DNA of 56,162 nt, from the NCBI GenBank assembly GCA_028691965.1, contig JAQUYE010000008.1, positions 1-56,162 on the forward strand. Reading direction: 5' to 3'. Position 1 is the first letter of the stretch; each line of letters begins with the position of its first letter. Below the pieces are notes generated by a model that was given only the letters and a program-made list of their open reading frames with translations, had not been told where the DNA came from and ran no database searches. A program made the translations under genes and the position numbers. Source of the DNA: Paludibacter sp. GTDB taxonomy: Bacteria > Bacteroidota > Bacteroidia > Bacteroidales > Paludibacteraceae. This document shows positions 1 through 56,162 of this stretch, piece by piece.

Positions 1-492
1 ATCCTTAGTCGTGGGCTTAAGAGTCGTTAGCGATGCCCCGTTAACTACAAATAATCTGTTGGTGAGCAAGGCCTCTATAGTTGTAAAATCCAGACTAATA
101 CCGAATTGATCGCTAAACTGTGAATACGTACCGGTGTACACAATCTTTCGCATTTTATCAACCACCAAAAAACTTTCTTTTGTGAAGCGTGCTACAAACA
201 TTTCAATGCCAAAGAAGGGTTGTACTGAAATATGTATAACCGAATCACGGATAAAGCGACCTGTAGCAGGACTTGAATAGGATTGTCCTCCACTCATAGC
301 CACTGTCAGATTCATCCTTTTTATATCCAGACTGGTAAAGTCCGGTTGAGCAGCCATCGCCAGTTCAGGTATTCTGCGGTTGTCGGCTGATACCTGTCCC
401 GCATCTGTTACTGTTTTCGACGATTTACACCCGGTCATTACCATACCTATTATTATGATAATGCTAAGATAAGTATTTATTCTCTTTTCCAT
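1..492 (-). CDS. DUF4292-family lipoprotein, partial (C-terminus off the window)
   Basis: The minus strand is open from the left edge to an ATG at 492. The N-terminus reads as a short basic, hydrophobic signal peptide ending in a lipobox (MVMTGC) with cysteine near residue 20, so this is probably an outer-membrane-directed lipoprotein. The following 140 residues include the stretch GIEMFVARFTKESFLVVDK, which resembles the DUF4292/LolA-LolB-like fold of Bacteroidota. The start overlaps the end of the upstream TPR gene by 16 bp, so the two are likely translationally coupled. In related genomes dut, a TPR protein, DUF4292 and a murein hydrolase activator follow one another (family knowledge), and that order fits here. 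About 164 codons are visible and the stop is missing. Its exact function is unknown; a role in envelope lipoprotein handling is inference. Confidence 0.75.
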   Translation of the reverse strand, partial: MEKRINTYLSIIIIIGMVMTGCKSSKTVTDAGQVSADNRRIPELAMAAQPDFTSLDIKRMNLTVAMSGGQSYSSPATGRFIRDSVIHISVQPFFGIEMFVARFTKESFLVVDKMRKIVYTGTYSQFSDQFGISLDFTTIEALLTNRLFVVNGASLTTLKPTTKD

Positions 493-2234
493 CCCCTGTT
501 TTCGATTTTAAGCTTCAGTTCTTCTGTACGGATTCCGGTCTCCCAGGCTTTCTGCCAGTTTTCAATAGCCTTCTCATCATTTGTACGGGTCATCCACAAA
601 ATATCACCGTAATGTTCCAGGTAAACTCCCTTATCCTGATTATCTTTTAAATAGGAGATAGCCCTTTCGATGTAGAATTTTGCCAACGAGTAATTACCCT
701 GCTGGTAAAAAATCCATGCATAGGTATCGAGATAAGTGCTGTTGCGCGGCTCTTTCTCAATGGTGCGTGCACTCATTCGTTCTGCCTTTGCAAGATCCGA
801 TTTGTCGATTGAAAGATTGTATGCATAATTGTTGAGTACCCCGATATTGTCAGGGTTCAGACTGAGTGCCTCCTCATAGGCCTTGTATGCTTCCTCTTTT
901 TGTTTCAGTTGGATATGCAATTCAGCAACATGAGCATAGAAGTCGCTCTTCAAAACCACCTGTTCTCCCTCTTTAAACAGTGCAAAGGCCTGATGGTGTG
1001 TCTCCAGCGCTTTTTCCGGTTTCCCTGCCAGGTCGAGCGAGATGGCTTTAAAGTAATAGGCACGAAGATTATTATCCATGGCCGTAATTGCCCGGTCGGC
1101 AATTTCAATTACCTTCTCATAGTCCTGTTTGCTGAAATGAACCTGCATGATACTAAACCATACCGACTCTTTGGTCGGGTTAATGGCCAGAATAGACTCA
1201 TACACGTCAAGCGCTTCCAAATCACGTTTCTGATGTTGAAGGTAAGCAGCATAGTACTCATGTACCCGTTCGTCCAGCGGGTAATATTCGATTAATAATT
1301 TGAAAAGATTTTCGGTGTCCTCCAGTTTGCTGTCGGCTTTTAACAGGTTCTCAATATGCTGTCCGATAATTTCAATTTTTGTCTCTATCTCCAGTTGGTT
1401 GTTTTTCAAGGCCTCAATGATGTACTCCATCGAGCGTTCACGATCGCCGGTCGAATTATAATATTCCGACATGGATATCTGAGCATACGGATTCCGGGGT
1501 TCATCTGCAAGTACGTTCTGATAAATTTCAAGCGCTTTTTCCGGTTGACGAAGCTGCATTAGGAAATCGCCTTTTAGCACCTTGAAACGATTCTCATAGG
1601 GATATTTCTGTATCAATTTGTCGATTTCTGCAGTTGCCTTACGGGGCTGATTCAGAATCAGGTTCAGTCGCATCTTATCAAACGAGATTCGTTCGTTTAC
1701 ACCCACTATCGACTCCAGTTGATCGTAGAGTTTAAGTGCTTCCTCGTACTTTTCGCTTTGCTGGTACATCGGGATGAGCAGGTTGTAAACCTCTTCCTTT
1801 AGGGGGTTTTTCTTATGTAGTTGCTCTGCTAAGGTCAGGGCCTCCTGATTCCTGGAGTTACGAAGGTATAACCGAATCATCTGCATGTTGAACCACCAGT
1901 TGTCAGGGTCCTGATGCAGGGCTTTTTGCATCGTGAGTATCGACTCCTCCTTGTTGTCGAGCTGCGACTGCAACTGAGCTATCTCGGCCAGCAAGCCGGC
2001 ATCCAGCGAGTCGAGGCTCAGACTTTTACCCAGTGAGTCGAGAGCCTGTTGATACTGTCCCTCTTCTTTCAGACGAAGTCCTTCGTAAAAATAATAATCA
2101 AATGAACGTTGATCATCTTCCGACAAAATAATCTGATTTGCCGGTACGGTTGCTTTCTCCGATAGACGGGAGGAGGTGCTGCACGAAAAAAAGGTTAATG
2201 CACTAAAACCTAAAATTATTAATCGAATACTCAT
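477..2234 (-). CDS. TPR-repeat lipoprotein
   Basis: This 585-aa protein starts [18 protein letters not shown], a lipoprotein signal with the lipidated cysteine at residue 18. The rest is made of about a dozen tetratricopeptide-like helical hairpins with the usual small/large spacing (such as [22 protein letters not shown] and [20 protein letters not shown]). I chose ATG 2234 because it gives the signal peptide and overlaps the dut stop by 4 bp (ATGA); an earlier in-frame start at 2300 would only add a basic leader lying inside dut. TPR arrays mediate protein-protein contact, so this is probably an envelope scaffold. It lies between dut and the DUF4292 lipoprotein in one operon. No catalytic domain is visible. 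Confidence 0.85.
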
Positions 2235-2662
2235 AAGCCTGTGTGTCCGAAGCCACCCGCTCCGCGATCGGTCTCGCTCAATGTTTCTACTTCTTCCCAT
2301 TGTGCTTGTTCATAGGAAGCTACCACCATTTGACAAATGCGTTCGCCATCTTCAATTATACATTCTTCAGATGACAAGTTAATTACAATTACACAAATCT
2401 CACCCCGATAGTCCGCATCAATGGTGCCGGGAGAGTTTAATACAGTTAGTCCCTTTTTAAGGGCTAATCCGCTGCGCGGACGAATCTGTGCTTCATATCC
2501 TTCGGGCAGTTCGATAAACAGGCCGGTAGGGATTAGTGAACGCTCCAGTGGCTTGAGTATGACAGGTTTATCCAGATTGGAACGAATGTCCATTCCGGCT
2601 GAATGTATAGTAGCGTAGGCGGGCAAAGAATGCTTTGACCGGTTCACTATTTTGATTTTCAT
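2231..2662 (-). CDS. dut: dUTP diphosphatase
   Basis: At 143 aa this has the size of a trimeric dUTPase, which hydrolyses dUTP to dUMP and pyrophosphate. That keeps uracil out of DNA and feeds dTMP synthesis. All five family motifs are readable in order: [40 protein letters not shown], and the C-terminal [10 protein letters not shown] that closes over the nucleotide. The start MKIKIVNRS is the natural one. It is the first gene of a minus-strand operon with the TPR and DUF4292 lipoprotein genes and overlaps the next start by 4 bp. A -7-like box lies about 30 bp upstream. Confidence 0.95.
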
Positions 2663-2691
2663 ATGCAGTTTTGATTTTAGTACAGCAATTA

Positions 2692-2699
2692 CAAAAATA
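2692..2699 (-). promoter_or_regulatory. Bacteroidota -7 box upstream of dut
   Basis: On the minus strand this reads TATTTTTG, a match to the Bacteroidota -7 consensus TAnnTTTG, 30 bp before the dut start codon. No convincing TTG element lies at the expected distance, so only the -7 half is supported. Confidence 0.4.
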
Positions 2700-2781
2700 C
2701 GCTTTTTTCCTGTGATTAAGCTATAAAAAAGGCTGTAAAATAATTATTTTCTTTAATTAGGGAAAAATTTCTTTAATTCTT

Positions 2782-2811
2782 TTGTATTCTTGCAAAATAG
2801 TTGTACTTTTG
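2782..2811 (+). promoter_or_regulatory. Bacteroidota-type promoter of pckA
   Basis: TTG at 2782-2784, exactly 19 bases, then TACTTTTG at 2804-2811 match the Bacteroidota sigma-ABfr consensus (TTG, N19-21, TAnnTTTG). Transcription would begin around 2817, leaving a leader of about 60 bases before the pckA ATG. The TTG is also the apparent start of a longer reading frame. That extension is therefore promoter sequence and not protein, which supports the ATG at 2878. Confidence 0.7.
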
Positions 2812-2877
2812 TATCGCCTTAAGAAGCACTTTTTTTTGATAGAAACAAAAACAATATATAATTTAATTTTTATTCAA

Positions 2878-4473
2878 ATGGCAAAACTGGATTTAAGCAA
2901 GTACGGCATTTCGGGTGATATCGAAATCCTGCACAATCCTTCTTATGAGGAACTCTTTCAGGCAGAAATGGACCCCGCAAACGAGGGTTTTGAAAGAGGA
3001 GTATTAACCAATACCGGAGCAGTAGCTGTTGATACAGGTGTGTTTACCGGACGTTCACCCAAAGATAAGTTTATCGTTTTGGACGACGTTACCCGCGACA
3101 CCATGTGGTGGGATGGTACCATTAACCGTCCGACTACTCCTGAAGTATTCGATCATTGCAAGGGTCTGGTAACCAAGCAGCTTTCAACAGCAAAGAAACT
3201 GTATGTTGTGGATACTTTCTGTGGAACCAACGAAGATACCCGTATGAAGGTTCGGTTTATCATGGAAGTAGCATGGCAGGCTCACTTTGTAACAAATATG
3301 TTTATCCGTCCGTCTCATTACGAACTGGCTAACTACGGTGAACCTGATTTCGTGTGTCTGAATGGATCGAAAACAACTAATCCTAACTGGAAAGAACAAG
3401 GGTTAAACTCTGAAGTGTTTACCTTGTTTGACCTTACCCGTAAAATGCAGGTTATCGGCGGTACCTGGTATGGTGGTGAAATGAAGAAGGGTATTTTTGC
3501 TCTTATGAACTACTACCTGCCATTGAAGGGTATTGCTTCCATGCACTGTTCAGCTAACGTTGGTGCTGAAGGTGATGTTGCAGTTTTCTTCGGACTTTCA
3601 GGTACTGGTAAGACTACTCTTTCAGCCGACCCGAAACGTTTCCTTATTGGTGACGATGAGCATGGTTGGGATGATCATGGTGTATTTAACTACGAAGGTG
3701 GTTGCTACGCTAAAGTTATTGATCTAAGCAAGGAAAACGAACCTGATATCTGGAGAGCTATCAAACGTGACGCCCTTCTCGAAAACGTAACTGTTAAAGA
3801 AGACGGTACCCCTGATTATTCGAAAGAAGCTTCGAAGACTGAAAACACTCGTGTTTCTTATCCTATTCACCACATCAGCAAGATCGTTCTTCCTTCACGT
3901 GCGGGTCATGCTAACAAAATCATTTATCTTTCTGCCGATGCATTCGGAGTATTGCCTCCTGTATCCATCCTGGATGATAAATCAGCTCAGTACCACTTCC
4001 TCTGCGGTTATACTTCCAAGTTAGCCGGAACAGAGCGCGGTATTACTGCTCCTCAGATGTCGTTCTCTCCTGCTTTCGGTGAGGCATTCCTTACACTTCA
4101 CCCAACTATGTACGCTCAGCGTCTGGTTGAGAAGATGGAACAACATGGTGCTAAGGCTTACCTGGTAAACACCGGATGGAACGGTTCAGGCAAACGTATC
4201 TCTATTAAAGATACCCGTGCCATTATCGATGCTATCATTGATGGCTCTATCGAAAATGCAGAAACAGTTCATATTCCTGTGTTGAACCTGGTTGCTCCTA
4301 AAGCGCTGAACAACGTTTCAGAAGGCATCCTGGATCCTCGTGATACCTATCCTACTGCTGCTGAATGGGAAGTTAAAGCTCGTCAGCTGGCTGAAAAGTA
4401 CATCGAGAACTTCGAACAGTATTGTGACAATGAGGCTGCTGTAGCGCTTAAAGTTGCCGGACCTCAGCTCTAA
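2878..4473 (+). CDS. pckA: phosphoenolpyruvate carboxykinase (ATP)
   Basis: This 531-aa protein interconverts oxaloacetate and phosphoenolpyruvate with ATP/ADP. In gut-type Bacteroidota it works mainly in the CO2-fixing direction during succinate/propionate fermentation (general knowledge). The P-loop [11 protein letters not shown] is near residues 239-249, followed by the metal/nucleotide motif [11 protein letters not shown]. The N-terminal [10 protein letters not shown] contains the conserved RSPKDKF signature, and [10 protein letters not shown] is typical of the ATP-type enzyme. ATG 2878 was chosen because the sequence [11 protein letters not shown] fits family N-termini and everything before it is promoter and leader. 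It is a single gene ending at a strong bidirectional terminator. The length is normal. Confidence 0.96.
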
Positions 4474-4501
4474 TATGATTTGTTTTTTACCAGATAAAAA
4501 G

Positions 4502-4530
4502 AGAGGCTTCCTTATTGGGAAGCCTCTTTT
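4502..4530. terminator. bidirectional intrinsic terminator between pckA and the esterase
   Basis: A perfect 10-bp inverted repeat (AGAGGCTTCC at 4502-4511, GGAAGCCTCT at 4518-4527) encloses a 6-base loop. It is followed on the plus strand by TTTTGTTTT and on the minus strand by a T-run (plus-strand AAAAA). It sits between two convergent genes, so it can end both transcripts. Confidence 0.85.
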
Positions 4531-4533
4531 GTT

Positions 4534-5352
4534 TTATCTTATTTTATCAAAATGCCGGTCAAAAAACAGTAGCTGATATTGTATGGCATTGGTCCAATAC
4601 TCCCAGTTGTGAACCCCGGGACGAATGGTATAATCATGATCTATCTTCAGTTCACGAAGTTTTTTGTGGAATCGCTCGTTGGCATCATACAGAAAATCAT
4701 CCACACCACATTCAACAGCCAGATTTAGTTCGCCATTCTTTAATGTCTCTGCCAGGTAAAAGGCCGATCGATTTTTCCAGAGCTCATCATTTTCTTCTTT
4801 AGAACCCAGTCGCTTGCTGAGATCCAGGTTGCGATCCAGACTGTAAATGTCAGTAACCCCACTCATACTGCCGGCATGGGCGTAAATGTTTTTATTGCGC
4901 ATCGACAACACCAACGCTCCGTGGCCACCCATGCTTAATCCGGTGATAGCCCTTCCTTCCCGTTGTTGAATCGTCGAAAAGTTCTTTTCTACATATTCTC
5001 TCAGTTCTTTGGTAATGTAGGTCTCGTACTGAAACTTTGGGTCGATGGGACTATCGACATACCAACTGCTGAAAGCGCCATCGGGACAAACAATGATTAT
5101 CTCATGTTGACTGGCGAGGTCTTTAATCGAGGGAACTGTTCGTACCCATTTTGAATAATTATCACTGTAACCGTGCAATAAATACACTACCGGATACTTT
5201 TTTGATGAAGTGTAATCTTCAGGTAATATGATAACCGACTTAACATCTTTCTGCATGGATGGCGAAAAAATTGTTAAGGTATCAACGATGGCCTGCGGGA
5301 ATACCGGAGCCAGCAACATTAAAAACAGGGGCAGGAGAATGAACTTTTTCAT
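4534..5352 (-). CDS. secreted alpha/beta-hydrolase esterase (esterase D / acetyl-ester type)
   Basis: The 272-aa precursor starts MKKFILLPLFLMLLAPVFPQA, a cleavable signal peptide, so it is exported. The mature part is an esterase-D-like alpha/beta hydrolase. It has the strand YPVVYLLHGYSDNYSKW (oxyanion region), the nucleophile elbow GLSMGGHGAL, the acid region ECGVDDFLYDANERF and the final histidine in PGVHNWEYW. This family removes acyl groups from carbohydrates or small esters; the substrate cannot be told from sequence. An upstream in-frame ATG at 5394 would bury the signal peptide behind 14 residues, so 5352 is preferred. It is monocistronic, with a -7 box TATCTTTG just upstream. Confidence 0.85.
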   Translation of the reverse strand: MKKFILLPLFLMLLAPVFPQAIVDTLTIFSPSMQKDVKSVIILPEDYTSSKKYPVVYLLHGYSDNYSKWVRTVPSIKDLASQHEIIIVCPDGAFSSWYVDSPIDPKFQYETYITKELREYVEKNFSTIQQREGRAITGLSMGGHGALVLSMRNKNIYAHAGSMSGVTDIYSLDRNLDLSKRLGSKEENDELWKNRSAFYLAETLKNGELNLAVECGVDDFLYDANERFHKKLRELKIDHDYTIRPGVHNWEYWTNAIQYQLLFFDRHFDKIR

Positions 5353-5375
5353 ATATTGATTCGATTTTGTTGCTG

Positions 5376-5383
5376 CAAAGATA
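5376..5383 (-). promoter_or_regulatory. -7 box of the esterase gene
   Basis: The minus strand reads TATCTTTG, a perfect TAnnTTTG, 24 bp before the chosen esterase start. It also argues against the longer start at 5394, which would lie upstream of the transcription start. The TTG element is not convincing. Confidence 0.5.
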
Positions 5384-5451
5384 ATAGCTTTCAAACTACC
5401 TGCACTATCAGTTAGTAATTTAAGTGCTGTTTTTCAGTTTCAACCGGTATT

Positions 5452-5481
5452 TTCTATTCCCGTCATTATTTTGTATTTTTG
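5452..5481 (+). promoter_or_regulatory. probable promoter of the ruvB operon
   Basis: TATTTTTG at 5474-5481 is a full -7 match. TTC at 5452-5454, 19 bases upstream, is one base away from TTG. The ruvB ATG lies about 80 bases downstream. Confidence 0.45.
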
Positions 5482-5563
5482 CAGACTAATCTCAGTTAAT
5501 GCTTGTCCTTTTCAATGAAATCGAACTGCTTAACCGATTGATCCAAAGAACTGTCACCAAAGC

Positions 5564-6580
5564 ATGGAAGAAGATTTTGATATTAGGAATAACCGTACAG
5601 GCGAGAAAGAATTTGAAAACGTTCTCCGCCCCTTATCCTTTGCCGACTTTAAAGGGCAGGCTAAGATTGTCGAAAATCTGAAGATCTTCGTTAAGGCTGC
5701 ACGCATGCGTGGTGAGTCGCTTGACCATGTGTTGCTTCACGGACCTCCGGGCCTGGGCAAAACTACCTTGTCGGCGATTATTGCCAACGAACTTAATGTA
5801 GGCTTTAAAATCACCTCCGGACCGGTTCTCGATAAGCCGGGCGATCTGGCAGGATTGCTTACAAGTCTGGAAGTCAATGATGTCCTGTTTATCGACGAGA
5901 TTCACCGACTGAGCCCTATCGTTGAAGAATACCTGTATTCAGCAATGGAGGATTACCGTATCGATATAATGATTGATAAAGGTCCTTCAGCCCGTTCTAT
6001 TCAATTGGACCTGAACCCTTTTACCCTCATAGGGGCTACCACCAGGAGTGGTTTGCTGACGGCTCCCTTACGTGCAAGGTTCGGTATAAATTCGCATTTT
6101 GAGTATTACGACCTTTCGGTGATTACGGGAATTATTAAGCGTTCAGCCGGACTGCTGCAGGTTCCTATCGAACCCGATGCTGCAACCGAAATAGCCGGTC
6201 GAAGCCGGGGAACCCCGCGTATTGCCAACGCCCTTTTGCGTAGGGTACGCGATTTTGCTCAGGTAAAGGGTACGGGTGTTATCGATCATCCGATAGCCTG
6301 TTACGCACTCGAAGCTCTTAACATCGATAAGTATGGTCTTGACGAAATCGATAACAAGATTCTCACTACCATTATCGATAAATTCAGAGGGGGACCGGTT
6401 GGCCTGACCACCATTGCAACTGCCCTGGGCGAAGACCCTGGTACGCTCGAAGAGGTTTACGAACCCTTCCTGATAAAAGAGGGTTTTATGAAACGAACTC
6501 CCCGTGGCAGGGAAGCAACTGAATTGGCATACAAACATTTAGGAAAGATAAAATACGGAGAAACCGGAACATTGTTTTGA
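5564..6580 (+). CDS. ruvB: Holliday junction branch migration helicase RuvB
   Basis: This 338-aa AAA+ motor drives branch migration of Holliday junctions with RuvA and RuvC. Visible motifs are Walker [12 protein letters not shown] (about residue 64), Walker [10 protein letters not shown], sensor 1 GATTRSGLL followed by the arginine-finger region APLRARFG, and the C-terminal winged helix ending [13 protein letters not shown]. The length matches the family. A longer frame starting at 5499 is out of frame with this start and is not used. It begins an operon with cysS 6 bp downstream, then rbfA and the FtsX-like permease. Confidence 0.96.
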
Positions 6581-6586
6581 AAATTT

Positions 6587-8056
6587 ATGGAACATAAACT
6601 ATCCATCTATAACACACTGAGTCGTAAAAAGGAGTTATTTACTCCCCTGCACGAACCTAAAGTCGGCATGTATGTCTGTGGCCCTACTGTATACGGCGAT
6701 CCACACCTTGGTCATGCTCGCCCTGCTATTACCTTCGATATCCTGTTCCGTTACCTGAACTACCTGGGCTATAAAGTACGCTATGTACGTAATATAACCG
6801 ATGTTGGTCACCTCGAAAATGATGCCGACGAAGGCGAAGATAAAATAGCCAAAAAGGCCCGACTGGATCAGATCGAGCCGATGGAAGTGGTTCAGTACTA
6901 CGTAAATCGCTATCATAGCGCCATGGATGCACTCAATGTGCTGCCCCCGAGTATTGAACCTCATGCCTCCGGACATATTATGGAACAGATTGAGTTTACC
7001 CAGCGCATTCTCGATGCCGGATATGCCTACGAAAGTGAAGGTTCGGTTTACTTCGATGTGGTAAAGTATAACAAGGATTATAAGTACGGTAAACTCTCGG
7101 GACGCAATATCGAGGAAATGCTCGAAACCACCCGCACGCTCGACGGACAGTCGGAAAAGCGACGGAGTGTTGATTTTGCACTGTGGAAAAAAGCTTCTCC
7201 CGAACATATAATGCGCTGGCAGGCACCCTGGAGTATGGGCTTTCCCGGATGGCACATGGAATGCTCGGCGATGGGTACCAAGTACCTGGGCGATGAGTTT
7301 GATATCCATGGGGGGGGGATGGATCTCATGTTCCCTCACCACGAATGCGAGATAGCTCAGTCGTGTGCAGCCCTGGGCAAAGATTCGGTGCGCTACTGGA
7401 TGCATAACAATATGATTACGATAGGCGGACAAAAGATGGGTAAGTCGCTGGGGAATTTTATAACCCTCGAGCAATTCTTCACCGGGCAGCATTCCCTGCT
7501 GTCAAAGCCCTTCAGTCCGATGACCATACGCTTCTTTATTCTACAGGCGCACTACCGGAGTACAGTCGACTTCAGCAGCGAAGCACTTGAAGCTTCCGAA
7601 AAAGGATTGGAGCGGTTGATGGAAGGATATGCACGCTTACAAAAGCTGACCCCTTCGGCTCAGAGTACTGTGGATGTAACGGGTCTGAAAGCCAGTTGCG
7701 GGGCTGCCATGAACGATGATCTGAATACACCCATTGTTATCTCTCACCTGTTTGATGCCCTCCGCAACATCAATCTTGTATACGATGGAAAGGCTGCGAT
7801 TGCTGAAAAAGACCTTTCCGAACTGAAGGAGGTTTTCAAGCTGTTTATGATCGATTTGCTGGGATTAAAAGACGAAGTAAATTCGGCCGAAGGTACAGAA
7901 GCCTATCAGAAAGCGATCGACTTGCTCTTGAATATCCGCCTTGAAGCCAAAAAGAATAAAGACTGGGCTACCAGCGACCGGATACGGAACGAGCTGACAG
8001 CCATGGGATTTGAAATTAAAGACACCAAAGATGGATTTGAATGGCGCTTGTCATAA
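6587..8056 (+). CDS. cysS: cysteinyl-tRNA synthetase
   Basis: This 489-aa class I synthetase charges tRNA-Cys. The HIGH motif appears as HLGH within [15 protein letters not shown], with the zinc cysteine just before it. The other zinc ligands are in MECSAMG and PHHECEIAQ. The KMSKS loop is present as KMGKS. The C-terminal helical anticodon domain is complete. It follows ruvB by 6 bp and precedes rbfA by 48 bp. One oddity: the codons for HGGGMD contain a run of nine G (7310-7318), a possible slippage tract, but the frame is intact in this sequence. Confidence 0.96.
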
Positions 8057-8104
8057 AACTCACTCTTTAATAAACCAGTAAAAGCCCGAAGGGCACAAAA
8101 AAGT

Positions 8105-8479
8105 ATGGAAACAACACGACAATTAAAAATAGCCCGATTACTTCAGAAAGAACTGGGCGAGATCTTTATGCTCTATGCAAAGAAGTTGGGGGGAGTGATC
8201 ATCAGCGTAACAAACGTGAAGATTAGTCCCGATTTAAGTATTTCGCACGTGAGCCTGAGTATCTTTCCGGGCGATAGGGTAACAGCAACGCTGGAACTTG
8301 TAAAGCAGGATACAAAGCAAATCCGGTACGACCTTGGAAAAAGAGTAAAAAACCAGCTTCGTATTATTCCTGAACTGGTTTTTCACCTCGACGATACCCT
8401 CGATTACCTCGAGAATATTGATCAGCTGCTGAAGAAGGATCCTCCTTCGCCTTTATCTGAAGACGAAAGCAACGAATAA
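8105..8479 (+). CDS. rbfA: 30S ribosome-binding factor A
   Basis: At 124 aa this has the size of RbfA, a KH-fold protein that binds the 16S rRNA 5' region during late 30S maturation and cold adaptation. Recognisable family features are the N-terminal helix (RQLKIARLLQKELGEIF), the strand VTNVKISPDLSISHVSLSIF and the end motif RIIPELVFHLDDTLDYLENID. It lies between cysS and the FtsX-like permease, only 3 bp before the latter. RbfA next to a lipoprotein-transport permease is common in Bacteroidales (recalled, not searched). Confidence 0.92.
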   Translation: METTRQLKIARLLQKELGEIFMLYAKKLGGVIISVTNVKISPDLSISHVSLSIFPGDRVTATLELVKQDTKQIRYDLGKRVKNQLRIIPELVFHLDDTLDYLENIDQLLKKDPPSPLSEDESNE

Positions 8480-8482
8480 TTT

Positions 8483-9748
8483 ATGCAGCCTGTGCAACAG
8501 CAACCAGTAAGTCGAAGCAGCCGTTTTCGTTTCTCACTACGGATTGCGCGTCGGTATCTTTTTTCAAAGAAATCGCACAATGCTATCAATGTAATCTCCG
8601 GAATATCTTCTGCCGGAGTTGCTGTTGGTACCATGGCACTGGTTATTGCACTCTCCATATTTGCAGGATTCGAACAACTGTTCACCGGCTTGTTTTCTGC
8701 CTTCGATCCCGAACTGAAGATTACGCTGGTGGAAGGTAAGTATTTCAATGTCGACTCAACCGAACTGCAACAAGTCCGTAATCACCCTTCGGTGGCAGTC
8801 TTCTCAGAGGTGGTTCAGGAAAATGCATTACTTCGTTTTCGCGACAAGCAAATGCCAGCGCTCATCAAGGGCGTGTCGCAAAAGGAGTTCCACACCATGA
8901 CCCGTATCGATAGTATCATGTTCGAAGGAGAGTTTATACTCAATGATGGTGCTTTCGAAAGGGCTGTTGCCGGACTGGGAGTTGCTTCTACACTTGGATT
9001 AGGGTCGTATTTTATTGATCCTCTGTATATCTATGCTCCTAAACGGAATGAACGCATCAACTTGCTCCGCCCCGAAACCGGTTTTGTTGAGTCGGCGGTG
9101 TACATGGCGGGTATATTCTCGTTGCAACAGAACGAATACGATAACCAGTATGTGCTGGTGTCGCTTCAACTGGCCCGCGACCTGTTCGACTACGCTCCGG
9201 GTGAGGTCAGTGCTGTTGAACTACAACTCAAACCCGGTGTGGAGCTGAAACAAGTAAAGGAAGAACTGGCAGCGCTGTTAGGTCCCGGGTATACAGTAAA
9301 AGACCGCTTCGAGCAGCAGGAAAGCTATTTCACTATCATGCGGATAGAAAAGTGGATTACCTACCTGATCCTCAGCTTTATACTGTTGATTGCCAGTTTT
9401 AATATCATCGGCGCACTGTCGATGCTCATTATCGATAAAAAAGCTGATATCCTTACCTTACGTAACCTGGGAGCTGATCGTAAACTTATACAGCAAATCT
9501 TTTTGTTCGAAGGATGGATGATTTCGGCTGTAGGAGCATTTGTCGGACTAGTATTAGGCACTGTCTTTTCGCTGGTGCAGGAGCACTGGGGCATCATCCG
9601 CCTGGGGCAAGGGTATATTATTGATAAATATCCTGCCGTAACACAATTTTCCGATCTTCTTATAGTTTTAGTTACAGTACTGCTGATGGGATTCTTAGCA
9701 GCGCTGTATCCGGTGCACTACATTAAAACTAATTCGCCTGCCCAATGA
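8483..9748 (+). CDS. FtsX-like ABC permease (LolC/LolE type)
   Basis: This 421-aa inner-membrane protein has the MacB/LolCE layout. A first transmembrane helix (about 35-60, SGISSAGVAVGTMALVIAL) is followed by a large periplasmic domain of about 220 residues. The C-terminal half holds three helices with the FtsX signature (GALSMLIIDKKADILTLRNLGADRKLI). Such permeases pair with a LolD-type ATPase to release lipoproteins from the inner membrane. No ATPase gene is next to it, so the partner must be encoded elsewhere. It overlaps the downstream lipoprotein gene by 4 bp. Confidence 0.88.
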   Translation: MQPVQQQPVSRSSRFRFSLRIARRYLFSKKSHNAINVISGISSAGVAVGTMALVIALSIFAGFEQLFTGLFSAFDPELKITLVEGKYFNVDSTELQQVRNHPSVAVFSEVVQENALLRFRDKQMPALIKGVSQKEFHTMTRIDSIMFEGEFILNDGAFERAVAGLGVASTLGLGSYFIDPLYIYAPKRNERINLLRPETGFVESAVYMAGIFSLQQNEYDNQYVLVSLQLARDLFDYAPGEVSAVELQLKPGVELKQVKEELAALLGPGYTVKDRFEQQESYFTIMRIEKWITYLILSFILLIASFNIIGALSMLIIDKKADILTLRNLGADRKLIQQIFLFEGWMISAVGAFVGLVLGTVFSLVQEHWGIIRLGQGYIIDKYPAVTQFSDLLIVLVTVLLMGFLAALYPVHYIKTNSPAQ

Positions 9749-10422
9749 AACGACTTATTCTTATTCTACCATTACTTTTGGTGTTCTTTTCGTGCGAGAA
9801 AAAAATCCCGGTGGAATATGCTTACGAATCGGATCCTGTTTATAGCTGGGGCTATGCTGAGTTCTGGGGAGATTATTACAGCGAATACGAAATAACTCAG
9901 AATGTAGTAAGTTTGTCGTTATTTACCGACGATTTGATAGTCGACTCCACTTCCAGTCTGGTGGGCATTGGTCAGTACCTGTACCTCGAAGATGTGTTCG
10001 TTGCCAGCTCCGATACCCTGCTTCCGGCGGGAACCTACTCGATTAGTGATGCTAACGATCGCTTCAGCATAGCAGGTGGAGAAGAGCTGGAAATCGACGG
10101 ACAGGTATTTGATGTGGGGGCTTTTGTCTATTTTATGGAGAAAAACGAAATGTTCACCATCCGCAAGTTTATTACAGCGGGTACTATGAAGGTAGAATAT
10201 AGCGGATCTCTTACGCGCATGGAGTTCGACTTCACACTCGACGATGATACGGGTATTAAAGGTAGCTTCGAAGGAGAACTACCTTATTTCGATTCCCGCT
10301 TTGCAAGCTCAACACAATCGGCTCCCTCCCGGAAGGATGCCTTACAAAAGCTGAATTCTCTTTTCCCGGATGCAATACAGGGCAAGTACCAACAGCGGAA
10401 GCGCCGCTATACCACCCAATAA
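9745..10422 (+). CDS. putative lipoprotein of unknown function
   Basis: This 225-aa protein begins MKRLILILPLLLVFFSC, a lipoprotein signal with cysteine 17. The body is beta-rich and acidic (VEYAYESDPVYSWGYAEFWG, then SRSLTRMEFDFTLDDDTGIK-like strands), suggesting a beta-sandwich, and I do not recognise a named family. Its ATG overlaps the stop of the FtsX-like permease (ATGA), so the two are coupled and it may be a cargo or accessory of that transporter (inference). The last 27 codons run antisense through the end of the convergent gene at 10342-10662. The real function is unknown. Confidence 0.75.
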   Translation: MKRLILILPLLLVFFSCEKKIPVEYAYESDPVYSWGYAEFWGDYYSEYEITQNVVSLSLFTDDLIVDSTSSLVGIGQYLYLEDVFVASSDTLLPAGTYSISDANDRFSIAGGEELEIDGQVFDVGAFVYFMEKNEMFTIRKFITAGTMKVEYSGSLTRMEFDFTLDDDTGIKGSFEGELPYFDSRFASSTQSAPSRKDALQKLNSLFPDAIQGKYQQRKRRYTTQ

Positions 10423-10662
10423 ATAGTAAAGATTGAAGTCTGCCGGAAGTTGCAGTGTAAATGCCGGCAACTCCGGATCGGTACCCAGCCAAAGGGCCAG
10501 CAACGAACCAAGGGCAGCAAAGGGAATTATAATCCATTCTTTACTCCGTTGTACAGGAGGTAATTTTTGCATCACCTTTTTCGAAAAGTAAATATCTTCC
10601 ACTTCCCGTTTGTTCTGTTGCATATAGTTATAGATCATCCGATCCTTATCATCTGTCTTCAT
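10342..10662 (-). CDS. small membrane protein encoded after an ECF sigma factor (possible anti-sigma)
   Basis: This 106-aa protein has a charged N-terminal segment of about 45 residues (RMIYNYMQQNKREVEDIYFSKKV region) followed by two hydrophobic helices (WIIIPFAALGSLLALWLG and YYLLGGIAALPLLVLALY). The gene start overlaps the end of the ECF sigma gene by 14 bp. A soluble N-terminus plus membrane anchor translated with an ECF sigma factor is the layout of an anti-sigma factor, but no zinc motif (HxxxCxxC) is present, so the role is inference. Its 3' end overlaps the convergent lipoprotein gene by 81 bp. Confidence 0.75.
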   Translation of the reverse strand: MKTDDKDRMIYNYMQQNKREVEDIYFSKKVMQKLPPVQRSKEWIIIPFAALGSLLALWLGTDPELPAFTLQLPADFNLYYLLGGIAALPLLVLALYCIREKRIQLL

Positions 10663-11194
10663 AACCGTTTTCTTTTAAGTATTTTCCTAACTTTTCCTTC
10701 CCTTTCAGGATATAGGTTTTTATCGTTCCCAGGGGGCAATTCATAATTTTTGCGATCTCCTTATGGTTTTTATCTTCCATGTAGAACAACAGAATGGCTG
10801 TTCGCTCTTCGTTGCGCAACTGTAGCAATGCCGTTTGGATATCAAATTTCGATCCCGAAAACTCATTTTCAGTCTGATGTAGCTGGTTGATAGCTGTTTC
10901 ATCGATATCGGCAGTAACCTTTCGCGATCGCACAGCATCGTAATAAACATTGTAGGCAATGCGGAAGAGCCAGGTCGAAAACCCTGCAAGTCCCTGAAAA
11001 CTACTCAGGTTCAGATAGGCCTTTATAAAGGTATCCTGGGCAAGGTCGTCACTCAGCTGGGTATCACCCATCGTCAGGTTCAGAAAGAACTGTCGGATGG
11101 ATGACTGGTATTTGCGGGTTAAATGATCAAAAGCTTTTGTATCACCCAGCAAAGTGACGCGCGATACCCATTTAAGGTCTTCAGTCTTGCTCAT
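10649..11194 (-). CDS. ECF-type RNA polymerase sigma factor
   Basis: At 181 aa it contains sigma-70 region 2 (DDLAQDTFIKAYLNLSSF and the -10 recognition helix STWLFRIAYNVYYDAVRSRK) and region 4.2 with the helix-turn-helix around NCPLGTIKTYILKGKEKL. The linker is short, as usual for ECF factors. It overlaps both neighbours (14 bp with each), forming one translationally coupled operon: DUF6249-like protein, sigma factor, small membrane protein. The gene upstream in the operon may also influence its activity. Target promoters are not apparent. Confidence 0.93.
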   Translation of the reverse strand: MSKTEDLKWVSRVTLLGDTKAFDHLTRKYQSSIRQFFLNLTMGDTQLSDDLAQDTFIKAYLNLSSFQGLAGFSTWLFRIAYNVYYDAVRSRKVTADIDETAINQLHQTENEFSGSKFDIQTALLQLRNEERTAILLFYMEDKNHKEIAKIMNCPLGTIKTYILKGKEKLGKYLKENGYEDR

Positions 11195-11807
11195 TGGTTG
11201 ACCGGTAGTTCTCTGCTTTTGGCTTGTCGAGTACGTGAACTAAGATGTAACCTATACCTACTAAGCCCGGAATCAATGCTGCCATCATAAACGCAAGGTT
11301 CCTGTCGCCCGAAACAAGCACATAGATTCCGAATGCCAGTCCGACCATCATCGAGATAATACCGCGCTTGAGGTTCGACGATTTATTCTTCTTTTCGGGT
11401 TCTTCGAAGAAATGTTCAGGGATAGGTTGTCCCATTTCGATCGACTTCATGTAGATGTCGTACCTGCGGCGCGATTCGGTTTGTTTTGAGCGATTGTTGA
11501 TGATAACTATCGCGATAACAAACAGGAAGGGGGCGAGAACAATTAACAGCAGGCCTATCTGAGTGAAAGGCATATCGTTTTTGGTGCGTGCCTCGATGCG
11601 CTCTTTCTCTACTTCCATCTCCATTCTTTTGAGTTCCATCAATTGTTCCGGACTCAGTTGGGAGTATACAATGGAGTCTTTCTGCGCCTGGGTTAACTCT
11701 TTCTTTTCGGGCTGAGTGTCGATGGTAACTTCCACTTCCTGAGCACTCAATGCGGGTGCCAATCCCAGGAAAATTACAGCTACAGCGGCTAAAATAATTC
11801 GTTTCAT
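11181..11807 (-). CDS. DUF6249-like membrane protein, first gene of the sigma operon
   Basis: This 208-aa protein has a signal peptide (MKRIILAAVAVIFLGLAPALSAQ). A charged helical stretch (about 45-75) follows, then a transmembrane helix (IGLLLIVLAPFLFVIAIVIIN) and a cytoplasmic segment with RRRYDIYMKSIEMGQPIPEHFF. Two further hydrophobic helices lie near the C-terminus. The segment after the first helix matches my memory of DUF6249/DUF6384-type proteins seen beside Bacteroidota ECF sigma factors. It overlaps the sigma gene by 14 bp. It may sense an envelope signal and pass it to the sigma factor, which is inference only. Confidence 0.78.
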   Translation of the reverse strand: MKRIILAAVAVIFLGLAPALSAQEVEVTIDTQPEKKELTQAQKDSIVYSQLSPEQLMELKRMEMEVEKERIEARTKNDMPFTQIGLLLIVLAPFLFVIAIVIINNRSKQTESRRRYDIYMKSIEMGQPIPEHFFEEPEKKNKSSNLKRGIISMMVGLAFGIYVLVSGDRNLAFMMAALIPGLVGIGYILVHVLDKPKAENYRSTNEQD

Positions 11808-11894
11808 ACTTTTTTTAATTATGTGGGTTTAACGTTGAATTTACTGTTAGACGCAACGAAACACCCTATTGGATGTATGAAAGCAAAGAAATTG

Positions 11895-13232
11895 TTATTT
11901 TAACAATTCCGAGAGGGCAAGTTGTACGCGTTGAAAGTTAAAGCCGGCAATAATGGTGTCTTTGTACGCCTTAATCTTGTCGTTACACAGATTCCCGATA
12001 CTACCTTCGTGGGTATGGTGTACGGTACGATCGGGTTGAAATGAACCTTCCTCGATGGATAAGCCTACCTGTTTGTAAGCATCTCTGAAGGGTACACCCT
12101 CCAGTGTGAGGCGGTTCACCGTTTCCACACTGAACAGGTAGTCGTAGCGTGGATCGTTGAGTATGGTTTCGTTAACGGTAATACTCTCCATCATAAGAGT
12201 AGTCATGGTGAGGATATCTTTCATTTCAGCAAAAGCCGGCAGAAAGACTTCCTTAATAAGCTGCATGTCTCTGAAGTAACCCGATGGCAGGTTATTCGTT
12301 ATCAGTGTAATCTGTTGCGGTAACGCTTGTAACTTATTGCACTTAGCACGGGTAAGTTCAAAAACATCCGGATTCTTTTTATGGGGCATAATACTCGAAC
12401 CGGTAGTAAACTGGTCGGGTAGTTTTATAAAGCCAAAGTTCTGCGAGTTATACAGGCAGGCATCATAGGCCAGTCGTGCAATAGTAGCAGCTATCCCCGC
12501 AATAGCAGTTGCAACGGTACGTTCCATTTTACCTCTCCCCATCTGAGCATACACCACATTGTAGTTCATGGTGTCGAAGCCCAGCAGGTCGGTAGTCAGC
12601 TGTCGGTTGAGTGGGAACGACGAGCCATAGCCTGCTGCCGATCCCAGTGGGTTGCGGTTGGTAATCTTCCAGGCAGCCTGCATCAATTGCAGGTCGTCGG
12701 CCAATCCTTCGGCATAAGCAGCAAACCAGAGTCCGAACGATGAAGGCATGGCGATTTGCAAATGCGTGTACCCCGGCAACAACACATTCTTATACCGCTC
12801 ACTTTGAGCAAGCAACTGCTCAATAAGCGTATCGGTCATCCCGACAAGTTCCTTTATCTCACTACGGGTAAAGAGTTTCAGGTCGACCAATACCTGGTCG
12901 TTACGCGACCTGCCACTATGTATTTTCTTGCCCAAATCACCCAGGCGGCGGGTGAGCAGTAGTTCCACCTGCGAGTGAACATCTTCCACATCATCGTCGA
13001 TGCTGAAATTACCCGCCTCAATATCGGCATGGATCTTTTTTAATTCGCCCAGCAGTACAGGGAGGTCGGAGGAACTCAACAGGCCCACCGATTCGAGCAT
13101 CGTAATATGGGCCATTGATCCGAGTACATCCGAAGCAGCAAGAAATAAGTCCATTTCACGATCGAGACCAACCGTGTACTGTTCAATCTTTTTGTCTACC
13201 TGAATGTTTTTTTCCCAAATCTTTGAAGCCAT
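11895..13232 (-). CDS. argH: argininosuccinate lyase
   Basis: This 445-aa member of the fumarase/aspartase superfamily cleaves argininosuccinate to arginine and fumarate, the last step of arginine synthesis. The signature GSSIMPHKKNPDVFEL is present with its catalytic serine loop, and earlier signatures (HSRRNDQV-like GRSRNDQVLVDLK; LPGYTHLQIAMP) are intact. It is slightly shorter than the roughly 460-residue average but has no evident gap. It is the last gene of the pyrE-SRPBCC-argH operon, 5 bp after the SRPBCC gene. Confidence 0.95.
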   Translation of the reverse strand: MASKIWEKNIQVDKKIEQYTVGLDREMDLFLAASDVLGSMAHITMLESVGLLSSSDLPVLLGELKKIHADIEAGNFSIDDDVEDVHSQVELLLTRRLGDLGKKIHSGRSRNDQVLVDLKLFTRSEIKELVGMTDTLIEQLLAQSERYKNVLLPGYTHLQIAMPSSFGLWFAAYAEGLADDLQLMQAAWKITNRNPLGSAAGYGSSFPLNRQLTTDLLGFDTMNYNVVYAQMGRGKMERTVATAIAGIAATIARLAYDACLYNSQNFGFIKLPDQFTTGSSIMPHKKNPDVFELTRAKCNKLQALPQQITLITNNLPSGYFRDMQLIKEVFLPAFAEMKDILTMTTLMMESITVNETILNDPRYDYLFSVETVNRLTLEGVPFRDAYKQVGLSIEEGSFQPDRTVHHTHEGSIGNLCNDKIKAYKDTIIAGFNFQRVQLALSELLK

Positions 13233-13237
13233 CTTCT

Positions 13238-13666
13238 CTACGAATTAAGTTTTTTGTTCAGTCCGTCGGCCAGGTAGCCGGCAATAGTATTGATACCTTC
13301 CTTCAGCTTGCCATCCACCATCATTTTAATCATGGCAGGGAAGTCGGCTTTCAGGGTAAGTTTCATTTTAGTATCGTTTTCGGCCACCTGCTTCAGTTGA
13401 ATCCAGAAATTAAGCTGCATCGGTACATTAAATACCTCCATCTTTATGGTCGAGCTTGGTTCCCGTTCAATTATTCTGAAGCCGATATTTCCCAGCATAT
13501 CCACCGTAAAGCTACAGCTGTCGGTATCAAAGGTCAGGTCTTTCAGTTTTTCCTGTACCCGTTCGTCGTCTTTCAGCAGCTGAAGGTTATTAAGATCGCT
13601 CAGGAGGCCAAAAACCACTTCCTCGTTCGAAGAAATGGTTCTTATATCACTTTCGTAGGTTGTCAT
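13238..13666 (-). CDS. SRPBCC-fold protein
   Basis: This 142-aa protein has the START/Bet v1-like pattern: MTTYESDIRTISSNEEVVFGLL at the start (strand plus helix), a central run of antiparallel strands, and a long C-terminal helix (GKLKEGINTIAGYLADGL). Such proteins bind hydrophobic ligands; no substrate can be named. It lies 5 bp before argH and 10 bp after pyrE in a three-gene operon. I recall the same order in other Bacteroidales but did not check. Confidence 0.82.
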   Translation of the reverse strand: MTTYESDIRTISSNEEVVFGLLSDLNNLQLLKDDERVQEKLKDLTFDTDSCSFTVDMLGNIGFRIIEREPSSTIKMEVFNVPMQLNFWIQLKQVAENDTKMKLTLKADFPAMIKMMVDGKLKEGINTIAGYLADGLNKKLNS

Positions 13667-13676
13667 AGATTTCTCC

Positions 13677-14312
13677 TTATTCTCCTGTCCATGTCGAAGG
13701 ATCTTCTCTCCACTTATTCAGCGTCTCAATATCATCTTCTGTGATATAATTGGTAGCCAGTGCTTCAGCAAGCACTGCATTGTAATTGCAGAGCGTGGTT
13801 AACTTCACCTTTGCATTCCTGAATTTTTCTTCTGCCACCGGGAAGCTGTACGAGAAAATGGCAATCATGCCAAGTACTTCCGAGCCATCGTTGCGGATAG
13901 CTTCCACAGCCTTCAGACTGCTACCCCCGGTCGAGATCAGGTCTTCGATTACCACTACTTTCTGACGTGGGCGAAGATCCCCTTCAATCAGGTTTTCCAA
14001 TCCATGGTCCTTAGGAGTAGGACGCACATAGATAAGTGGTAAGCCCAATTCGTCGGCTACCAGCGCAGCCTGTGCAATGGCGCCGGTTGCTACCCCGGCA
14101 ATAACTTCTACTTCCGGATAATTTTCAAGTATGATGCGTGCTATCTGAGTTTTTATGTACGTGCGAGTCTGAGGGTACGACAGTGTTTTGCGGTTGTCAC
14201 AATAAATCGGCGACTTCCATCCTGATGCCCAGCTAAAAGGATTGCGTGGTTGAAGTTTTACCGCTTTAACGCGAAGTAACTTATTAGCAACCTGTTTTTC
14301 AATGAGTTTCAT
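13677..14312 (-). CDS. pyrE: orotate phosphoribosyltransferase
   Basis: This 211-aa enzyme converts orotate and PRPP to OMP in pyrimidine synthesis. The PRPP-binding loop VVVIEDLISTGGSSLKAV is intact, with the aspartate/glutamate pair ED and the TGGS turn. The catalytic-loop region PTPKDHGLENLIEGDL carries the lysine and histidine. It is the first gene of the operon with the SRPBCC protein and argH, and a TACTTTTG -7 box lies 40 bp upstream. Confidence 0.95.
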   Translation of the reverse strand: MKLIEKQVANKLLRVKAVKLQPRNPFSWASGWKSPIYCDNRKTLSYPQTRTYIKTQIARIILENYPEVEVIAGVATGAIAQAALVADELGLPLIYVRPTPKDHGLENLIEGDLRPRQKVVVIEDLISTGGSSLKAVEAIRNDGSEVLGMIAIFSYSFPVAEEKFRNAKVKLTTLCNYNAVLAEALATNYITEDDIETLNKWREDPSTWTGE

Positions 14313-14351
14313 TTTGAGATAATTGTAAAGAACGTTTATTAAAAATCACCA

Positions 14352-14359
14352 CAAAAGTA
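14352..14359 (-). promoter_or_regulatory. -7 box of the pyrE operon
   Basis: The minus strand reads TACTTTTG, a full TAnnTTTG match 40 bp before the pyrE ATG. At the expected TTG position the sequence is TTT, so the upstream element is weak. Confidence 0.45.
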
Positions 14360-14437
14360 AGCAAACTATTTAATTTAGAAAACTAAATAATGATAATTAA
14401 TAACATTTTTTCGGTAGTGAAACAGTCCTGTTTTACC

Positions 14438-14803
14438 TTAAAAAACGGGTTGAAAGGCATCCTCAAAATGATCAATCCGGAAGGAACCGTCGGGTCGGGT
14501 TACGATTGCTATTACATCAAAACGGGTTTCACCTTTCCAGCGAATCAGCTTTACATAGCCCTGAGCTGCCTGTGTGAGGTGTTTCATTTTACGGTAATCG
14601 ACACTGGCTTCGGGTTGCATGTACCAGTCGGTGGAGCGGGTACGTACTTCAACGATGATAAGTATGCCGTCTTTTTCGGCGATAATATCGATCTCCAGTT
14701 TTCCGATAAAGAGGTTAGTTGCCCTGATGGCATAGTCTTTGCTGACCAGAAAGGCCTTAGCTAATTCTTCTCCGCTTTTGCCAAGTTGATGATGAGGGGT
14801 CAT
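14438..14803 (-). CDS. YraN/UPF0102-family putative endonuclease
   Basis: This 121-aa protein has the family start GKSGEELAKAFLVSKDY and the PD-(D/E)xK-like core GKLEIDIIAEKDGILIIVEVRTRS. In this core E/D..E-x-R substitutes for the usual E-x-K. The family is widespread and linked to Holliday-junction-like nuclease folds, but activity is poorly defined. It is monocistronic, divergent from the small RHH-like gene, with a TATTTTTG box 25 bp upstream of its ATG. Confidence 0.9.
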   Translation of the reverse strand: MTPHHQLGKSGEELAKAFLVSKDYAIRATNLFIGKLEIDIIAEKDGILIIVEVRTRSTDWYMQPEASVDYRKMKHLTQAAQGYVKLIRWKGETRFDVIAIVTRPDGSFRIDHFEDAFQPVF

Positions 14804-14827
14804 AGATTAAGTAGGTTTATTGCTTCA

Positions 14828-14835
14828 CAAAAATA
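14828..14835 (-). promoter_or_regulatory. -7 box upstream of yraN-like gene
   Basis: The minus strand reads TATTTTTG, matching TAnnTTTG, 25 bp before the ATG at 14803. A second match, TATTTTTG on the plus strand at 14878-14885, could serve the divergent gene at 14907. Neither has a clear TTG partner. Confidence 0.35.
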
Positions 14836-14906
14836 CACAAATTCTTTATTGCAGGCGTTTTATTGAACTTATAATATTATTTTTGCACTAAGTTTATTAA
14901 AATACT

Positions 14907-15116
14907 ATGGGAGAAAAGGACAGTGATAAAACCGCGAAACCTTCTTCATTAAGGGTTCATAAGCATTTATTTGTGCTCAACGATCTGGAAAATAAAGCGT
15001 TGGAGAGGTATTTGCGTACATACAGGGTCCGGAATAAGTCAAAATTCATTCGTGAGACACTGATGAGTGTCATTCTACGTCGATTCGACGAGGATGCTCC
15101 GACTTTGTTTGATTAA
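14907..15116 (+). CDS. small ribbon-helix-helix-like protein
   Basis: This 69-aa basic protein has a central stretch (LNDLENKALERYLRTYRVRNKSKFIRETLMSVILRRF, cited here by position 28-64) that looks like a ribbon-helix-helix fold. It shows a short strand, a helix, the NKSKFIRE turn and a second helix. RHH proteins bind DNA as dimers and often act as small regulators. The gene is separated from the DUF3078 gene by only about 35 bp, so the two may be cotranscribed. No toxin partner is visible next to it. Confidence 0.7.
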   Translation: MGEKDSDKTAKPSSLRVHKHLFVLNDLENKALERYLRTYRVRNKSKFIRETLMSVILRRFDEDAPTLFD

Positions 15117-15151
15117 TAGTGAAGAATAAACGCATAGTGTATAGTTTAAAT

Positions 15152-16597
15152 ATGAAGATAGGTAAAAGTAGTGTTGTTGTTTTTTTTCTGTTGATAGTTG
15201 TTGGTCAGATTCAGGCTGATGCAAATGCTAATGCTAATGCAATACGGAAGTATTATCATTATCGTGATTCTGTGTTTATTACCGACTCTCTTACCATAAT
15301 AAGGAAAACTCAGGATTCGCTCATGTCGCAGCGGGCCCGGCTATCGCTTCTTCGTATGCCGCTCGATGTAAAGGGCCTGCTCACTAAGCTTGAAGAATCG
15401 AAACCCGATTATTCCTACCTCAATCCCAATCCGCTCTTTTTAAAGAGCAGTCCCTTTCTTTCCGAGTTAAGTTTTAACGGCTATCATACGATACTCGATA
15501 CCTTCAAACTTCCTTCTACCGATTTTATGCTGGAGCATCAAAAACAGCTCCTGTTTCCCCGCTATCAAAAACAAGTCGATTTCTTTGCCGTCGAGCGTCA
15601 TATTGCCGAAGCCCGTTCAACCATTATTCGTCATCTGGCTGTGTATCATCCCGGCATGATTGCCTTCCGTGTCGACAGGTTACCCGATGTGTCCGATCTG
15701 GTGAATTTCCAGATTGAAGTCCGCCCCGTACACAATGTTGTTCGAATGGCAAAACCCGACCTCAAGCCTGAACTGCAGAAGATAAACATCGAAAAGATGA
15801 AACGGAATCCCTGGATTCGGCAGTCGAACGCCTTGTTTCAGTTTTCACAGAATTATGTTTCCAAAAACTGGCACCAGGGTGGGAACAATAACATAGCCAT
15901 ACTCGGGGTTATCAATGGTAAGTTCAATTACGACAACAAGAAGAACCTCCAATGGGAAAACTTTATGGAGTGGCGACTTGGATTCAACTCGGTGGAAGGG
16001 GATACCATGCGCCTGCTCAATACCAACGACGATATCATAAAGGCTACCAGTAAGCTGGGGTTAAAGGCGGGTGGTAACTGGTTTTACTCTGCCAACATGG
16101 ATTTCTCCACCCATCTTTTCAATAGTTACAAGGGCATCAACTCAACTCAGATGAAAGCCACCCTGCTTACTCCTGTTCGTTTTAACCTCGGGGTGGGTAT
16201 GGACTATAAGTACAAGAAGTTATTTTCGCTTTATGTCTCGCCACTTACCTACAAGTTTATTTATGCCAACGATACTGTCAATGTTGATCAAAAGTCCTTT
16301 GGTATTCCCGAAGGCGAAAACATACTCAGCCAGGTCGGTAGTTCGTTCCGCGTTCAGAACTCCTACAGTCCCTCGCGCGAAATTCAAATCGACTCTAAGT
16401 TATCCTTTTATACCAACTACAAAAAAGTAGAAATCGACTGGGAAATTGTGGCTAACTTTACCGTCAATCGCTTTTTGTCAACCCGTATTCTGTTGAACCC
16501 CAGATACGACAATACGGTAATACTTGCCGAAGGCGAAAAGGCGAAGATTCAGTTTAAAGAGTTACTCACCTTCGGACTGTCGTATCGGCTGCTCTGA
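15152..16597 (+). CDS. DUF3078-family outer membrane protein
   Basis: This protein of 481 aa from ATG 15152 begins MKIGKSSVVVFFLLIVVGQIQA, a signal peptide. The GTG at 15119 would add 11 residues before it. After cleavage comes a short alternating Asn-Ala tract. The C-terminal half is DUF3078: SKNWHQGGNNNIAILGVING and then alternating amphipathic strands (YDNKKNLQWENFMEWRLGFN, WEIVANFTVNRFLSTRILLN) ending in LLTFGLSYRLL. This suggests a beta-barrel in the outer membrane. The function of the family is unknown. It is convergent with the HD-domain gene. Confidence 0.85.
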   Translation: MKIGKSSVVVFFLLIVVGQIQADANANANAIRKYYHYRDSVFITDSLTIIRKTQDSLMSQRARLSLLRMPLDVKGLLTKLEESKPDYSYLNPNPLFLKSSPFLSELSFNGYHTILDTFKLPSTDFMLEHQKQLLFPRYQKQVDFFAVERHIAEARSTIIRHLAVYHPGMIAFRVDRLPDVSDLVNFQIEVRPVHNVVRMAKPDLKPELQKINIEKMKRNPWIRQSNALFQFSQNYVSKNWHQGGNNNIAILGVINGKFNYDNKKNLQWENFMEWRLGFNSVEGDTMRLLNTNDDIIKATSKLGLKAGGNWFYSANMDFSTHLFNSYKGINSTQMKATLLTPVRFNLGVGMDYKYKKLFSLYVSPLTYKFIYANDTVNVDQKSFGIPEGENILSQVGSSFRVQNSYSPSREIQIDSKLSFYTNYKKVEIDWEIVANFTVNRFLSTRILLNPRYDNTVILAEGEKAKIQFKELLTFGLSYRLL

Positions 16598-16617
16598 TAA
16601 CCAGCCATATTCCCGCA

Positions 16618-17154
16618 TCAGCCGAACAAGGCATGCCACTCCCTGAATATCCGAACATTGTCGTCACCATGGTGGCTTAACGACCGGTATATCCGTTCCA
16701 GACTTAACTCCTCGTTGGGTTCGGTTTTTGAATAAAACTTATCCGCATAACAAATAATTTGTTCTTCGATGCTCACCGGACGCATATCGCGTTGCGGTAA
16801 AGGAAGCTTACGCTCCATAATCTGTTGCAGCGAAATCCCCACTCCGGTATGGCGTTCACATACCAGGGCATGCTGCGGATAGCCTTCGTTGCGCAATAAG
16901 TCGGCACCCAGGTAGCCATGTTCCAGGTAATGATGCGTTCCGTGGCAGAAAATACGGGGGGCATGGCACAGGTAGATGCCAATATCATGCAGCATGGCAG
17001 CTTCCTTAATAAACTGAATGTCGGCGTTTATTTCGCGATGCTTCTGAAGGATGTCGAGTGCTTTGTCTCTGACCTGGCGACTGTGTTTTAGTAGAATATG
17101 ATGTAATTCCGTTCCGGGTGTGTAGTACTTCGCAAGTAGTTCTTCGGGATTCAT
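16618..17154 (-). CDS. HD-domain phosphohydrolase
   Basis: This 178-aa protein has the HD motif order H...HD...D. The first histidine is in LLKHSRQVRDKALD, the metal-binding HD in EAAMLHDIGIYLCH, and further histidines are in CHGTHHYLEHGYLGA. The late aspartate is in QIICYADKFYSK. Such stand-alone HD proteins hydrolyse nucleotide-type phosphoesters; the substrate is unknown. It is divergent from priA, with facing -7 boxes between them. Confidence 0.88.
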   Translation of the reverse strand: MNPEELLAKYYTPGTELHHILLKHSRQVRDKALDILQKHREINADIQFIKEAAMLHDIGIYLCHAPRIFCHGTHHYLEHGYLGADLLRNEGYPQHALVCERHTGVGISLQQIMERKLPLPQRDMRPVSIEEQIICYADKFYSKTEPNEELSLERIYRSLSHHGDDNVRIFREWHALFG

Positions 17155-17170
17155 GCCGTTATTTTTACTA

Positions 17171-17199
17171 CAAAGATACAGGATTTCTTGTTATCTTTG
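17171..17199. promoter_or_regulatory. facing -7 boxes in the HD gene / priA intergenic region
   Basis: TATCTTTG lies on the plus strand at 17192-17199, 16 bp before the priA ATG. Another TATCTTTG lies on the minus strand at 17171-17178, 17 bp before the HD-gene ATG. Both match the -7 consensus exactly. The TTG elements are not clear. The two would compete for polymerase if both are used. Confidence 0.4.
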
Positions 17200-17214
17200 T
17201 CTTTTCATCCCACT

Positions 17215-19668
17215 ATGCGATACGTTGATATAGTACTTCCGCTTCCCCTGAAAAGGACCTTTACCTATGCTGTTCCCGAAGCAATGGAGCAGGAAGTGCG
17301 TATCGGTATGCGTGTCGTGGTGCAATTCGGAGCCAAAAAGATGTACACGGGTATAGTTGTGTTGCTGCATTCGCATGCGCCCGACAAGTACCAGCCGCGC
17401 GAAATTGTTTGCCTGCTCGATCCTTACCCGATTCTTCGTCGCCCTCAGCTGAAGTTCTGGGAGTGGATCAGTTCGTACTACATGGCCGCTCAGGGCGAAG
17501 TGTACAATGCTGCTGTGCCGGCGGGATTAAAGCTGGAAAGTGAAACCGAAGTGTTCCTGAATCCCGATTTTACCCCCGGGGAAGTCCTGCCCGAACGTGA
17601 ACAAGCCCTGCTGAACCTGCTTCCCCCAAAAGCATCGATGAAGATTGATGAGCTGCTCAAACGTTCAGGCTTTCCGAATATAATGCCGTTAATAAAACGC
17701 CTTCAGGAAAGGGATGCTGTACGAACCAACGAACTGGTCGAAGCCAAATACAAGCTGAAAACCCTGGCCTGCATTCAGCTTGCGCCCGACTACTCTTCTG
17801 ATGAAGCACTTGCCCTTCTGTTCGATACCCTGAAACGGGCTCCCCGGCAACTGGAACTACTCATGCGTTATATCGAACTCTCTAATCACCTGAAAGCGGC
17901 AGCCCGTAAGGAAGTCACCCGCCAGGAACTGCTAGCTAAGTCGGGCACTTCGACTGCAGCACTTACTGGCTTGCTCGAAAAGGGAGTGTTTACAGTGTAC
18001 AACAAAGCCATATCGCGACTCGAAACGGTGGCGGCAACGGGATCCCACAAAGCACTAAGTGAAGTACAGAGCAAGGCCCTGCGCGAAATATATGCACAGT
18101 TTCTGCAACACTCTATTGTATTACTTCACGGAGTTACCTCCAGCGGTAAAACCGAACTCTATATTCATTTAATCGAAAAGGTACTCGCCGAAGGTAAGCA
18201 GGTCTTGTACCTCGTACCCGAAATTGCGCTTACCACCCAGCTTACTTCGCGCCTGCGCAAGGTATTCGGCGAGCGACTCGGAGTGTATCACTCCCGGTTC
18301 TCCGACAACGAGCGCGTGGAGATATGGAACAATGTGCTGCACGACAAAGGGTACGACCTCATTATCGGAGTGCGTTCGTCGGTGTTCCTGCCCTTCCGGC
18401 AACTGGGACTCGTAATTGTCGACGAAGAGCACGAACCCGGATACAAGCAGCAGGATCCTGCTCCCCGTTACCATGCCCGCAATGCAGCCATTATGCTGGC
18501 ATCGATGCACGGTGCCAAAACGCTACTCGGGACTGCCACCCCTGCTGTCGAAACCTATTTCAACACGCAGATTGGGAAGTACGGACTGGTCGAATTGAAC
18601 GAGCGGCACGAAGATATTCAATTGCCGGAGATAGAGGTAGTCGACATGAAGGAAGCATACCGGAAAAAGCAACGCGAGGGTTATTTCTCGGATATATTGC
18701 TCGATGAAATACGCAAGTCGCTGGTACTAAAGGAACAGGTAATCCTTTTTCAAAACCGGAGAGGCTATGCTCCCTACCTCGAATGTAAAGCCTGTTCGTA
18801 TGTACCCAAGTGCAAAAACTGTGATGTGAGTCTTACGCAACATGCCCTCTTTAATACACTTAACTGCCATTACTGCGGTTATACCGAACCCATACCAACC
18901 GCCTGTCCGGTGTGCAACACCCCCAATCTCACCTCGCGTGGATTTGGTACCGAGCGCATCGAAGACGAAGTGCGCCAGTTCTTTCCCGATGCCCGTGTAC
19001 AGCGCATGGACCTCGACACCACCCGTTCCAAAAAGTCGTACCAGCGCATGATCGACGATATCGAAACCGGTAAGATCGACATCCTGATAGGTACTCAAAT
19101 GGTTACCAAGGGGCTCGACTTTGATAATGTAAACCTGGTAGGCATATTAAATGCCGATAATATGTTGAACTTCCCCGATTTCAGGGCCCACGAACGTGCC
19201 TTTCAGATGATAGCACAGGTGAGCGGGCGGGCAGGGCGAAAACACCGTCGCGGGAAGGTCATACTCCAAACGCATAGTCCCGAACACCCCGTAATCAGTC
19301 AGGTACTTCACCATAATTACAAAGCCATGTTTGAAACCCAGTGCGCCGAACGGCAACAGTTTAAGTACCCGCCCTTTTATCGCATGATACAGATAACACT
19401 CAAGCACAAGGATTCGGGAGTGGTAAGCAGGGCCTCCGAACTGCTGGTAAACGAACTCCGCAAGCAGTTTGGCGACAGGGTGGCAGGACCGGTAGTTCCG
19501 GCAGTATCGCGCATTCAAAACCTCTACCTGCGACTGATCGTTCTGAAAATCGAAGCCGGAGCATCCACAGCCAGGGTACGTGAGATGCTGGGCATCATTA
19601 TTCAGTACCTGCTCTCGTTCCCCGAATTTAAAAGCGTACGGGTAAGTCCCGACGTCGATCCCGAATAA
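17215..19668 (+). CDS. priA: primosomal replication restart helicase PriA
   Basis: This 817-aa superfamily 2 helicase reloads the replisome at stalled forks. The N-terminal DNA-binding domain begins MRYVDIVLPLPLKRTFTYAV, and ATG 17215 gives the conserved start. Walker A is GVTSSGKTE (about 305-313) and the DEAH-type box is VIVDEEHEPGYKQQD (about 400). The zinc cluster CKACSYVPKCKNCD plus CHYCGYTEPIPTACPVCN is near 523-567. Helicase motif VI is FQMIAQVSGRAGRKHRRG. All eight zinc cysteines are present. The biotin ligase gene follows by 22 bp. Confidence 0.96.
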   Translation: MRYVDIVLPLPLKRTFTYAVPEAMEQEVRIGMRVVVQFGAKKMYTGIVVLLHSHAPDKYQPREIVCLLDPYPILRRPQLKFWEWISSYYMAAQGEVYNAAVPAGLKLESETEVFLNPDFTPGEVLPEREQALLNLLPPKASMKIDELLKRSGFPNIMPLIKRLQERDAVRTNELVEAKYKLKTLACIQLAPDYSSDEALALLFDTLKRAPRQLELLMRYIELSNHLKAAARKEVTRQELLAKSGTSTAALTGLLEKGVFTVYNKAISRLETVAATGSHKALSEVQSKALREIYAQFLQHSIVLLHGVTSSGKTELYIHLIEKVLAEGKQVLYLVPEIALTTQLTSRLRKVFGERLGVYHSRFSDNERVEIWNNVLHDKGYDLIIGVRSSVFLPFRQLGLVIVDEEHEPGYKQQDPAPRYHARNAAIMLASMHGAKTLLGTATPAVETYFNTQIGKYGLVELNERHEDIQLPEIEVVDMKEAYRKKQREGYFSDILLDEIRKSLVLKEQVILFQNRRGYAPYLECKACSYVPKCKNCDVSLTQHALFNTLNCHYCGYTEPIPTACPVCNTPNLTSRGFGTERIEDEVRQFFPDARVQRMDLDTTRSKKSYQRMIDDIETGKIDILIGTQMVTKGLDFDNVNLVGILNADNMLNFPDFRAHERAFQMIAQVSGRAGRKHRRGKVILQTHSPEHPVISQVLHHNYKAMFETQCAERQQFKYPPFYRMIQITLKHKDSGVVSRASELLVNELRKQFGDRVAGPVVPAVSRIQNLYLRLIVLKIEAGASTARVREMLGIIIQYLLSFPEFKSVRVSPDVDPE

Positions 19669-19690
19669 ACCAATAAAGCACCCATACGCC

Positions 19691-20425
19691 ATGTACTACC
19701 AGTATATCTCCCGCACCGACTCCACCAATCGCCTGTTAAAGGACCTGGTTCGTGCACAAGCCCTCCCCGAAGGATTTGTGGTGCGAACCGACTATCAGGA
19801 GAAGGGGCGCGGACAAGCAGGCAACCACTGGGAGTCGGAGCGGGGCAAGAACCTCCTTATCAGTGTGCTGCTCCGCCCCGAACATGTCGAACTTGCCGAA
19901 CAGTTTATCCTCTCGCAACTGGTATCGCTGGCCATCCTTCGCACCCTGCAAGCGATGGTAAGTCCGACACAAGCCGCCGGTTTCAGTATAAAATGGCCCA
20001 ACGATATCTACTGGCAGGATCGTAAGATCGGCGGAATACTGATCGAAAATGTGTTGTTGGGAACCAGGATGAGTAGCTCGGTACTGGGCATCGGACTGAA
20101 CATTAATCAGACACGCTTTCTGTCGGATGCTCCCAACCCGGTCTCCCTGCGTCAGATAACCGGAACGTCACATTCCAAGATGAACATCCTTCATCGGTTG
20201 ATGAATGAGCTCCTGCCCCTGTACCACGAAGCAAGCTTTGAGCAGGTCAGAACCCTTTACCGGAGTCACCTGTACCGCAGGTCCGGTTATCATCGTTTCT
20301 ATTCCGAGGCAAAAGGCTATTTCGAAGCCACGATAGAGCGTATCGAAAACGATGGCTGCCTGGTAGTCAGGGAGCAAAGCGGACAAGAGACCGGCTTTTA
20401 TTTTAAGGAAGTAGTCTTTGCATAG
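19691..20425 (+). CDS. birA: biotin--[acetyl-CoA-carboxylase] ligase
   Basis: This 244-aa enzyme makes biotinyl-AMP and transfers biotin to a carrier lysine. The catalytic loop is GRGQAGNHWES (equivalent to GRGRRGR/QW). It is followed by the strand NLLISVLLRP and KWPNDIYWQDRKIGGILIEN with the conserved KWPND. No N-terminal helix-turn-helix is present, so it is a class I, non-repressor form. It is the last gene after priA, 22 bp downstream. Confidence 0.93.
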   Translation: MYYQYISRTDSTNRLLKDLVRAQALPEGFVVRTDYQEKGRGQAGNHWESERGKNLLISVLLRPEHVELAEQFILSQLVSLAILRTLQAMVSPTQAAGFSIKWPNDIYWQDRKIGGILIENVLLGTRMSSSVLGIGLNINQTRFLSDAPNPVSLRQITGTSHSKMNILHRLMNELLPLYHEASFEQVRTLYRSHLYRRSGYHRFYSEAKGYFEATIERIENDGCLVVREQSGQETGFYFKEVVFA

Positions 20426-20516
20426 CCGGATAAGCAGTTTTTAGTACCTTAGCACACTCAATTCAACAAAGCCTGAAAAATAATCCTTTTTAATCTGATA
20501 TAGTAGCAGTTGAACG

Positions 20517-22925
20517 ATGAAAAACACCTTTATTTCCCTCTTACTCCTTGTAACAACAAGTACCTTGTTTGCGCAATCACCTCCCTTAACATTTAGCAAT
20601 CCAATTTTACCCGGTTATCACCCCGACCCCTCAATATGCAGGGTAGGTGATGATTATTACCTGGTTAACTCCACCTTTGTATGGTTCCCGGGGCTACCTG
20701 TATATCACAGCAGGGATTTGGTAAACTGGCAGTTGATCGGACATGCTATCGATCGACCCGGCATGGTCGATTTTGAAGGATTACCCGACATGCTGGGTTT
20801 GTTTGCCCCTACTATTCGGTATCACGACGGCGTGTTTTACATTATTAATACCTGTGTGGGATGCGGAATGAATTTCTATGTCACTGCCACCAATCCGGCC
20901 GGACCGTGGTCGGATCCTGTTTGGCTACCCGATGCACCGGGCATCGACCCTTCGCTGATGTGGGACGATGACGGAAGGTGTTACTATACCGGAGTAGTCG
21001 GACCTGAGTCGCCTGCCTGGCTTAACCAGGGGATGATTTTTAATCAGGAGCTGGATGTGCAACAAGGAAAGCTCGTTGGCGAACGTCATCTGCTAACCTA
21101 TGGTCATGCCAATAATGCCTCGTATTCCGAAGGGCCCCATCTCTATAAGATCAACGGGAATTACCTCTTGTTAATTTCCGAAGGAGGTACTGAAATGTAT
21201 CATGCACTGACCGCACATCATAGTGATTCGATAAACGGACCGTATCATGCCGATTATATAAATCCGGTAGTAACACATCGCCATTTGGGGAGTGCATATC
21301 CGGTGCAGGCGATAGGGCATGGCGACCTGGTGCAGACACAAAACGGAGAGTGGTGGTCTGTCCTGCTGGGGAAACGCGTCATTTCGTCGTATACCACCCT
21401 GGGACGCGAAACCTTTCTGGCTAAGGTGGAGTTCGAAGGACGAACACCCATTTTCAATGCCGGCGAAGGGAAAGTGCTCGCCAGTCAAACACGTCCCGAT
21501 CTGCCCTGGACACCGGTCGGGCCTACTCCTGCAACAGATGAATTTGACGGCAGCAGCCTTCCCATCTACTGGTACACCAACCGCACGCCCACGAAGCCTT
21601 TCTATACCGTCGGGGAGGGTGCTGTAAACCTACAACTGCGCAAACAGGTGCTGGATAGCCTGACACATTCCTCTCTTTTATTCCGTCGGGTAGAGCATCA
21701 CCGGTTTGTTGCCCGTACAAAGCTGACATTTAGCACTAAGCGTCGCAACGAGCAAGCCGGAATCGCACTTTACCGGACCAACGAAAACTATTATACCCTG
21801 CTGAAAGAAAAGGAGGCCCTCGTTCTTTACCAATCGTTTAAAGGCGAAAAGAAGGAGGTAGCGCGGGTAGCTTACACCGCCCCGACGGTTTATCTTCAGG
21901 TAGAAGTAAAGGATCTGGAAATACAGTTTAAGTACGGCCAGACTCTCCACCTTTTACAACCGATCGGAGCGCAACAAAGTATGATCGTACTGGCCGATTT
22001 GCAGGGCAATGCCTTGTTCAACGGACCGGGTATCGGAATGTATGCAACAAGTAATGGGGCGAATTCCCGCGCCAAAGCGCAGTTCGACTGGTTTAATTAC
22101 ACTTCAGCTGATAGCATCCCCTCCCGCACTATCGAAGAGGGAGGAACAGGAGCTTATAGCGCCATTATGCACTCCGAAGCCTCATTGCCCGGACATACTA
22201 TTTTTCGTCCCGCCAACCTTCCTTCCTCATTCAAATTACCCCTTATTGTTTGGGGTAACGGAGCCTGTTTCGATTCACCCCTGGAGCATGTAAACTTTTT
22301 AAACGAAATTGCATCGCATGGATACCTGGTAATTGCTATCGGGACGATGCCTGAGGAGGGCGGGGAGCGGATCATGACACGTTCCACCTCTGCAAAGCTC
22401 CTCGAAGCAGTTGATTGGGCCATCCGTCAAAACACATCGGAAGCAAGTCCCTATTACAACCGGATCGACTGCTCGAATATAGCAGTAAGTGGTATGTCGT
22501 GCGGCGGACTACAAGCCCTTGAAGTAGCCGGCGATAAGCGTTTCAAAACCGTAGTCATATGCAACAGCGGAGTGTTGGGCGATGTATCGTCGGGGCACCC
22601 GATGATGCCCGGCGTAACTAAGAACCAGTTGAATAAACTGCACAGTCCCACCTTATATATATTAGGAGGCGAATCCGATATAGCCTATGCCAATGGAATG
22701 GACGATTACAAGCGCATCAATCATGTGCCCATCGTGATGACCAATCTGAATGTCGGACACGGCGGCACCTACAGTCAGCCTCACGGTGGCGACTTTGCCA
22801 GGGTGGCAACAGCCTGGTTCAACTGGCAACTAAAGGGCGACCGGCAAGCAGCCCTTCTGTTTACCGGAGAACCTGCCGGATTAACGACATGGCCGGGATG
22901 GAAAATAGAAAGTAAGAATTTATAA
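20517..22925 (+). CDS. GH43 glycosidase fused to an alpha/beta-hydrolase (esterase-like) domain
   Basis: This 802-aa secreted protein has a signal peptide (residues 1-19). GH43, residues about 25-320, shows the catalytic base Asp37 (GYHPDPS), the pKa-modulating Asp144 (GIDPSLMWDDDG) and the acid Glu205 (SEGPHL). Next is a concanavalin-like beta-sandwich module (about 340-530), common in beta-xylosidases. The C-terminus (about 550-802) is an alpha/beta hydrolase: the nucleophile elbow GMSCGG gives Ser661, acid ESDIAY near 726, and histidine in GHGGTY (His748). Together it could remove arabinose/xylose and an ester decoration from a hemicellulose chain, which is inference. It is a single gene, not in a recognisable PUL. 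Confidence 0.9.
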   Translation: MKNTFISLLLLVTTSTLFAQSPPLTFSNPILPGYHPDPSICRVGDDYYLVNSTFVWFPGLPVYHSRDLVNWQLIGHAIDRPGMVDFEGLPDMLGLFAPTIRYHDGVFYIINTCVGCGMNFYVTATNPAGPWSDPVWLPDAPGIDPSLMWDDDGRCYYTGVVGPESPAWLNQGMIFNQELDVQQGKLVGERHLLTYGHANNASYSEGPHLYKINGNYLLLISEGGTEMYHALTAHHSDSINGPYHADYINPVVTHRHLGSAYPVQAIGHGDLVQTQNGEWWSVLLGKRVISSYTTLGRETFLAKVEFEGRTPIFNAGEGKVLASQTRPDLPWTPVGPTPATDEFDGSSLPIYWYTNRTPTKPFYTVGEGAVNLQLRKQVLDSLTHSSLLFRRVEHHRFVARTKLTFSTKRRNEQAGIALYRTNENYYTLLKEKEALVLYQSFKGEKKEVARVAYTAPTVYLQVEVKDLEIQFKYGQTLHLLQPIGAQQSMIVLADLQGNALFNGPGIGMYATSNGANSRAKAQFDWFNYTSADSIPSRTIEEGGTGAYSAIMHSEASLPGHTIFRPANLPSSFKLPLIVWGNGACFDSPLEHVNFLNEIASHGYLVIAIGTMPEEGGERIMTRSTSAKLLEAVDWAIRQNTSEASPYYNRIDCSNIAVSGMSCGGLQALEVAGDKRFKTVVICNSGVLGDVSSGHPMMPGVTKNQLNKLHSPTLYILGGESDIAYANGMDDYKRINHVPIVMTNLNVGHGGTYSQPHGGDFARVATAWFNWQLKGDRQAALLFTGEPAGLTTWPGWKIESKNL

Positions 22926-22957
22926 ATCAGGTACTTAATTTTACAGATAAAAGAATT

Positions 22958-23137
22958 ATGAGACGATTACAGATTACAAGTATTATTATTTTAATTGTTG
23001 GAATTATCTGTTTATTAGTGTGGCGATTTACTGCATTAATTCCTGACTGGGTTGTTCGTGGAACCGGAGTTTTATTATTGATATCAATTTTTCTATTCGT
23101 ATTTAGTTCAATAAGGCTCAAAAACAAGAATACCTGA
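22958..23137 (+). CDS. small two-helix membrane protein
   Basis: A 59-aa frame from ATG 22958 to TGA 23135 reads MRRLQITSIIILIVGIICLL, then a tryptophan-rich turn (WRFTALIPDW), then a second hydrophobic helix (GTGVLLLISIFLFVFSSI) and a basic tail. The layout (basic N-terminus, helix, short loop, helix, lysine-rich end) follows the positive-inside rule for a hairpin membrane protein with both ends in the cytoplasm. It stands 33 bp after the GH43 gene, possibly cotranscribed. No family was recognised. Confidence 0.6.
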   Translation: MRRLQITSIIILIVGIICLLVWRFTALIPDWVVRGTGVLLLISIFLFVFSSIRLKNKNT

Positions 23138-23193
23138 AAATCTAACCCTCTGCTGTTTAATTACATTACAGACTAGTAACTTGCAGTTCCGAT

Positions 23194-23523
23194 TTGTTGT
23201 TTATTCAGGATTTGTTGCTACTTTTGGAGCTTGCCCGCACTCAGGTTGTCAAGGCAGTTAACTCCACCATGGTGGAAACATATTTTGAAATCGGAAGATT
23301 GATAATTGAAGAAGAGCAAAACGGCAATACCCGTGCAGAATATGGAAAACAAATACTGAAAGAACTCTCTGTCAGATTAACGGATGAATTTGGTTTAGGT
23401 TTTTCTGTTACTAATTTACAGCAAATGAAGAATTTCTATAGTATTTACAGGAAACAGCAGACAGTGTCTGTTAAATATACACTTCCGGTAATAAACACAA
23501 TGGATGCACTCTTTAAGGTGTAG
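23194..23523 (+). pseudogene. truncated DUF1016 N-terminal (PDDEXK-family) remnant
   Basis: About 109 codons from a TTG match the N-terminal half of DUF1016 proteins. The stretch VKAVNSTMVETYFEIGRLI is followed by YGKQILKELSVRLTDEFG and FSVTNLQQMKNFYSIY. Intact members are about 330-370 aa with a PD-(D/E)xK nuclease half at the C-terminus; that half is missing here. After QTVSV the sequence diverges and stops. There is no good ATG, so the N-terminus is probably also lost. It lies alone between the small membrane protein and the NfeD gene. Confidence 0.7.
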
Positions 23524-23580
23524 ACTTAGTACCGTACGTTATACCTGTCTTTAAAAATCAAAAGTTTAAATCATAAATAT

Positions 23581-24033
23581 ATGGAATTTGAAATCTGGCA
23601 CATTTGGATCATCGTTGCGGTTATACTATTTATTGTCGAAATCTTTACGCCTGCCTTTTTAGCAGCCTGCCTTGCCATAGGATGCGTTTTCGCAGGGCTT
23701 GCTTCGTTCATGGAGGCAGGAATAGAAGTTCAGTTACTCGCATTTTCTGTCGGTACACTTATAAGCTTTTTTGGAGTGCGACCTTTTATCCTTAAATACG
23801 GGCATAAAAAAAGCGGCGACCTCAAAACAAATGTAGATGCGCTTGTAGGTAAGATTGGCCGGGTTACCGTTACCATCGATAATGCTCAGGATCAGGGGCG
23901 AATTGCGATTGAAGGCGACGACTGGAAAGCTGTGTCGGAAAACAATGAAATCATAAACGCAGGAGAACGGGTTCAAATAGTGAAAGTCGACAGTACGATA
24001 GTAACCGTTAAATTAATTAATAAGGAGAACTAA
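23581..24033 (+). CDS. NfeD-family membrane protein
   Basis: This 150-aa protein has transmembrane helices near residues 6-28 and 30-70 (HIWIIVAVILFIVEIFTPAFL; then the hydrophobic VQLLAFSVGTLISFFGV). A C-terminal OB-fold (about 85-150, GKIGRVTVTIDNAQDQGRI, then GERVQIVKVDSTIVTVKL) follows. It belongs to the short NfeD class that partners with SPFH/stomatin proteins. Its stop is 3 bp before the stomatin gene, supporting a functional pair in membrane microdomain assembly. Confidence 0.9.
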   Translation: MEFEIWHIWIIVAVILFIVEIFTPAFLAACLAIGCVFAGLASFMEAGIEVQLLAFSVGTLISFFGVRPFILKYGHKKSGDLKTNVDALVGKIGRVTVTIDNAQDQGRIAIEGDDWKAVSENNEIINAGERVQIVKVDSTIVTVKLINKEN

Positions 24034-24036
24034 ATT

Positions 24037-25029
24037 ATGGGTATAATCATCATTTTGGGAGTAATTGCGCTTTTCGTAATTATTTTTGCAGCTTCAGGTT
24101 TCAAGATTGTTCAGCAATCAGAAACTATTGTAATCGAACGACTTGGAAAGTATAGCCGTACCTTGCCTACGGGGATAAATATAATCTGGCCTATCATCGA
24201 TCGGCCCCGTGAAATTATGTGGCGATTTGTAAAACAGGATGTGTATGCTGAAGGTCGCACTATAGTTACTACCAGATCGGTTTCGAAGATCGATTTGAGG
24301 GAAACAGTCTACGAGTTCCCGAAGCAAAATGTAATTACCAGGGATAATGTGGGCACCGAAATTAATGCCATTATTTATTTCCAGATTACCGACCCGGTAA
24401 GAGCAATTTACGAAATATCCAATTTACCCGACGCTATCGAAAAACTAACGCAAACAACCTTACGAAATGTAATTGGCGAACTCGACCTGGATCAAACACT
24501 TACTTCACGCGACACTATTAACGGTAAACTTCGAAATGTATTGGATGAAGCCGGTCAGAAGTGGGGAGTGAAAGTCAACAGGGTCGAATTACAAGATATC
24601 AACCCACCGCAGGAAATACGGGCAGCGATGGAAAAACAAATGCGCGCCGAACGCGACAAGAGAGCGAAGATTCTGGAAGCCGAGGGCGAAAAGCAAGCAA
24701 AGATCCTGCAGTCGGAAGGCGATAAAGAATCTAAAATTAACAATGCAGATGGCGAAAAGCAATCGCAGATATTACAAGCAGAAGGCGAAGCCCAGGCAAG
24801 AATACGAACTGCACAGGGCGAAGCTGAGGCCATTCAAAAAATCACCCAGGCCATTGGTGCAGCCAAAGGCGATCCCGTCAATTATCTGTTAGCCGTTCGC
24901 TACATCGACACATTGGGCGAAATGGTAAGCGGGAAAGATAATAAGGTCATATATATGCCTTTCGAAGCAACCGGGGTGTTGAGTTCAATCGGGGGGATAA
25001 AGGACTTGCTTGCAACGACCAGTAAATAA
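24037..25029 (+). CDS. SPFH/band 7 (stomatin-like) protein
   Basis: This 330-aa protein has an N-terminal membrane segment (MGIIIILGVIALFVIIFAAS). The SPFH domain (about 25-190) has FKIVQQSETIVIERLGKYSR and RAIYEISNLPDAIEKLTQT. The C-terminal coiled coil (about 190-270) contains five tandem 11-residue repeats of the form ILEAEGEKQAK (codons 212-266). The protein likely oligomerises into membrane rings. It follows the NfeD gene by 3 bp, and that gene pair is conserved in bacteria (family knowledge). The radical-SAM lipoprotein gene follows closely. Confidence 0.93.
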   Translation: MGIIIILGVIALFVIIFAASGFKIVQQSETIVIERLGKYSRTLPTGINIIWPIIDRPREIMWRFVKQDVYAEGRTIVTTRSVSKIDLRETVYEFPKQNVITRDNVGTEINAIIYFQITDPVRAIYEISNLPDAIEKLTQTTLRNVIGELDLDQTLTSRDTINGKLRNVLDEAGQKWGVKVNRVELQDINPPQEIRAAMEKQMRAERDKRAKILEAEGEKQAKILQSEGDKESKINNADGEKQSQILQAEGEAQARIRTAQGEAEAIQKITQAIGAAKGDPVNYLLAVRYIDTLGEMVSGKDNKVIYMPFEATGVLSSIGGIKDLLATTSK

Positions 25030-25059
25030 TATTCATCTATGGTAAAAAACCACTTTACC

Positions 25060-25425
25060 ATGAAAAGAAATGTAATTCGGAAAATCGTCGGAGGAATCAG
25101 CTTTACGTCGGCACTGTTTGTTTTTCAGGCCTGCTATGGCACTCCACAGGATTTAGGATTTGATGTATTGGTCGAGGGACAGGTAAAAGCGAAGTCGACC
25201 GGCTTACCCATTAAGGGAATCAGAGTCGCTGTTGCCGATCAGTTGCAATATGAGCTCACCGACTCAGAAGGTAAATTTTCGTTTTATGCCTATAAGCAAG
25301 AAGGCTTAAAACTACAATTTAAAGATGCAGATGCTGCTGAAAATGGAGTGTATCTCGACAAAGATACCGTGTTGACAGGGTTGAGCGATAGAGTGTCGTT
25401 GGAAATCCTATTGGAAGAGCACTAA
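25060..25425 (+). CDS. radical-SAM-associated putative lipoprotein
   Basis: This protein is 121 aa from ATG 25060 (MKRNVIRKIVGGISF), with an earlier ATG at 25039 adding 7 residues. The lipobox FVFQAC gives the lipidated cysteine, followed at once by YGTPQD, the hallmark of the small lipoproteins next to rSAM enzymes (TIGR04134-type, recalled). The rest resembles a CarboxypepD_reg-like beta-sandwich (VEGQVKAKSTGLPIKGIRVAV, YELTDSEGKFSFYAY). Its stop is directly followed by the ATG of the radical SAM gene, so the two are translated together. Confidence 0.85.
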   Translation: MKRNVIRKIVGGISFTSALFVFQACYGTPQDLGFDVLVEGQVKAKSTGLPIKGIRVAVADQLQYELTDSEGKFSFYAYKQEGLKLQFKDADAAENGVYLDKDTVLTGLSDRVSLEILLEEH

Positions 25426-26502
25426 ATGGTTGCATTTTATAAAAAGCTTGCTTTTAAAGTAGTTAAAAAAGCAATAACACGGCAGCACGACCTTAACTAC
25501 TTGTTTTGGGAATGTACTACCCGCTGCAATCTTCATTGCTTACACTGCGGGAGCGATTGCTCGAAAGACAGTCGGCATGCCGATATGCCGGTCGATGATT
25601 TTTTACGGGCTGTCGATACCATTGAGAACCGATCACCCTACTTTACAGTTGTCTTTACCGGTGGCGAACCCCTGTTGCGCAGCGACCTGGAGTTATGTGG
25701 AAAGGAGCTCCGCAAGCGCGGTTTCAGGTGGTCGATCGTCACCAATGGCCACTTATACGATAAGCAAAGGCATATATCATTGTTAAATGCCGGGATGGGA
25801 GCATTAACAATTAGTCTCGACGGACTAAACGATTCGCACAATTGGTTACGAAACAACCCCGCAAGTTTCGATATAGTGAGCAATGCAATTGAGCTGGCAG
25901 CATCTTCGAATCGCATCAACTTTGATGTAGTAAGTTGTATCAATCAAAAAAACATTAACGAGCTGGAACAACTCAGGGAGTTTTTGATTTCGAAGAATGT
26001 GAGGGCCTGGAGGTTATTCACCATTATCCCTATAGGCAGGGCCACCAATATCCCCGATTTATCGTTAACCGATCAGCAATTCCTTACCCTGATGAATTTC
26101 ATAGCAAAGTACCGTAACCACAACGAGATTGATATAAAGTTTAGTTGCGAGGGCTATGTAGGGAGGTACGAACCCCTGGTAAGGGATTCCCGGTTCTTTT
26201 GCAGGGCAGGCATCAATATCGGCTCGATATTAATCGACGGATCCATCTCCGCCTGTCCCAATATCGACCGGAGCTTTGCTCAGGGCACTATCTACACCGA
26301 CAATTTTTATGAAGTCTGGCAACACAGATTTCAACCCTTTCGAAATCGTGAATGGACCAAAACGGGCCAGTGTGCATCGTGCAAAGACTATAAAGATTGT
26401 CAGGGCAACGGATTTCACAACTGGCACGGAAGTAAGGAAAATGTACTGGTGTGTCACCATGCAAAAATAGAGAACGCATTGAAAAACCACAGCCTTTCTT
26501 AA
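25426..26502 (+). CDS. radical SAM/SPASM protein of the rSAM-lipoprotein pair
   Basis: This 358-aa protein has the radical-SAM cluster motif C34xxxC38xxC41 (WECTTRCNLHCLHCGSDC). It is followed by the GGEPLL motif (VVFTGGEPLLRSDL) that binds the methionine amino group. The C-terminus has SPASM-like cysteines (FFCRAGINIGS, SACPNIDRSF, CASCKDYKDCQG) that bind auxiliary iron-sulfur clusters. This matches the family paired with a small lipoprotein in Bacteroidota (TIGR04133, recalled). It may modify that lipoprotein or a peptide, but the reaction is not established. It starts on the base after the lipoprotein stop. Confidence 0.88.
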   Translation: MVAFYKKLAFKVVKKAITRQHDLNYLFWECTTRCNLHCLHCGSDCSKDSRHADMPVDDFLRAVDTIENRSPYFTVVFTGGEPLLRSDLELCGKELRKRGFRWSIVTNGHLYDKQRHISLLNAGMGALTISLDGLNDSHNWLRNNPASFDIVSNAIELAASSNRINFDVVSCINQKNINELEQLREFLISKNVRAWRLFTIIPIGRATNIPDLSLTDQQFLTLMNFIAKYRNHNEIDIKFSCEGYVGRYEPLVRDSRFFCRAGINIGSILIDGSISACPNIDRSFAQGTIYTDNFYEVWQHRFQPFRNREWTKTGQCASCKDYKDCQGNGFHNWHGSKENVLVCHHAKIENALKNHSLS

Positions 26503-26520
26503 GCTTTTAGGTCACATTGA

Positions 26521-26562
26521 CCACAAATGTATAATTTTTGCCCACAAACGTGCAATTTTTAC
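26521..26562. repeat. two imperfect 21-bp direct repeats
   Basis: Two tandem units (26521-26541 and 26542-26562) share the pattern CCACAAAnGTnnAATTTTT. They lie just after the radical SAM gene and at the end of the degenerate minus-strand gene. The period is two helical turns. The function is unknown; they may be regulatory or chance. Confidence 0.4.
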
Positions 26563-27122
26563 ACCAATTGCTGCTCTATCTTTGTGCCCATGATTACACC
26601 AATTTTGATACTGTTTTTTGTGCTCGTTGTTGAGATGGTTTCTGGCAATGGATTGTCCGTTAACTCCGGGAAGATTTCCGGGGCTGATGGTGATGTGTCG
26701 GGAGTAGAAGCTGGTGCGGTGCGCTTTGACCTTATTAAGAATGGAGGTTTCGGTAAACCAGGTGCATTTGTATCGGGTTTATGCGTTTCTACAGGTCGGT
26801 TTATAGTTGCTCCGATTGTTAATTTGAAGCATTCTGTTTTTAACATACCGGTTAAATGTATGTTTGCCGGATTTATGGTGTATTCAAACCGGGTTCTTAG
26901 TTGTGGTTCTTCACAGTTTGCCGGTTTCAGCTTTATAAGTAAAGCCTTTACGTTCAGCACTCCAGATTTTGTTACTTACAGTATTGCTGATCATTCATTT
27001 ACGGGAACTCTTCACACCAGTTCTTTTCTGCCAGGGGCAGCATTGACCGGAATAATTTCCAGTACTTTCTGTCCTCGCGAAGTAGCATTTGCGGCTGACA
27101 ATTCCCGCGCCTTGCCCCAATT
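26559..27122 (-). pseudogene. degenerate protein gene with three in-frame stops
   Basis: On the minus strand one frame encodes a protein-like sequence broken by TGA at 27012-27014, TGA at 26991-26993 and TAA at 26976-26978. Before the stops it reads KARELSAANATSRGQKVLEI and IIPVNAAPGRKELV. After them it reads VTKSGVLNVKALLIKLKPAN, then GMLKTECFKLTIGATINRPV and a proline-rich tail (NAPGLPKPPFLIRSKRT). The two TGA codons would restore Trp and the TAA Gln if single bases changed. A 207-codon open frame on the other strand over the same DNA looks less protein-like. The family is not recognised. Confidence 0.4.
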
Positions 27123-27377
27123 TCACTCCCCGTTTTTCACCCGGACCTGATTGCCGTGGTTCGTTTTTCATTTTTTCTACCCGCCAGTTGACCCTTTTCC
27201 GGTCAACTTTTTTTGTTTTTACCCTTAACCATTTCGCCCGAATGGTACTACTAATCCGATCCTTTTGTTACTAGCAACCTTATAAAAAGATACTGCTGTT
27301 TTTTCAGTATAATCAACTGTAGTTGATCCGACTGTTACTGTTATATTGATCCGCACGCCTGATATGATGGATTCCCA

Positions 27378-27466
27378 TATGTCATGTGATGAACCCGCAC
27401 ACCTTGCATGGGATACCCCCATGCAAGGTGTGCGGGTCTTCCATATGACATATAACGGTTCATCAC
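27378..27466. repeat. hairpin with interleaved flanking inverted repeats
   Basis: The core is a perfect 20-bp inverted repeat (27393-27412 and 27418-27437) around a 5-base loop. Outside it are two more complementary pairs: ATATGTCAT (27378-27386) with ATGACATAT (27445-27453), and GTGATGAAC (27386-27394) with GTTCATCAC (27458-27466). The order A-B-core-core'-A'-B' means A and B cannot both pair in a simple nested fold. It may be a mobile-element end, a protein site or a transcription terminator. Confidence 0.6.
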
Positions 27467-27566
27467 ATTTGGCGCGCCGGTCAGTTTGACTTGGCCGTTT
27501 GACAAAACAATGGAACCAAACGTACCATTTTGGTTTAGTTATCGTGTTTAATTGATCCTACCAGCC

Positions 27567-27598
27567 CCTCCCAAATCGTAAATTTACGATTTGGGAGG
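27567..27598. repeat. perfect 32-bp palindrome
   Basis: CCTCCCAAATCGTAAA at 27567-27582 is followed immediately by its exact reverse complement at 27583-27598, then TGTTTTATG. As RNA it would form a stem with a small central loop and could act as an intrinsic terminator on the plus strand; as DNA it could be a dimer binding site. Confidence 0.6.
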
Positions 27599-27906
27599 TG
27601 TTTTATGTTAATATATCTAACGATAATTGTTAAAATGCCAATTATAGGAACCAGTCATTTCCTATTATACCTGCTATTTCGGGGTAGTTGAAGATTAGTG
27701 AGTTAGCCAAGCCGTATTTAAAGACGATTGATAGCTGTGAAATTGACATTTTACTCAAATGCGCAACAAAAAAAGTAGCATGTTGCGCTGTAAATTAATA
27801 ATAATTAAATACCTTTATGGCTTTAATTAATGATTTTAAACCTGTTGTTTGATTTAACTAGGCGGCTGAAATTTAAATACATAACAGCTAATGGATTTGA
27901 CAAGCA

Positions 27907-27990
27907 ATGAAAACTATACACATCATAGTTAGTACGTTTCTATTTCTACTACTTAGTCAGTATACAGTACTCCCCCTCTCTAAAAATTGA
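27907..27990 (+). pseudogene. signal-peptide-like gene fragment
   Basis: A 27-codon frame begins MKTIHIIVSTFLFLLLSQYT and stops after PLSKN. The first 20 residues look like a classic signal peptide with a basic start and a hydrophobic core, but nothing follows. It may be the 5' stump of a deleted secreted-protein gene. It could also be a chance frame. Confidence 0.35.
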
Positions 27991-28020
27991 ACCTGAATTA
28001 AAGATATAAAAGGAAACCCC

Positions 28021-28521
28021 ATGCAGAATAAATGCTTAGTGGTAATTGACATTCAAAATGACATTACCAAAAACTACAAAGAAATTGTTGATAACATAAA
28101 TCGGGCAATAGATTGGGCGGTCGAAAATGAAATTCATGTCGTTTACATTAGGCATTATAACTTATCTGACGGCACAAGGACTTTCAAACCGAATACTCAT
28201 GGGTCTGAATTAGTCCCGGACATGAAACTGGTTTCCACCAACATTTTCGAAAAATCCAAAGGCAATGCATTGACCAGCCATGATTTTTCCGTCTTTATCA
28301 GGAAAAATGAAGTAAGCGAATTTTACATTACAGGAGCTGACGCTATCGCTTGCGTGTAATCAACTGTATTTAATATGCGCAAGGAAAATTACAAAGTTAC
28401 AGTCTTGTCAGATTGTATTACGAGTTATGATAAAAGGAAAATTGACGAAATGCTGAATTATTACGAAAAAAACGGGAGTAAAATTGTTACTCTGAATGAA
28501 TTGTTAGGTTCTCGTAATTAG
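28021..28521 (+). pseudogene. isochorismatase-family hydrolase, broken by one in-frame TAA
   Basis: The reading frame starts MQNKCLVVIDIQNDITKNYK and continues to GADAIACV, which includes the catalytic cysteine of the family. A TAA at 28357-28359 interrupts it two codons after that cysteine. Downstream the same frame continues as a normal family C-terminus (STVFNMRKENYKVTVLSDCI, then KRKIDEMLNYYEK) to TAG at 28519. A total of 166 codons is close to the usual family size. The frame is otherwise intact, so this is a recent single-base loss, a sequencing error, or a shortened product of 112 aa. Confidence 0.7.
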
Positions 28522-28545
28522 TAAGTTGAAATGCACCTGTTGTTG

Positions 28546-28775
28546 ACTCCCCGTGAACTTCAGAAATATGCCGAAGCGTTGGTTGGAGGCGATTTCCTGT
28601 CGAAAGAGCTTCACGAACGTCAGCTCAACGACATGATCGTACTCTCGCCACATGGTGCTTATGGGTTGTGTTTGCTCAGGCGTGGCAGTGTCTACGGCCA
28701 CAACGGTGCCGTGCCGGGTTATACGTCATCGATGTACCACAGCAACGAAAAGCAGTGCACTATTATTATTTATTT
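28546..28775 (+). pseudogene. 230-bp serine-hydrolase gene fragment (repeat copy A)
   Basis: This segment encodes TPRELQKYAEALVGGDFLSK and the HNGAVPGYTSSMYHSNEK motif, matching the C-terminal part of the intact serine hydrolase at 44812-45921. Base by base it agrees with 45619-45848 at 219 of 230 positions (11 mismatches, no gaps). The catalytic N-terminal half is absent and the sequence diverges completely on both sides. It is the left member of a direct repeat 17,073 bp apart that brackets the helicase/methylase island. Confidence 0.85.
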
Positions 28776-28810
28776 GGGAGATCTGAGGATATTAAAAGAC
28801 CAATTAATAG

Positions 28811-28951
28811 CAACAATATGGAATTGTGACTGCTTTTGCACTGTCAAATTACAACGAAAATTATGGTATAGCCGTGTCCGGTTATTGTGAGGGGATTACA
28901 CAATGGAGTAACGAGTTTCATAAAAGTGGAGCAACAAGGTTTTTTGTGTAA
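28811..28951 (+). pseudogene. short gene remnant of unknown family
   Basis: A 46-codon frame with no start codon lies between in-frame stops. It encodes YGIVTAFALSNYNENYGIAV and GYCEGITQWSNEFHKSG. It looks protein-like and not random, but the parent family was not recognised. It sits between the serine-hydrolase fragment and the promoter of the large helicase gene. Confidence 0.35.
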
Positions 28952-28962
28952 CTCCTGTTGTT

Positions 28963-28991
28963 TTGTTATTGCATATGATTTTGTATATTTG
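28963..28991 (+). promoter_or_regulatory. promoter of the helicase/methylase island
   Basis: TTG at 28963-28965, 18 bases, then TATATTTG at 28984-28991 fits the Bacteroidota consensus with a one-base shorter spacer. Transcription would begin near 28997. That favours the ATG at 29036 over the TTG at 29000 as the start of the large helicase. Confidence 0.55.
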
Positions 28992-29035
28992 GCCTACTAT
29001 TGAAAAATATTATCTTTACTTTACCTCAAGTATTT

Positions 29036-32000
29036 ATGGATGCCTTTAAAACTCACGAACAAGTAATTGCTAACTATCGGAATTATCTGACTTCTTTTAT
29101 AAATATTGTTGACGAGCGAATAAAGGAAGAAGTGGCTAATGCGTTTAATTCAAATGGTTTCATCCCCGACCCTTTGATACAATTCAATCCTTCATTCGAA
29201 AAAGGTGTGTCGCTGCAAACCCTGAGTGACGAAGGTCTGGTGCATCCCGATTTGGTTAAAACCCTCGGTAGTTATACACTGTACCGGCATCAGGTGGAAG
29301 CATTGCGTTTGGGTATTACTGAAAAAAAAGGTTTTATTGTAACTTCTGGAACAGGTTCCGGAAAATCCCTTACTTTTTTGGCTACAATTTTTAATTCGAT
29401 CTTTCAACAGGGCTCATGCAAGCCGACTGGTGTGAAAGCAATTCTGGTATATCCGATGAATGCGCTGATTAACTCTCAGGAAGAGGAAATTAAAAAATAC
29501 CAGACAAATTTCGGTGAGGGTTTTCCAGTGTCGTATGCAAAGTATACAGGGCAGGAAAGTGCTGACGAACGAGCCAGAATTCGCAAGGATGTTCCGGATA
29601 TCATACTTACCAATTACATGATGCTGGAACTCATCATGACCAGGCAATCGGAATCATGGATGAGAGATTCAATTAAAAACAATCTTCAATTTCTGGTGTT
29701 CGACGAACTGCATACCTACAGGGGTCGCCAGGGAGCTGATGTAAGTTTGTTGATTCGCAGACTGAAGAGTTGGTGCGCCAATGAAGTTCTTTGTATAGGG
29801 ACCTCGGCAACCATGGCCAGTGCAGGTACTCCCAGTGAAAAAAAGCAAAAAGTAGCCGATGTGGCATCTACCATTTTTGGAGCTTCGTATAATGCAACGC
29901 AAATAGTTGGTGAATACCTGGAGACCTGCACAGATGGAAAGGTTTTTTCGCCCATTGAATTACGCCGGGCCATAGATGCAGGAATTGATTTTCAGGGCGA
30001 TGAAGAAAGTTTTGTCCGACATGCGTTGACAAATTGGCTGGAATTAACTGTAGCGTTAAAACTTAATAAAGGATTTTACGAACGGGGAGTGCCGTTGACT
30101 TTGCCTGCTATCGCTGAAAAGCTTCGTTCGGAAACCGAACAGGAAAGCAGTAAAGTAATTGCTGTGTTGAATGATTTGTTGCGCTGGACTGAAAAGCTTA
30201 ACGAGAAGAATCGATTGCTTGAAACCCGAAAGTCGTATCTGCCCTTCCGTTTTCATCAGTTTATTTCACAAACCAGCACTGTTTCAGTTACGCTCGAACC
30301 CCGTTCCTACAGAGCGATTTCAATTCAACCGGGAAGGTATGTGAAAAGCGATCAGGAAGAAAAATTGCTGTTCCCGGTTTTGTTTAGTCGTTATTCGGGT
30401 GTCGATTTCATATGTGTTCACAAGGATGTAGCAACCAAAACCTTACAACCACGCAATCCTTCTGATCCCATTATTACCCTGCGCTTACAGGATGCAAAAG
30501 GAGAGAACCTGAAAGAAGAAAATTTTGCCGATGGATACCTGGTACTTGACGAAGGAGAAGAGTTCTGGACGGATAATCCAATTGAAATCGCTCCACGTGA
30601 ATGGCTTACCAAAGACGAAACCCGTTTCAGGCCCGAATACGAATGGTTGATGCCCAAGCCTGTGTTTTTTAACTCCAAAGGAGAGTATAGTCACGAAGAA
30701 ATTTTCCCGTTAAAAGGTTATTATATCCCGGCTAAATTGCGGATTGACCCCACTGCAGGTGTAATTTTCGATGATTCGAAAACGAATGAGGGTACCAAAT
30801 TGATGAGTCTGGGAAATGAAGGACGCAGTACGGCAACCACCATTTTGTCGTATTCTATCGTTAATTCGTTACATCTGCAACACGAAAAAGTCGAAAATCA
30901 AAAGCTATTGAGTTTTACCGACAACCGTCAGGATGCATCGTTGCAAGCGGGTCATTTCAACGATTTTCTTTCATCTATCCGACTAAGAGCAGCATTACGG
31001 GTTGCTTTGGTCGACAATTCCGGAGGTTTGGATGTAAATACAATAGCCGAACGTGTTTTTGATGAATTAAAATTAGACGAATCAGCCTATGCCTTGGATC
31101 CATCCTCCAATCCACGTTTTCCGGATGAAGATAATCAGAAAGCACTGAAACTGTATTTACTGTATCGTATTTTTCAGGATCTGAAAAGAGGTTGGCGGTA
31201 TACCTTGCCCAATTTAGAGCAAACGGCATTGATGCGCATACAGTACAAAAATTTGCATAAGCTGTGTGGCTATGATGATGAATTTCAGAATATTCCCTAT
31301 TTCAATTCGATTAATGCAGAACGCAGGGAGGAAATTCTCACGCAATTGCTACATTTCTTCAGGACTAATTTTGCCATTTATCACCGCATCCTGCTCGACG
31401 ATAAAGCAGAAACCGAGAATGTGTTGAAGAATAAGCTCGACGAGAAAAAACTCTGGTCGCTCGATCCGAATGAATCGTTGGAAGCACCTACCTATATGGT
31501 TGCTACTATCCCCGGAAGAAGTACACAAAAGAGAATATTTTTTGCATCCATGGGGCCCCGTTCCGGCTTTGGGAAGTTCCTCAAACGCAGGATGGTTGAA
31601 GATGGATTCACTCCTTTTAAACAGGATGAATACCGTGAGGTGATTGAGCAATTGTGCACCAAACTGGCAAGTGACGCTAAAATACTTCATAAACGAACTG
31701 ATTTACATGGAAGTACCGGTGTGGTGGATGGTTATTTGTTGAAAACGGATTTTATCAGTTGGTTGCCGGGTGATGGAGAAACGGTTGAAATTGACAAGAC
31801 TCGTCTGAATGCCTATAAGAATTTACAGTTGCAACCTAACCGCTTCTTTCAACAACTTTTCAAAACTGATTTTTCTCAGTTTGGTAAAGAAATCGTTGGA
31901 CGTGAACATACCGGTCAGTTATCCACCGCCGATCGGATACAACGAGAAGGAGATTTCAGGGCCGGAGCAATTTCTTCCTTGTTTTGTTCACCTACCATGG

Positions 32001-34201
32001 AATTGGGTATCGATATCTCGGACCTGAATATAGTGCACATGCGAAATGTACCACCCAACCCGGCCAATTACGCACAACGAAGCGGACGGGCAGGACGAAG
32101 CGGACAGACCGCCGTGGTTTTTACTTATTGCGCGGCCATGTCGCCCCACGATCAGAATTATTTCAAAGCAGCTCCTACCATGGTGGCTGGCTCGGTAGTT
32201 GTCCCCCGCATCGACCTGAAAAATGAAGAGCTGCTGACTTCTCACTTTAATGCCTATATATTGATGGAGCTGGCGGTGAAAGAGTTAAATTCATCCGTTG
32301 CTGATATGCTCGATCTCACTGTCGAATCCAACATCCGGGTGAGGGAAGATATAATTAATTCAATGGAACATAGTTTATCGCTCTATAAAAAGCAATGGAT
32401 TGCTAACTTTAAGCTGGTTACTTCGGGTATCCTTCCTGAATTACATTCTACCTGGTGGTTTACCGACGATTGGTTCGATAAGAAAATCAATTCGTTTGTT
32501 GCCCGTTTTCAAAAAGCATTCGATCGCTGGATACAGCTTTATTTATCAGCTTTAAAAATGATGAATCAGGCACATATCATCCTGAAAGATCCGACCTTAA
32601 AATCCGATAATCCGCTGAAAATAGAAGCTAAAAGCCAGTATGCAGTTTCGCAAAAACAACTGGCTTTACTCAAAAATGACAACAGAACCAGCTACGGCAA
32701 CGATTCTGAATTCTACATCTTCAGGTACCTGGCTGCCGAAGGTTTCCTGCCGGGATACAATTTTACCCGATTGCCGGTACGCGCTTTCGTGGGATATCGT
32801 TACAACGATCAGGGTGAATTTATTTCCCGACCACGTTCGGTTGCATTGAAAGAATTTGGACCGCAAAACATCGTTTATCACAATGGTAGTAAATACCGCA
32901 TCAACCGGATGATGGTGCTCGAAACAGAATCGATGCAGCGAAAAATCACCTTATCGCACGAGACCGGATATGCATTCCTGGATGCCGATGCTGAACTGGC
33001 CAATGTGGATCCGATTACCCGGGCAGAACTCCGAAATGGCATCAATTCGGAACATAAAACGATGCTGATGGAAATGGCCGAGAGCGAAGGAGTCCCTCAG
33101 GAGCGTATTTCGTGTGTGGAAGAAGAGCGAACATCGTCGGGTTACCGGATTGAGGAGTATTTCCGTTATCCGCAGGGGATTGAACGCACCGAAAGTCTTA
33201 TCATCAAAAAAGGAGATCAAAACCTGCTGAACCTGATTTTTGGTCAGGCTACCGAACTCATTAAAATAAACCGCAAGCTCAATAAAACCGAGCACGACGG
33301 TTTTGCTATCGACAAACGTAATGGTAAGTGGTTGGCTCAAAAAGACCTCGAACGACAGGAGGTGGCTGAGAATAAAAAGGATGTGATGGTATTTGTGCGC
33401 GATACTGCCGACACGCTGTATATTCAACCTATGCAGGCACTTGGGTTGAGCCGGGAGCAAACTGTTTCGCTCAGCTATGCAATGAAACGGGGCGCTGAAA
33501 AGCTCTTTCAGGTAGAAGAAAACGAAATTGGCGTACGGGTAATGGGCAAGGAAGATAAACCCAATATCCTGTTGTACGAAGCCGCTGAAGGAAGTTTGGG
33601 AATACTCTCTCAATTGGTTCAGGAGCCGTTGAAATTAAAAGAATTGTTTGTTGAAAGTTACCGAAGCATGCACTTCGACCCTGAAACAAAAGAAGAAACT
33701 GAGTTGGGACGTACACTGCCTAAAGCCACCTATCAGGATTTGTTGTCGTACTATAATCAACGTGATCACGAAGTGCTCGACCGCCATTCCATCAAACAAG
33801 CGCTTGAATTTCTGATGGATTGTGAGTTTTCAACCGTACAAAATGGCAATGATCGTGAAAAGCAATACCAATACTTGCTGGAAAACTACGACAAAAATAG
33901 TTCTACCGAAAAAAAACTGATCGATTATTTGTACAGGAATAACCTGGCTTTACCCGATAAGGCACAGGTAAATATGCCTGATTTTTATATCAGTGCCGAT
34001 TTTGTTTACACAACCGATGATGGTTCAGTAATCGTATTTTGTGATGGCTCGGTGCACGACCTTCCGGAGGTGAAAGCCGATGATGAATACAAACGCAACT
34101 TATTGATAGATGCTGGTTATGATGTGATTGTATGGCATTATGAAGAGAAACCAGAGGAGCTGGTAACCAGAAGAAAAGATGTTTTCAGAAAACTAAATTA
34201 A
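29036..34201 (+). CDS. giant DEAD-box helicase with DUF1998-like region and nuclease-like C-terminus (DISARM DrmA/B- or DruE-like)
   Basis: This is 1,721 aa from ATG 29036; the TTG at 29000 would add 12. The superfamily 2 motor has YRHQVEAL and Walker A TSGTGSGKS (about 103-111), box II FDELHTYRGRQGADVSLL (about 220), GTSATMAS (about 255), and after a long insert motif V-VI CSPTMELGIDISDLN and ANYAQRSGRAGRSGQ (about 985-1020). DUF1998-like sequence follows (about 1460-1570, with YEAAEGSLGILSQL), but its usual zinc cysteines are missing. The last 80 residues (MPDFYISADFVYTTDDG, VIVFCDGSVHD) resemble a Vsr/DUF559 PD-(D/E)xK fold with the usual glutamate replaced by Phe. The SNF2 gene follows by 3 bp. 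Confidence 0.85.
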   Translation: MDAFKTHEQVIANYRNYLTSFINIVDERIKEEVANAFNSNGFIPDPLIQFNPSFEKGVSLQTLSDEGLVHPDLVKTLGSYTLYRHQVEALRLGITEKKGFIVTSGTGSGKSLTFLATIFNSIFQQGSCKPTGVKAILVYPMNALINSQEEEIKKYQTNFGEGFPVSYAKYTGQESADERARIRKDVPDIILTNYMMLELIMTRQSESWMRDSIKNNLQFLVFDELHTYRGRQGADVSLLIRRLKSWCANEVLCIGTSATMASAGTPSEKKQKVADVASTIFGASYNATQIVGEYLETCTDGKVFSPIELRRAIDAGIDFQGDEESFVRHALTNWLELTVALKLNKGFYERGVPLTLPAIAEKLRSETEQESSKVIAVLNDLLRWTEKLNEKNRLLETRKSYLPFRFHQFISQTSTVSVTLEPRSYRAISIQPGRYVKSDQEEKLLFPVLFSRYSGVDFICVHKDVATKTLQPRNPSDPIITLRLQDAKGENLKEENFADGYLVLDEGEEFWTDNPIEIAPREWLTKDETRFRPEYEWLMPKPVFFNSKGEYSHEEIFPLKGYYIPAKLRIDPTAGVIFDDSKTNEGTKLMSLGNEGRSTATTILSYSIVNSLHLQHEKVENQKLLSFTDNRQDASLQAGHFNDFLSSIRLRAALRVALVDNSGGLDVNTIAERVFDELKLDESAYALDPSSNPRFPDEDNQKALKLYLLYRIFQDLKRGWRYTLPNLEQTALMRIQYKNLHKLCGYDDEFQNIPYFNSINAERREEILTQLLHFFRTNFAIYHRILLDDKAETENVLKNKLDEKKLWSLDPNESLEAPTYMVATIPGRSTQKRIFFASMGPRSGFGKFLKRRMVEDGFTPFKQDEYREVIEQLCTKLASDAKILHKRTDLHGSTGVVDGYLLKTDFISWLPGDGETVEIDKTRLNAYKNLQLQPNRFFQQLFKTDFSQFGKEIVGREHTGQLSTADRIQREGDFRAGAISSLFCSPTMELGIDISDLNIVHMRNVPPNPANYAQRSGRAGRSGQTAVVFTYCAAMSPHDQNYFKAAPTMVAGSVVVPRIDLKNEELLTSHFNAYILMELAVKELNSSVADMLDLTVESNIRVREDIINSMEHSLSLYKKQWIANFKLVTSGILPELHSTWWFTDDWFDKKINSFVARFQKAFDRWIQLYLSALKMMNQAHIILKDPTLKSDNPLKIEAKSQYAVSQKQLALLKNDNRTSYGNDSEFYIFRYLAAEGFLPGYNFTRLPVRAFVGYRYNDQGEFISRPRSVALKEFGPQNIVYHNGSKYRINRMMVLETESMQRKITLSHETGYAFLDADAELANVDPITRAELRNGINSEHKTMLMEMAESEGVPQERISCVEEERTSSGYRIEEYFRYPQGIERTESLIIKKGDQNLLNLIFGQATELIKINRKLNKTEHDGFAIDKRNGKWLAQKDLERQEVAENKKDVMVFVRDTADTLYIQPMQALGLSREQTVSLSYAMKRGAEKLFQVEENEIGVRVMGKEDKPNILLYEAAEGSLGILSQLVQEPLKLKELFVESYRSMHFDPETKEETELGRTLPKATYQDLLSYYNQRDHEVLDRHSIKQALEFLMDCEFSTVQNGNDREKQYQYLLENYDKNSSTEKKLIDYLYRNNLALPDKAQVNMPDFYISADFVYTTDDGSVIVFCDGSVHDLPEVKADDEYKRNLLIDAGYDVIVWHYEEKPEELVTRRKDVFRKLN

Positions 34202-34204
34202 ACG

Positions 34205-37015
34205 ATGATACAATCCAAAACCCGCCAACCCGGCAATCTGATTCACTACCGTCACCGCGATTGGATGGTGCTGCCTTCCGATGATGCTGAAATTCTCAAA
34301 ATTAAACCCCTGGGTGGTTCCGATGAGGAAATCACAGCCATTTATCTACCCCTTGCTGTTGACCAGGAGAAAATCTCGGATGCTACCTTTCCTGCCCCGC
34401 TTGCTTCGGAAATTGGTGCTTTTGAGACTGCCCGTTTATTATTCGATGCGTCCCGACTGTCGTTTCGTAACTCGGCCGGACCGTTTCGCTGCATGGGGAA
34501 ATTGTCGTTCCGGCCACGGTCGTATCAGTTGGTGCCATTGGTAATGGCACTGAAGCAGGATGTGGTACGACTGATGATTGCCGATGATGTGGGAATTGGT
34601 AAAACCATCGAAGCACTGCTTATTTTAAAAGAAATGATGGAGCGGGGAGAAGTAAAACGGTTTGCGGTGATTTGTCCACCTCACCTCTGCGAACAATGGC
34701 AACAGGAATTGAAGGATAAATTAGCCATCGAAGCGGAAATTATCCGTTCAAGTACTGCTGCACGGCTCGACCGGATGATTCCCGACGATAGCAGTGTGTT
34801 TCAATACCTGCCCTATCAGGTGATTTCCATCGACTACATCAAGGCCGACAAACGCCGGGGGATTTTTCTGCAGGATTGTCCGGAAATGGTCATTGTGGAT
34901 GAAGCTCACACCTGTGCACTGCCCGAAGGTGCCAAATCGAAATCGCAACAACAGCGCTATGCCTTGCTGCACGATTTATCGCGCGATGAGCAGGTGGCAC
35001 GGCATTTTGTGTTGCTCACAGCTACTCCGCATAGCGGGAAAGACGGAGAGTTCACTTCCTTACTCGGATTACTTAAACCTGAATTTGGCACGCTGAATTT
35101 TGAACAGCTGGAAGAAAGTGCCCGTAAAAAGATTGCCCGTCATTTCGTGCAACGCAAACGCAGCAATATAAAACGATGGCTCAACGAACAAACTGAATTT
35201 CCGGATCGCGATTCAAAGGAAATTGGTTATACGCTTTCGCCTGAATATCAGTCTTTTTACCAAAATCTGCTGCGCTTTGCACGTGGCATTTCTGAAATCG
35301 AAAGCTCCACCCGTCAGGCTCAGTTGCTCCGTTCGTGGGCTGCTATCGCCTTGCTGAAAGGAGCCATGTCGAGCCCGGCTATGGCCATCGATATGCTCGA
35401 ACGACGAAAAGATAAACTGCGCACAGAGGACTGGGACGACCTGCCCATCCCCAGTATCGAAGAGACTTTGTTTGAGGAACTGGATTCAGCCACCGATATT
35501 CCCCGACAGGACTTGATTGAATCGGTGGAATACGTTCAGCGGGAAATGGATGAACTTACAGCCTTGCAGCTTGCAGCTAACACATTGCTCGAAAAGGCTG
35601 TCGATCGGAAACTGGAACGAACCGTTAAATTGATTTCCGAATGGTTGAAAGCAGGTTTCGATCCTATTATTTTCTGTCATTATATTTCCACCGCCGATTA
35701 TGTGGCTTCAAAACTTAAACAGCTTCTTCCCAAAAATGTGCATGTCGAAGCCATTACTTCGGAGTTGGCCGATGAGCAGCGCCGCGAGCGAATTGAAATC
35801 ATGGGCAAAGCGGCTAAACGGGTTCTCGTTGCAACCGACTGTCTGAGCGAGGGAATCAACCTTCAGGAGCATTTTACGGCCGTACTTCATTACGATTTGC
35901 CCTGGAATCCCAACCGCATCGAACAACGGGAGGGTAGGGTCGATCGCTTCGGACAAACCGCCAACGAGGTGAAAACCTATGTGCTGTACGGTGAGGATAA
36001 TGCCATGGATACCTTTATCCTCGATGTGCTGATTAAAAAAGTGCGTGAAATTCAGAAGTCCATCGGTGTTACCATCAATATTGGTGAAAACAGCAAATCC
36101 ATCATGGCCGAAGCTGCTCAACGCATTTTGTACGATGAAAGTCAGAAAATTAAACAGTTGCAATTATTCGAAACGTTTTCCAACGATCTGGAACAGGCAC
36201 GCCGAAAAGGCGAAAACCTGAGGAGTATTTTTGCCCACGAATCCATCGATCCGGAAGCAATAAAAAAAGACCTGGAAGAAGTGAACGAAGCCATTGGCGA
36301 TATGCACACCGTAGCCGGTTTTGTGAGCACGGCGGTTTCCCGATTGGGAGGAAGTTGTAAGCCGGATGGAATAGGTCACCTGTTGCAACCGCAAAACCTG
36401 CCTCCTCATATCCGCCGTTTTTTCGGCACACAGCAAACGGTAAAAATCAGTTTCGACTCGCCTACTCCTAAAGGATATCAGTACATCGGTCGTAATCACC
36501 CCTTTGTGGAACAACTCTGTCAGTTTCTGATTGCCATTGCTTTCGAGGAACATCCGGAATATGGCCGCATTGCCCGCGTGTGTGAAGTGCAGACTGATGC
36601 CGTGGAAACCAAAACAACCCTGGTGATGTTCAGGGTACGCAATGTGATTAAAGAAGTGGCATCCACCCGTGAATCGGTCGCCGAGGAAATGTACCTTTGG
36701 GGATACCGTAGCAAAGAGGGTAGTATTGAAACGCTTACGTATGCCGAAGCGAAAGAATTGCTCAATCATGCCCGGGTGTTGACCAACCTGTCACGCGAAC
36801 GACAGGAATCGGACATTGCTCTCGAACTGACCCGCTTCGATCAGATTAAACCGCAGTTTATGCAACTGGCCGTGGAAAGGGCCGAAAACCTGGTTGCTGC
36901 ACATAGTCGTTTTAAAGCACTGATTGGTGGACGACGGTACGAAAAAGCCGAACCAGTGCTTCCTCCCGATGTGATGGGAGTGTATTTGTTACTACCAAAA
37001 CCTAAAATGATATAA
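34205..37015 (+). CDS. SNF2-family helicase (DISARM DrmD-like)
   Basis: This 936-aa protein has an N-terminal PGNLIHYRHRDWMVLPSDD module, typical of DrmD/DpdE-type and HepA-like proteins. The SNF2 motor follows: motif I ADDVGIGKTIEALL (about 125), II VIVDEAHTCALPEG (about 230), III LLTATPHSG (about 270). The C-terminal lobe has LVATDCLSEGINLQ and PWNPNRIEQREGRVDRFGQ (about 540-583). These are complete, so it should be an active ATPase. DrmD is one of two genes that define class 1 DISARM beside drmMI, and a methylase gene lies two genes downstream. It starts 3 bp after the large helicase stop, so they are an operon. Confidence 0.85.
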   Translation: MIQSKTRQPGNLIHYRHRDWMVLPSDDAEILKIKPLGGSDEEITAIYLPLAVDQEKISDATFPAPLASEIGAFETARLLFDASRLSFRNSAGPFRCMGKLSFRPRSYQLVPLVMALKQDVVRLMIADDVGIGKTIEALLILKEMMERGEVKRFAVICPPHLCEQWQQELKDKLAIEAEIIRSSTAARLDRMIPDDSSVFQYLPYQVISIDYIKADKRRGIFLQDCPEMVIVDEAHTCALPEGAKSKSQQQRYALLHDLSRDEQVARHFVLLTATPHSGKDGEFTSLLGLLKPEFGTLNFEQLEESARKKIARHFVQRKRSNIKRWLNEQTEFPDRDSKEIGYTLSPEYQSFYQNLLRFARGISEIESSTRQAQLLRSWAAIALLKGAMSSPAMAIDMLERRKDKLRTEDWDDLPIPSIEETLFEELDSATDIPRQDLIESVEYVQREMDELTALQLAANTLLEKAVDRKLERTVKLISEWLKAGFDPIIFCHYISTADYVASKLKQLLPKNVHVEAITSELADEQRRERIEIMGKAAKRVLVATDCLSEGINLQEHFTAVLHYDLPWNPNRIEQREGRVDRFGQTANEVKTYVLYGEDNAMDTFILDVLIKKVREIQKSIGVTINIGENSKSIMAEAAQRILYDESQKIKQLQLFETFSNDLEQARRKGENLRSIFAHESIDPEAIKKDLEEVNEAIGDMHTVAGFVSTAVSRLGGSCKPDGIGHLLQPQNLPPHIRRFFGTQQTVKISFDSPTPKGYQYIGRNHPFVEQLCQFLIAIAFEEHPEYGRIARVCEVQTDAVETKTTLVMFRVRNVIKEVASTRESVAEEMYLWGYRSKEGSIETLTYAEAKELLNHARVLTNLSRERQESDIALELTRFDQIKPQFMQLAVERAENLVAAHSRFKALIGGRRYEKAEPVLPPDVMGVYLLLPKPKMI

Positions 37016-37040
37016 CCTTTAACTATAAAATTTTTTCTTT

Positions 37041-37850
37041 ATGTCGAAAAAGCAATTTATTCACGTTGATAAGGCAGATATTTCTGTGGTTCCTGTAGGG
37101 AATTCTGACTACATTTCGCTTACCGATATGGCTCACAGTCAGATGGAAGAGCATGTCATTATAAAATGGCTCAGTTTGAAAAGTACCATCGAGTACATTG
37201 GAGAATGGGAAGCTCTTTTTAATCCTGATTTTAATTATACCGAATTCGGTACAATTAAAAATAGTGCAGGGAGTAATAATTTTGTTCTTTCGGTTAAACA
37301 ATGGATTGAAAAAACAAAGGCTGTAGGCGTTGTTGCTAAAGCAGGAAGATATGGTGGAACCTATGCTCATAAAGACATTGCATTTCACTTTGGGATGTGG
37401 ATTAGTCCCCGCTTTCAACTTTTAATGGTGAAAGAATACCAACGTTTAAAAGAAGAAGAACAAAAACAACTCGGTTGGTCGGCCAAACGCGAACTGGCTA
37501 AAATTAACTACCATATTCACACTGATGCAATTAAGCAAAACCTTATTCCGGAAGAGCTCACCAAAGACCAAATCAACTTTGTGTATGCCAACGAAGCGGA
37601 TGTGCTGAATGTCGCACTGTTTGGGGTGACGGCTAAACAATGGCGTGATGCCAATCCGGATTTAAAAGGTAATATCCGCGATTATGCAACGATTAACGAG
37701 TTGATTTGCTTGTCGAACCTCGAAAACCTGAATGCGTTTTGGATTAATGAGGGTTTGCCTCAGCAGGAGCGACTGATAAGGTTGAATCAGGTGGCCATAC
37801 ATCAAATGAAGATACTGCAACAGGTTGAAAAACGTAATTTGCTAAAATAG
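37041..37850 (+). CDS. KilA-N domain DNA-binding protein
   Basis: This 269-aa protein has a KilA-N-like N-terminal half (about 25-130): ISLTDMAHSQMEEHVIIKWL, YIGEWEALFNPDFN, AKAGRYGGTYAHKDIAFHFG and MWISPRFQLLMVKEYQRL. A helical C-terminal half (about 140-269, LTKDQINFVYANEADVLNVAL) follows. KilA-N domains bind DNA and are common in phages and mobile elements; this longer form is frequent near restriction-type genes. It lies 25 bp after the SNF2 gene and 6 bp before the methylase gene, within the same operon. A role in recognising or regulating target DNA is inference. Confidence 0.85.
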   Translation: MSKKQFIHVDKADISVVPVGNSDYISLTDMAHSQMEEHVIIKWLSLKSTIEYIGEWEALFNPDFNYTEFGTIKNSAGSNNFVLSVKQWIEKTKAVGVVAKAGRYGGTYAHKDIAFHFGMWISPRFQLLMVKEYQRLKEEEQKQLGWSAKRELAKINYHIHTDAIKQNLIPEELTKDQINFVYANEADVLNVALFGVTAKQWRDANPDLKGNIRDYATINELICLSNLENLNAFWINEGLPQQERLIRLNQVAIHQMKILQQVEKRNLLK

Positions 37851-37856
37851 AAGGTA

Positions 37857-40800
37857 ATGAACTACACCGCCATTCATATTCAGGGAAATATCCTCTCCAG
37901 CGAAATCCTGGAAAAAATTCGTACTGAAGATATTCGGTATCAAAAAGCAACGGATTTTGGGCTGCACCCCAACGCTCCGGTGCGCGACGAAATTAACTTA
38001 GCCTGGAGCATTGCCGTTACGAGTTGGAATGCCTTCGGCATGAAGCGGGAGCAGCTCAGCGATACCGATTCGGGTACCAGCGAAACGCGCCGCTACTGGA
38101 TGCTGCCGTTGTTGCAGCAAATCCTGGGATACGAAATCGCTATTTCCACAGCCGAAATTATCAACGGAAAATCCTATGCCATCAGTCACCGCGCTTCCAA
38201 CCGCGATGGATTTCCGGTGCATATCGTGGGGGTGAATCAGTCGCTCGATAAGCGTCCCGAAACAGGTGGAACCCGCTTATCGCCTCATGCGCTGGTGCAG
38301 GAATATGTGAACAGCACCGAACATTTGTACGCCCTCGTGAGCAATGGCCGACACCTACGCTTGTTGCGCGATGCCACCCGCCTCAGTCGGTTGAGTTACC
38401 TGGAGTTCGATCTCGAACAAATCATGGAGCAGGGCCTTTACACCGAATTTGCCCTGCTGTATCGCGCACTGCATGCCTCCCGGATGCCGGTTCAAAAAGA
38501 ATCGGGTGCCGAAAGTGTGATGGAGTACTACCACCAGGAAGCGCTGTCTTCGGGTTCGCGCATCCGTGAGCGGTTGAGCGGGGCGGTCGAAAATTCGATA
38601 CGGGAGCTGGCCAATGGCTTGTTGCACTATCCGGCCAACGAGGAATTACGCCGTCTGGTGCTCGATGGGCGCATTCTTCCCACTGATTATTACCTCTACA
38701 CCCTGCGGTTGGTATATCGCATTCTTTTCTTATTGGTGATTGAAGAACGCAAACTGATTTACGGCGAAAAGCTGGATGAAGGGCTGCTGAAAAAACGAAA
38801 TATCTACTACGATTTTTACAGCGTTCGGCGGCTTACCCTGCTGGCAGAAAAATTAGTGTATGTCGATTCGCGCAAGTGCGACCTGTGGCAATCGCTTATC
38901 ACCACGTTCAGTCTGTTCGAAAATCAGGAATTGGGCAGCAAATTAGGGATTTCACCCCTGGGTTCGGGTTTGTTTGCCCCCGATGCACTCGGCGAACTGA
39001 AATACCAGCAGTTGAGTAACGAGAGTTTGCTGAAGGTGCTGCGGTACCTGGTGACGTTCGAGAATGAAAACCTTCAGCGGGTTCGGGTGAATTATGCCGA
39101 TTTGGATGTGGAAGAATTTGGCTCGGTGTACGAAGGGTTACTCGAATACGATCCCGAAATTACGGACAATGCCGGTCAGCCGGTATTTGGATTTGTGGCG
39201 GGAACAGGTCGCTCTTCGAGTGGTTCGCATTATACTCCCGAAGAATTGGTAAAGCCACTCATTACCCATTCCTTAGATTATTTGATAGAAGAAAGGCTAC
39301 AAAAACCAGAGCAATTCCTGGATGTTGCTAAGCGTTCAACGCTTTCGCGCCCCCAGCAAACCGAAGCGGCATTGCTATCGCTTACCATATGCGATGTTGC
39401 CTGTGGTAGCGGACATATTTTGCTTTCTGCCGCCCGTAGGGTGGGGTTCGAATTAGCGAAAGTACGCAGCGGCGAAGACCAGCCCACTCCCACAGCCATG
39501 CGCATGGCAGTGCGCGATGTCATCAGTCATTGCATTTACGGAGTCGATCTCAATCCCTTAGCGGTGGAGCTGTGCAAAGTAGCCCTGTGGCTCGAAGCCC
39601 ACGAACCAGGACAGCCGCTCAACTTCCTCGATCACCGCATTAAGTGCGGAAATGCCATTGTGGGATTGGCGCACCGCGAAGAGTTGGAGAAAGGAATTGC
39701 CACTGAGGCCTTCAAAACGCTGCCGGGCGATGAAAAGGAGTTGGCCAAACTTTTCAGGGATCAGAATATCAAAGACCGGAAACTATACGAAGCCAATACG
39801 CTCGATTACAAACTCGATTTTGAAGCCACTACCAACCATTCGGTGCACGAAGCCCTGGCCGAATACCGCTCGTTTGTGAGCCAACCCGAAACCACGCCCG
39901 ACGAAATAGCACGCAAAGCCAGTGCTTACAACCGTTTCATCAATGGCCGTGGTTATGGTTTCCTGAAAGCCATGGCCGACACGCAGGTAGCCCAGTTTTT
40001 TATCGCCAAAACCACGGCCAACAAGGATTATTTGATTACCGATGCCGAATACCGGCAAATTCTCACCGGTCACCAGGGCTGGCAGGATCGGCGCATGGCG
40101 ATGGCCAATGCCGTTGCGCAGGAAAAACGGGTTTTTCATTGGTTTTTGGAGTTTCCGGAGGTGTTTGCGGGGGGGAAAGCAACCGGGAATGAAAATCTCA
40201 AGTTGAGCCAATCAGCCGAAGAACCAGGTGCTGAACGAAGTCAAAGCGGTGGATTTGATTGTATTTTAGGGAATCCACCGTTTTTGGGAGGTCAGAAACT
40301 TTCGGGCAGTTATGGCGATAACTTCCTCGAATGCATTAAGTACGAGTTTGCTCCCATCGGTGCTGTCGATTTGGTAACCTATTTCTTTCGCCGGATTTTT
40401 ACCCTGATTAAGCCCGGCGGATTCCAATCGTTGATTTCTACCAATACCATTGCTCAGGGAAAAGCAAGGGAAGATGGGCTGGATGTGATTATGCAGCACG
40501 GAGGTTCGATTAATCATGCCGTGCGCAGCATGCGATGGCCGGGAATTGCCGCGGTAGAAGTGGCGCTGGTAACCATCACCAAACAAAACTGGCAACTGAA
40601 GCGGGTGCTCGATGGTAAGGAAGTGAAAACGATAACTCCTTACCTCGATGATGCTGTAACCATTGGAAATCCTCATCCTCTGAAACAAAACGAAGGAAAA
40701 AGTTTTCAGGGAAGTATTGTGTTGGGCAAAGGATTTATTCTTACACCCGAAGAAGCTCAGGCGCTGATTGAGAAGGATCCCCGAAATAAAGAAGTGTTGT

Positions 40801-41981
40801 TCCCATATCTGAATGGCGATGATTTGAATAATAATCCGGACCAAAGGCCGAGCAGGTGGGTGATTAATTTCTTTGATTGGACGGAGGAGAAGGCGAGGGA
40901 ATATCCGGATTGCTATAAAATAATTGAAGAAAAAGTAAAGCCTGAAAGGCAACGCTGGGCATTGGATAAAAATGGAAATGAAATTGTTGGTGAATATGCG
41001 TTAAGAAAACCATTGCCGGAAAAGTGGTGGATTTATGGAGAAAAGAGGCCGGGGTTGTATCGTGCAATATCAAAAATGGATAATGTTTTAGTAGTAGCAA
41101 AAACCGCCAAGTATATTGGAACTTTTCTGTATAATTCAAAAATAGTATTGGATCAGTCTCTTACTATCGGTGTATATAAAGATTTCAAGAGTATTGCAAT
41201 TATTCAATGTAGTCTTTGTGATGTGTACTCAAAGACGTTTGGAACTACTATGGAAACAAGATTCAGATTTAATATTGAGAATCTCGAAACCTTCCCTTTT
41301 CCTCAAAACCTTACCACCTCACAGGTACAAAAGCTCGAAGAAATAGGCGAAACCTACCACGAACACCGACGTCAACTCATGTTACGCATGCAGTTAGGCT
41401 TAACCAAAACCTACAATGCTTTTCATGCGAAGGAGATTCAAGAATCAAGAATCAAGAGTCAAGACTTGAAGGAACTGGATAAGAAGACCATCGAAAAGCA
41501 ATACGGTAAAGAAGTCTGGAACCTTTGGAACCACCTGCAGAAACACAGCCATTCCGACCAGGTCGAAACTTCAGAAGAAGCTTCAGTCTGCACCCTCGAG
41601 GAAGCCATTTCCGGCATTGTAGAACTCCGTCGGTTGCATGTGCTGATGGACGAAGCCGTGCTCGAAGCTTATAGCTGGAACGTCGATCGTCCACAGCAAC
41701 CCGCCATCAGGCTCAGGCACGATTTCTACGAAGTGGATTACCTGCCCGAGAACGACCGCATCCGCTTCACGATTCATCCCGATGCACGCAAGGCAGTGCT
41801 CAAGCGCCTGTTGGAGCTCAACCGCAAAATCCACGACGAAGAAGTAGCGGCCGGATTGTGGGACAAAAAAACTACTTCCAAAAAAGCTGCGAAAGCCTAC
41901 CCGAAAGTTGGTAAAACAACTTTAAAAGCCAGCGAGCCGGAAGCAGGGTATGGAGGTTTGTTTGATGGGGTGGAGGAGTGA
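37857..41981 (+). CDS. large adenine-N6 DNA methyltransferase (Eco57I/DrmMI-like)
   Basis: This 1,374-aa protein has SAM motif I DVACGSGHILLSAARR (about 512) and the N6-adenine catalytic motif IV ILGNPPFLGG (about 805), inside an Eco57I-type MTase domain. A target-recognition-like region is near 930-1180 (PYLNGDDLNNNPDQRPSRWV; PFPQNLTTSQVQKLEEIGET). The N-terminal half (1-480) resembles the degraded nuclease/helical part of type IIG and DISARM-type methylases; no D-ExK catalytic set is visible, so it probably only methylates. It is the fourth gene of the island operon, 6 bp after the KilA-N gene. It would mark host DNA in a DISARM-like system. Confidence 0.87.
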   Translation: MNYTAIHIQGNILSSEILEKIRTEDIRYQKATDFGLHPNAPVRDEINLAWSIAVTSWNAFGMKREQLSDTDSGTSETRRYWMLPLLQQILGYEIAISTAEIINGKSYAISHRASNRDGFPVHIVGVNQSLDKRPETGGTRLSPHALVQEYVNSTEHLYALVSNGRHLRLLRDATRLSRLSYLEFDLEQIMEQGLYTEFALLYRALHASRMPVQKESGAESVMEYYHQEALSSGSRIRERLSGAVENSIRELANGLLHYPANEELRRLVLDGRILPTDYYLYTLRLVYRILFLLVIEERKLIYGEKLDEGLLKKRNIYYDFYSVRRLTLLAEKLVYVDSRKCDLWQSLITTFSLFENQELGSKLGISPLGSGLFAPDALGELKYQQLSNESLLKVLRYLVTFENENLQRVRVNYADLDVEEFGSVYEGLLEYDPEITDNAGQPVFGFVAGTGRSSSGSHYTPEELVKPLITHSLDYLIEERLQKPEQFLDVAKRSTLSRPQQTEAALLSLTICDVACGSGHILLSAARRVGFELAKVRSGEDQPTPTAMRMAVRDVISHCIYGVDLNPLAVELCKVALWLEAHEPGQPLNFLDHRIKCGNAIVGLAHREELEKGIATEAFKTLPGDEKELAKLFRDQNIKDRKLYEANTLDYKLDFEATTNHSVHEALAEYRSFVSQPETTPDEIARKASAYNRFINGRGYGFLKAMADTQVAQFFIAKTTANKDYLITDAEYRQILTGHQGWQDRRMAMANAVAQEKRVFHWFLEFPEVFAGGKATGNENLKLSQSAEEPGAERSQSGGFDCILGNPPFLGGQKLSGSYGDNFLECIKYEFAPIGAVDLVTYFFRRIFTLIKPGGFQSLISTNTIAQGKAREDGLDVIMQHGGSINHAVRSMRWPGIAAVEVALVTITKQNWQLKRVLDGKEVKTITPYLDDAVTIGNPHPLKQNEGKSFQGSIVLGKGFILTPEEAQALIEKDPRNKEVLFPYLNGDDLNNNPDQRPSRWVINFFDWTEEKAREYPDCYKIIEEKVKPERQRWALDKNGNEIVGEYALRKPLPEKWWIYGEKRPGLYRAISKMDNVLVVAKTAKYIGTFLYNSKIVLDQSLTIGVYKDFKSIAIIQCSLCDVYSKTFGTTMETRFRFNIENLETFPFPQNLTTSQVQKLEEIGETYHEHRRQLMLRMQLGLTKTYNAFHAKEIQESRIKSQDLKELDKKTIEKQYGKEVWNLWNHLQKHSHSDQVETSEEASVCTLEEAISGIVELRRLHVLMDEAVLEAYSWNVDRPQQPAIRLRHDFYEVDYLPENDRIRFTIHPDARKAVLKRLLELNRKIHDEEVAAGLWDKKTTSKKAAKAYPKVGKTTLKASEPEAGYGGLFDGVEE

Positions 41982-41982
41982 A

Positions 41983-42120
41983 AAAAAGAAAGACACCAAC
42001 CAAGGTTTGATGTCTTTCAGCTATCGTAGGGAGGTTGGTCTTTTCTGAGGAACTCTACAGTTCTCATATCCAGAAGGACGCTCTCCCTTTATAAGATAAT
42101 GTTATTGATGCATTGAATAA
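41983..42120 (-). ncRNA. candidate structured small RNA on the minus strand
   Basis: Minus-strand reading: TATCTTTG (42126-42133), then about 135 bases that can fold into a rod. The rod is closed by GGGAG/CTCCC (42028-42034 with 42087-42092), with inner helices GAACT/AGTTC (42052-42066 region). A separate hairpin 42019-41989 has a GAAAGACA/TGTCTTTC stem and is followed by seven T. In the terminator hairpin the one non-Watson-Crick pair is G-U as RNA on this strand but C-A on the other, supporting this direction. The TTG element is not clear. The same DNA on the plus strand also folds, so an untranslated-leader structure is an alternative. Confidence 0.4.
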
Positions 42121-42143
42121 TGGTGCAAAGATAGATAATTTTG
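42113..42143 (+). promoter_or_regulatory. promoter of the PLD-like gene, overlapping a minus-strand -7 box
   Basis: TTG at 42113-42115, 20 bases, then TAATTTTG at 42136-42143 matches the Bacteroidota promoter. Transcription would start near 42150, leaving about 17 bases before ATG 42167. The minus-strand TATCTTTG at 42126-42133 lies inside the same interval, so the PLD-like gene and the candidate RNA could be alternatives at one site. Confidence 0.5.
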
Positions 42144-42166
42144 TTAGAAATTTAGATATTAAAACT

Positions 42167-43483
42167 ATGAACTACATCCATTCCTTCACCGAATCCGACT
42201 TGTGTAACGTAATCCTTCAGACACAAAAGTCGCTGTATATCTGTATGCCTCTTCTTCAACCGGAAGTAATAAATGCTATTGATCAACTTCAGTACGAATC
42301 TTCAATCGAAGTTTCAATCAATATAGGCATCGATTTTTCACCGGAAACCTTTCGACAAGGCTATGGCGAAATTGAAAACTATGAAGAACTGAACAGAGCT
42401 GGATATACTATCAAGAACTTCAAAGACAATCGTATATCATTTGTAATCTCCGATGATACCGGCTATTTCTTGTTTTTTGAGTCGAGGTATTTTATTCCGG
42501 CAAACAAACCGACTTATAATGCGGTCAGTATCGACCCAATTTCAATCATCAGGTTGAAACAGCATTTTTTTGATGCGTACAAAAGTGAAGCGGAATACAA
42601 AAATGAAATTGCAAATTCGTTTGTAGATGAAACGGTTAGGCTGAATACTATACGAGAAGAGTATGCAAACAAATCCTCCATCGAAAAGTCGGAATTAAGT
42701 GATTCAGCGTTGAAGCAGGTGACGGAAGACCTTAAAAAGAATCCTCCATTGAAGCCGGATTATCAGCGGATAGTCAGGTTTTATACGCATAAGTTTCAGT
42801 ATATCAAGTTAGAATACAAAGGGGCCAACCTTCAATCAAAAAAAATAGATATTCCCTCCAGGATATTGCCAATTAAAAATGCTACTTTCAAAAAGAATCT
42901 GGAAACAAAATTAAATCTTTTTACGAACAGAGATTCTGAATTTTTTAACGACCTGGAAGAAATGAATAACAGGGTAAAGGCTCTGAGAGAAAAATACCTG
43001 ACACCTTTGACATCCAGGAAAGTGAGTATCCTTAAAAGCTTTCAGAAAAGTGAATTTAAAGAGGCAGTTGAAGAGCTTAAAAAGGATATCGAAGCTCTGT
43101 CGAATAAAAATCTTCTACAAGTTGCTCAAGCAATATCAGAAACCAAGGTGGAGATAAGCAAACAGTTAAAAGAGTTTTTTATTCAATACAAGGAAGAGTT
43201 TCCTTCTTACAATACCTTGTTTAGAGATGCTGAAGAGAGTTATGTAATGAACGAAATCGATAATTATGTTGACCAGGTGATAGCACAAATTAAGTGGCCT
43301 GCTGCACATCAATTGTTTGAGAAATTTAATCTGGAAGCCATACCCAGTGGTATTACCTATGAGGATTTAACGAATGAATCGTTAATCAGAGAGTTGAAAG
43401 AAAGAGGCTTGTTTGATGATGAGGATGATGATAACTTAGCTGTTTTTAGCGAAGGAATAGAACTTATTCCGTTAGACAAATAA
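42167..43483 (+). CDS. PLD-fold-like protein without the HKD motif (possible DrmC counterpart)
   Basis: This is 438 aa from ATG 42167. The N-terminal 130 residues (SLYICMPLLQPEVINAIDQL, INIGIDFSPETFRQGYGEIE, ISFVISDDTGYFLFFESRYF) follow the strand/helix order of phospholipase D-like nuclease repeats. The HxKxxxxD motif is absent anywhere in the protein. The rest is long charged helices (about 160-370), likely coiled coil. In DISARM, the fifth gene drmC encodes a PLD protein, which makes the position suggestive. Here catalysis is unlikely, so it may be structural. I could not identify the family with certainty. It follows the candidate RNA/promoter and precedes a small orphan gene by 11 bp. 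Confidence 0.65.
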   Translation: MNYIHSFTESDLCNVILQTQKSLYICMPLLQPEVINAIDQLQYESSIEVSINIGIDFSPETFRQGYGEIENYEELNRAGYTIKNFKDNRISFVISDDTGYFLFFESRYFIPANKPTYNAVSIDPISIIRLKQHFFDAYKSEAEYKNEIANSFVDETVRLNTIREEYANKSSIEKSELSDSALKQVTEDLKKNPPLKPDYQRIVRFYTHKFQYIKLEYKGANLQSKKIDIPSRILPIKNATFKKNLETKLNLFTNRDSEFFNDLEEMNNRVKALREKYLTPLTSRKVSILKSFQKSEFKEAVEELKKDIEALSNKNLLQVAQAISETKVEISKQLKEFFIQYKEEFPSYNTLFRDAEESYVMNEIDNYVDQVIAQIKWPAAHQLFEKFNLEAIPSGITYEDLTNESLIRELKERGLFDDEDDDNLAVFSEGIELIPLDK

Positions 43484-43494
43484 TAATACCCGCC

Positions 43495-43908
43495 ATGAAC
43501 ATCAATTACCCCGGGATTATTCATCGCCTAAACCATACTCAGGTTTGGGTGCTTCAACCCATCGAACTGGAAATCAATTCAGCTCAGTTTGTTGCGTTAC
43601 TTAAGGCGTATCAACCACATTGGGACATGCCGTTTGGCATTCTCTACGATTCGCGCGACGATTATTTTTATGTGTACCGGAGTGGATTTGTAGTGGGCAA
43701 GTACCGGTTTGTAGAAAAAGAAGATAACCGCTATCGCTGTTTGGAGATGTATGGAAACCGAAACAACAACGATTGTCTGGTAATTTTCGAAGTGCTGCAG
43801 GAAGCTTGTCGGCATCATCAGGTGCCGGTCAATCGTACCGGGTTGGAAGCGATGATATTGAAAACCAGAGAGCTAGTCGAAGCTGATTCCCGAAATGAGA
43901 TGTATTAA
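43495..43908 (+). CDS. hypothetical protein at the end of the island
   Basis: This 137-aa protein has no motif that I recognise. It starts MNINYPGIIHRLNHTQVWVL, has an aromatic, strand-rich middle (GILYDSRDDYFYVYRSGFVV) and a helical C-terminus (RTGLEAMILKTRELVEADS). It follows the PLD-like gene by 11 bp, so it is probably cotranscribed and part of the same system. It is not membrane bound and has no signal peptide. Confidence 0.7.
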   Translation: MNINYPGIIHRLNHTQVWVLQPIELEINSAQFVALLKAYQPHWDMPFGILYDSRDDYFYVYRSGFVVGKYRFVEKEDNRYRCLEMYGNRNNNDCLVIFEVLQEACRHHQVPVNRTGLEAMILKTRELVEADSRNEMY

Positions 43909-43921
43909 ATAGTGCCCCCTC

Positions 43922-44572
43922 TTAACTGCCTGACCAATCGGCATATGCTTTTTCTATCGTAGCTAACATATCTGCCGGCTGGCGTGCCCCTGAAATGGCA
44001 AACCTGCGATTGATCACAAAAAAGGGAACTCCCTGTACACCAAGCGTACGGGCTTCTTTCAGATCTTCTTCTACCTTTTGCTTATAGATATCGTTAGTGA
44101 GCGCTTCAGTTACTTCCTCTTCTGAAAGTCCGATTTCCTTTCCAATAGCGATTAAGGTGTTGTGATCATTCAAATTCTGACCATTGGTAAAATAAGCTGC
44201 AAACAGACTTTCCTCAGCACTAGCACCTAAGCCTTTGGTTTTTGCAAGTTGAATAAGACGATGCCCCTTCAGGGTGTTGGTTACTATTACTTTATCAAGC
44301 TTATAGTCCAATCCAACACGCTTAGCATACTGATTCACATCGTTGTGTGCTTTAACCGAATGTTCGTAGGGCATCCCTTTCATCTCAGCAACATAACTGT
44401 ATACATCGTTGCGATGCTCAGGTAGTTCGGGCATGGTGGGATCCAGCTGAAAGCTCTTCCATTCTACATCGATTTTGTGGTTGTGGGCAAATTGTGATAA
44501 TGCTGTTTCAAAATTTCGTTTGCCGATATAGCAAAAAGGACACATAATATCTGACCAAATCTCTATTTTCAT
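43922..44572 (-). CDS. DsbA-family (FrnE-like) oxidoreductase
   Basis: This is 216 aa from ATG 44572, starting MKIEIWSDIMCPFCYIGKR with the redox motif C11-P-F-C14 and no signal peptide, so it is cytoplasmic. The following helical insertion (about 60-140) and the cis-proline loop region GVQGVPFFVINRRFAISGAR match the 2-hydroxychromene-isomerase/FrnE branch. The longer start at 44623 is less likely because family members begin at this methionine. Its stop is only 14 bp from the convergent end of the island, and it is divergent from the serine hydrolase. Confidence 0.9.
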   Translation of the reverse strand: MKIEIWSDIMCPFCYIGKRNFETALSQFAHNHKIDVEWKSFQLDPTMPELPEHRNDVYSYVAEMKGMPYEHSVKAHNDVNQYAKRVGLDYKLDKVIVTNTLKGHRLIQLAKTKGLGASAEESLFAAYFTNGQNLNDHNTLIAIGKEIGLSEEEVTEALTNDIYKQKVEEDLKEARTLGVQGVPFFVINRRFAISGARQPADMLATIEKAYADWSGS

Positions 44573-44758
44573 CTTTGTTTCCATCATTTTATAATCGGTA
44601 GTCTCAGTAGTTTTTAACTGCATGAGTGATAAAATACTATGAGAAGAACAGTATACTAGAGGTAAAGTTCAGTTGGATGTGGGCGGGACTGTCAGGAGTT
44701 ACATTATCTTCAACTATAATATTTTTAGTCGGATGTCACAAGTATAAAAAAATAAATA

Positions 44759-44766
44759 TAATTTTG
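44759..44766 (+). promoter_or_regulatory. -7 box of the serine hydrolase
   Basis: TAATTTTG matches TAnnTTTG, 45 bp before the ATG at 44812. It supports that ATG, because the longer open frame from 44626 lies upstream of the predicted transcription start. No clear TTG partner is seen. Confidence 0.4.
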
Positions 44767-44811
44767 CTATCCACTATTCCTTCTCCGTTTAACTACCAAA
44801 TCCTAACGACC

Positions 44812-45921
44812 ATGAATAAAAATCACCTACGAATTGCAGTTGCACTGGTGTTGACCTTTTTTGCCCTCACCTCCTGCGAAAAAGACACGGAAGCCACTAA
44901 AAATCAGCTGCTTATTAATCAGTTAAAATCGGTTACCGATTCACTGCTCGAAGCCACCGATATACCCGGAATTGTTGCACTCGTGGTGGATCATAAGCAG
45001 GGGATCGACTGGCTCTACGCCACGGGTTACAGCGATATCGTCAATAAACGCCCGATGGATGGCCGGCATACTTTCAGGATTGGAAGTAATACTAAAACCT
45101 TTACCGGAGTGGTATTGCTTCAACTGGTCGACGAAGGAAAGCTAAAGCTGGAGGACAAGCTCTCGAAGTTTTATCCCGAATTTCCCCGCGCCGATAGCAT
45201 CACCATTGAAATGCTTTGTAATATGACGAGTGGAGTTTACAATTTTACCGATACCGAAGTTTGGCAGAAAGAACTGTTCAGTAATCCTACCAGGGTGTGG
45301 ACGCCCGAAGAGAGTGTTGAGATTGGATTTTCCGAAGATTTTTATTTCAAGCCGGGCGAGGGATGGTACTATTCGAATACCAACACTCTTATTTTAGGAA
45401 TGATTATCGAGAAGCTTACCGGTAATTCGCTTGCGACTGAAGTGAATAACCGGATAGTGAACCCCTTAAAGCTCAGTAACACCGGGTTGTTGACATCCGG
45501 AACAAATATCCCCGGTACCCATGGCAGGGGGTATTATGCCGGTGAATATGAAGAAGGTGCTGATATGACCGAATATTTTGATGTTTCGTGGGCCTGGGCA
45601 GCCGGTTCGGTTTATTCCACTCCCCGTGAACTTCAGAAATATGCCGAAGCGTTGGTTGAAGGCGATTTTCTGTCGAAAGAGCTTCACCAACGTCAGCTCA
45701 ACGACATGATCGTACTTTCGCCACTTGGTGCTTATGGGTTGTGTTTACTCAGGCGTGGCAGTTTCTACGGCCACAACGGTGCCGTTCCGGGGTATACATC
45801 ATCGATGTACCACAGCAACGAAAAGCAGTGCACTATTATTATTTACTTTAATTGTCAGTTGGATGTGATGCCCGACCTGCTGTTTGGGAAGTTTGTGAAA
45901 TTGATGTACGAGGATGAGTAA
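44812..45921 (+). CDS. serine beta-lactamase-fold hydrolase lipoprotein (class C / D-alanyl-D-alanine carboxypeptidase type)
   Basis: This 369-aa protein begins MNKNHLRIAVALVLTFFALTSC, a lipoprotein signal with cysteine 22. The active-site SxxK is Ser92-N-T-Lys95 (FRIGSNTKTFTG), the YxN motif is Tyr187-S-Asn189 (GWYYSNTN), and the third is HNG at His321 (GHNGAVPGY). It is probably a peptidoglycan carboxypeptidase or esterase in the outer membrane or periplasm; true beta-lactamase activity is not implied. Part of the coding sequence (45619-45848) is duplicated at 28546-28775. The open frame upstream of the start begins KYYEKNS and is not used. Confidence 0.9.
   Translation: MNKNHLRIAVALVLTFFALTSCEKDTEATKNQLLINQLKSVTDSLLEATDIPGIVALVVDHKQGIDWLYATGYSDIVNKRPMDGRHTFRIGSNTKTFTGVVLLQLVDEGKLKLEDKLSKFYPEFPRADSITIEMLCNMTSGVYNFTDTEVWQKELFSNPTRVWTPEESVEIGFSEDFYFKPGEGWYYSNTNTLILGMIIEKLTGNSLATEVNNRIVNPLKLSNTGLLTSGTNIPGTHGRGYYAGEYEEGADMTEYFDVSWAWAAGSVYSTPRELQKYAEALVEGDFLSKELHQRQLNDMIVLSPLGAYGLCLLRRGSFYGHNGAVPGYTSSMYHSNEKQCTIIIYFNCQLDVMPDLLFGKFVKLMYEDE
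45619..45848 (+). repeat. direct repeat copy B (inside the serine hydrolase gene)
   Basis: This segment is 95% identical (219/230) to 28546-28775 in the same orientation. The distance between copies is 17,073 bp. Homologous recombination between them would remove the entire helicase/methylase island plus the DsbA gene and most of the serine hydrolase gene. Confidence 0.9.
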
Positions 45922-45922
45922 T

Positions 45923-45936
45923 CGTGAAGCTTCACG
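45923..45936. terminator. short palindrome between convergent genes
   Basis: CGTGAAGCTTCACG is a perfect 14-bp palindrome lying between the stop of the serine hydrolase and the stop of the convergent permease gene. It is not followed by a clean T-run, so its function as a terminator is uncertain. Confidence 0.35.
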
Positions 45937-45938
45937 GT

Positions 45939-47051
45939 TCAATTCTTCTTATGATAACTCATAATTGCCCAGCTGTTAAAGAAGATGGCAAAGCCCGATA
46001 GTGCAGCAAAGGGTACAAGCAGGTCGTGCACTGTGCTGCCCTTGAGGTACACCAACCTGAATACCATGATGATGTATTTCAGGGGACTGAATGCACTGAT
46101 GGCCTGTGCCCATTCGGGCATGCTGGCAACAGGGGTGTACAGGCCGCTCATAAATATAAACGTCAGTACAAAAAAGAAAATCATAAAAATGGCTTGTTGT
46201 ATCGTGCTTGCATAGTTGGATACCACCAGCCCGAAACCGGATATGGCCAGCACAAACAGGCTTGAGAATACATACAGGGTTACAAAACTGCCTACAGGAA
46301 GAAATCCGTAGAATAGCCAGGCAGCAAAAAAGCTGATGGTGAGTACTACAAAACCCACTACCCAATAGGGGATAAGCTTGGCAAGTATAAAGTGAATTTT
46401 GCTTACCGGGGTAACATTCATTTGCTCGAAGGTGCCGCTTTCTTTTTCGCCCACAATATTTAATGCGGGCAGGTATCCACATACCAACGCCAGAATCATA
46501 ATCATGATGGCAGGGATCATATATACCTTGTAACTAAGTTGCGGATTGAACTTATACATGGGTACAATTTCGATAGCGGGTACTTGTCGTCCACGGCTTA
46601 CCTGCATAAGCTCACTGCGAATCTCCGAGTTGAAGTCGGCCACTATTGAGCTGAGGTACGCACTGCCCAACCCTCCTTTCATCCCGTTGACGGTATTTGA
46701 CGAGATCAACACAGTTGCCTTTCCCTCCCTGACCAGCTCTTTTTCAAAGTGGACAGGGATTTCGAGTAGTATATCCGACTCATGGCGTTCGATGCTCTTA
46801 AGGGCATCATCAAAAGTGGCCGATACATCGGTAATACGGTAATAGCCCGACGACTCAATTTTTCGTACCAACTCACCAGAGTAGGGACTTTTATCGCTGT
46901 CGACTATACTCAGGTTAAAGTTTTTCACATCGTAGTTGGCCACCAGGGGGAAAATAAGGATGGCCATGAAGGGCAGCGATATTACAAGCCGGGGGAGAAA
47001 CGTGTTTCTGAAAAACTGTTTAAACTCCTTTTCTATTAAATAGTGAAGCAT
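45939..47051 (-). CDS. ABC-2 type permease, subunit 2
   Basis: This 370-aa membrane protein has a cytoplasmic start (MLHYLIEKEFKQFFRNTFLP) and a first helix (VISLPFMAILIFPLVANYD). A large periplasmic domain (about 45-175) and five further helices follow, with the ABC2 motif region GEKESGTFEQMNVTPVSKI. It is the last gene of the efflux operon, 2 bp after the preceding permease, and its pair with that permease makes a heterodimeric channel of the YbhS/YbhR type. The substrate is unknown; together with a TolC and fusion protein it would export across both membranes. Confidence 0.9.
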   Translation of the reverse strand: MLHYLIEKEFKQFFRNTFLPRLVISLPFMAILIFPLVANYDVKNFNLSIVDSDKSPYSGELVRKIESSGYYRITDVSATFDDALKSIERHESDILLEIPVHFEKELVREGKATVLISSNTVNGMKGGLGSAYLSSIVADFNSEIRSELMQVSRGRQVPAIEIVPMYKFNPQLSYKVYMIPAIMIMILALVCGYLPALNIVGEKESGTFEQMNVTPVSKIHFILAKLIPYWVVGFVVLTISFFAAWLFYGFLPVGSFVTLYVFSSLFVLAISGFGLVVSNYASTIQQAIFMIFFFVLTFIFMSGLYTPVASMPEWAQAISAFSPLKYIIMVFRLVYLKGSTVHDLLVPFAALSGFAIFFNSWAIMSYHKKN

Positions 47052-47053
47052 TT

Positions 47054-48160
47054 TTATTCGAGTCGGTATTTAAAACGTTTTATACTAGCAGTTATCAGCA
47101 GTAATGCCATCGCACTTAACACGGCAACTTCTTTGATAACAGACGAAAATCCAAGTCCCTGAATCATTATCTTCTTGATGGCAATCATGTACCATTTGGC
47201 AGGAATGAGTTCGGATAACCATCGGAGAACAGCAGGCATATTCTCTATCGGGAACATCATGCCTGATAGCATCATTACGGGCAGTATCAATACCAGGGCC
47301 GATACCAGGAGTGCAACCATCTGCTTATCCACCGCCGACGAAATGAGTAATCCAAGTGCCAGCGAAACAAAGATAAACAGCAGTGACAGGAAGATGAGTA
47401 AGCACAGACTTCCGTTGATGGGCATCCCGAGCACAAAAACGGATACTAAAAGGATGGTTGCCAGGTTGATTACCGAAATAAAAAAGTAAGGAACTACTTT
47501 TGAGAGAATAATCTGAACAGGCCTCATGGGCGATACCAGTAGAACTTCCATTGTTCCCAGTTCCTTTTCGCGGGCAATGGATACGGAGGTCATCATAGCA
47601 CAAATGAGCATCAGTATCATCCCCATCACACCGGGAACAAAATTGTACGAACCTTTCAGGGTGGGGTTGTAAAGAAATTTTACCTCAGGAGTGATCCGGT
47701 AGGGAATTTTCAGGTCGCCCGTCAGCTCCTGCTGGTACTGCACAATCATACTGGTGGCATACATGGTAAGTGTTGACGCAGTATTGGGGTCGGAGCCATC
47801 GGCTACTAACTGAAGTTGCGCATCGCCTGTATGCATCATGCTTTCGTACATCCGCTCGCCAAACACCACCACCAGTCCGATGTCGCCACTTCTGAATACT
47901 TTTTCAATCTGATCGGGACTGTCAAGGTATCCCGAAAAGCTAAAGTAAGTGCTCATGGCCAGTTTATTTGTAATGCCCTGAGTAGCCACATCGCGCGAAG
48001 GGTCGTAGATGGCAAATTTGGTGTTCTTTACTTCGGTCGACATCATAAAGCCGAATAGCACGAGCATCACGATGGGCAGCAGCAACAGGATGACCATGGT
48101 CCATGTGTCGCGGGAAATATGATAATACTCTTTTCGTATAAATACTAAAAACTGTTTCAA
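47054..48160 (-). CDS. ABC-2 type permease, subunit 1
   Basis: This 368-aa protein has the same plan: MKQFLVFIRKEYYHISRDTW, the first helix VILLLLPIVMLVLFGFMM, a periplasmic domain (about 42-175), then helices and the cytoplasmic loop AREKELGTMEVLLVSPMRPV. It lies 1 bp after the ATPase stop and 2 bp before the second permease. It is similar in size and layout to YbhR/YhhJ-type proteins. Confidence 0.9.
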   Translation of the reverse strand: MKQFLVFIRKEYYHISRDTWTMVILLLLPIVMLVLFGFMMSTEVKNTKFAIYDPSRDVATQGITNKLAMSTYFSFSGYLDSPDQIEKVFRSGDIGLVVVFGERMYESMMHTGDAQLQLVADGSDPNTASTLTMYATSMIVQYQQELTGDLKIPYRITPEVKFLYNPTLKGSYNFVPGVMGMILMLICAMMTSVSIAREKELGTMEVLLVSPMRPVQIILSKVVPYFFISVINLATILLVSVFVLGMPINGSLCLLIFLSLLFIFVSLALGLLISSAVDKQMVALLVSALVLILPVMMLSGMMFPIENMPAVLRWLSELIPAKWYMIAIKKIMIQGLGFSSVIKEVAVLSAMALLLITASIKRFKYRLE

Positions 48161-48161
48161 C

Positions 48162-48920
48162 TTAATCGGCTTTACGGGTTGATTTACGTGCTAATTGGTG
48201 AAAAACTTCGTCCATGCTTTGAGCATTGAATTGTTTTTTAAGGTTCCCGGGAGTGTCGAGGGCTTCAATTTTACCATCTACCATGATGGATACCCGGTTG
48301 CAGTATTCGGCTTCGTCCATATAATGAGTAGTTACAAACACGGTAATACCCCTGTCGGCCGCCTGGTAAATCATCTCCCAGAAAGTGCGACGGGCAGCCG
48401 GATCCACACCGCCGGTAGGTTCATCCAGAAACACAATGGAAGGTTCGTGAAAAATGGCTACCGAAAAAGCTAATTTCTGTTTCCATCCCAGCGGAAGTGA
48501 TTTTACCAGCGTGTTACGTTCCTTTTCAAAGTCGAGTTGCCTGAGCAACCGGTCGGTGCGCGGCGCAATCTCTTTCGCAGGAACTCCATATATCCCGGCA
48601 AAGAGGCGTATGTTTTCCCATACCTTTAAATCGTCGTACAAGGCAAACTTCTGGCTCATGTATCCGATGGTTTTCTTGATCTGTTCCGATTGCGTGTTGA
48701 TGTCGTATCCCGCAACAGTTCCTTTGCCCGAACTGGCATTGCTCAGTCCGGTCAACATGCGCATGGCAGTGGTTTTTCCTGCTCCGTTTGCACCCAAAAA
48801 ACCAAAGATCTCGCCTTTTCTGACTTCAAAGCTGATGGAGTCGACAGCCGTAAAAGACCCGAATTTCTTGGTGAGGTTCTCTGCTGATAATACGATGTCG
48901 GTTGGTAAACTCTGTTTCAT
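48162..48920 (-). CDS. ABC transporter ATP-binding protein 2
   Basis: This 252-aa nucleotide-binding subunit has Walker A FLGANGAGKTTAMRML, Walker B IVFLDEPTGGVDPAAR and the H-loop FVTTHYMDEAEYC. The signature motif, normally LSGGQ, reads SLPLGWKQKL, a weakened form found in one of the two sites of some heterodimeric exporters. It lies 1 bp from the permease and 30 bp after the first ATPase. The ATPase pair of the operon may work asymmetrically. Confidence 0.92.
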   Translation of the reverse strand: MKQSLPTDIVLSAENLTKKFGSFTAVDSISFEVRKGEIFGFLGANGAGKTTAMRMLTGLSNASSGKGTVAGYDINTQSEQIKKTIGYMSQKFALYDDLKVWENIRLFAGIYGVPAKEIAPRTDRLLRQLDFEKERNTLVKSLPLGWKQKLAFSVAIFHEPSIVFLDEPTGGVDPAARRTFWEMIYQAADRGITVFVTTHYMDEAEYCNRVSIMVDGKIEALDTPGNLKKQFNAQSMDEVFHQLARKSTRKAD

Positions 48921-48950
48921 TGTGTATATATTTTTATCATCCTACAACTG

Positions 48951-49922
48951 TTAGCCCTTGCTCTCCGGCGACAAGTCCATAAAACAGTCTTCGATGGAAG
49001 CTTCAATTTTTTTGATAACAATGGAGCTATGTCCCAGCTTTTCCAATTCAGCCCGAAGTGCATCCATGCTCCACTCTTTATTTTTAAAGGTAATATGATG
49101 GGATTCGCCAAACGAGTAACCGGATCTGATAGCCGGGATGTTGCGCAGGTCGGTTAGCAGTTTCGACATTTCATCGCTGCTCACCGACCACAGTTCATGC
49201 GGATACTGCGACACAATATTCTGCGGGGTATCGATTTTCAGAATACGACCCTGCAGCAATAATGCTATCCTGTCGCACAAACTGGCCTCATCCATATAAG
49301 GGGTCGACACCAAAATGGTGATCTGCTGAGCTTTCAGCCGTTTCAGCATCTCCCAGAATTCTTTGCGCGAAACCGGGTCAACGCCGGTTGTTGGCTCGTC
49401 GAGAAATAATACCCTTGGCTTGTGGATTAACGCACAGCAAAGCGCCAGTTTTTGTTTCATCCCGCCCGATAGTTTGCCGGCTCTACGCTTTTTAAAGGGT
49501 TCAAGTTGTTTATAAATTGCTTCAATTAAGTGATAATTCTCCTCAATTGATGTATTGAACACTTTTGCAAAAACATTCAGGTTTTCTTCGACCGTCAAAT
49601 CCTGGTACAGCGAAAAGCGTCCCGGCATATAACCTACTTCATTCCGGATGGCCCTGAAGTCGGTTACTACATCGAAGCCTTCGACACGCACTACGCCGCT
49701 ATCAGCAAGCAGTAAGGTAGTAAGAATACGGAACAAGGTGGTTTTGCCGGCACCATCGGGACCGATAATTCCGAAAAGTTCGCCACGATTTACCTCAAAG
49801 CTGATGTCTTCCAACGCGCTAACGTTTACTTTTTCGAACGGCGAGTTCCTGACATAGCGCTTCGAAACCGACTGGCAGCTTAGGGCTAAGTCACTGGTGG
49901 AGGTGGTGTGTAAAGCCTGCAT
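48951..49922 (-). CDS. ABC transporter ATP-binding protein 1
   Basis: This is 323 aa from ATG 49922, which lies 1 bp past the stop of the fusion-protein gene; the earlier start at 49982 would add 20 residues inside that gene. Walker A is IGPDGAGKTTLFRIL, the signature is LSGGMKQKLALCC, Walker B is RVLFLDEPTTGVDPVSR, and a switch-like histidine is replaced in LVSTPYMDEASLC (P instead of H). The C-terminal extension (about 240-323) is of unknown role. The missing H-loop His in this subunit and the weak signature in the other suggest that one composite site is degenerate. Confidence 0.92.
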   Translation of the reverse strand: MQALHTTSTSDLALSCQSVSKRYVRNSPFEKVNVSALEDISFEVNRGELFGIIGPDGAGKTTLFRILTTLLLADSGVVRVEGFDVVTDFRAIRNEVGYMPGRFSLYQDLTVEENLNVFAKVFNTSIEENYHLIEAIYKQLEPFKKRRAGKLSGGMKQKLALCCALIHKPRVLFLDEPTTGVDPVSRKEFWEMLKRLKAQQITILVSTPYMDEASLCDRIALLLQGRILKIDTPQNIVSQYPHELWSVSSDEMSKLLTDLRNIPAIRSGYSFGESHHITFKNKEWSMDALRAELEKLGHSSIVIKKIEASIEDCFMDLSPESKG

Positions 49923-49923
49923 A

Positions 49924-50829
49924 TTAGTGTTGAAGTTGAAGGTCCACCTCTCCGTACATTCCAATTTTGAGGAAGCCATCATTTTCGACGGTAATTTTCA
50001 CCGCGTAAACCAGGTTGGCACGTTCATCTCTGGTATGAATTGTTTTGGGCGTGAACTCCGATTTGCCCGAAATCCATTCTACTTTACCATTGTATTTGCG
50101 GGTGTCTTCCCCAAAATCGGCAACAACCTTTACATCCTGTCCGATTTTCAGTTTAGTAAGCAGGTCGGAGGTAACATAAGCTCTGAAAATCATGTTCTCA
50201 AGGTCGGCAATTTTATACAGCGTTTTTCCCGGCATAGCCAGTTCGTGTGCTTCGGCATATTTTACCAGTACCGTACCATCAATTGGATTCACAATCCGGC
50301 ATTTCATCAATTGATCATTTAGCTGTTCAATCTGAATTTCAAGCGATGCAGCATCTTCATGTATACCTTTGGTTGTGAGCGACAAAGTCGATTTTTGAGC
50401 CACCAGTTGTTTTTCCAGTACCGCCAGTTGAGCAGTGATGTCATCCAGTTGTTTCTGGTTGGCGGCATTAGCCCGCACTAAGGCTGAAACCCGTTGTTGT
50501 TCTTTCTTATAGGTGCTGATTTGTTGCTCAATAACGGCAATTTGTTTGTGTGTTTCGGGCTGACGGCTCTTTAGTGCTTCGATGTTTTGTTGCAATTGCT
50601 TTTTACGTAAAAACAACTGCATGCTGTCGATGCTACCTACCAGCTGGTCTTTTCGTAAGGTGGTACCTTCCTCAAGGTTCAACTCAAGAATTTTGCCGTT
50701 TATCTCCGACGAAACAATTATTTCAGTAGCCTCAAAAGTTCCCGATGCATCGTACTGGCTGCTACTATCAGCACACGAAGTGAACACTGCCATTGCTATC
50801 CCCATGGATATGAATTGTATAGCTCTCAT
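49924..50829 (-). CDS. HlyD-family membrane fusion lipoprotein (YbhG/YhiI type)
   Basis: This 301-aa protein starts MRAIQFISMGIAMAVFTSC, a lipoprotein signal with cysteine 19. A biotinyl-lipoyl half-motif follows (VSSEINGKILELNLEEGTTL). Next is a long alpha-helical hairpin (about 70-160, RKKQLQQNIEALKSRQPETH), and then the second half (VNPIDGTVLVKYAEAHELAM) and a beta-barrel. It bridges the inner-membrane ABC permeases and the TolC channel. It is third in the TolC-HlyD-ABC-ABC-permease-permease series on the minus strand, 22 bp after TolC. Confidence 0.92.
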   Translation of the reverse strand: MRAIQFISMGIAMAVFTSCADSSSQYDASGTFEATEIIVSSEINGKILELNLEEGTTLRKDQLVGSIDSMQLFLRKKQLQQNIEALKSRQPETHKQIAVIEQQISTYKKEQQRVSALVRANAANQKQLDDITAQLAVLEKQLVAQKSTLSLTTKGIHEDAASLEIQIEQLNDQLMKCRIVNPIDGTVLVKYAEAHELAMPGKTLYKIADLENMIFRAYVTSDLLTKLKIGQDVKVVADFGEDTRKYNGKVEWISGKSEFTPKTIHTRDERANLVYAVKITVENDGFLKIGMYGEVDLQLQH

Positions 50830-50851
50830 TATGTTTAGTTTACTGGTTGTT

Positions 50852-52144
50852 CTAATTATTGGTGATGTTTTTAAGATTGTAAACCGCCATGGTTAACTCT
50901 ATTTCGCGAAGAGCCTTGTCCTGGATGGCGGTACGTTCGGCATTTATTTCCCTGATCAGGTCGGTGACCGTACGTGTGCCGTTTTCGACCTGTACTTCGG
51001 CCGATTTCTTTATGCTTTTGCGCAATGCAATAATCTCGGTATCGCTGATGAGCTGTTCTTTTAGTTTGGCAATCTCGTGGTGCGCATTGGTCACCTTGAG
51101 CTGAGTGTTGAAAAGAAAAGTTTCTTTTTGAGAGGCCACTGTTTGTTTGCTTACAGCTATTTTGCTGAGTTTATTGGCTTGCGAGTAGAGTCCGCTAAAA
51201 TTCCAGGTCAGTCGCGCACCAAGAACATAGTAAGAAGTAAAGCCCGGTTGAAGCATGTTGAGTCCGGGATTACCGTATCCTCCCTGTCCGAACACGCCCA
51301 GCTTCGGCAGGTTTTGTGATTTAATAAGCTTTTCCTGACTTGCTAATAAATTCGTCTGAGCATCAAACAGCTTTAATTCCAATCGTTTTATTGCGATGTC
51401 GCCGCCCACAGCAGTATCCACCACCGGTTTCTCCAGGGTAGCTGTCAGCGCAGCAACATCTCCCGTCATACCTGCCAGCATTTCTCTGAACGACTGTAAG
51501 GTGGCGCTTATTCCGGCTTTCTTTTGGTTCACTTTAAGCTGTTCCACCCGTATCCTATCCAGGTCGGTTTGATTAGCCACCCCATTTTCGAGAAAGGTGC
51601 TTAGCTTATCGTAGTTGGTTTGTAGTTCCTGTTGCAGCAGTTCAATTTGAATAATCTGCTCGTTTAACGCGAGAATTCCGAAGAACAGATGATTCACCCG
51701 CTCATTAATGGTATAGAGATCAACCTCCAGCTGTTGTTTCGCGAGCGCGGTGTTAGCCTTAATGTTTTCTTTTTGAGAGCTAATCATTCCACCATCCCAA
51801 ATAGTCTGGTTTACTTCGGCCACGACCCGGTATTGATCATTGCTGATCGATTCCATGGCAACAGCTTGTCCGGTCATCTGGCTGAGCAGCTGACTTAAAC
51901 CCGGGGGGATTTCGGTTACATCCGACTGATAAGTAGTTTGTGCCGACAGCGTTACCTGAGGCAAATAACCCTTGTTTGCAGTAGAGATGCTATAGTTCCC
52001 CGACTGTTCAATTAAGCTGTACTGCTTAATTTGAGGGTAATTATTTCTGGCTTTTTCGTGGCATTGATCAATGCTTAGTTGCCCGTATGCCGGCAAAGCG
52101 AACCAGCCGGCAGTCAGCAGCACTAAAAGAATGAATTTATTCAT
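50852..52144 (-). CDS. TolC-family outer membrane efflux protein
   Basis: This 430-aa protein has signal peptide MNKFILLVLLTAGWFALPAYG and two outer-membrane-efflux repeats, each a pair of long helices separated by beta-strand segments. The first repeat includes ISTANKGYLPQVTLSAQTTY and the second starts near KSQNLPKLGVFGQGGYG. It should form a trimeric channel. It is the first gene of the six-gene efflux operon. A TetR-type palindrome lies just upstream (52183-52198). Confidence 0.92.
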   Translation of the reverse strand: MNKFILLVLLTAGWFALPAYGQLSIDQCHEKARNNYPQIKQYSLIEQSGNYSISTANKGYLPQVTLSAQTTYQSDVTEIPPGLSQLLSQMTGQAVAMESISNDQYRVVAEVNQTIWDGGMISSQKENIKANTALAKQQLEVDLYTINERVNHLFFGILALNEQIIQIELLQQELQTNYDKLSTFLENGVANQTDLDRIRVEQLKVNQKKAGISATLQSFREMLAGMTGDVAALTATLEKPVVDTAVGGDIAIKRLELKLFDAQTNLLASQEKLIKSQNLPKLGVFGQGGYGNPGLNMLQPGFTSYYVLGARLTWNFSGLYSQANKLSKIAVSKQTVASQKETFLFNTQLKVTNAHHEIAKLKEQLISDTEIIALRKSIKKSAEVQVENGTRTVTDLIREINAERTAIQDKALREIELTMAVYNLKNITNN

Positions 52145-52182
52145 ACGATTACTGGTTTACAGTGATTTTGTGTGATTGGTAG

Positions 52183-52198
52183 TTAATAGACCTATTAA
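52183..52198. promoter_or_regulatory. TetR operator upstream of tolC
   Basis: TTAATAG-AC-CTATTAA, a perfect palindrome with 7-bp arms and a 2-bp spacer, lies 39 bp before the tolC start. Its half-site is the same as in the operator upstream of tetR (52851-52868). Confidence 0.65.
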
Positions 52199-52215
52199 TA
52201 GAGTGATAAAAAAAT

Positions 52216-52836
52216 TCAGGGTTTCAGGGCTCTTAAAATGATGATTACATTTTCACGCTTCCTGTTTTCGATCAGCGTAGTTAGTTCTTCCTCCGAAAAA
52301 TCAACAGCATTTTTCAAAATAGGGAGTCCTAAGAATAACGTTACATTCAGCGAAAAAATTGTAAGGAGTAAATCGATAGTTCTCATTGGCCGGATAGTTC
52401 CTTTCTGAATCTCCAGGTTTAGGTCGGTATCAATCTTAGCGAGTGCCATCCGGTAAATTCCCGTAGCCTGTTCTTTTAAAGAGTTTACCCTCGAAGGATT
52501 GGTTAGCAGCTCATTAAAGAAAAGAAAGGGGACGTTCGGGTTGGCTCTTATCAAGTCGAAATGAGCTTCAATCAACTTTTTCAGGCGCTCTTCAAACGAC
52601 ACAGAAAGGTCGTATGATTGTAACAGCGGGCTAACAAACATCGTTGTTTTTTTAATAAAGATCGCTTCAAAAAGTTTCTCCTTGGTGCGAAAATAATAAT
52701 GTACCAAAGCCTGATTACAGCCCACCTGTTTAGCAATCTCGGTAGTTGAGGTCATCGAAAATCCCTTTTCAAGAAACAAACGTTCGGCTGTTTCAAGGAT
52801 CATCTGCTCAGTATCGGTATTTCGTTCAATCTTCAT
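52216..52836 (-). CDS. TetR-family transcriptional repressor of the efflux operon
   Basis: This 206-aa protein has an N-terminal helix-turn-helix of about 50 residues (EQMILETAERLFLEKGF, STTEIAKQVGCNQALVHYYF) and a helical ligand-binding domain (about 65-206). It is encoded upstream of the TolC operon on the same strand, 71 bp from the tolC start, and two identical palindromes lie on either side of the gene (52183-52198 and 52851-52868). This suggests that it represses itself and the efflux operon, and is released by an efflux substrate (inference). Confidence 0.9.
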   Translation of the reverse strand: MKIERNTDTEQMILETAERLFLEKGFSMTSTTEIAKQVGCNQALVHYYFRTKEKLFEAIFIKKTTMFVSPLLQSYDLSVSFEERLKKLIEAHFDLIRANPNVPFLFFNELLTNPSRVNSLKEQATGIYRMALAKIDTDLNLEIQKGTIRPMRTIDLLLTIFSLNVTLFLGLPILKNAVDFSEEELTTLIENRKRENVIIILRALKP

Positions 52837-52850
52837 ATTTAACAGTTTTA

Positions 52851-52868
52851 ATTAATAGCTCTATTAAT
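52851..52868. promoter_or_regulatory. TetR operator upstream of tetR
   Basis: ATTAATAG-CT-CTATTAAT is a perfect palindrome with 8-bp arms, 15 bp before the tetR start and just downstream of its -7 box, so that a bound dimer would cover the transcription start. Confidence 0.65.
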
Positions 52869-52875
52869 TTTGCGT

Positions 52876-52905
52876 GAAAGTACGGGAAGTTTTTGGAATA
52901 TGCAA
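52876..52905 (-). promoter_or_regulatory. probable tetR promoter
   Basis: On the minus strand TTG (52905-52903) is followed after 20 bases by TACTTTC (52882-52876), one base off the TAnnTTTG consensus. The operator lies immediately downstream. Confidence 0.5.
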
Positions 52906-52949
52906 ATTCTAGTAAGGCTTAATGCCGCAATGATTAATGATTCGACTTG

Positions 52950-52979
52950 TTGTGATTTGCTTTCAAACTTGTATCTTTG
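52950..52979 (+). promoter_or_regulatory. promoter of the hybrid sensor kinase
   Basis: TTG at 52950-52952, exactly 19 bases, TATCTTTG at 52972-52979: a perfect Bacteroidota promoter. Transcription should begin near 52985, leaving about 35 bases before ATG 53021. Confidence 0.75.
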
Positions 52980-53020
52980 ACATCACAAACAGCTTTCATC
53001 GTAGAATAAACTCGTAAGCA

Positions 53021-56000
53021 ATGTCCCGAAATATTCAACATATACTTGTCTTACTGGTATTTGTATTTAGCCCGATTGGGTATGCTGCTGCATTGCCAAT
53101 AACCGATGTGAGGTATTTGACTCATACCGATGGGTTGAGTAATCACAGAGTATTTACTATTATTGAAGATCAGTACGGTGCTATATGGATAAGCACTAAA
53201 GCCGGCGTTGATCGTTACAATGGCCATACAATAAAGAATTATACACTTACCGGAGATTTCTATTTCGGAGATATGGCCGGAAGAACAATCCGTTTGTTTC
53301 AGGACAAGCACGGAGGTATTTGGGCCTATGACAATATCGGACGAATTTATAAATATTCGCCTGTATATGACCGCTTTGATCAGGAACTGAAGCTTGGAGA
53401 CTTCATTCACGAGAGCATAATGCTCAACAAATATGTCAGAAGCAGCGATGGAAAAGAGCTATTCGGCCTTACAAAGGGATTGTATATTAAAGATAAGTCC
53501 GGAAGTGTAAAACCGGCTATGACAGGTATTGGGGTGAATGATATTACTGAAGTGGGCAATACATGGTTTATAGGTACAAGCTCAGGACTTGGGGTGTTGA
53601 AAAATGGGCGGAAGATATCTATGCACCCCTCATTTAAGAACACGAATATTCAGACTTTATTCTACGACAAGGAAACGGAAAAATTGCTGATCGGGACATT
53701 CAATGAAGGGCTGCGTCTAATGGATATGTCCACGCAAAAGGTATCACACATCCATTCCGGGATTGATATTTTTACGAATCCGATACGGTCGATATTAAAA
53801 CTAAATGCCAATATGATGGCAATAGGTATAGATGGTAGTGGTATTTACACGTTAGATCTTCGTAACAATAAAGTAGAACTGCTTATTAACTCCGAAGACA
53901 ATAATAGCTATAGTCTCCATGGCAACGGAATATACGCTCTGCTAAAAGACAGGCAAGGCAACCTGTGGGCGGGCAGCTACACAGGTGGAGTTTCGCTCAT
54001 TGCACTTACTGATTCCCCCTTGCAGCTCATCACCCATGAGAGAGGCAACACTAATTCATTGGCGAATGATAATGTTAACGCCATAGCCGAAAACGTAAAT
54101 GGCGACATTTGGTATGCTACCGATCGGGGTGTAAGCATATTCCGGAATTCGGGACGATGGATTCATACCCTGAATAAGTATGTGGGCGTAACCTTGTGTC
54201 CTTCCGAAAACGGTACTATGTTGCTGGGTACTTATGGCGAGGGTATTTTTATGCTGGACAAAAACGGGAAAGTGCTGAAACTGCTGAACAAACAGTCGGG
54301 CAACCTGACGTCCAATTATATCTTTTCCATAAAAAAAGATCACTCCGGCGATTATTGGGTGGGAGCATTGGACGGGGAATTAATGAATCTTGATGGAAAT
54401 GGAAAACTGAAGCAGCGATATCCCGTCAATCAGGTGCTTTCAATTACTGTAATTGACGACCACCGGATTGCGGCGGCTACGGTGGATGGGTTTTACATCA
54501 TTGACAAGAACAAACACACAACAGAGCGGTATGCCTCTTCGCAGGAACAGATACACAATAATATAAGCGCCTACATTATACCAATGCTATTTAACACCAA
54601 CGGGACTGTATGGCTAGGCACTGAAGGAGGTGGATTGAATCTCTATGACCTCAAAACACGCAAGATAGTGCGCAGCTACAAATCGTCCGACGGATTGCCT
54701 TCGAATGACATATACGGCATCCGGTCCGATTCACAGGGACGCTTGTGGGTAAGCACCGGCAAAGGGGTTGCTGTTATCAATGATTCGGTTGTGTTATCAC
54801 TAAACTATCTCAAAGGCGTAGAAAAAGAGTATAACAAGTCAGCAGCCATCCGGTTGAATTGCGGCGATTTTATATTCGGTGGCATCTCGGGCGCTGTACG
54901 ATTTTCACCCTCCGAAATTAATTCGATAGATTACCCTGCCCCTTTACGGATTACCGGATTTGCTATCGACGGAATTAGTGAATCGAAAAAAGATAAATTA
55001 ACGCTTTCTATTCACCAGGGATTGGAAGATGGGCATATTAAGCTGGCCTATAAGCAAAATACTTTTACTGTTAACTTTGAATCCATTAACCTGCGTTATC
55101 AGGAAGATATAGCTTACCGTTACATATTGGAAGGCTATGACTATGGATGGAGCGAAATATCAGTAACCGGCACTGCAACCTATAAAAATGTAACTCCGGG
55201 CAACTACCTGCTACGAATATGCAGCGTACGCAAATGCGACGGCAAAATAATCAGCGAGAAGAAAGTGGAAATAATCGTTTCACAACCCTGGTGGAGTTCA
55301 TGGTGGGCATGGATAGTCTATGCATTACTTATCGGTATGACAGGGTACTTTATTTTTCGCTATAAATGGTATCAGCTCCAGAAACAACACAACGAGGACA
55401 AAATTCGATTCTTTGTCAATACAGCCCATGACATTCGTACCCCTGTCACACTGGTAATGGCACCTCTTGATGATATCCGCAAAGAAGAAAAGCTTTCTTC
55501 AAATGCTTTATATCTGCTCGATGTGGCCCGACAAAACATCCGCAAACTGAATAGCATAACTACACGGCTGCTGGAATTTGAAAAAATCGAATCCGGTAAC
55601 CATCTCCTGAAACTCAATACGATTGATCTGAGGGATATACTACGGGAAGAAATCGGCTGCTTTCAAAATGTGTGCGACAAAAAAAACATACACTTATCCC
55701 TGACCTTGCCTGACTTTCCGGCATGTATTTCCGGTGACAATCATCTGCTTGAGATGATATTTGATAATCTGATATCAAACGCATGTAAGTACACCAATGC
55801 GGGTGGATACATCAGTGTAGTGCTTACTGCAACTAAAAACAAGGTCACGGCAGAAATAATTGACAGCGGTATAGGGATTCCTCAGAGTGACCATAAGCAT
55901 ACTTTTTCTAAAGTGTTCAGGGCCCAAAACGCACTGGAAACACAAGAAACAGGTACCGGATTTGGGTTGATACAAGTAAAGCGTATTGTAAAAATGCTTA

Positions 56001-56162
56001 ATGGCAGCATAGAATTCAAGTCGGTAGAAGGAGAAGGTACTACTTTTACAGTCAGCTTCCGACGGGTTTACGACCAAGCAATAAACTCGTCAAGACAAAC
56101 TCCTGTCAACAGTTTATCGGATGATAATCATTACTCATTATCAGGTAAAGACAACGAGCCGG
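53021..56162 (+). CDS. hybrid two-component system sensor (HTCS), partial
   Basis: An open frame of 1,047 codons runs off the right edge. It has a signal peptide (MSRNIQHILVLLVFVFSPIGYA) and then two beta-propellers of repeated Reg_prop units (DGLSNHRVFTIIEDQYGAIW, DGLPSNDIYGIRSDSQGRLW). A Y_Y_Y module (about 640-750) precedes the transmembrane helix WWAWIVYALLIGMTGYFIF. The histidine kinase has the H-box NTAHDIRTPVTLVMAPLDDI and the ATP-binding region (GTGFGLIQVKRIVKMLNGSI). The receiver and AraC domains expected in the family would lie beyond the window. Such proteins sense glycan fragments in the periplasm; no PUL genes are visible on this side. Confidence 0.92.
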   Translation, partial: MSRNIQHILVLLVFVFSPIGYAAALPITDVRYLTHTDGLSNHRVFTIIEDQYGAIWISTKAGVDRYNGHTIKNYTLTGDFYFGDMAGRTIRLFQDKHGGIWAYDNIGRIYKYSPVYDRFDQELKLGDFIHESIMLNKYVRSSDGKELFGLTKGLYIKDKSGSVKPAMTGIGVNDITEVGNTWFIGTSSGLGVLKNGRKISMHPSFKNTNIQTLFYDKETEKLLIGTFNEGLRLMDMSTQKVSHIHSGIDIFTNPIRSILKLNANMMAIGIDGSGIYTLDLRNNKVELLINSEDNNSYSLHGNGIYALLKDRQGNLWAGSYTGGVSLIALTDSPLQLITHERGNTNSLANDNVNAIAENVNGDIWYATDRGVSIFRNSGRWIHTLNKYVGVTLCPSENGTMLLGTYGEGIFMLDKNGKVLKLLNKQSGNLTSNYIFSIKKDHSGDYWVGALDGELMNLDGNGKLKQRYPVNQVLSITVIDDHRIAAATVDGFYIIDKNKHTTERYASSQEQIHNNISAYIIPMLFNTNGTVWLGTEGGGLNLYDLKTRKIVRSYKSSDGLPSNDIYGIRSDSQGRLWVSTGKGVAVINDSVVLSLNYLKGVEKEYNKSAAIRLNCGDFIFGGISGAVRFSPSEINSIDYPAPLRITGFAIDGISESKKDKLTLSIHQGLEDGHIKLAYKQNTFTVNFESINLRYQEDIAYRYILEGYDYGWSEISVTGTATYKNVTPGNYLLRICSVRKCDGKIISEKKVEIIVSQPWWSSWWAWIVYALLIGMTGYFIFRYKWYQLQKQHNEDKIRFFVNTAHDIRTPVTLVMAPLDDIRKEEKLSSNALYLLDVARQNIRKLNSITTRLLEFEKIESGNHLLKLNTIDLRDILREEIGCFQNVCDKKNIHLSLTLPDFPACISGDNHLLEMIFDNLISNACKYTNAGGYISVVLTATKNKVTAEIIDSGIGIPQSDHKHTFSKVFRAQNALETQETGTGFGLIQVKRIVKMLNGSIEFKSVEGEGTTFTVSFRRVYDQAINSSRQTPVNSLSDDNHYSLSGKDNEP

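What the first reader, a model, noticed from the sequence alone, without database searches (positions are those of the whole stretch)
29036..43908. DISARM-like island with an unusual gene set
Six closely spaced plus-strand genes combine a DrmA/DruE-like helicase with a DUF1998-like part, a DrmD-like SNF2 helicase, a KilA-N protein, a DrmMI-like adenine methylase, a PLD-like protein lacking HKD and a small orphan. Family knowledge: class 1 DISARM is drmD-drmMI plus drmA, drmB (DUF1998) and drmC (PLD). Here drmA and drmB could be fused, drmC lacks its catalytic motif, and KilA-N and the 137-aa protein are extra. It could be a variant defence system that has not been described. The function is inferred from gene content only.
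Basis: partly seen in the sequence, partly recalled or inferred. Interest (0 to 1): 0.8.

Follow-up and report, generated by a model that had tools for sequence, protein, structure and literature searches.

The report
Zinc-less ARMADA defence locus with add-ons
This looks like a bacterial anti-virus gene cluster of a recently described kind (ARMADA Type I), in a branch whose main helicase has lost its zinc-binding sites, and it carries add-on genes, one from a seemingly undescribed family that also turns up beside several other kinds of defence system.

Summary
The six plus-strand genes are real. The core is not DISARM and not undescribed: a YprA/DruE-like helicase with its DUF1998-type part fused, a DrmD/DpdE-like SNF2 helicase and a PglX/DrmMI-like methylase, in the order of ARMADA Type I (Bell et al. 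2025 preprint). 73 of 102 loci I assembled have this order, and a tree with E. coli ARMADA II and Druantia III references groups the window with Type I. Three things go beyond what I read in print. (1) The window lies in a 59-row clade whose YprA proteins have lost CxxC zinc motifs (0-1, against 4-9 elsewhere). (2) The junction between SNF2 and methylase genes is a plug-in slot: 20 of 81 such junctions hold an extra gene (KilA-N here), against 0 of 78 YprA/SNF2 junctions. (3) The 'PLD-like' gene is not a broken drmC but a rare family with a degenerate PLD domain; its nine long members lie in ARMADA, BREX-1, Hma, type I RM and DrmD-type loci. The 137-aa gene has no relative found. Function is inferred; nothing was assayed.

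The parts
29036..34201 (+). ArmC-like YprA-family helicase (1721 aa from ATG 29036): RecA1, RecA2 with GRAGR motif, zinc-less MZB/DUF1998-type module, C-terminal PD-(D/E)XK-like domain
33899..34198 (+). C-terminal nuclease-like domain of the helicase; D, D and H invariant in 36 aligned sequences, window included
   Evidence: alignment A11, model pLDDT 86, weak Foldseek matches to PD-(D/E)XK folds
34205..37015 (+). ArmA-like SNF2/RapA-type helicase (936 aa)
37041..37850 (+). KilA-N protein (269 aa, PADLOC candidate family PDC-S22) in the ArmA/ArmB slot
37857..41981 (+). ArmB-like (DrmMI/PglX/MmeI-like) adenine methylase (1374 aa), SAM motif and NPPF intact
40722..41306 (+). Target-recognition domain of the methylase (Pfam MmeI_TRD match, aa 956-1150)
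   Evidence: overlaps the stretch (window aa 778-1135) that differs between the near-identical systems L068 and L097
42167..43483 (+). P5-family protein (438 aa): degenerate PLD domain, then long helical region
42200..42562 (+). Degenerate PLD-like domain of P5: in the profile alignment the His, Lys and Asp of HKD face Asp105, Arg107 and Ile112
43495..43908 (+). 137-aa ORF without known relatives, 11 bp after P5

Best explanation
A three-gene anti-phage machine of the ARMADA Type I kind plus plug-in accessories. Inferred: the methylase (ArmB) marks host DNA at a site set by its target-recognition domain; the SNF2 translocase (ArmA) and the YprA helicase (ArmC) act on unmarked or replicating foreign DNA, and ArmC's C-terminal PD-(D/E)XK-like domain cuts it, without host suicide. 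Shown: gene order, motifs, family kinship, recurrent use of the ArmA/ArmB junction as an insertion slot, and exchange of a methylase stretch that includes the target-recognition region between near-identical systems. The KilA-N protein and the P5 pseudo-PLD protein are most likely second-layer modules (backup effector, sensor or adaptor). P5 belongs to a family shared among several methylation- and helicase-based defence systems, so it probably recognises something those systems have in common, such as unmodified DNA held by a translocating SF2 ATPase or phage inhibitors of that complex.
For: Order YprA-SNF2-MTase in 73 of 102 loci; Type I clade with support 100 that excludes E. coli ArmC-II and DruE-III; intact catalytic motifs; conserved nuclease-domain residues. 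Slot: 20 of 81 SNF2/MTase junctions against 0 of 78 YprA/SNF2 junctions; 15 of the 20 are recognisable: KilA-N 1, Fic 1, Schlafen-AlbA/RecG-C family 7, YhcG 2, PDDEXK_13 2, AbiEii 1, SMC/AAA 1. L068 and L097 are 99.87% identical over 9,966 bp up to the slot, yet one holds a 336-aa gene there and the other is empty; their methylases differ mainly over the blocks matching window aa 778-1135 (27-50% identity, against 82-100% in the other blocks except one of 29 compared residues at 62%). P5: nine long members, all in defence loci; seven of them were found without going through ARMADA. Non-abortive action of ARMADA II is reported in PMC12458937.
Against: I saw no functional data for any Type I ARMADA or for P5; the assays in the preprint parts I read are on Type II. 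The PD-(D/E)XK assignment rests on weak Foldseek matches (none at E 0.001 or better). The P5 fold could not be predicted (pLDDT 43). Two of the nine P5 members (window, L094) were met through ARMADA itself, and one locus (G644) shows no methylase motif. P5 is not fixed in any system seen: 3 of 102 ARMADA-type loci.
Confidence: 0.72

Rival explanations
1. A degenerate or rearranged class 1 DISARM: drmA and drmB fused, drmC decayed.
For: The SNF2 and methylase genes match DrmD and DrmMI models.
Against: The helicase scores far better with DruE than DrmA; a PDB search with the helicase profile lists long DEAD/DEAH helicases and YprA, no chain named DrmA or DrmB; 70 of 72 YprA ORFs of 1600 aa or more, window included, keep the DUF1998-type LLSY..NQ motif in the same ORF; P5 is a separate family, not a DrmC.
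Confidence: 0.05
2. KilA-N and P5 are passenger genes of a defence island, without functional link to the ARMADA core.
For: KilA-N relatives wander: of 25 plasmid records with a match I looked at 8 neighbourhoods, of which 1 lies beside RM genes, and KilA-N occurs in 1 of 81 slots. P5 is downstream of the core and absent from the close relatives L083 and L085.
Against: KilA-N sits 25 and 6 bp from its neighbours, in a slot used by other effector-like genes. The closest KilA-N relative seen (67%, with stops) lies beside a type IIG RM gene. All nine long P5 members are in defence loci.
Confidence: 0.3
3. KilA-N is a transcriptional regulator of the operon rather than an effector.
For: KilA-N is known (recalled) as a DNA-binding domain; PHROG 2657, its best phage family, is labelled transcriptional regulator.
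Against: It lies inside the operon, not at its start; many other occupants of the slot are nuclease- or toxin-like.
Confidence: 0.3

Closest known systems
ARMADA Type I (Bell et al. 2025, PMC12458937)
   Same: [quoted passage not shown] fused DUF1998-type module and C-terminal PD-(D/E)XK-like domain; some cyanobacterial relatives show the reversed order that paper describes (L127, L135, L158).
   Different: The helicase lacks the CxxC zinc modules that the paper describes for the family; KilA-N in the slot and a P5-like gene are not mentioned in the parts of the text I read or searched (supplement not seen).
ARMADA Type II (E. coli ATCC 8739, NC_010468.1)
   Same: Shares all three core proteins, at 24-34% identity over local alignments.
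   Different: Order SNF2-MTase-YprA-UvrD; the window has no UvrD-type fourth gene.
DISARM class 1
   Same: DrmD-like and DrmMI-like genes.
   Different: No separate drmB, no HKD drmC; helicase closer to DruE.
Backup effectors embedded in BREX (PMC12839542) and, recalled only, PrrC in type I RM
   Same: Extra effector-like genes placed inside a methylation-based defence operon; a Schlafen type with histidine-kinase-like and wHTH parts occurs in both.
   Different: Described there for BREX/BR systems; KilA-N and ARMADA have no occurrence in that paper's main text, and I saw no pseudo-PLD module in the passages read.

Membership tests
ARMADA Type I | Three shared genes: YprA-like helicase, BrxHII/RapA-like helicase, PglX-like methylase | tested here: met
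ARMADA Type I | Order YprA, then BrxHII-like, then methylase | tested here: met
   same order in 73 of 102 loci. KilA-N stands between the last two here.
ARMADA Type I | YprA falls in the Type I clade, apart from Type II and Druantia | tested here: met
   74 rows with support 100 exclude ArmC-II and DruE-III; FastTree, one reference each, long reference branches; Type I rows were named so by gene order, the preprint's own Type I sequence was not in the tree
ARMADA Type I | C-terminal predicted active Vsr-type (PD-(D/E)XK) nuclease domain | tested here: inconclusive
   Domain present and its D/D/H residues invariant; model 86 pLDDT; several of the best folds are PD-(D/E)XK enzymes but E is above 0.001, unrelated folds are listed too, and Vsr is not among the 50 of 512 matches shown
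ARMADA Type I | CxxC zinc-binding modules and DUF1998 cysteines (described as general for the helicase family; not the criterion that defines the type) | tested here: not met
   0 CxxC in the window; of 72 YprA ORFs, window included, 59 have 0-1 and 13 have 4-7. Hence filed as a zinc-less variant.
ARMADA Type II | GajB-like helicase with RelE-like domain following the core | tested here: not met
   Downstream genes are P5, a gene without relatives and a DsbA-like gene
DISARM class 1 | Separate drmA and drmB genes, HKD-bearing drmC | tested here: not met
   One fused helicase; P5 lacks HKD; no ORF of the window matched a strict HKD pattern (that pattern also misses some true PLD proteins)
DISARM class 1 | drmMI | tested here: met
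   DrmMI model 5.8e-218
DISARM class 1 | drmD | tested here: inconclusive
   DrmD 4.1e-86 but a DpdE model is better (2.3e-166) in PADLOC; NCBIfam DrmD 321 bits, below its cut-off of 610
Druantia | DruE with DruH or DruABCD partners | tested here: not met
   No match to such partners among the rows shown for the five other genes (lists capped at 25 rows for two of them)
Dpd | 7-deazaguanine insertion genes with DpdE and DpdJ | not tested
   Only ten flanking ORFs were scanned with Pfam; none of those is such a gene

The most novel reading that the evidence does not exclude
P5 is a portable, catalytically dead PLD-fold subunit that has been transferred among at least four architecturally different modification-dependent defence systems (ARMADA I, BREX-1, Hma, type I RM, with remnants beside type I and type III RM). 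There it works as a common second-layer sensor or adaptor that recognises a feature those systems share, so one module upgrades many otherwise unrelated systems.
Probability: 0.35. Interest if true: 0.78.

Novelty: new variant of a known kind. Interest (0 to 1): 0.56.

Why it matters
ARMADA is new, and only Type II is reported as tested in the preprint parts I read. The window belongs to a zinc-less Type I branch found in many phyla, which bears on whether the DUF1998 zinc cluster is needed for the YprA helicase mechanism. The plug-in slot and the natural occupied/empty pair give a direct way to test what embedded accessory genes add. The P5 family, if a shared second layer, would tie together systems so far treated apart and would be a new marker for annotating defence loci.

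Tried and rejected
Degenerate class 1 DISARM: rejected. Fold of P5: AlphaFold with two sequences gave pLDDT 43 and was not used. P5 in viruses: no relative in 50,697 phage records or in two scans of viral contigs. The first genome-contig scan with P5 patterns matched 219 stretches, none a relative. KilA-N as a conserved ARMADA part: rejected. P0006: no relative in 394 other genomes of the phylum or in plasmids. PLD test: 8 of 9 P5 rows used, because the L017 row lacks its N-terminus. Not counted as P5 members: G211 and G127 (weak), and the fragments G439, G095 and G314, which the report tells apart. Dropped: duplicate loci L090, L093, L104 (these three are still in the 102). The Acinetobacter BREX paper PMC9122589 was searched for extra genes; the 12 passages shown name none like P5. 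Flank comparison for an empty island site: 1 of 3 same-genus genomes had the DsbA-like flank, at 45% identity; not pursued.

Full report
OBSERVATION. The six + strand ORFs exist as described. Spacing is operon-like: 3 bp between genes 1 and 2, 25 bp to KilA-N, 6 bp to the methylase, 185 bp to P5 if it starts at ATG 42167 (131 bp to the longer ORF), 11 bp to the last gene. Pfam, NCBIfam and PADLOC scans give: gene 1 DEAD helicase plus MZB, best with DruE models; gene 2 SNF2, best with one DpdE model (2.3e-166) and then DrmD; gene 3 KilA-N and PADLOC candidate PDC-S22 (2.6e-127); gene 4 DrmMI; genes 5 and 6 nothing credible. Motifs of the helicases and the methylase are intact. The ten flanking ORFs scanned are ordinary apart from a DUF1016 fragment: a DsbA-like gene and a beta-lactamase-fold gene downstream; NfeD, Band_7 and radical-SAM genes upstream.

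WHAT THE CORE IS. The literature search found the preprint PMC12458937 (Bell et al. 2025; I read parts 1-4 of 8 and the figure legends, and searched passages). [quoted passage not shown] It reports assays for Type II in E. coli, protective without cell suicide. The window's genes 1, 2 and 4 fit Type I. In 395 genomes of the window's phylum, own genome included, 31 held a match to gene 1 at E 1e-40 or better. Twenty regions around these, one plasmid locus, and 80 loci found with the SNF2 profile in GTDB genomes (508 relatives, best 80 kept) made a set of 102 loci with the window, three of them duplicates. 73 have YprA-SNF2-MTase, 12 have SNF2-MTase without YprA upstream (several cyanobacterial ones with YprA downstream, as the preprint says of Type I), 13 lack a detected methylase (some at contig ends), 4 lack a detected SNF2 gene. 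With E. coli ATCC 8739 ArmC-II and DruE-III as references, 74 rows, the window included, form one clade (support 100, FastTree) outside both. The reference branches are long, there is one reference per type, and no DrmA reference, so this is good but not final.

A ZINC-LESS BRANCH. The preprint describes CxxC zinc modules throughout these helicases and, in the parts I read, reports loss of the DUF1998 cysteines for Dpd. In 72 YprA ORFs of 1600 aa or more (68 different sequences) the number of CxxC motifs is bimodal: 59, the window included, have 0-1 and 13 have 4-7. At the paired Cys columns of the zinc-bearing L075 the window has no Cys; the DUF1998 motif, CYKCLLSY in L075, reads TYQDLLSY in the window. 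The 59 are one side of a branch with support 99-100, and both E. coli references and two plasmid Type I helicases have 5-9 CxxC, so a single loss is the simplest reading. The branch spans many phyla (one search lists Bacteroidota, Chlorobiota, Pseudomonadota, Planctomycetota, Acidobacteriota, Verrucomicrobiota and others). The sample was drawn by likeness to the window, so proportions are not population frequencies. I could not tell which branch the preprint's own Type I representative belongs to.

C-TERMINAL NUCLEASE. An alignment of the last 165 residues of 36 helicases, window included, keeps D, D and H; its model is fairly confident (mean pLDDT 86). Foldseek matches are weak (best E 0.029; none at 0.001; 50 of 512 shown). 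Among those shown are PD-(D/E)XK enzymes (cap-snatching endonucleases, VRR_NUC, TnsA, R2 endonuclease; that these belong to the superfamily is recalled), but also unrelated entries such as DUF59 and adseverin. I take it as a probable nuclease, in line with the preprint's Vsr-type assignment; a direct sequence search of the PDB found nothing.

A PLUG-IN SLOT. Fifteen of the 20 are recognisable: KilA-N (window), SoFic-type Fic (L067), a Schlafen-AlbA/RecG-C family (seven by clustering, three scanned with Pfam, of which L107 shows only the C-terminal domains), YhcG/DUF1016 nuclease (L115, L146), PDDEXK_13 (L094; L130 by clustering), AbiEii (L136), SMC/AAA (L100). Five are unknown (L068, L102, L112, L147, L153; L112 and L147 were not scanned with Pfam). 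The same pair differs in the methylase: identity is 82-100% in 60-column blocks, except one C-terminal block with 29 compared residues at 62%, but 27-50% over the six blocks that correspond to window aa 778-1135. That stretch overlaps the MmeI target-recognition match (956-1150) and begins upstream of it, near the NPPF motif. So accessory gene and probably DNA specificity change while the helicases stay. A parallel idea is in print for BREX: PMC12839542 (abstract, passages and part 1 of section 35 read) catalogues auxiliary and backup nucleases inside BREX operons, including the Schlafen type. PMC11411939, on restriction genes of a V. cholerae island, was seen only in a search listing.

KILA-N. 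Its family wanders. In 20 genomes (own included) 9 had matches, some with many copies and fragments. Of eight plasmid neighbourhoods looked at, out of 25 records matched, one lies beside RM genes, two near other defence-like genes, the rest in prophage, ICE, resistance-island or housekeeping contexts. Of the genomic neighbourhoods fetched I scanned two: the nearest relative (67% identity, with stops) lies beside a type IIG RM gene, another among metabolic genes (L021). It is one occupant of the slot, not an ARMADA component.

THE P5 FAMILY. Gene 5 is rare: 5 of 395 genomes, own included, with the single sequence, 9 of 390, own included, with a profile, four of these weak or fragments, 3 of 388 in the phylum of the Dechloromonas genome G414, one a partial match, 1 of 72,556 plasmids, 0 of 50,697 phages. 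Nine long members were aligned. Contexts: ARMADA I in the window, in G131 (with a TPR gene between methylase and P5) and in L094, where P5 follows the methylase by 6 bp; BREX-1 between pglX and pglZ in Acinetobacter towneri; next after HmaABC-like genes in G255; 14 bp after a type I HsdR in G741, after HsdR and one small ORF in G321, and in a type I RM cluster with AbiEii in G065; and with a DrmD gene and Mokosh- and Zac-like genes in G644, where no methylase motif was seen in the ORFs of the 21-kb contig. Eight of nine thus share a locus with a methylase gene. The window and L094 were met through ARMADA, so seven of seven independently found long members are in defence loci. I ran no formal background estimate; the KilA-N neighbourhoods above are the only comparison. 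Fragments lie beside HsdR (G439), near a type I RM cluster (G095) and after a type III RM pair (G314). The family's N-terminal part matches a profile of 30 PLDc_2 segments from seven genomes (96.1% probability, E 3.1e-9), against at most 4.8% for 17 control profiles, 0.1% for two reversed profiles and 0.9% for 30 column shuffles. In that alignment the HKD His, Lys and Asp face Asp105, Arg107 and Ile112 of the window protein; an acidic position two or three residues further on is common in the family but out of register. The rest is mostly helical in a low-confidence model. Pfam scans of the nine found no convincing family, and my paper searches showed no description of such a module in their listings.

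MECHANISM AND LIMITS. Best reading: methylation marks self, the two helicases act on unmarked foreign DNA, the ArmC C-terminus cuts, and KilA-N and P5 add a second layer. Order, motifs, kinship, slot usage and the methylase exchange are shown; protection, cutting and the roles of the accessories are inferred. The second-layer role of P5 rests on context alone.

Noticed in passing
window 23194-23523 (+): A 109-aa ORF matches only the DUF1016 N-terminal domain: looks like a remnant of a YhcG-type nuclease, a family that elsewhere occupies the ArmA/ArmB slot.
   Followed up: no
L226 (Deinococcus radiodurans R1 plasmid MP1): A Type I ARMADA-like locus in this model organism has its methylase annotated as two ORFs followed by an IS630-type element; the system may be inactive.
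   Followed up: no
L225 (Sphingomonas sp. MM-1 plasmid pISP0): A Type I ARMADA-like locus on a plasmid typed as conjugative lies next to WYL, RecB-like nuclease, exonuclease and AAA ATPase genes, and an HNH gene overlaps the end of the methylase gene.
   Followed up: no
downstream of the methylase in L080, L099, L101, L109, L110, L115, L124, L152: A recurrent accessory gene of about 650-690 aa follows the methylase in these eight loci (cut short in L110; clustering). L080's copy is annotated DUF2326; L099's matches DUF2326 just under the Pfam cut-off. A second recurrent downstream partner of Type I ARMADA.
   Followed up: partly
L068 and L097, methylase genes: Near-identical systems with an exchanged stretch that includes the target-recognition region, a natural specificity-swap candidate.
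   Followed up: yes
L127, L135, L158 (cyanobacteria): SNF2 and methylase genes precede the YprA gene, with one to five other ORFs in between, matching the reversed Type I order in the preprint.
   Followed up: partly
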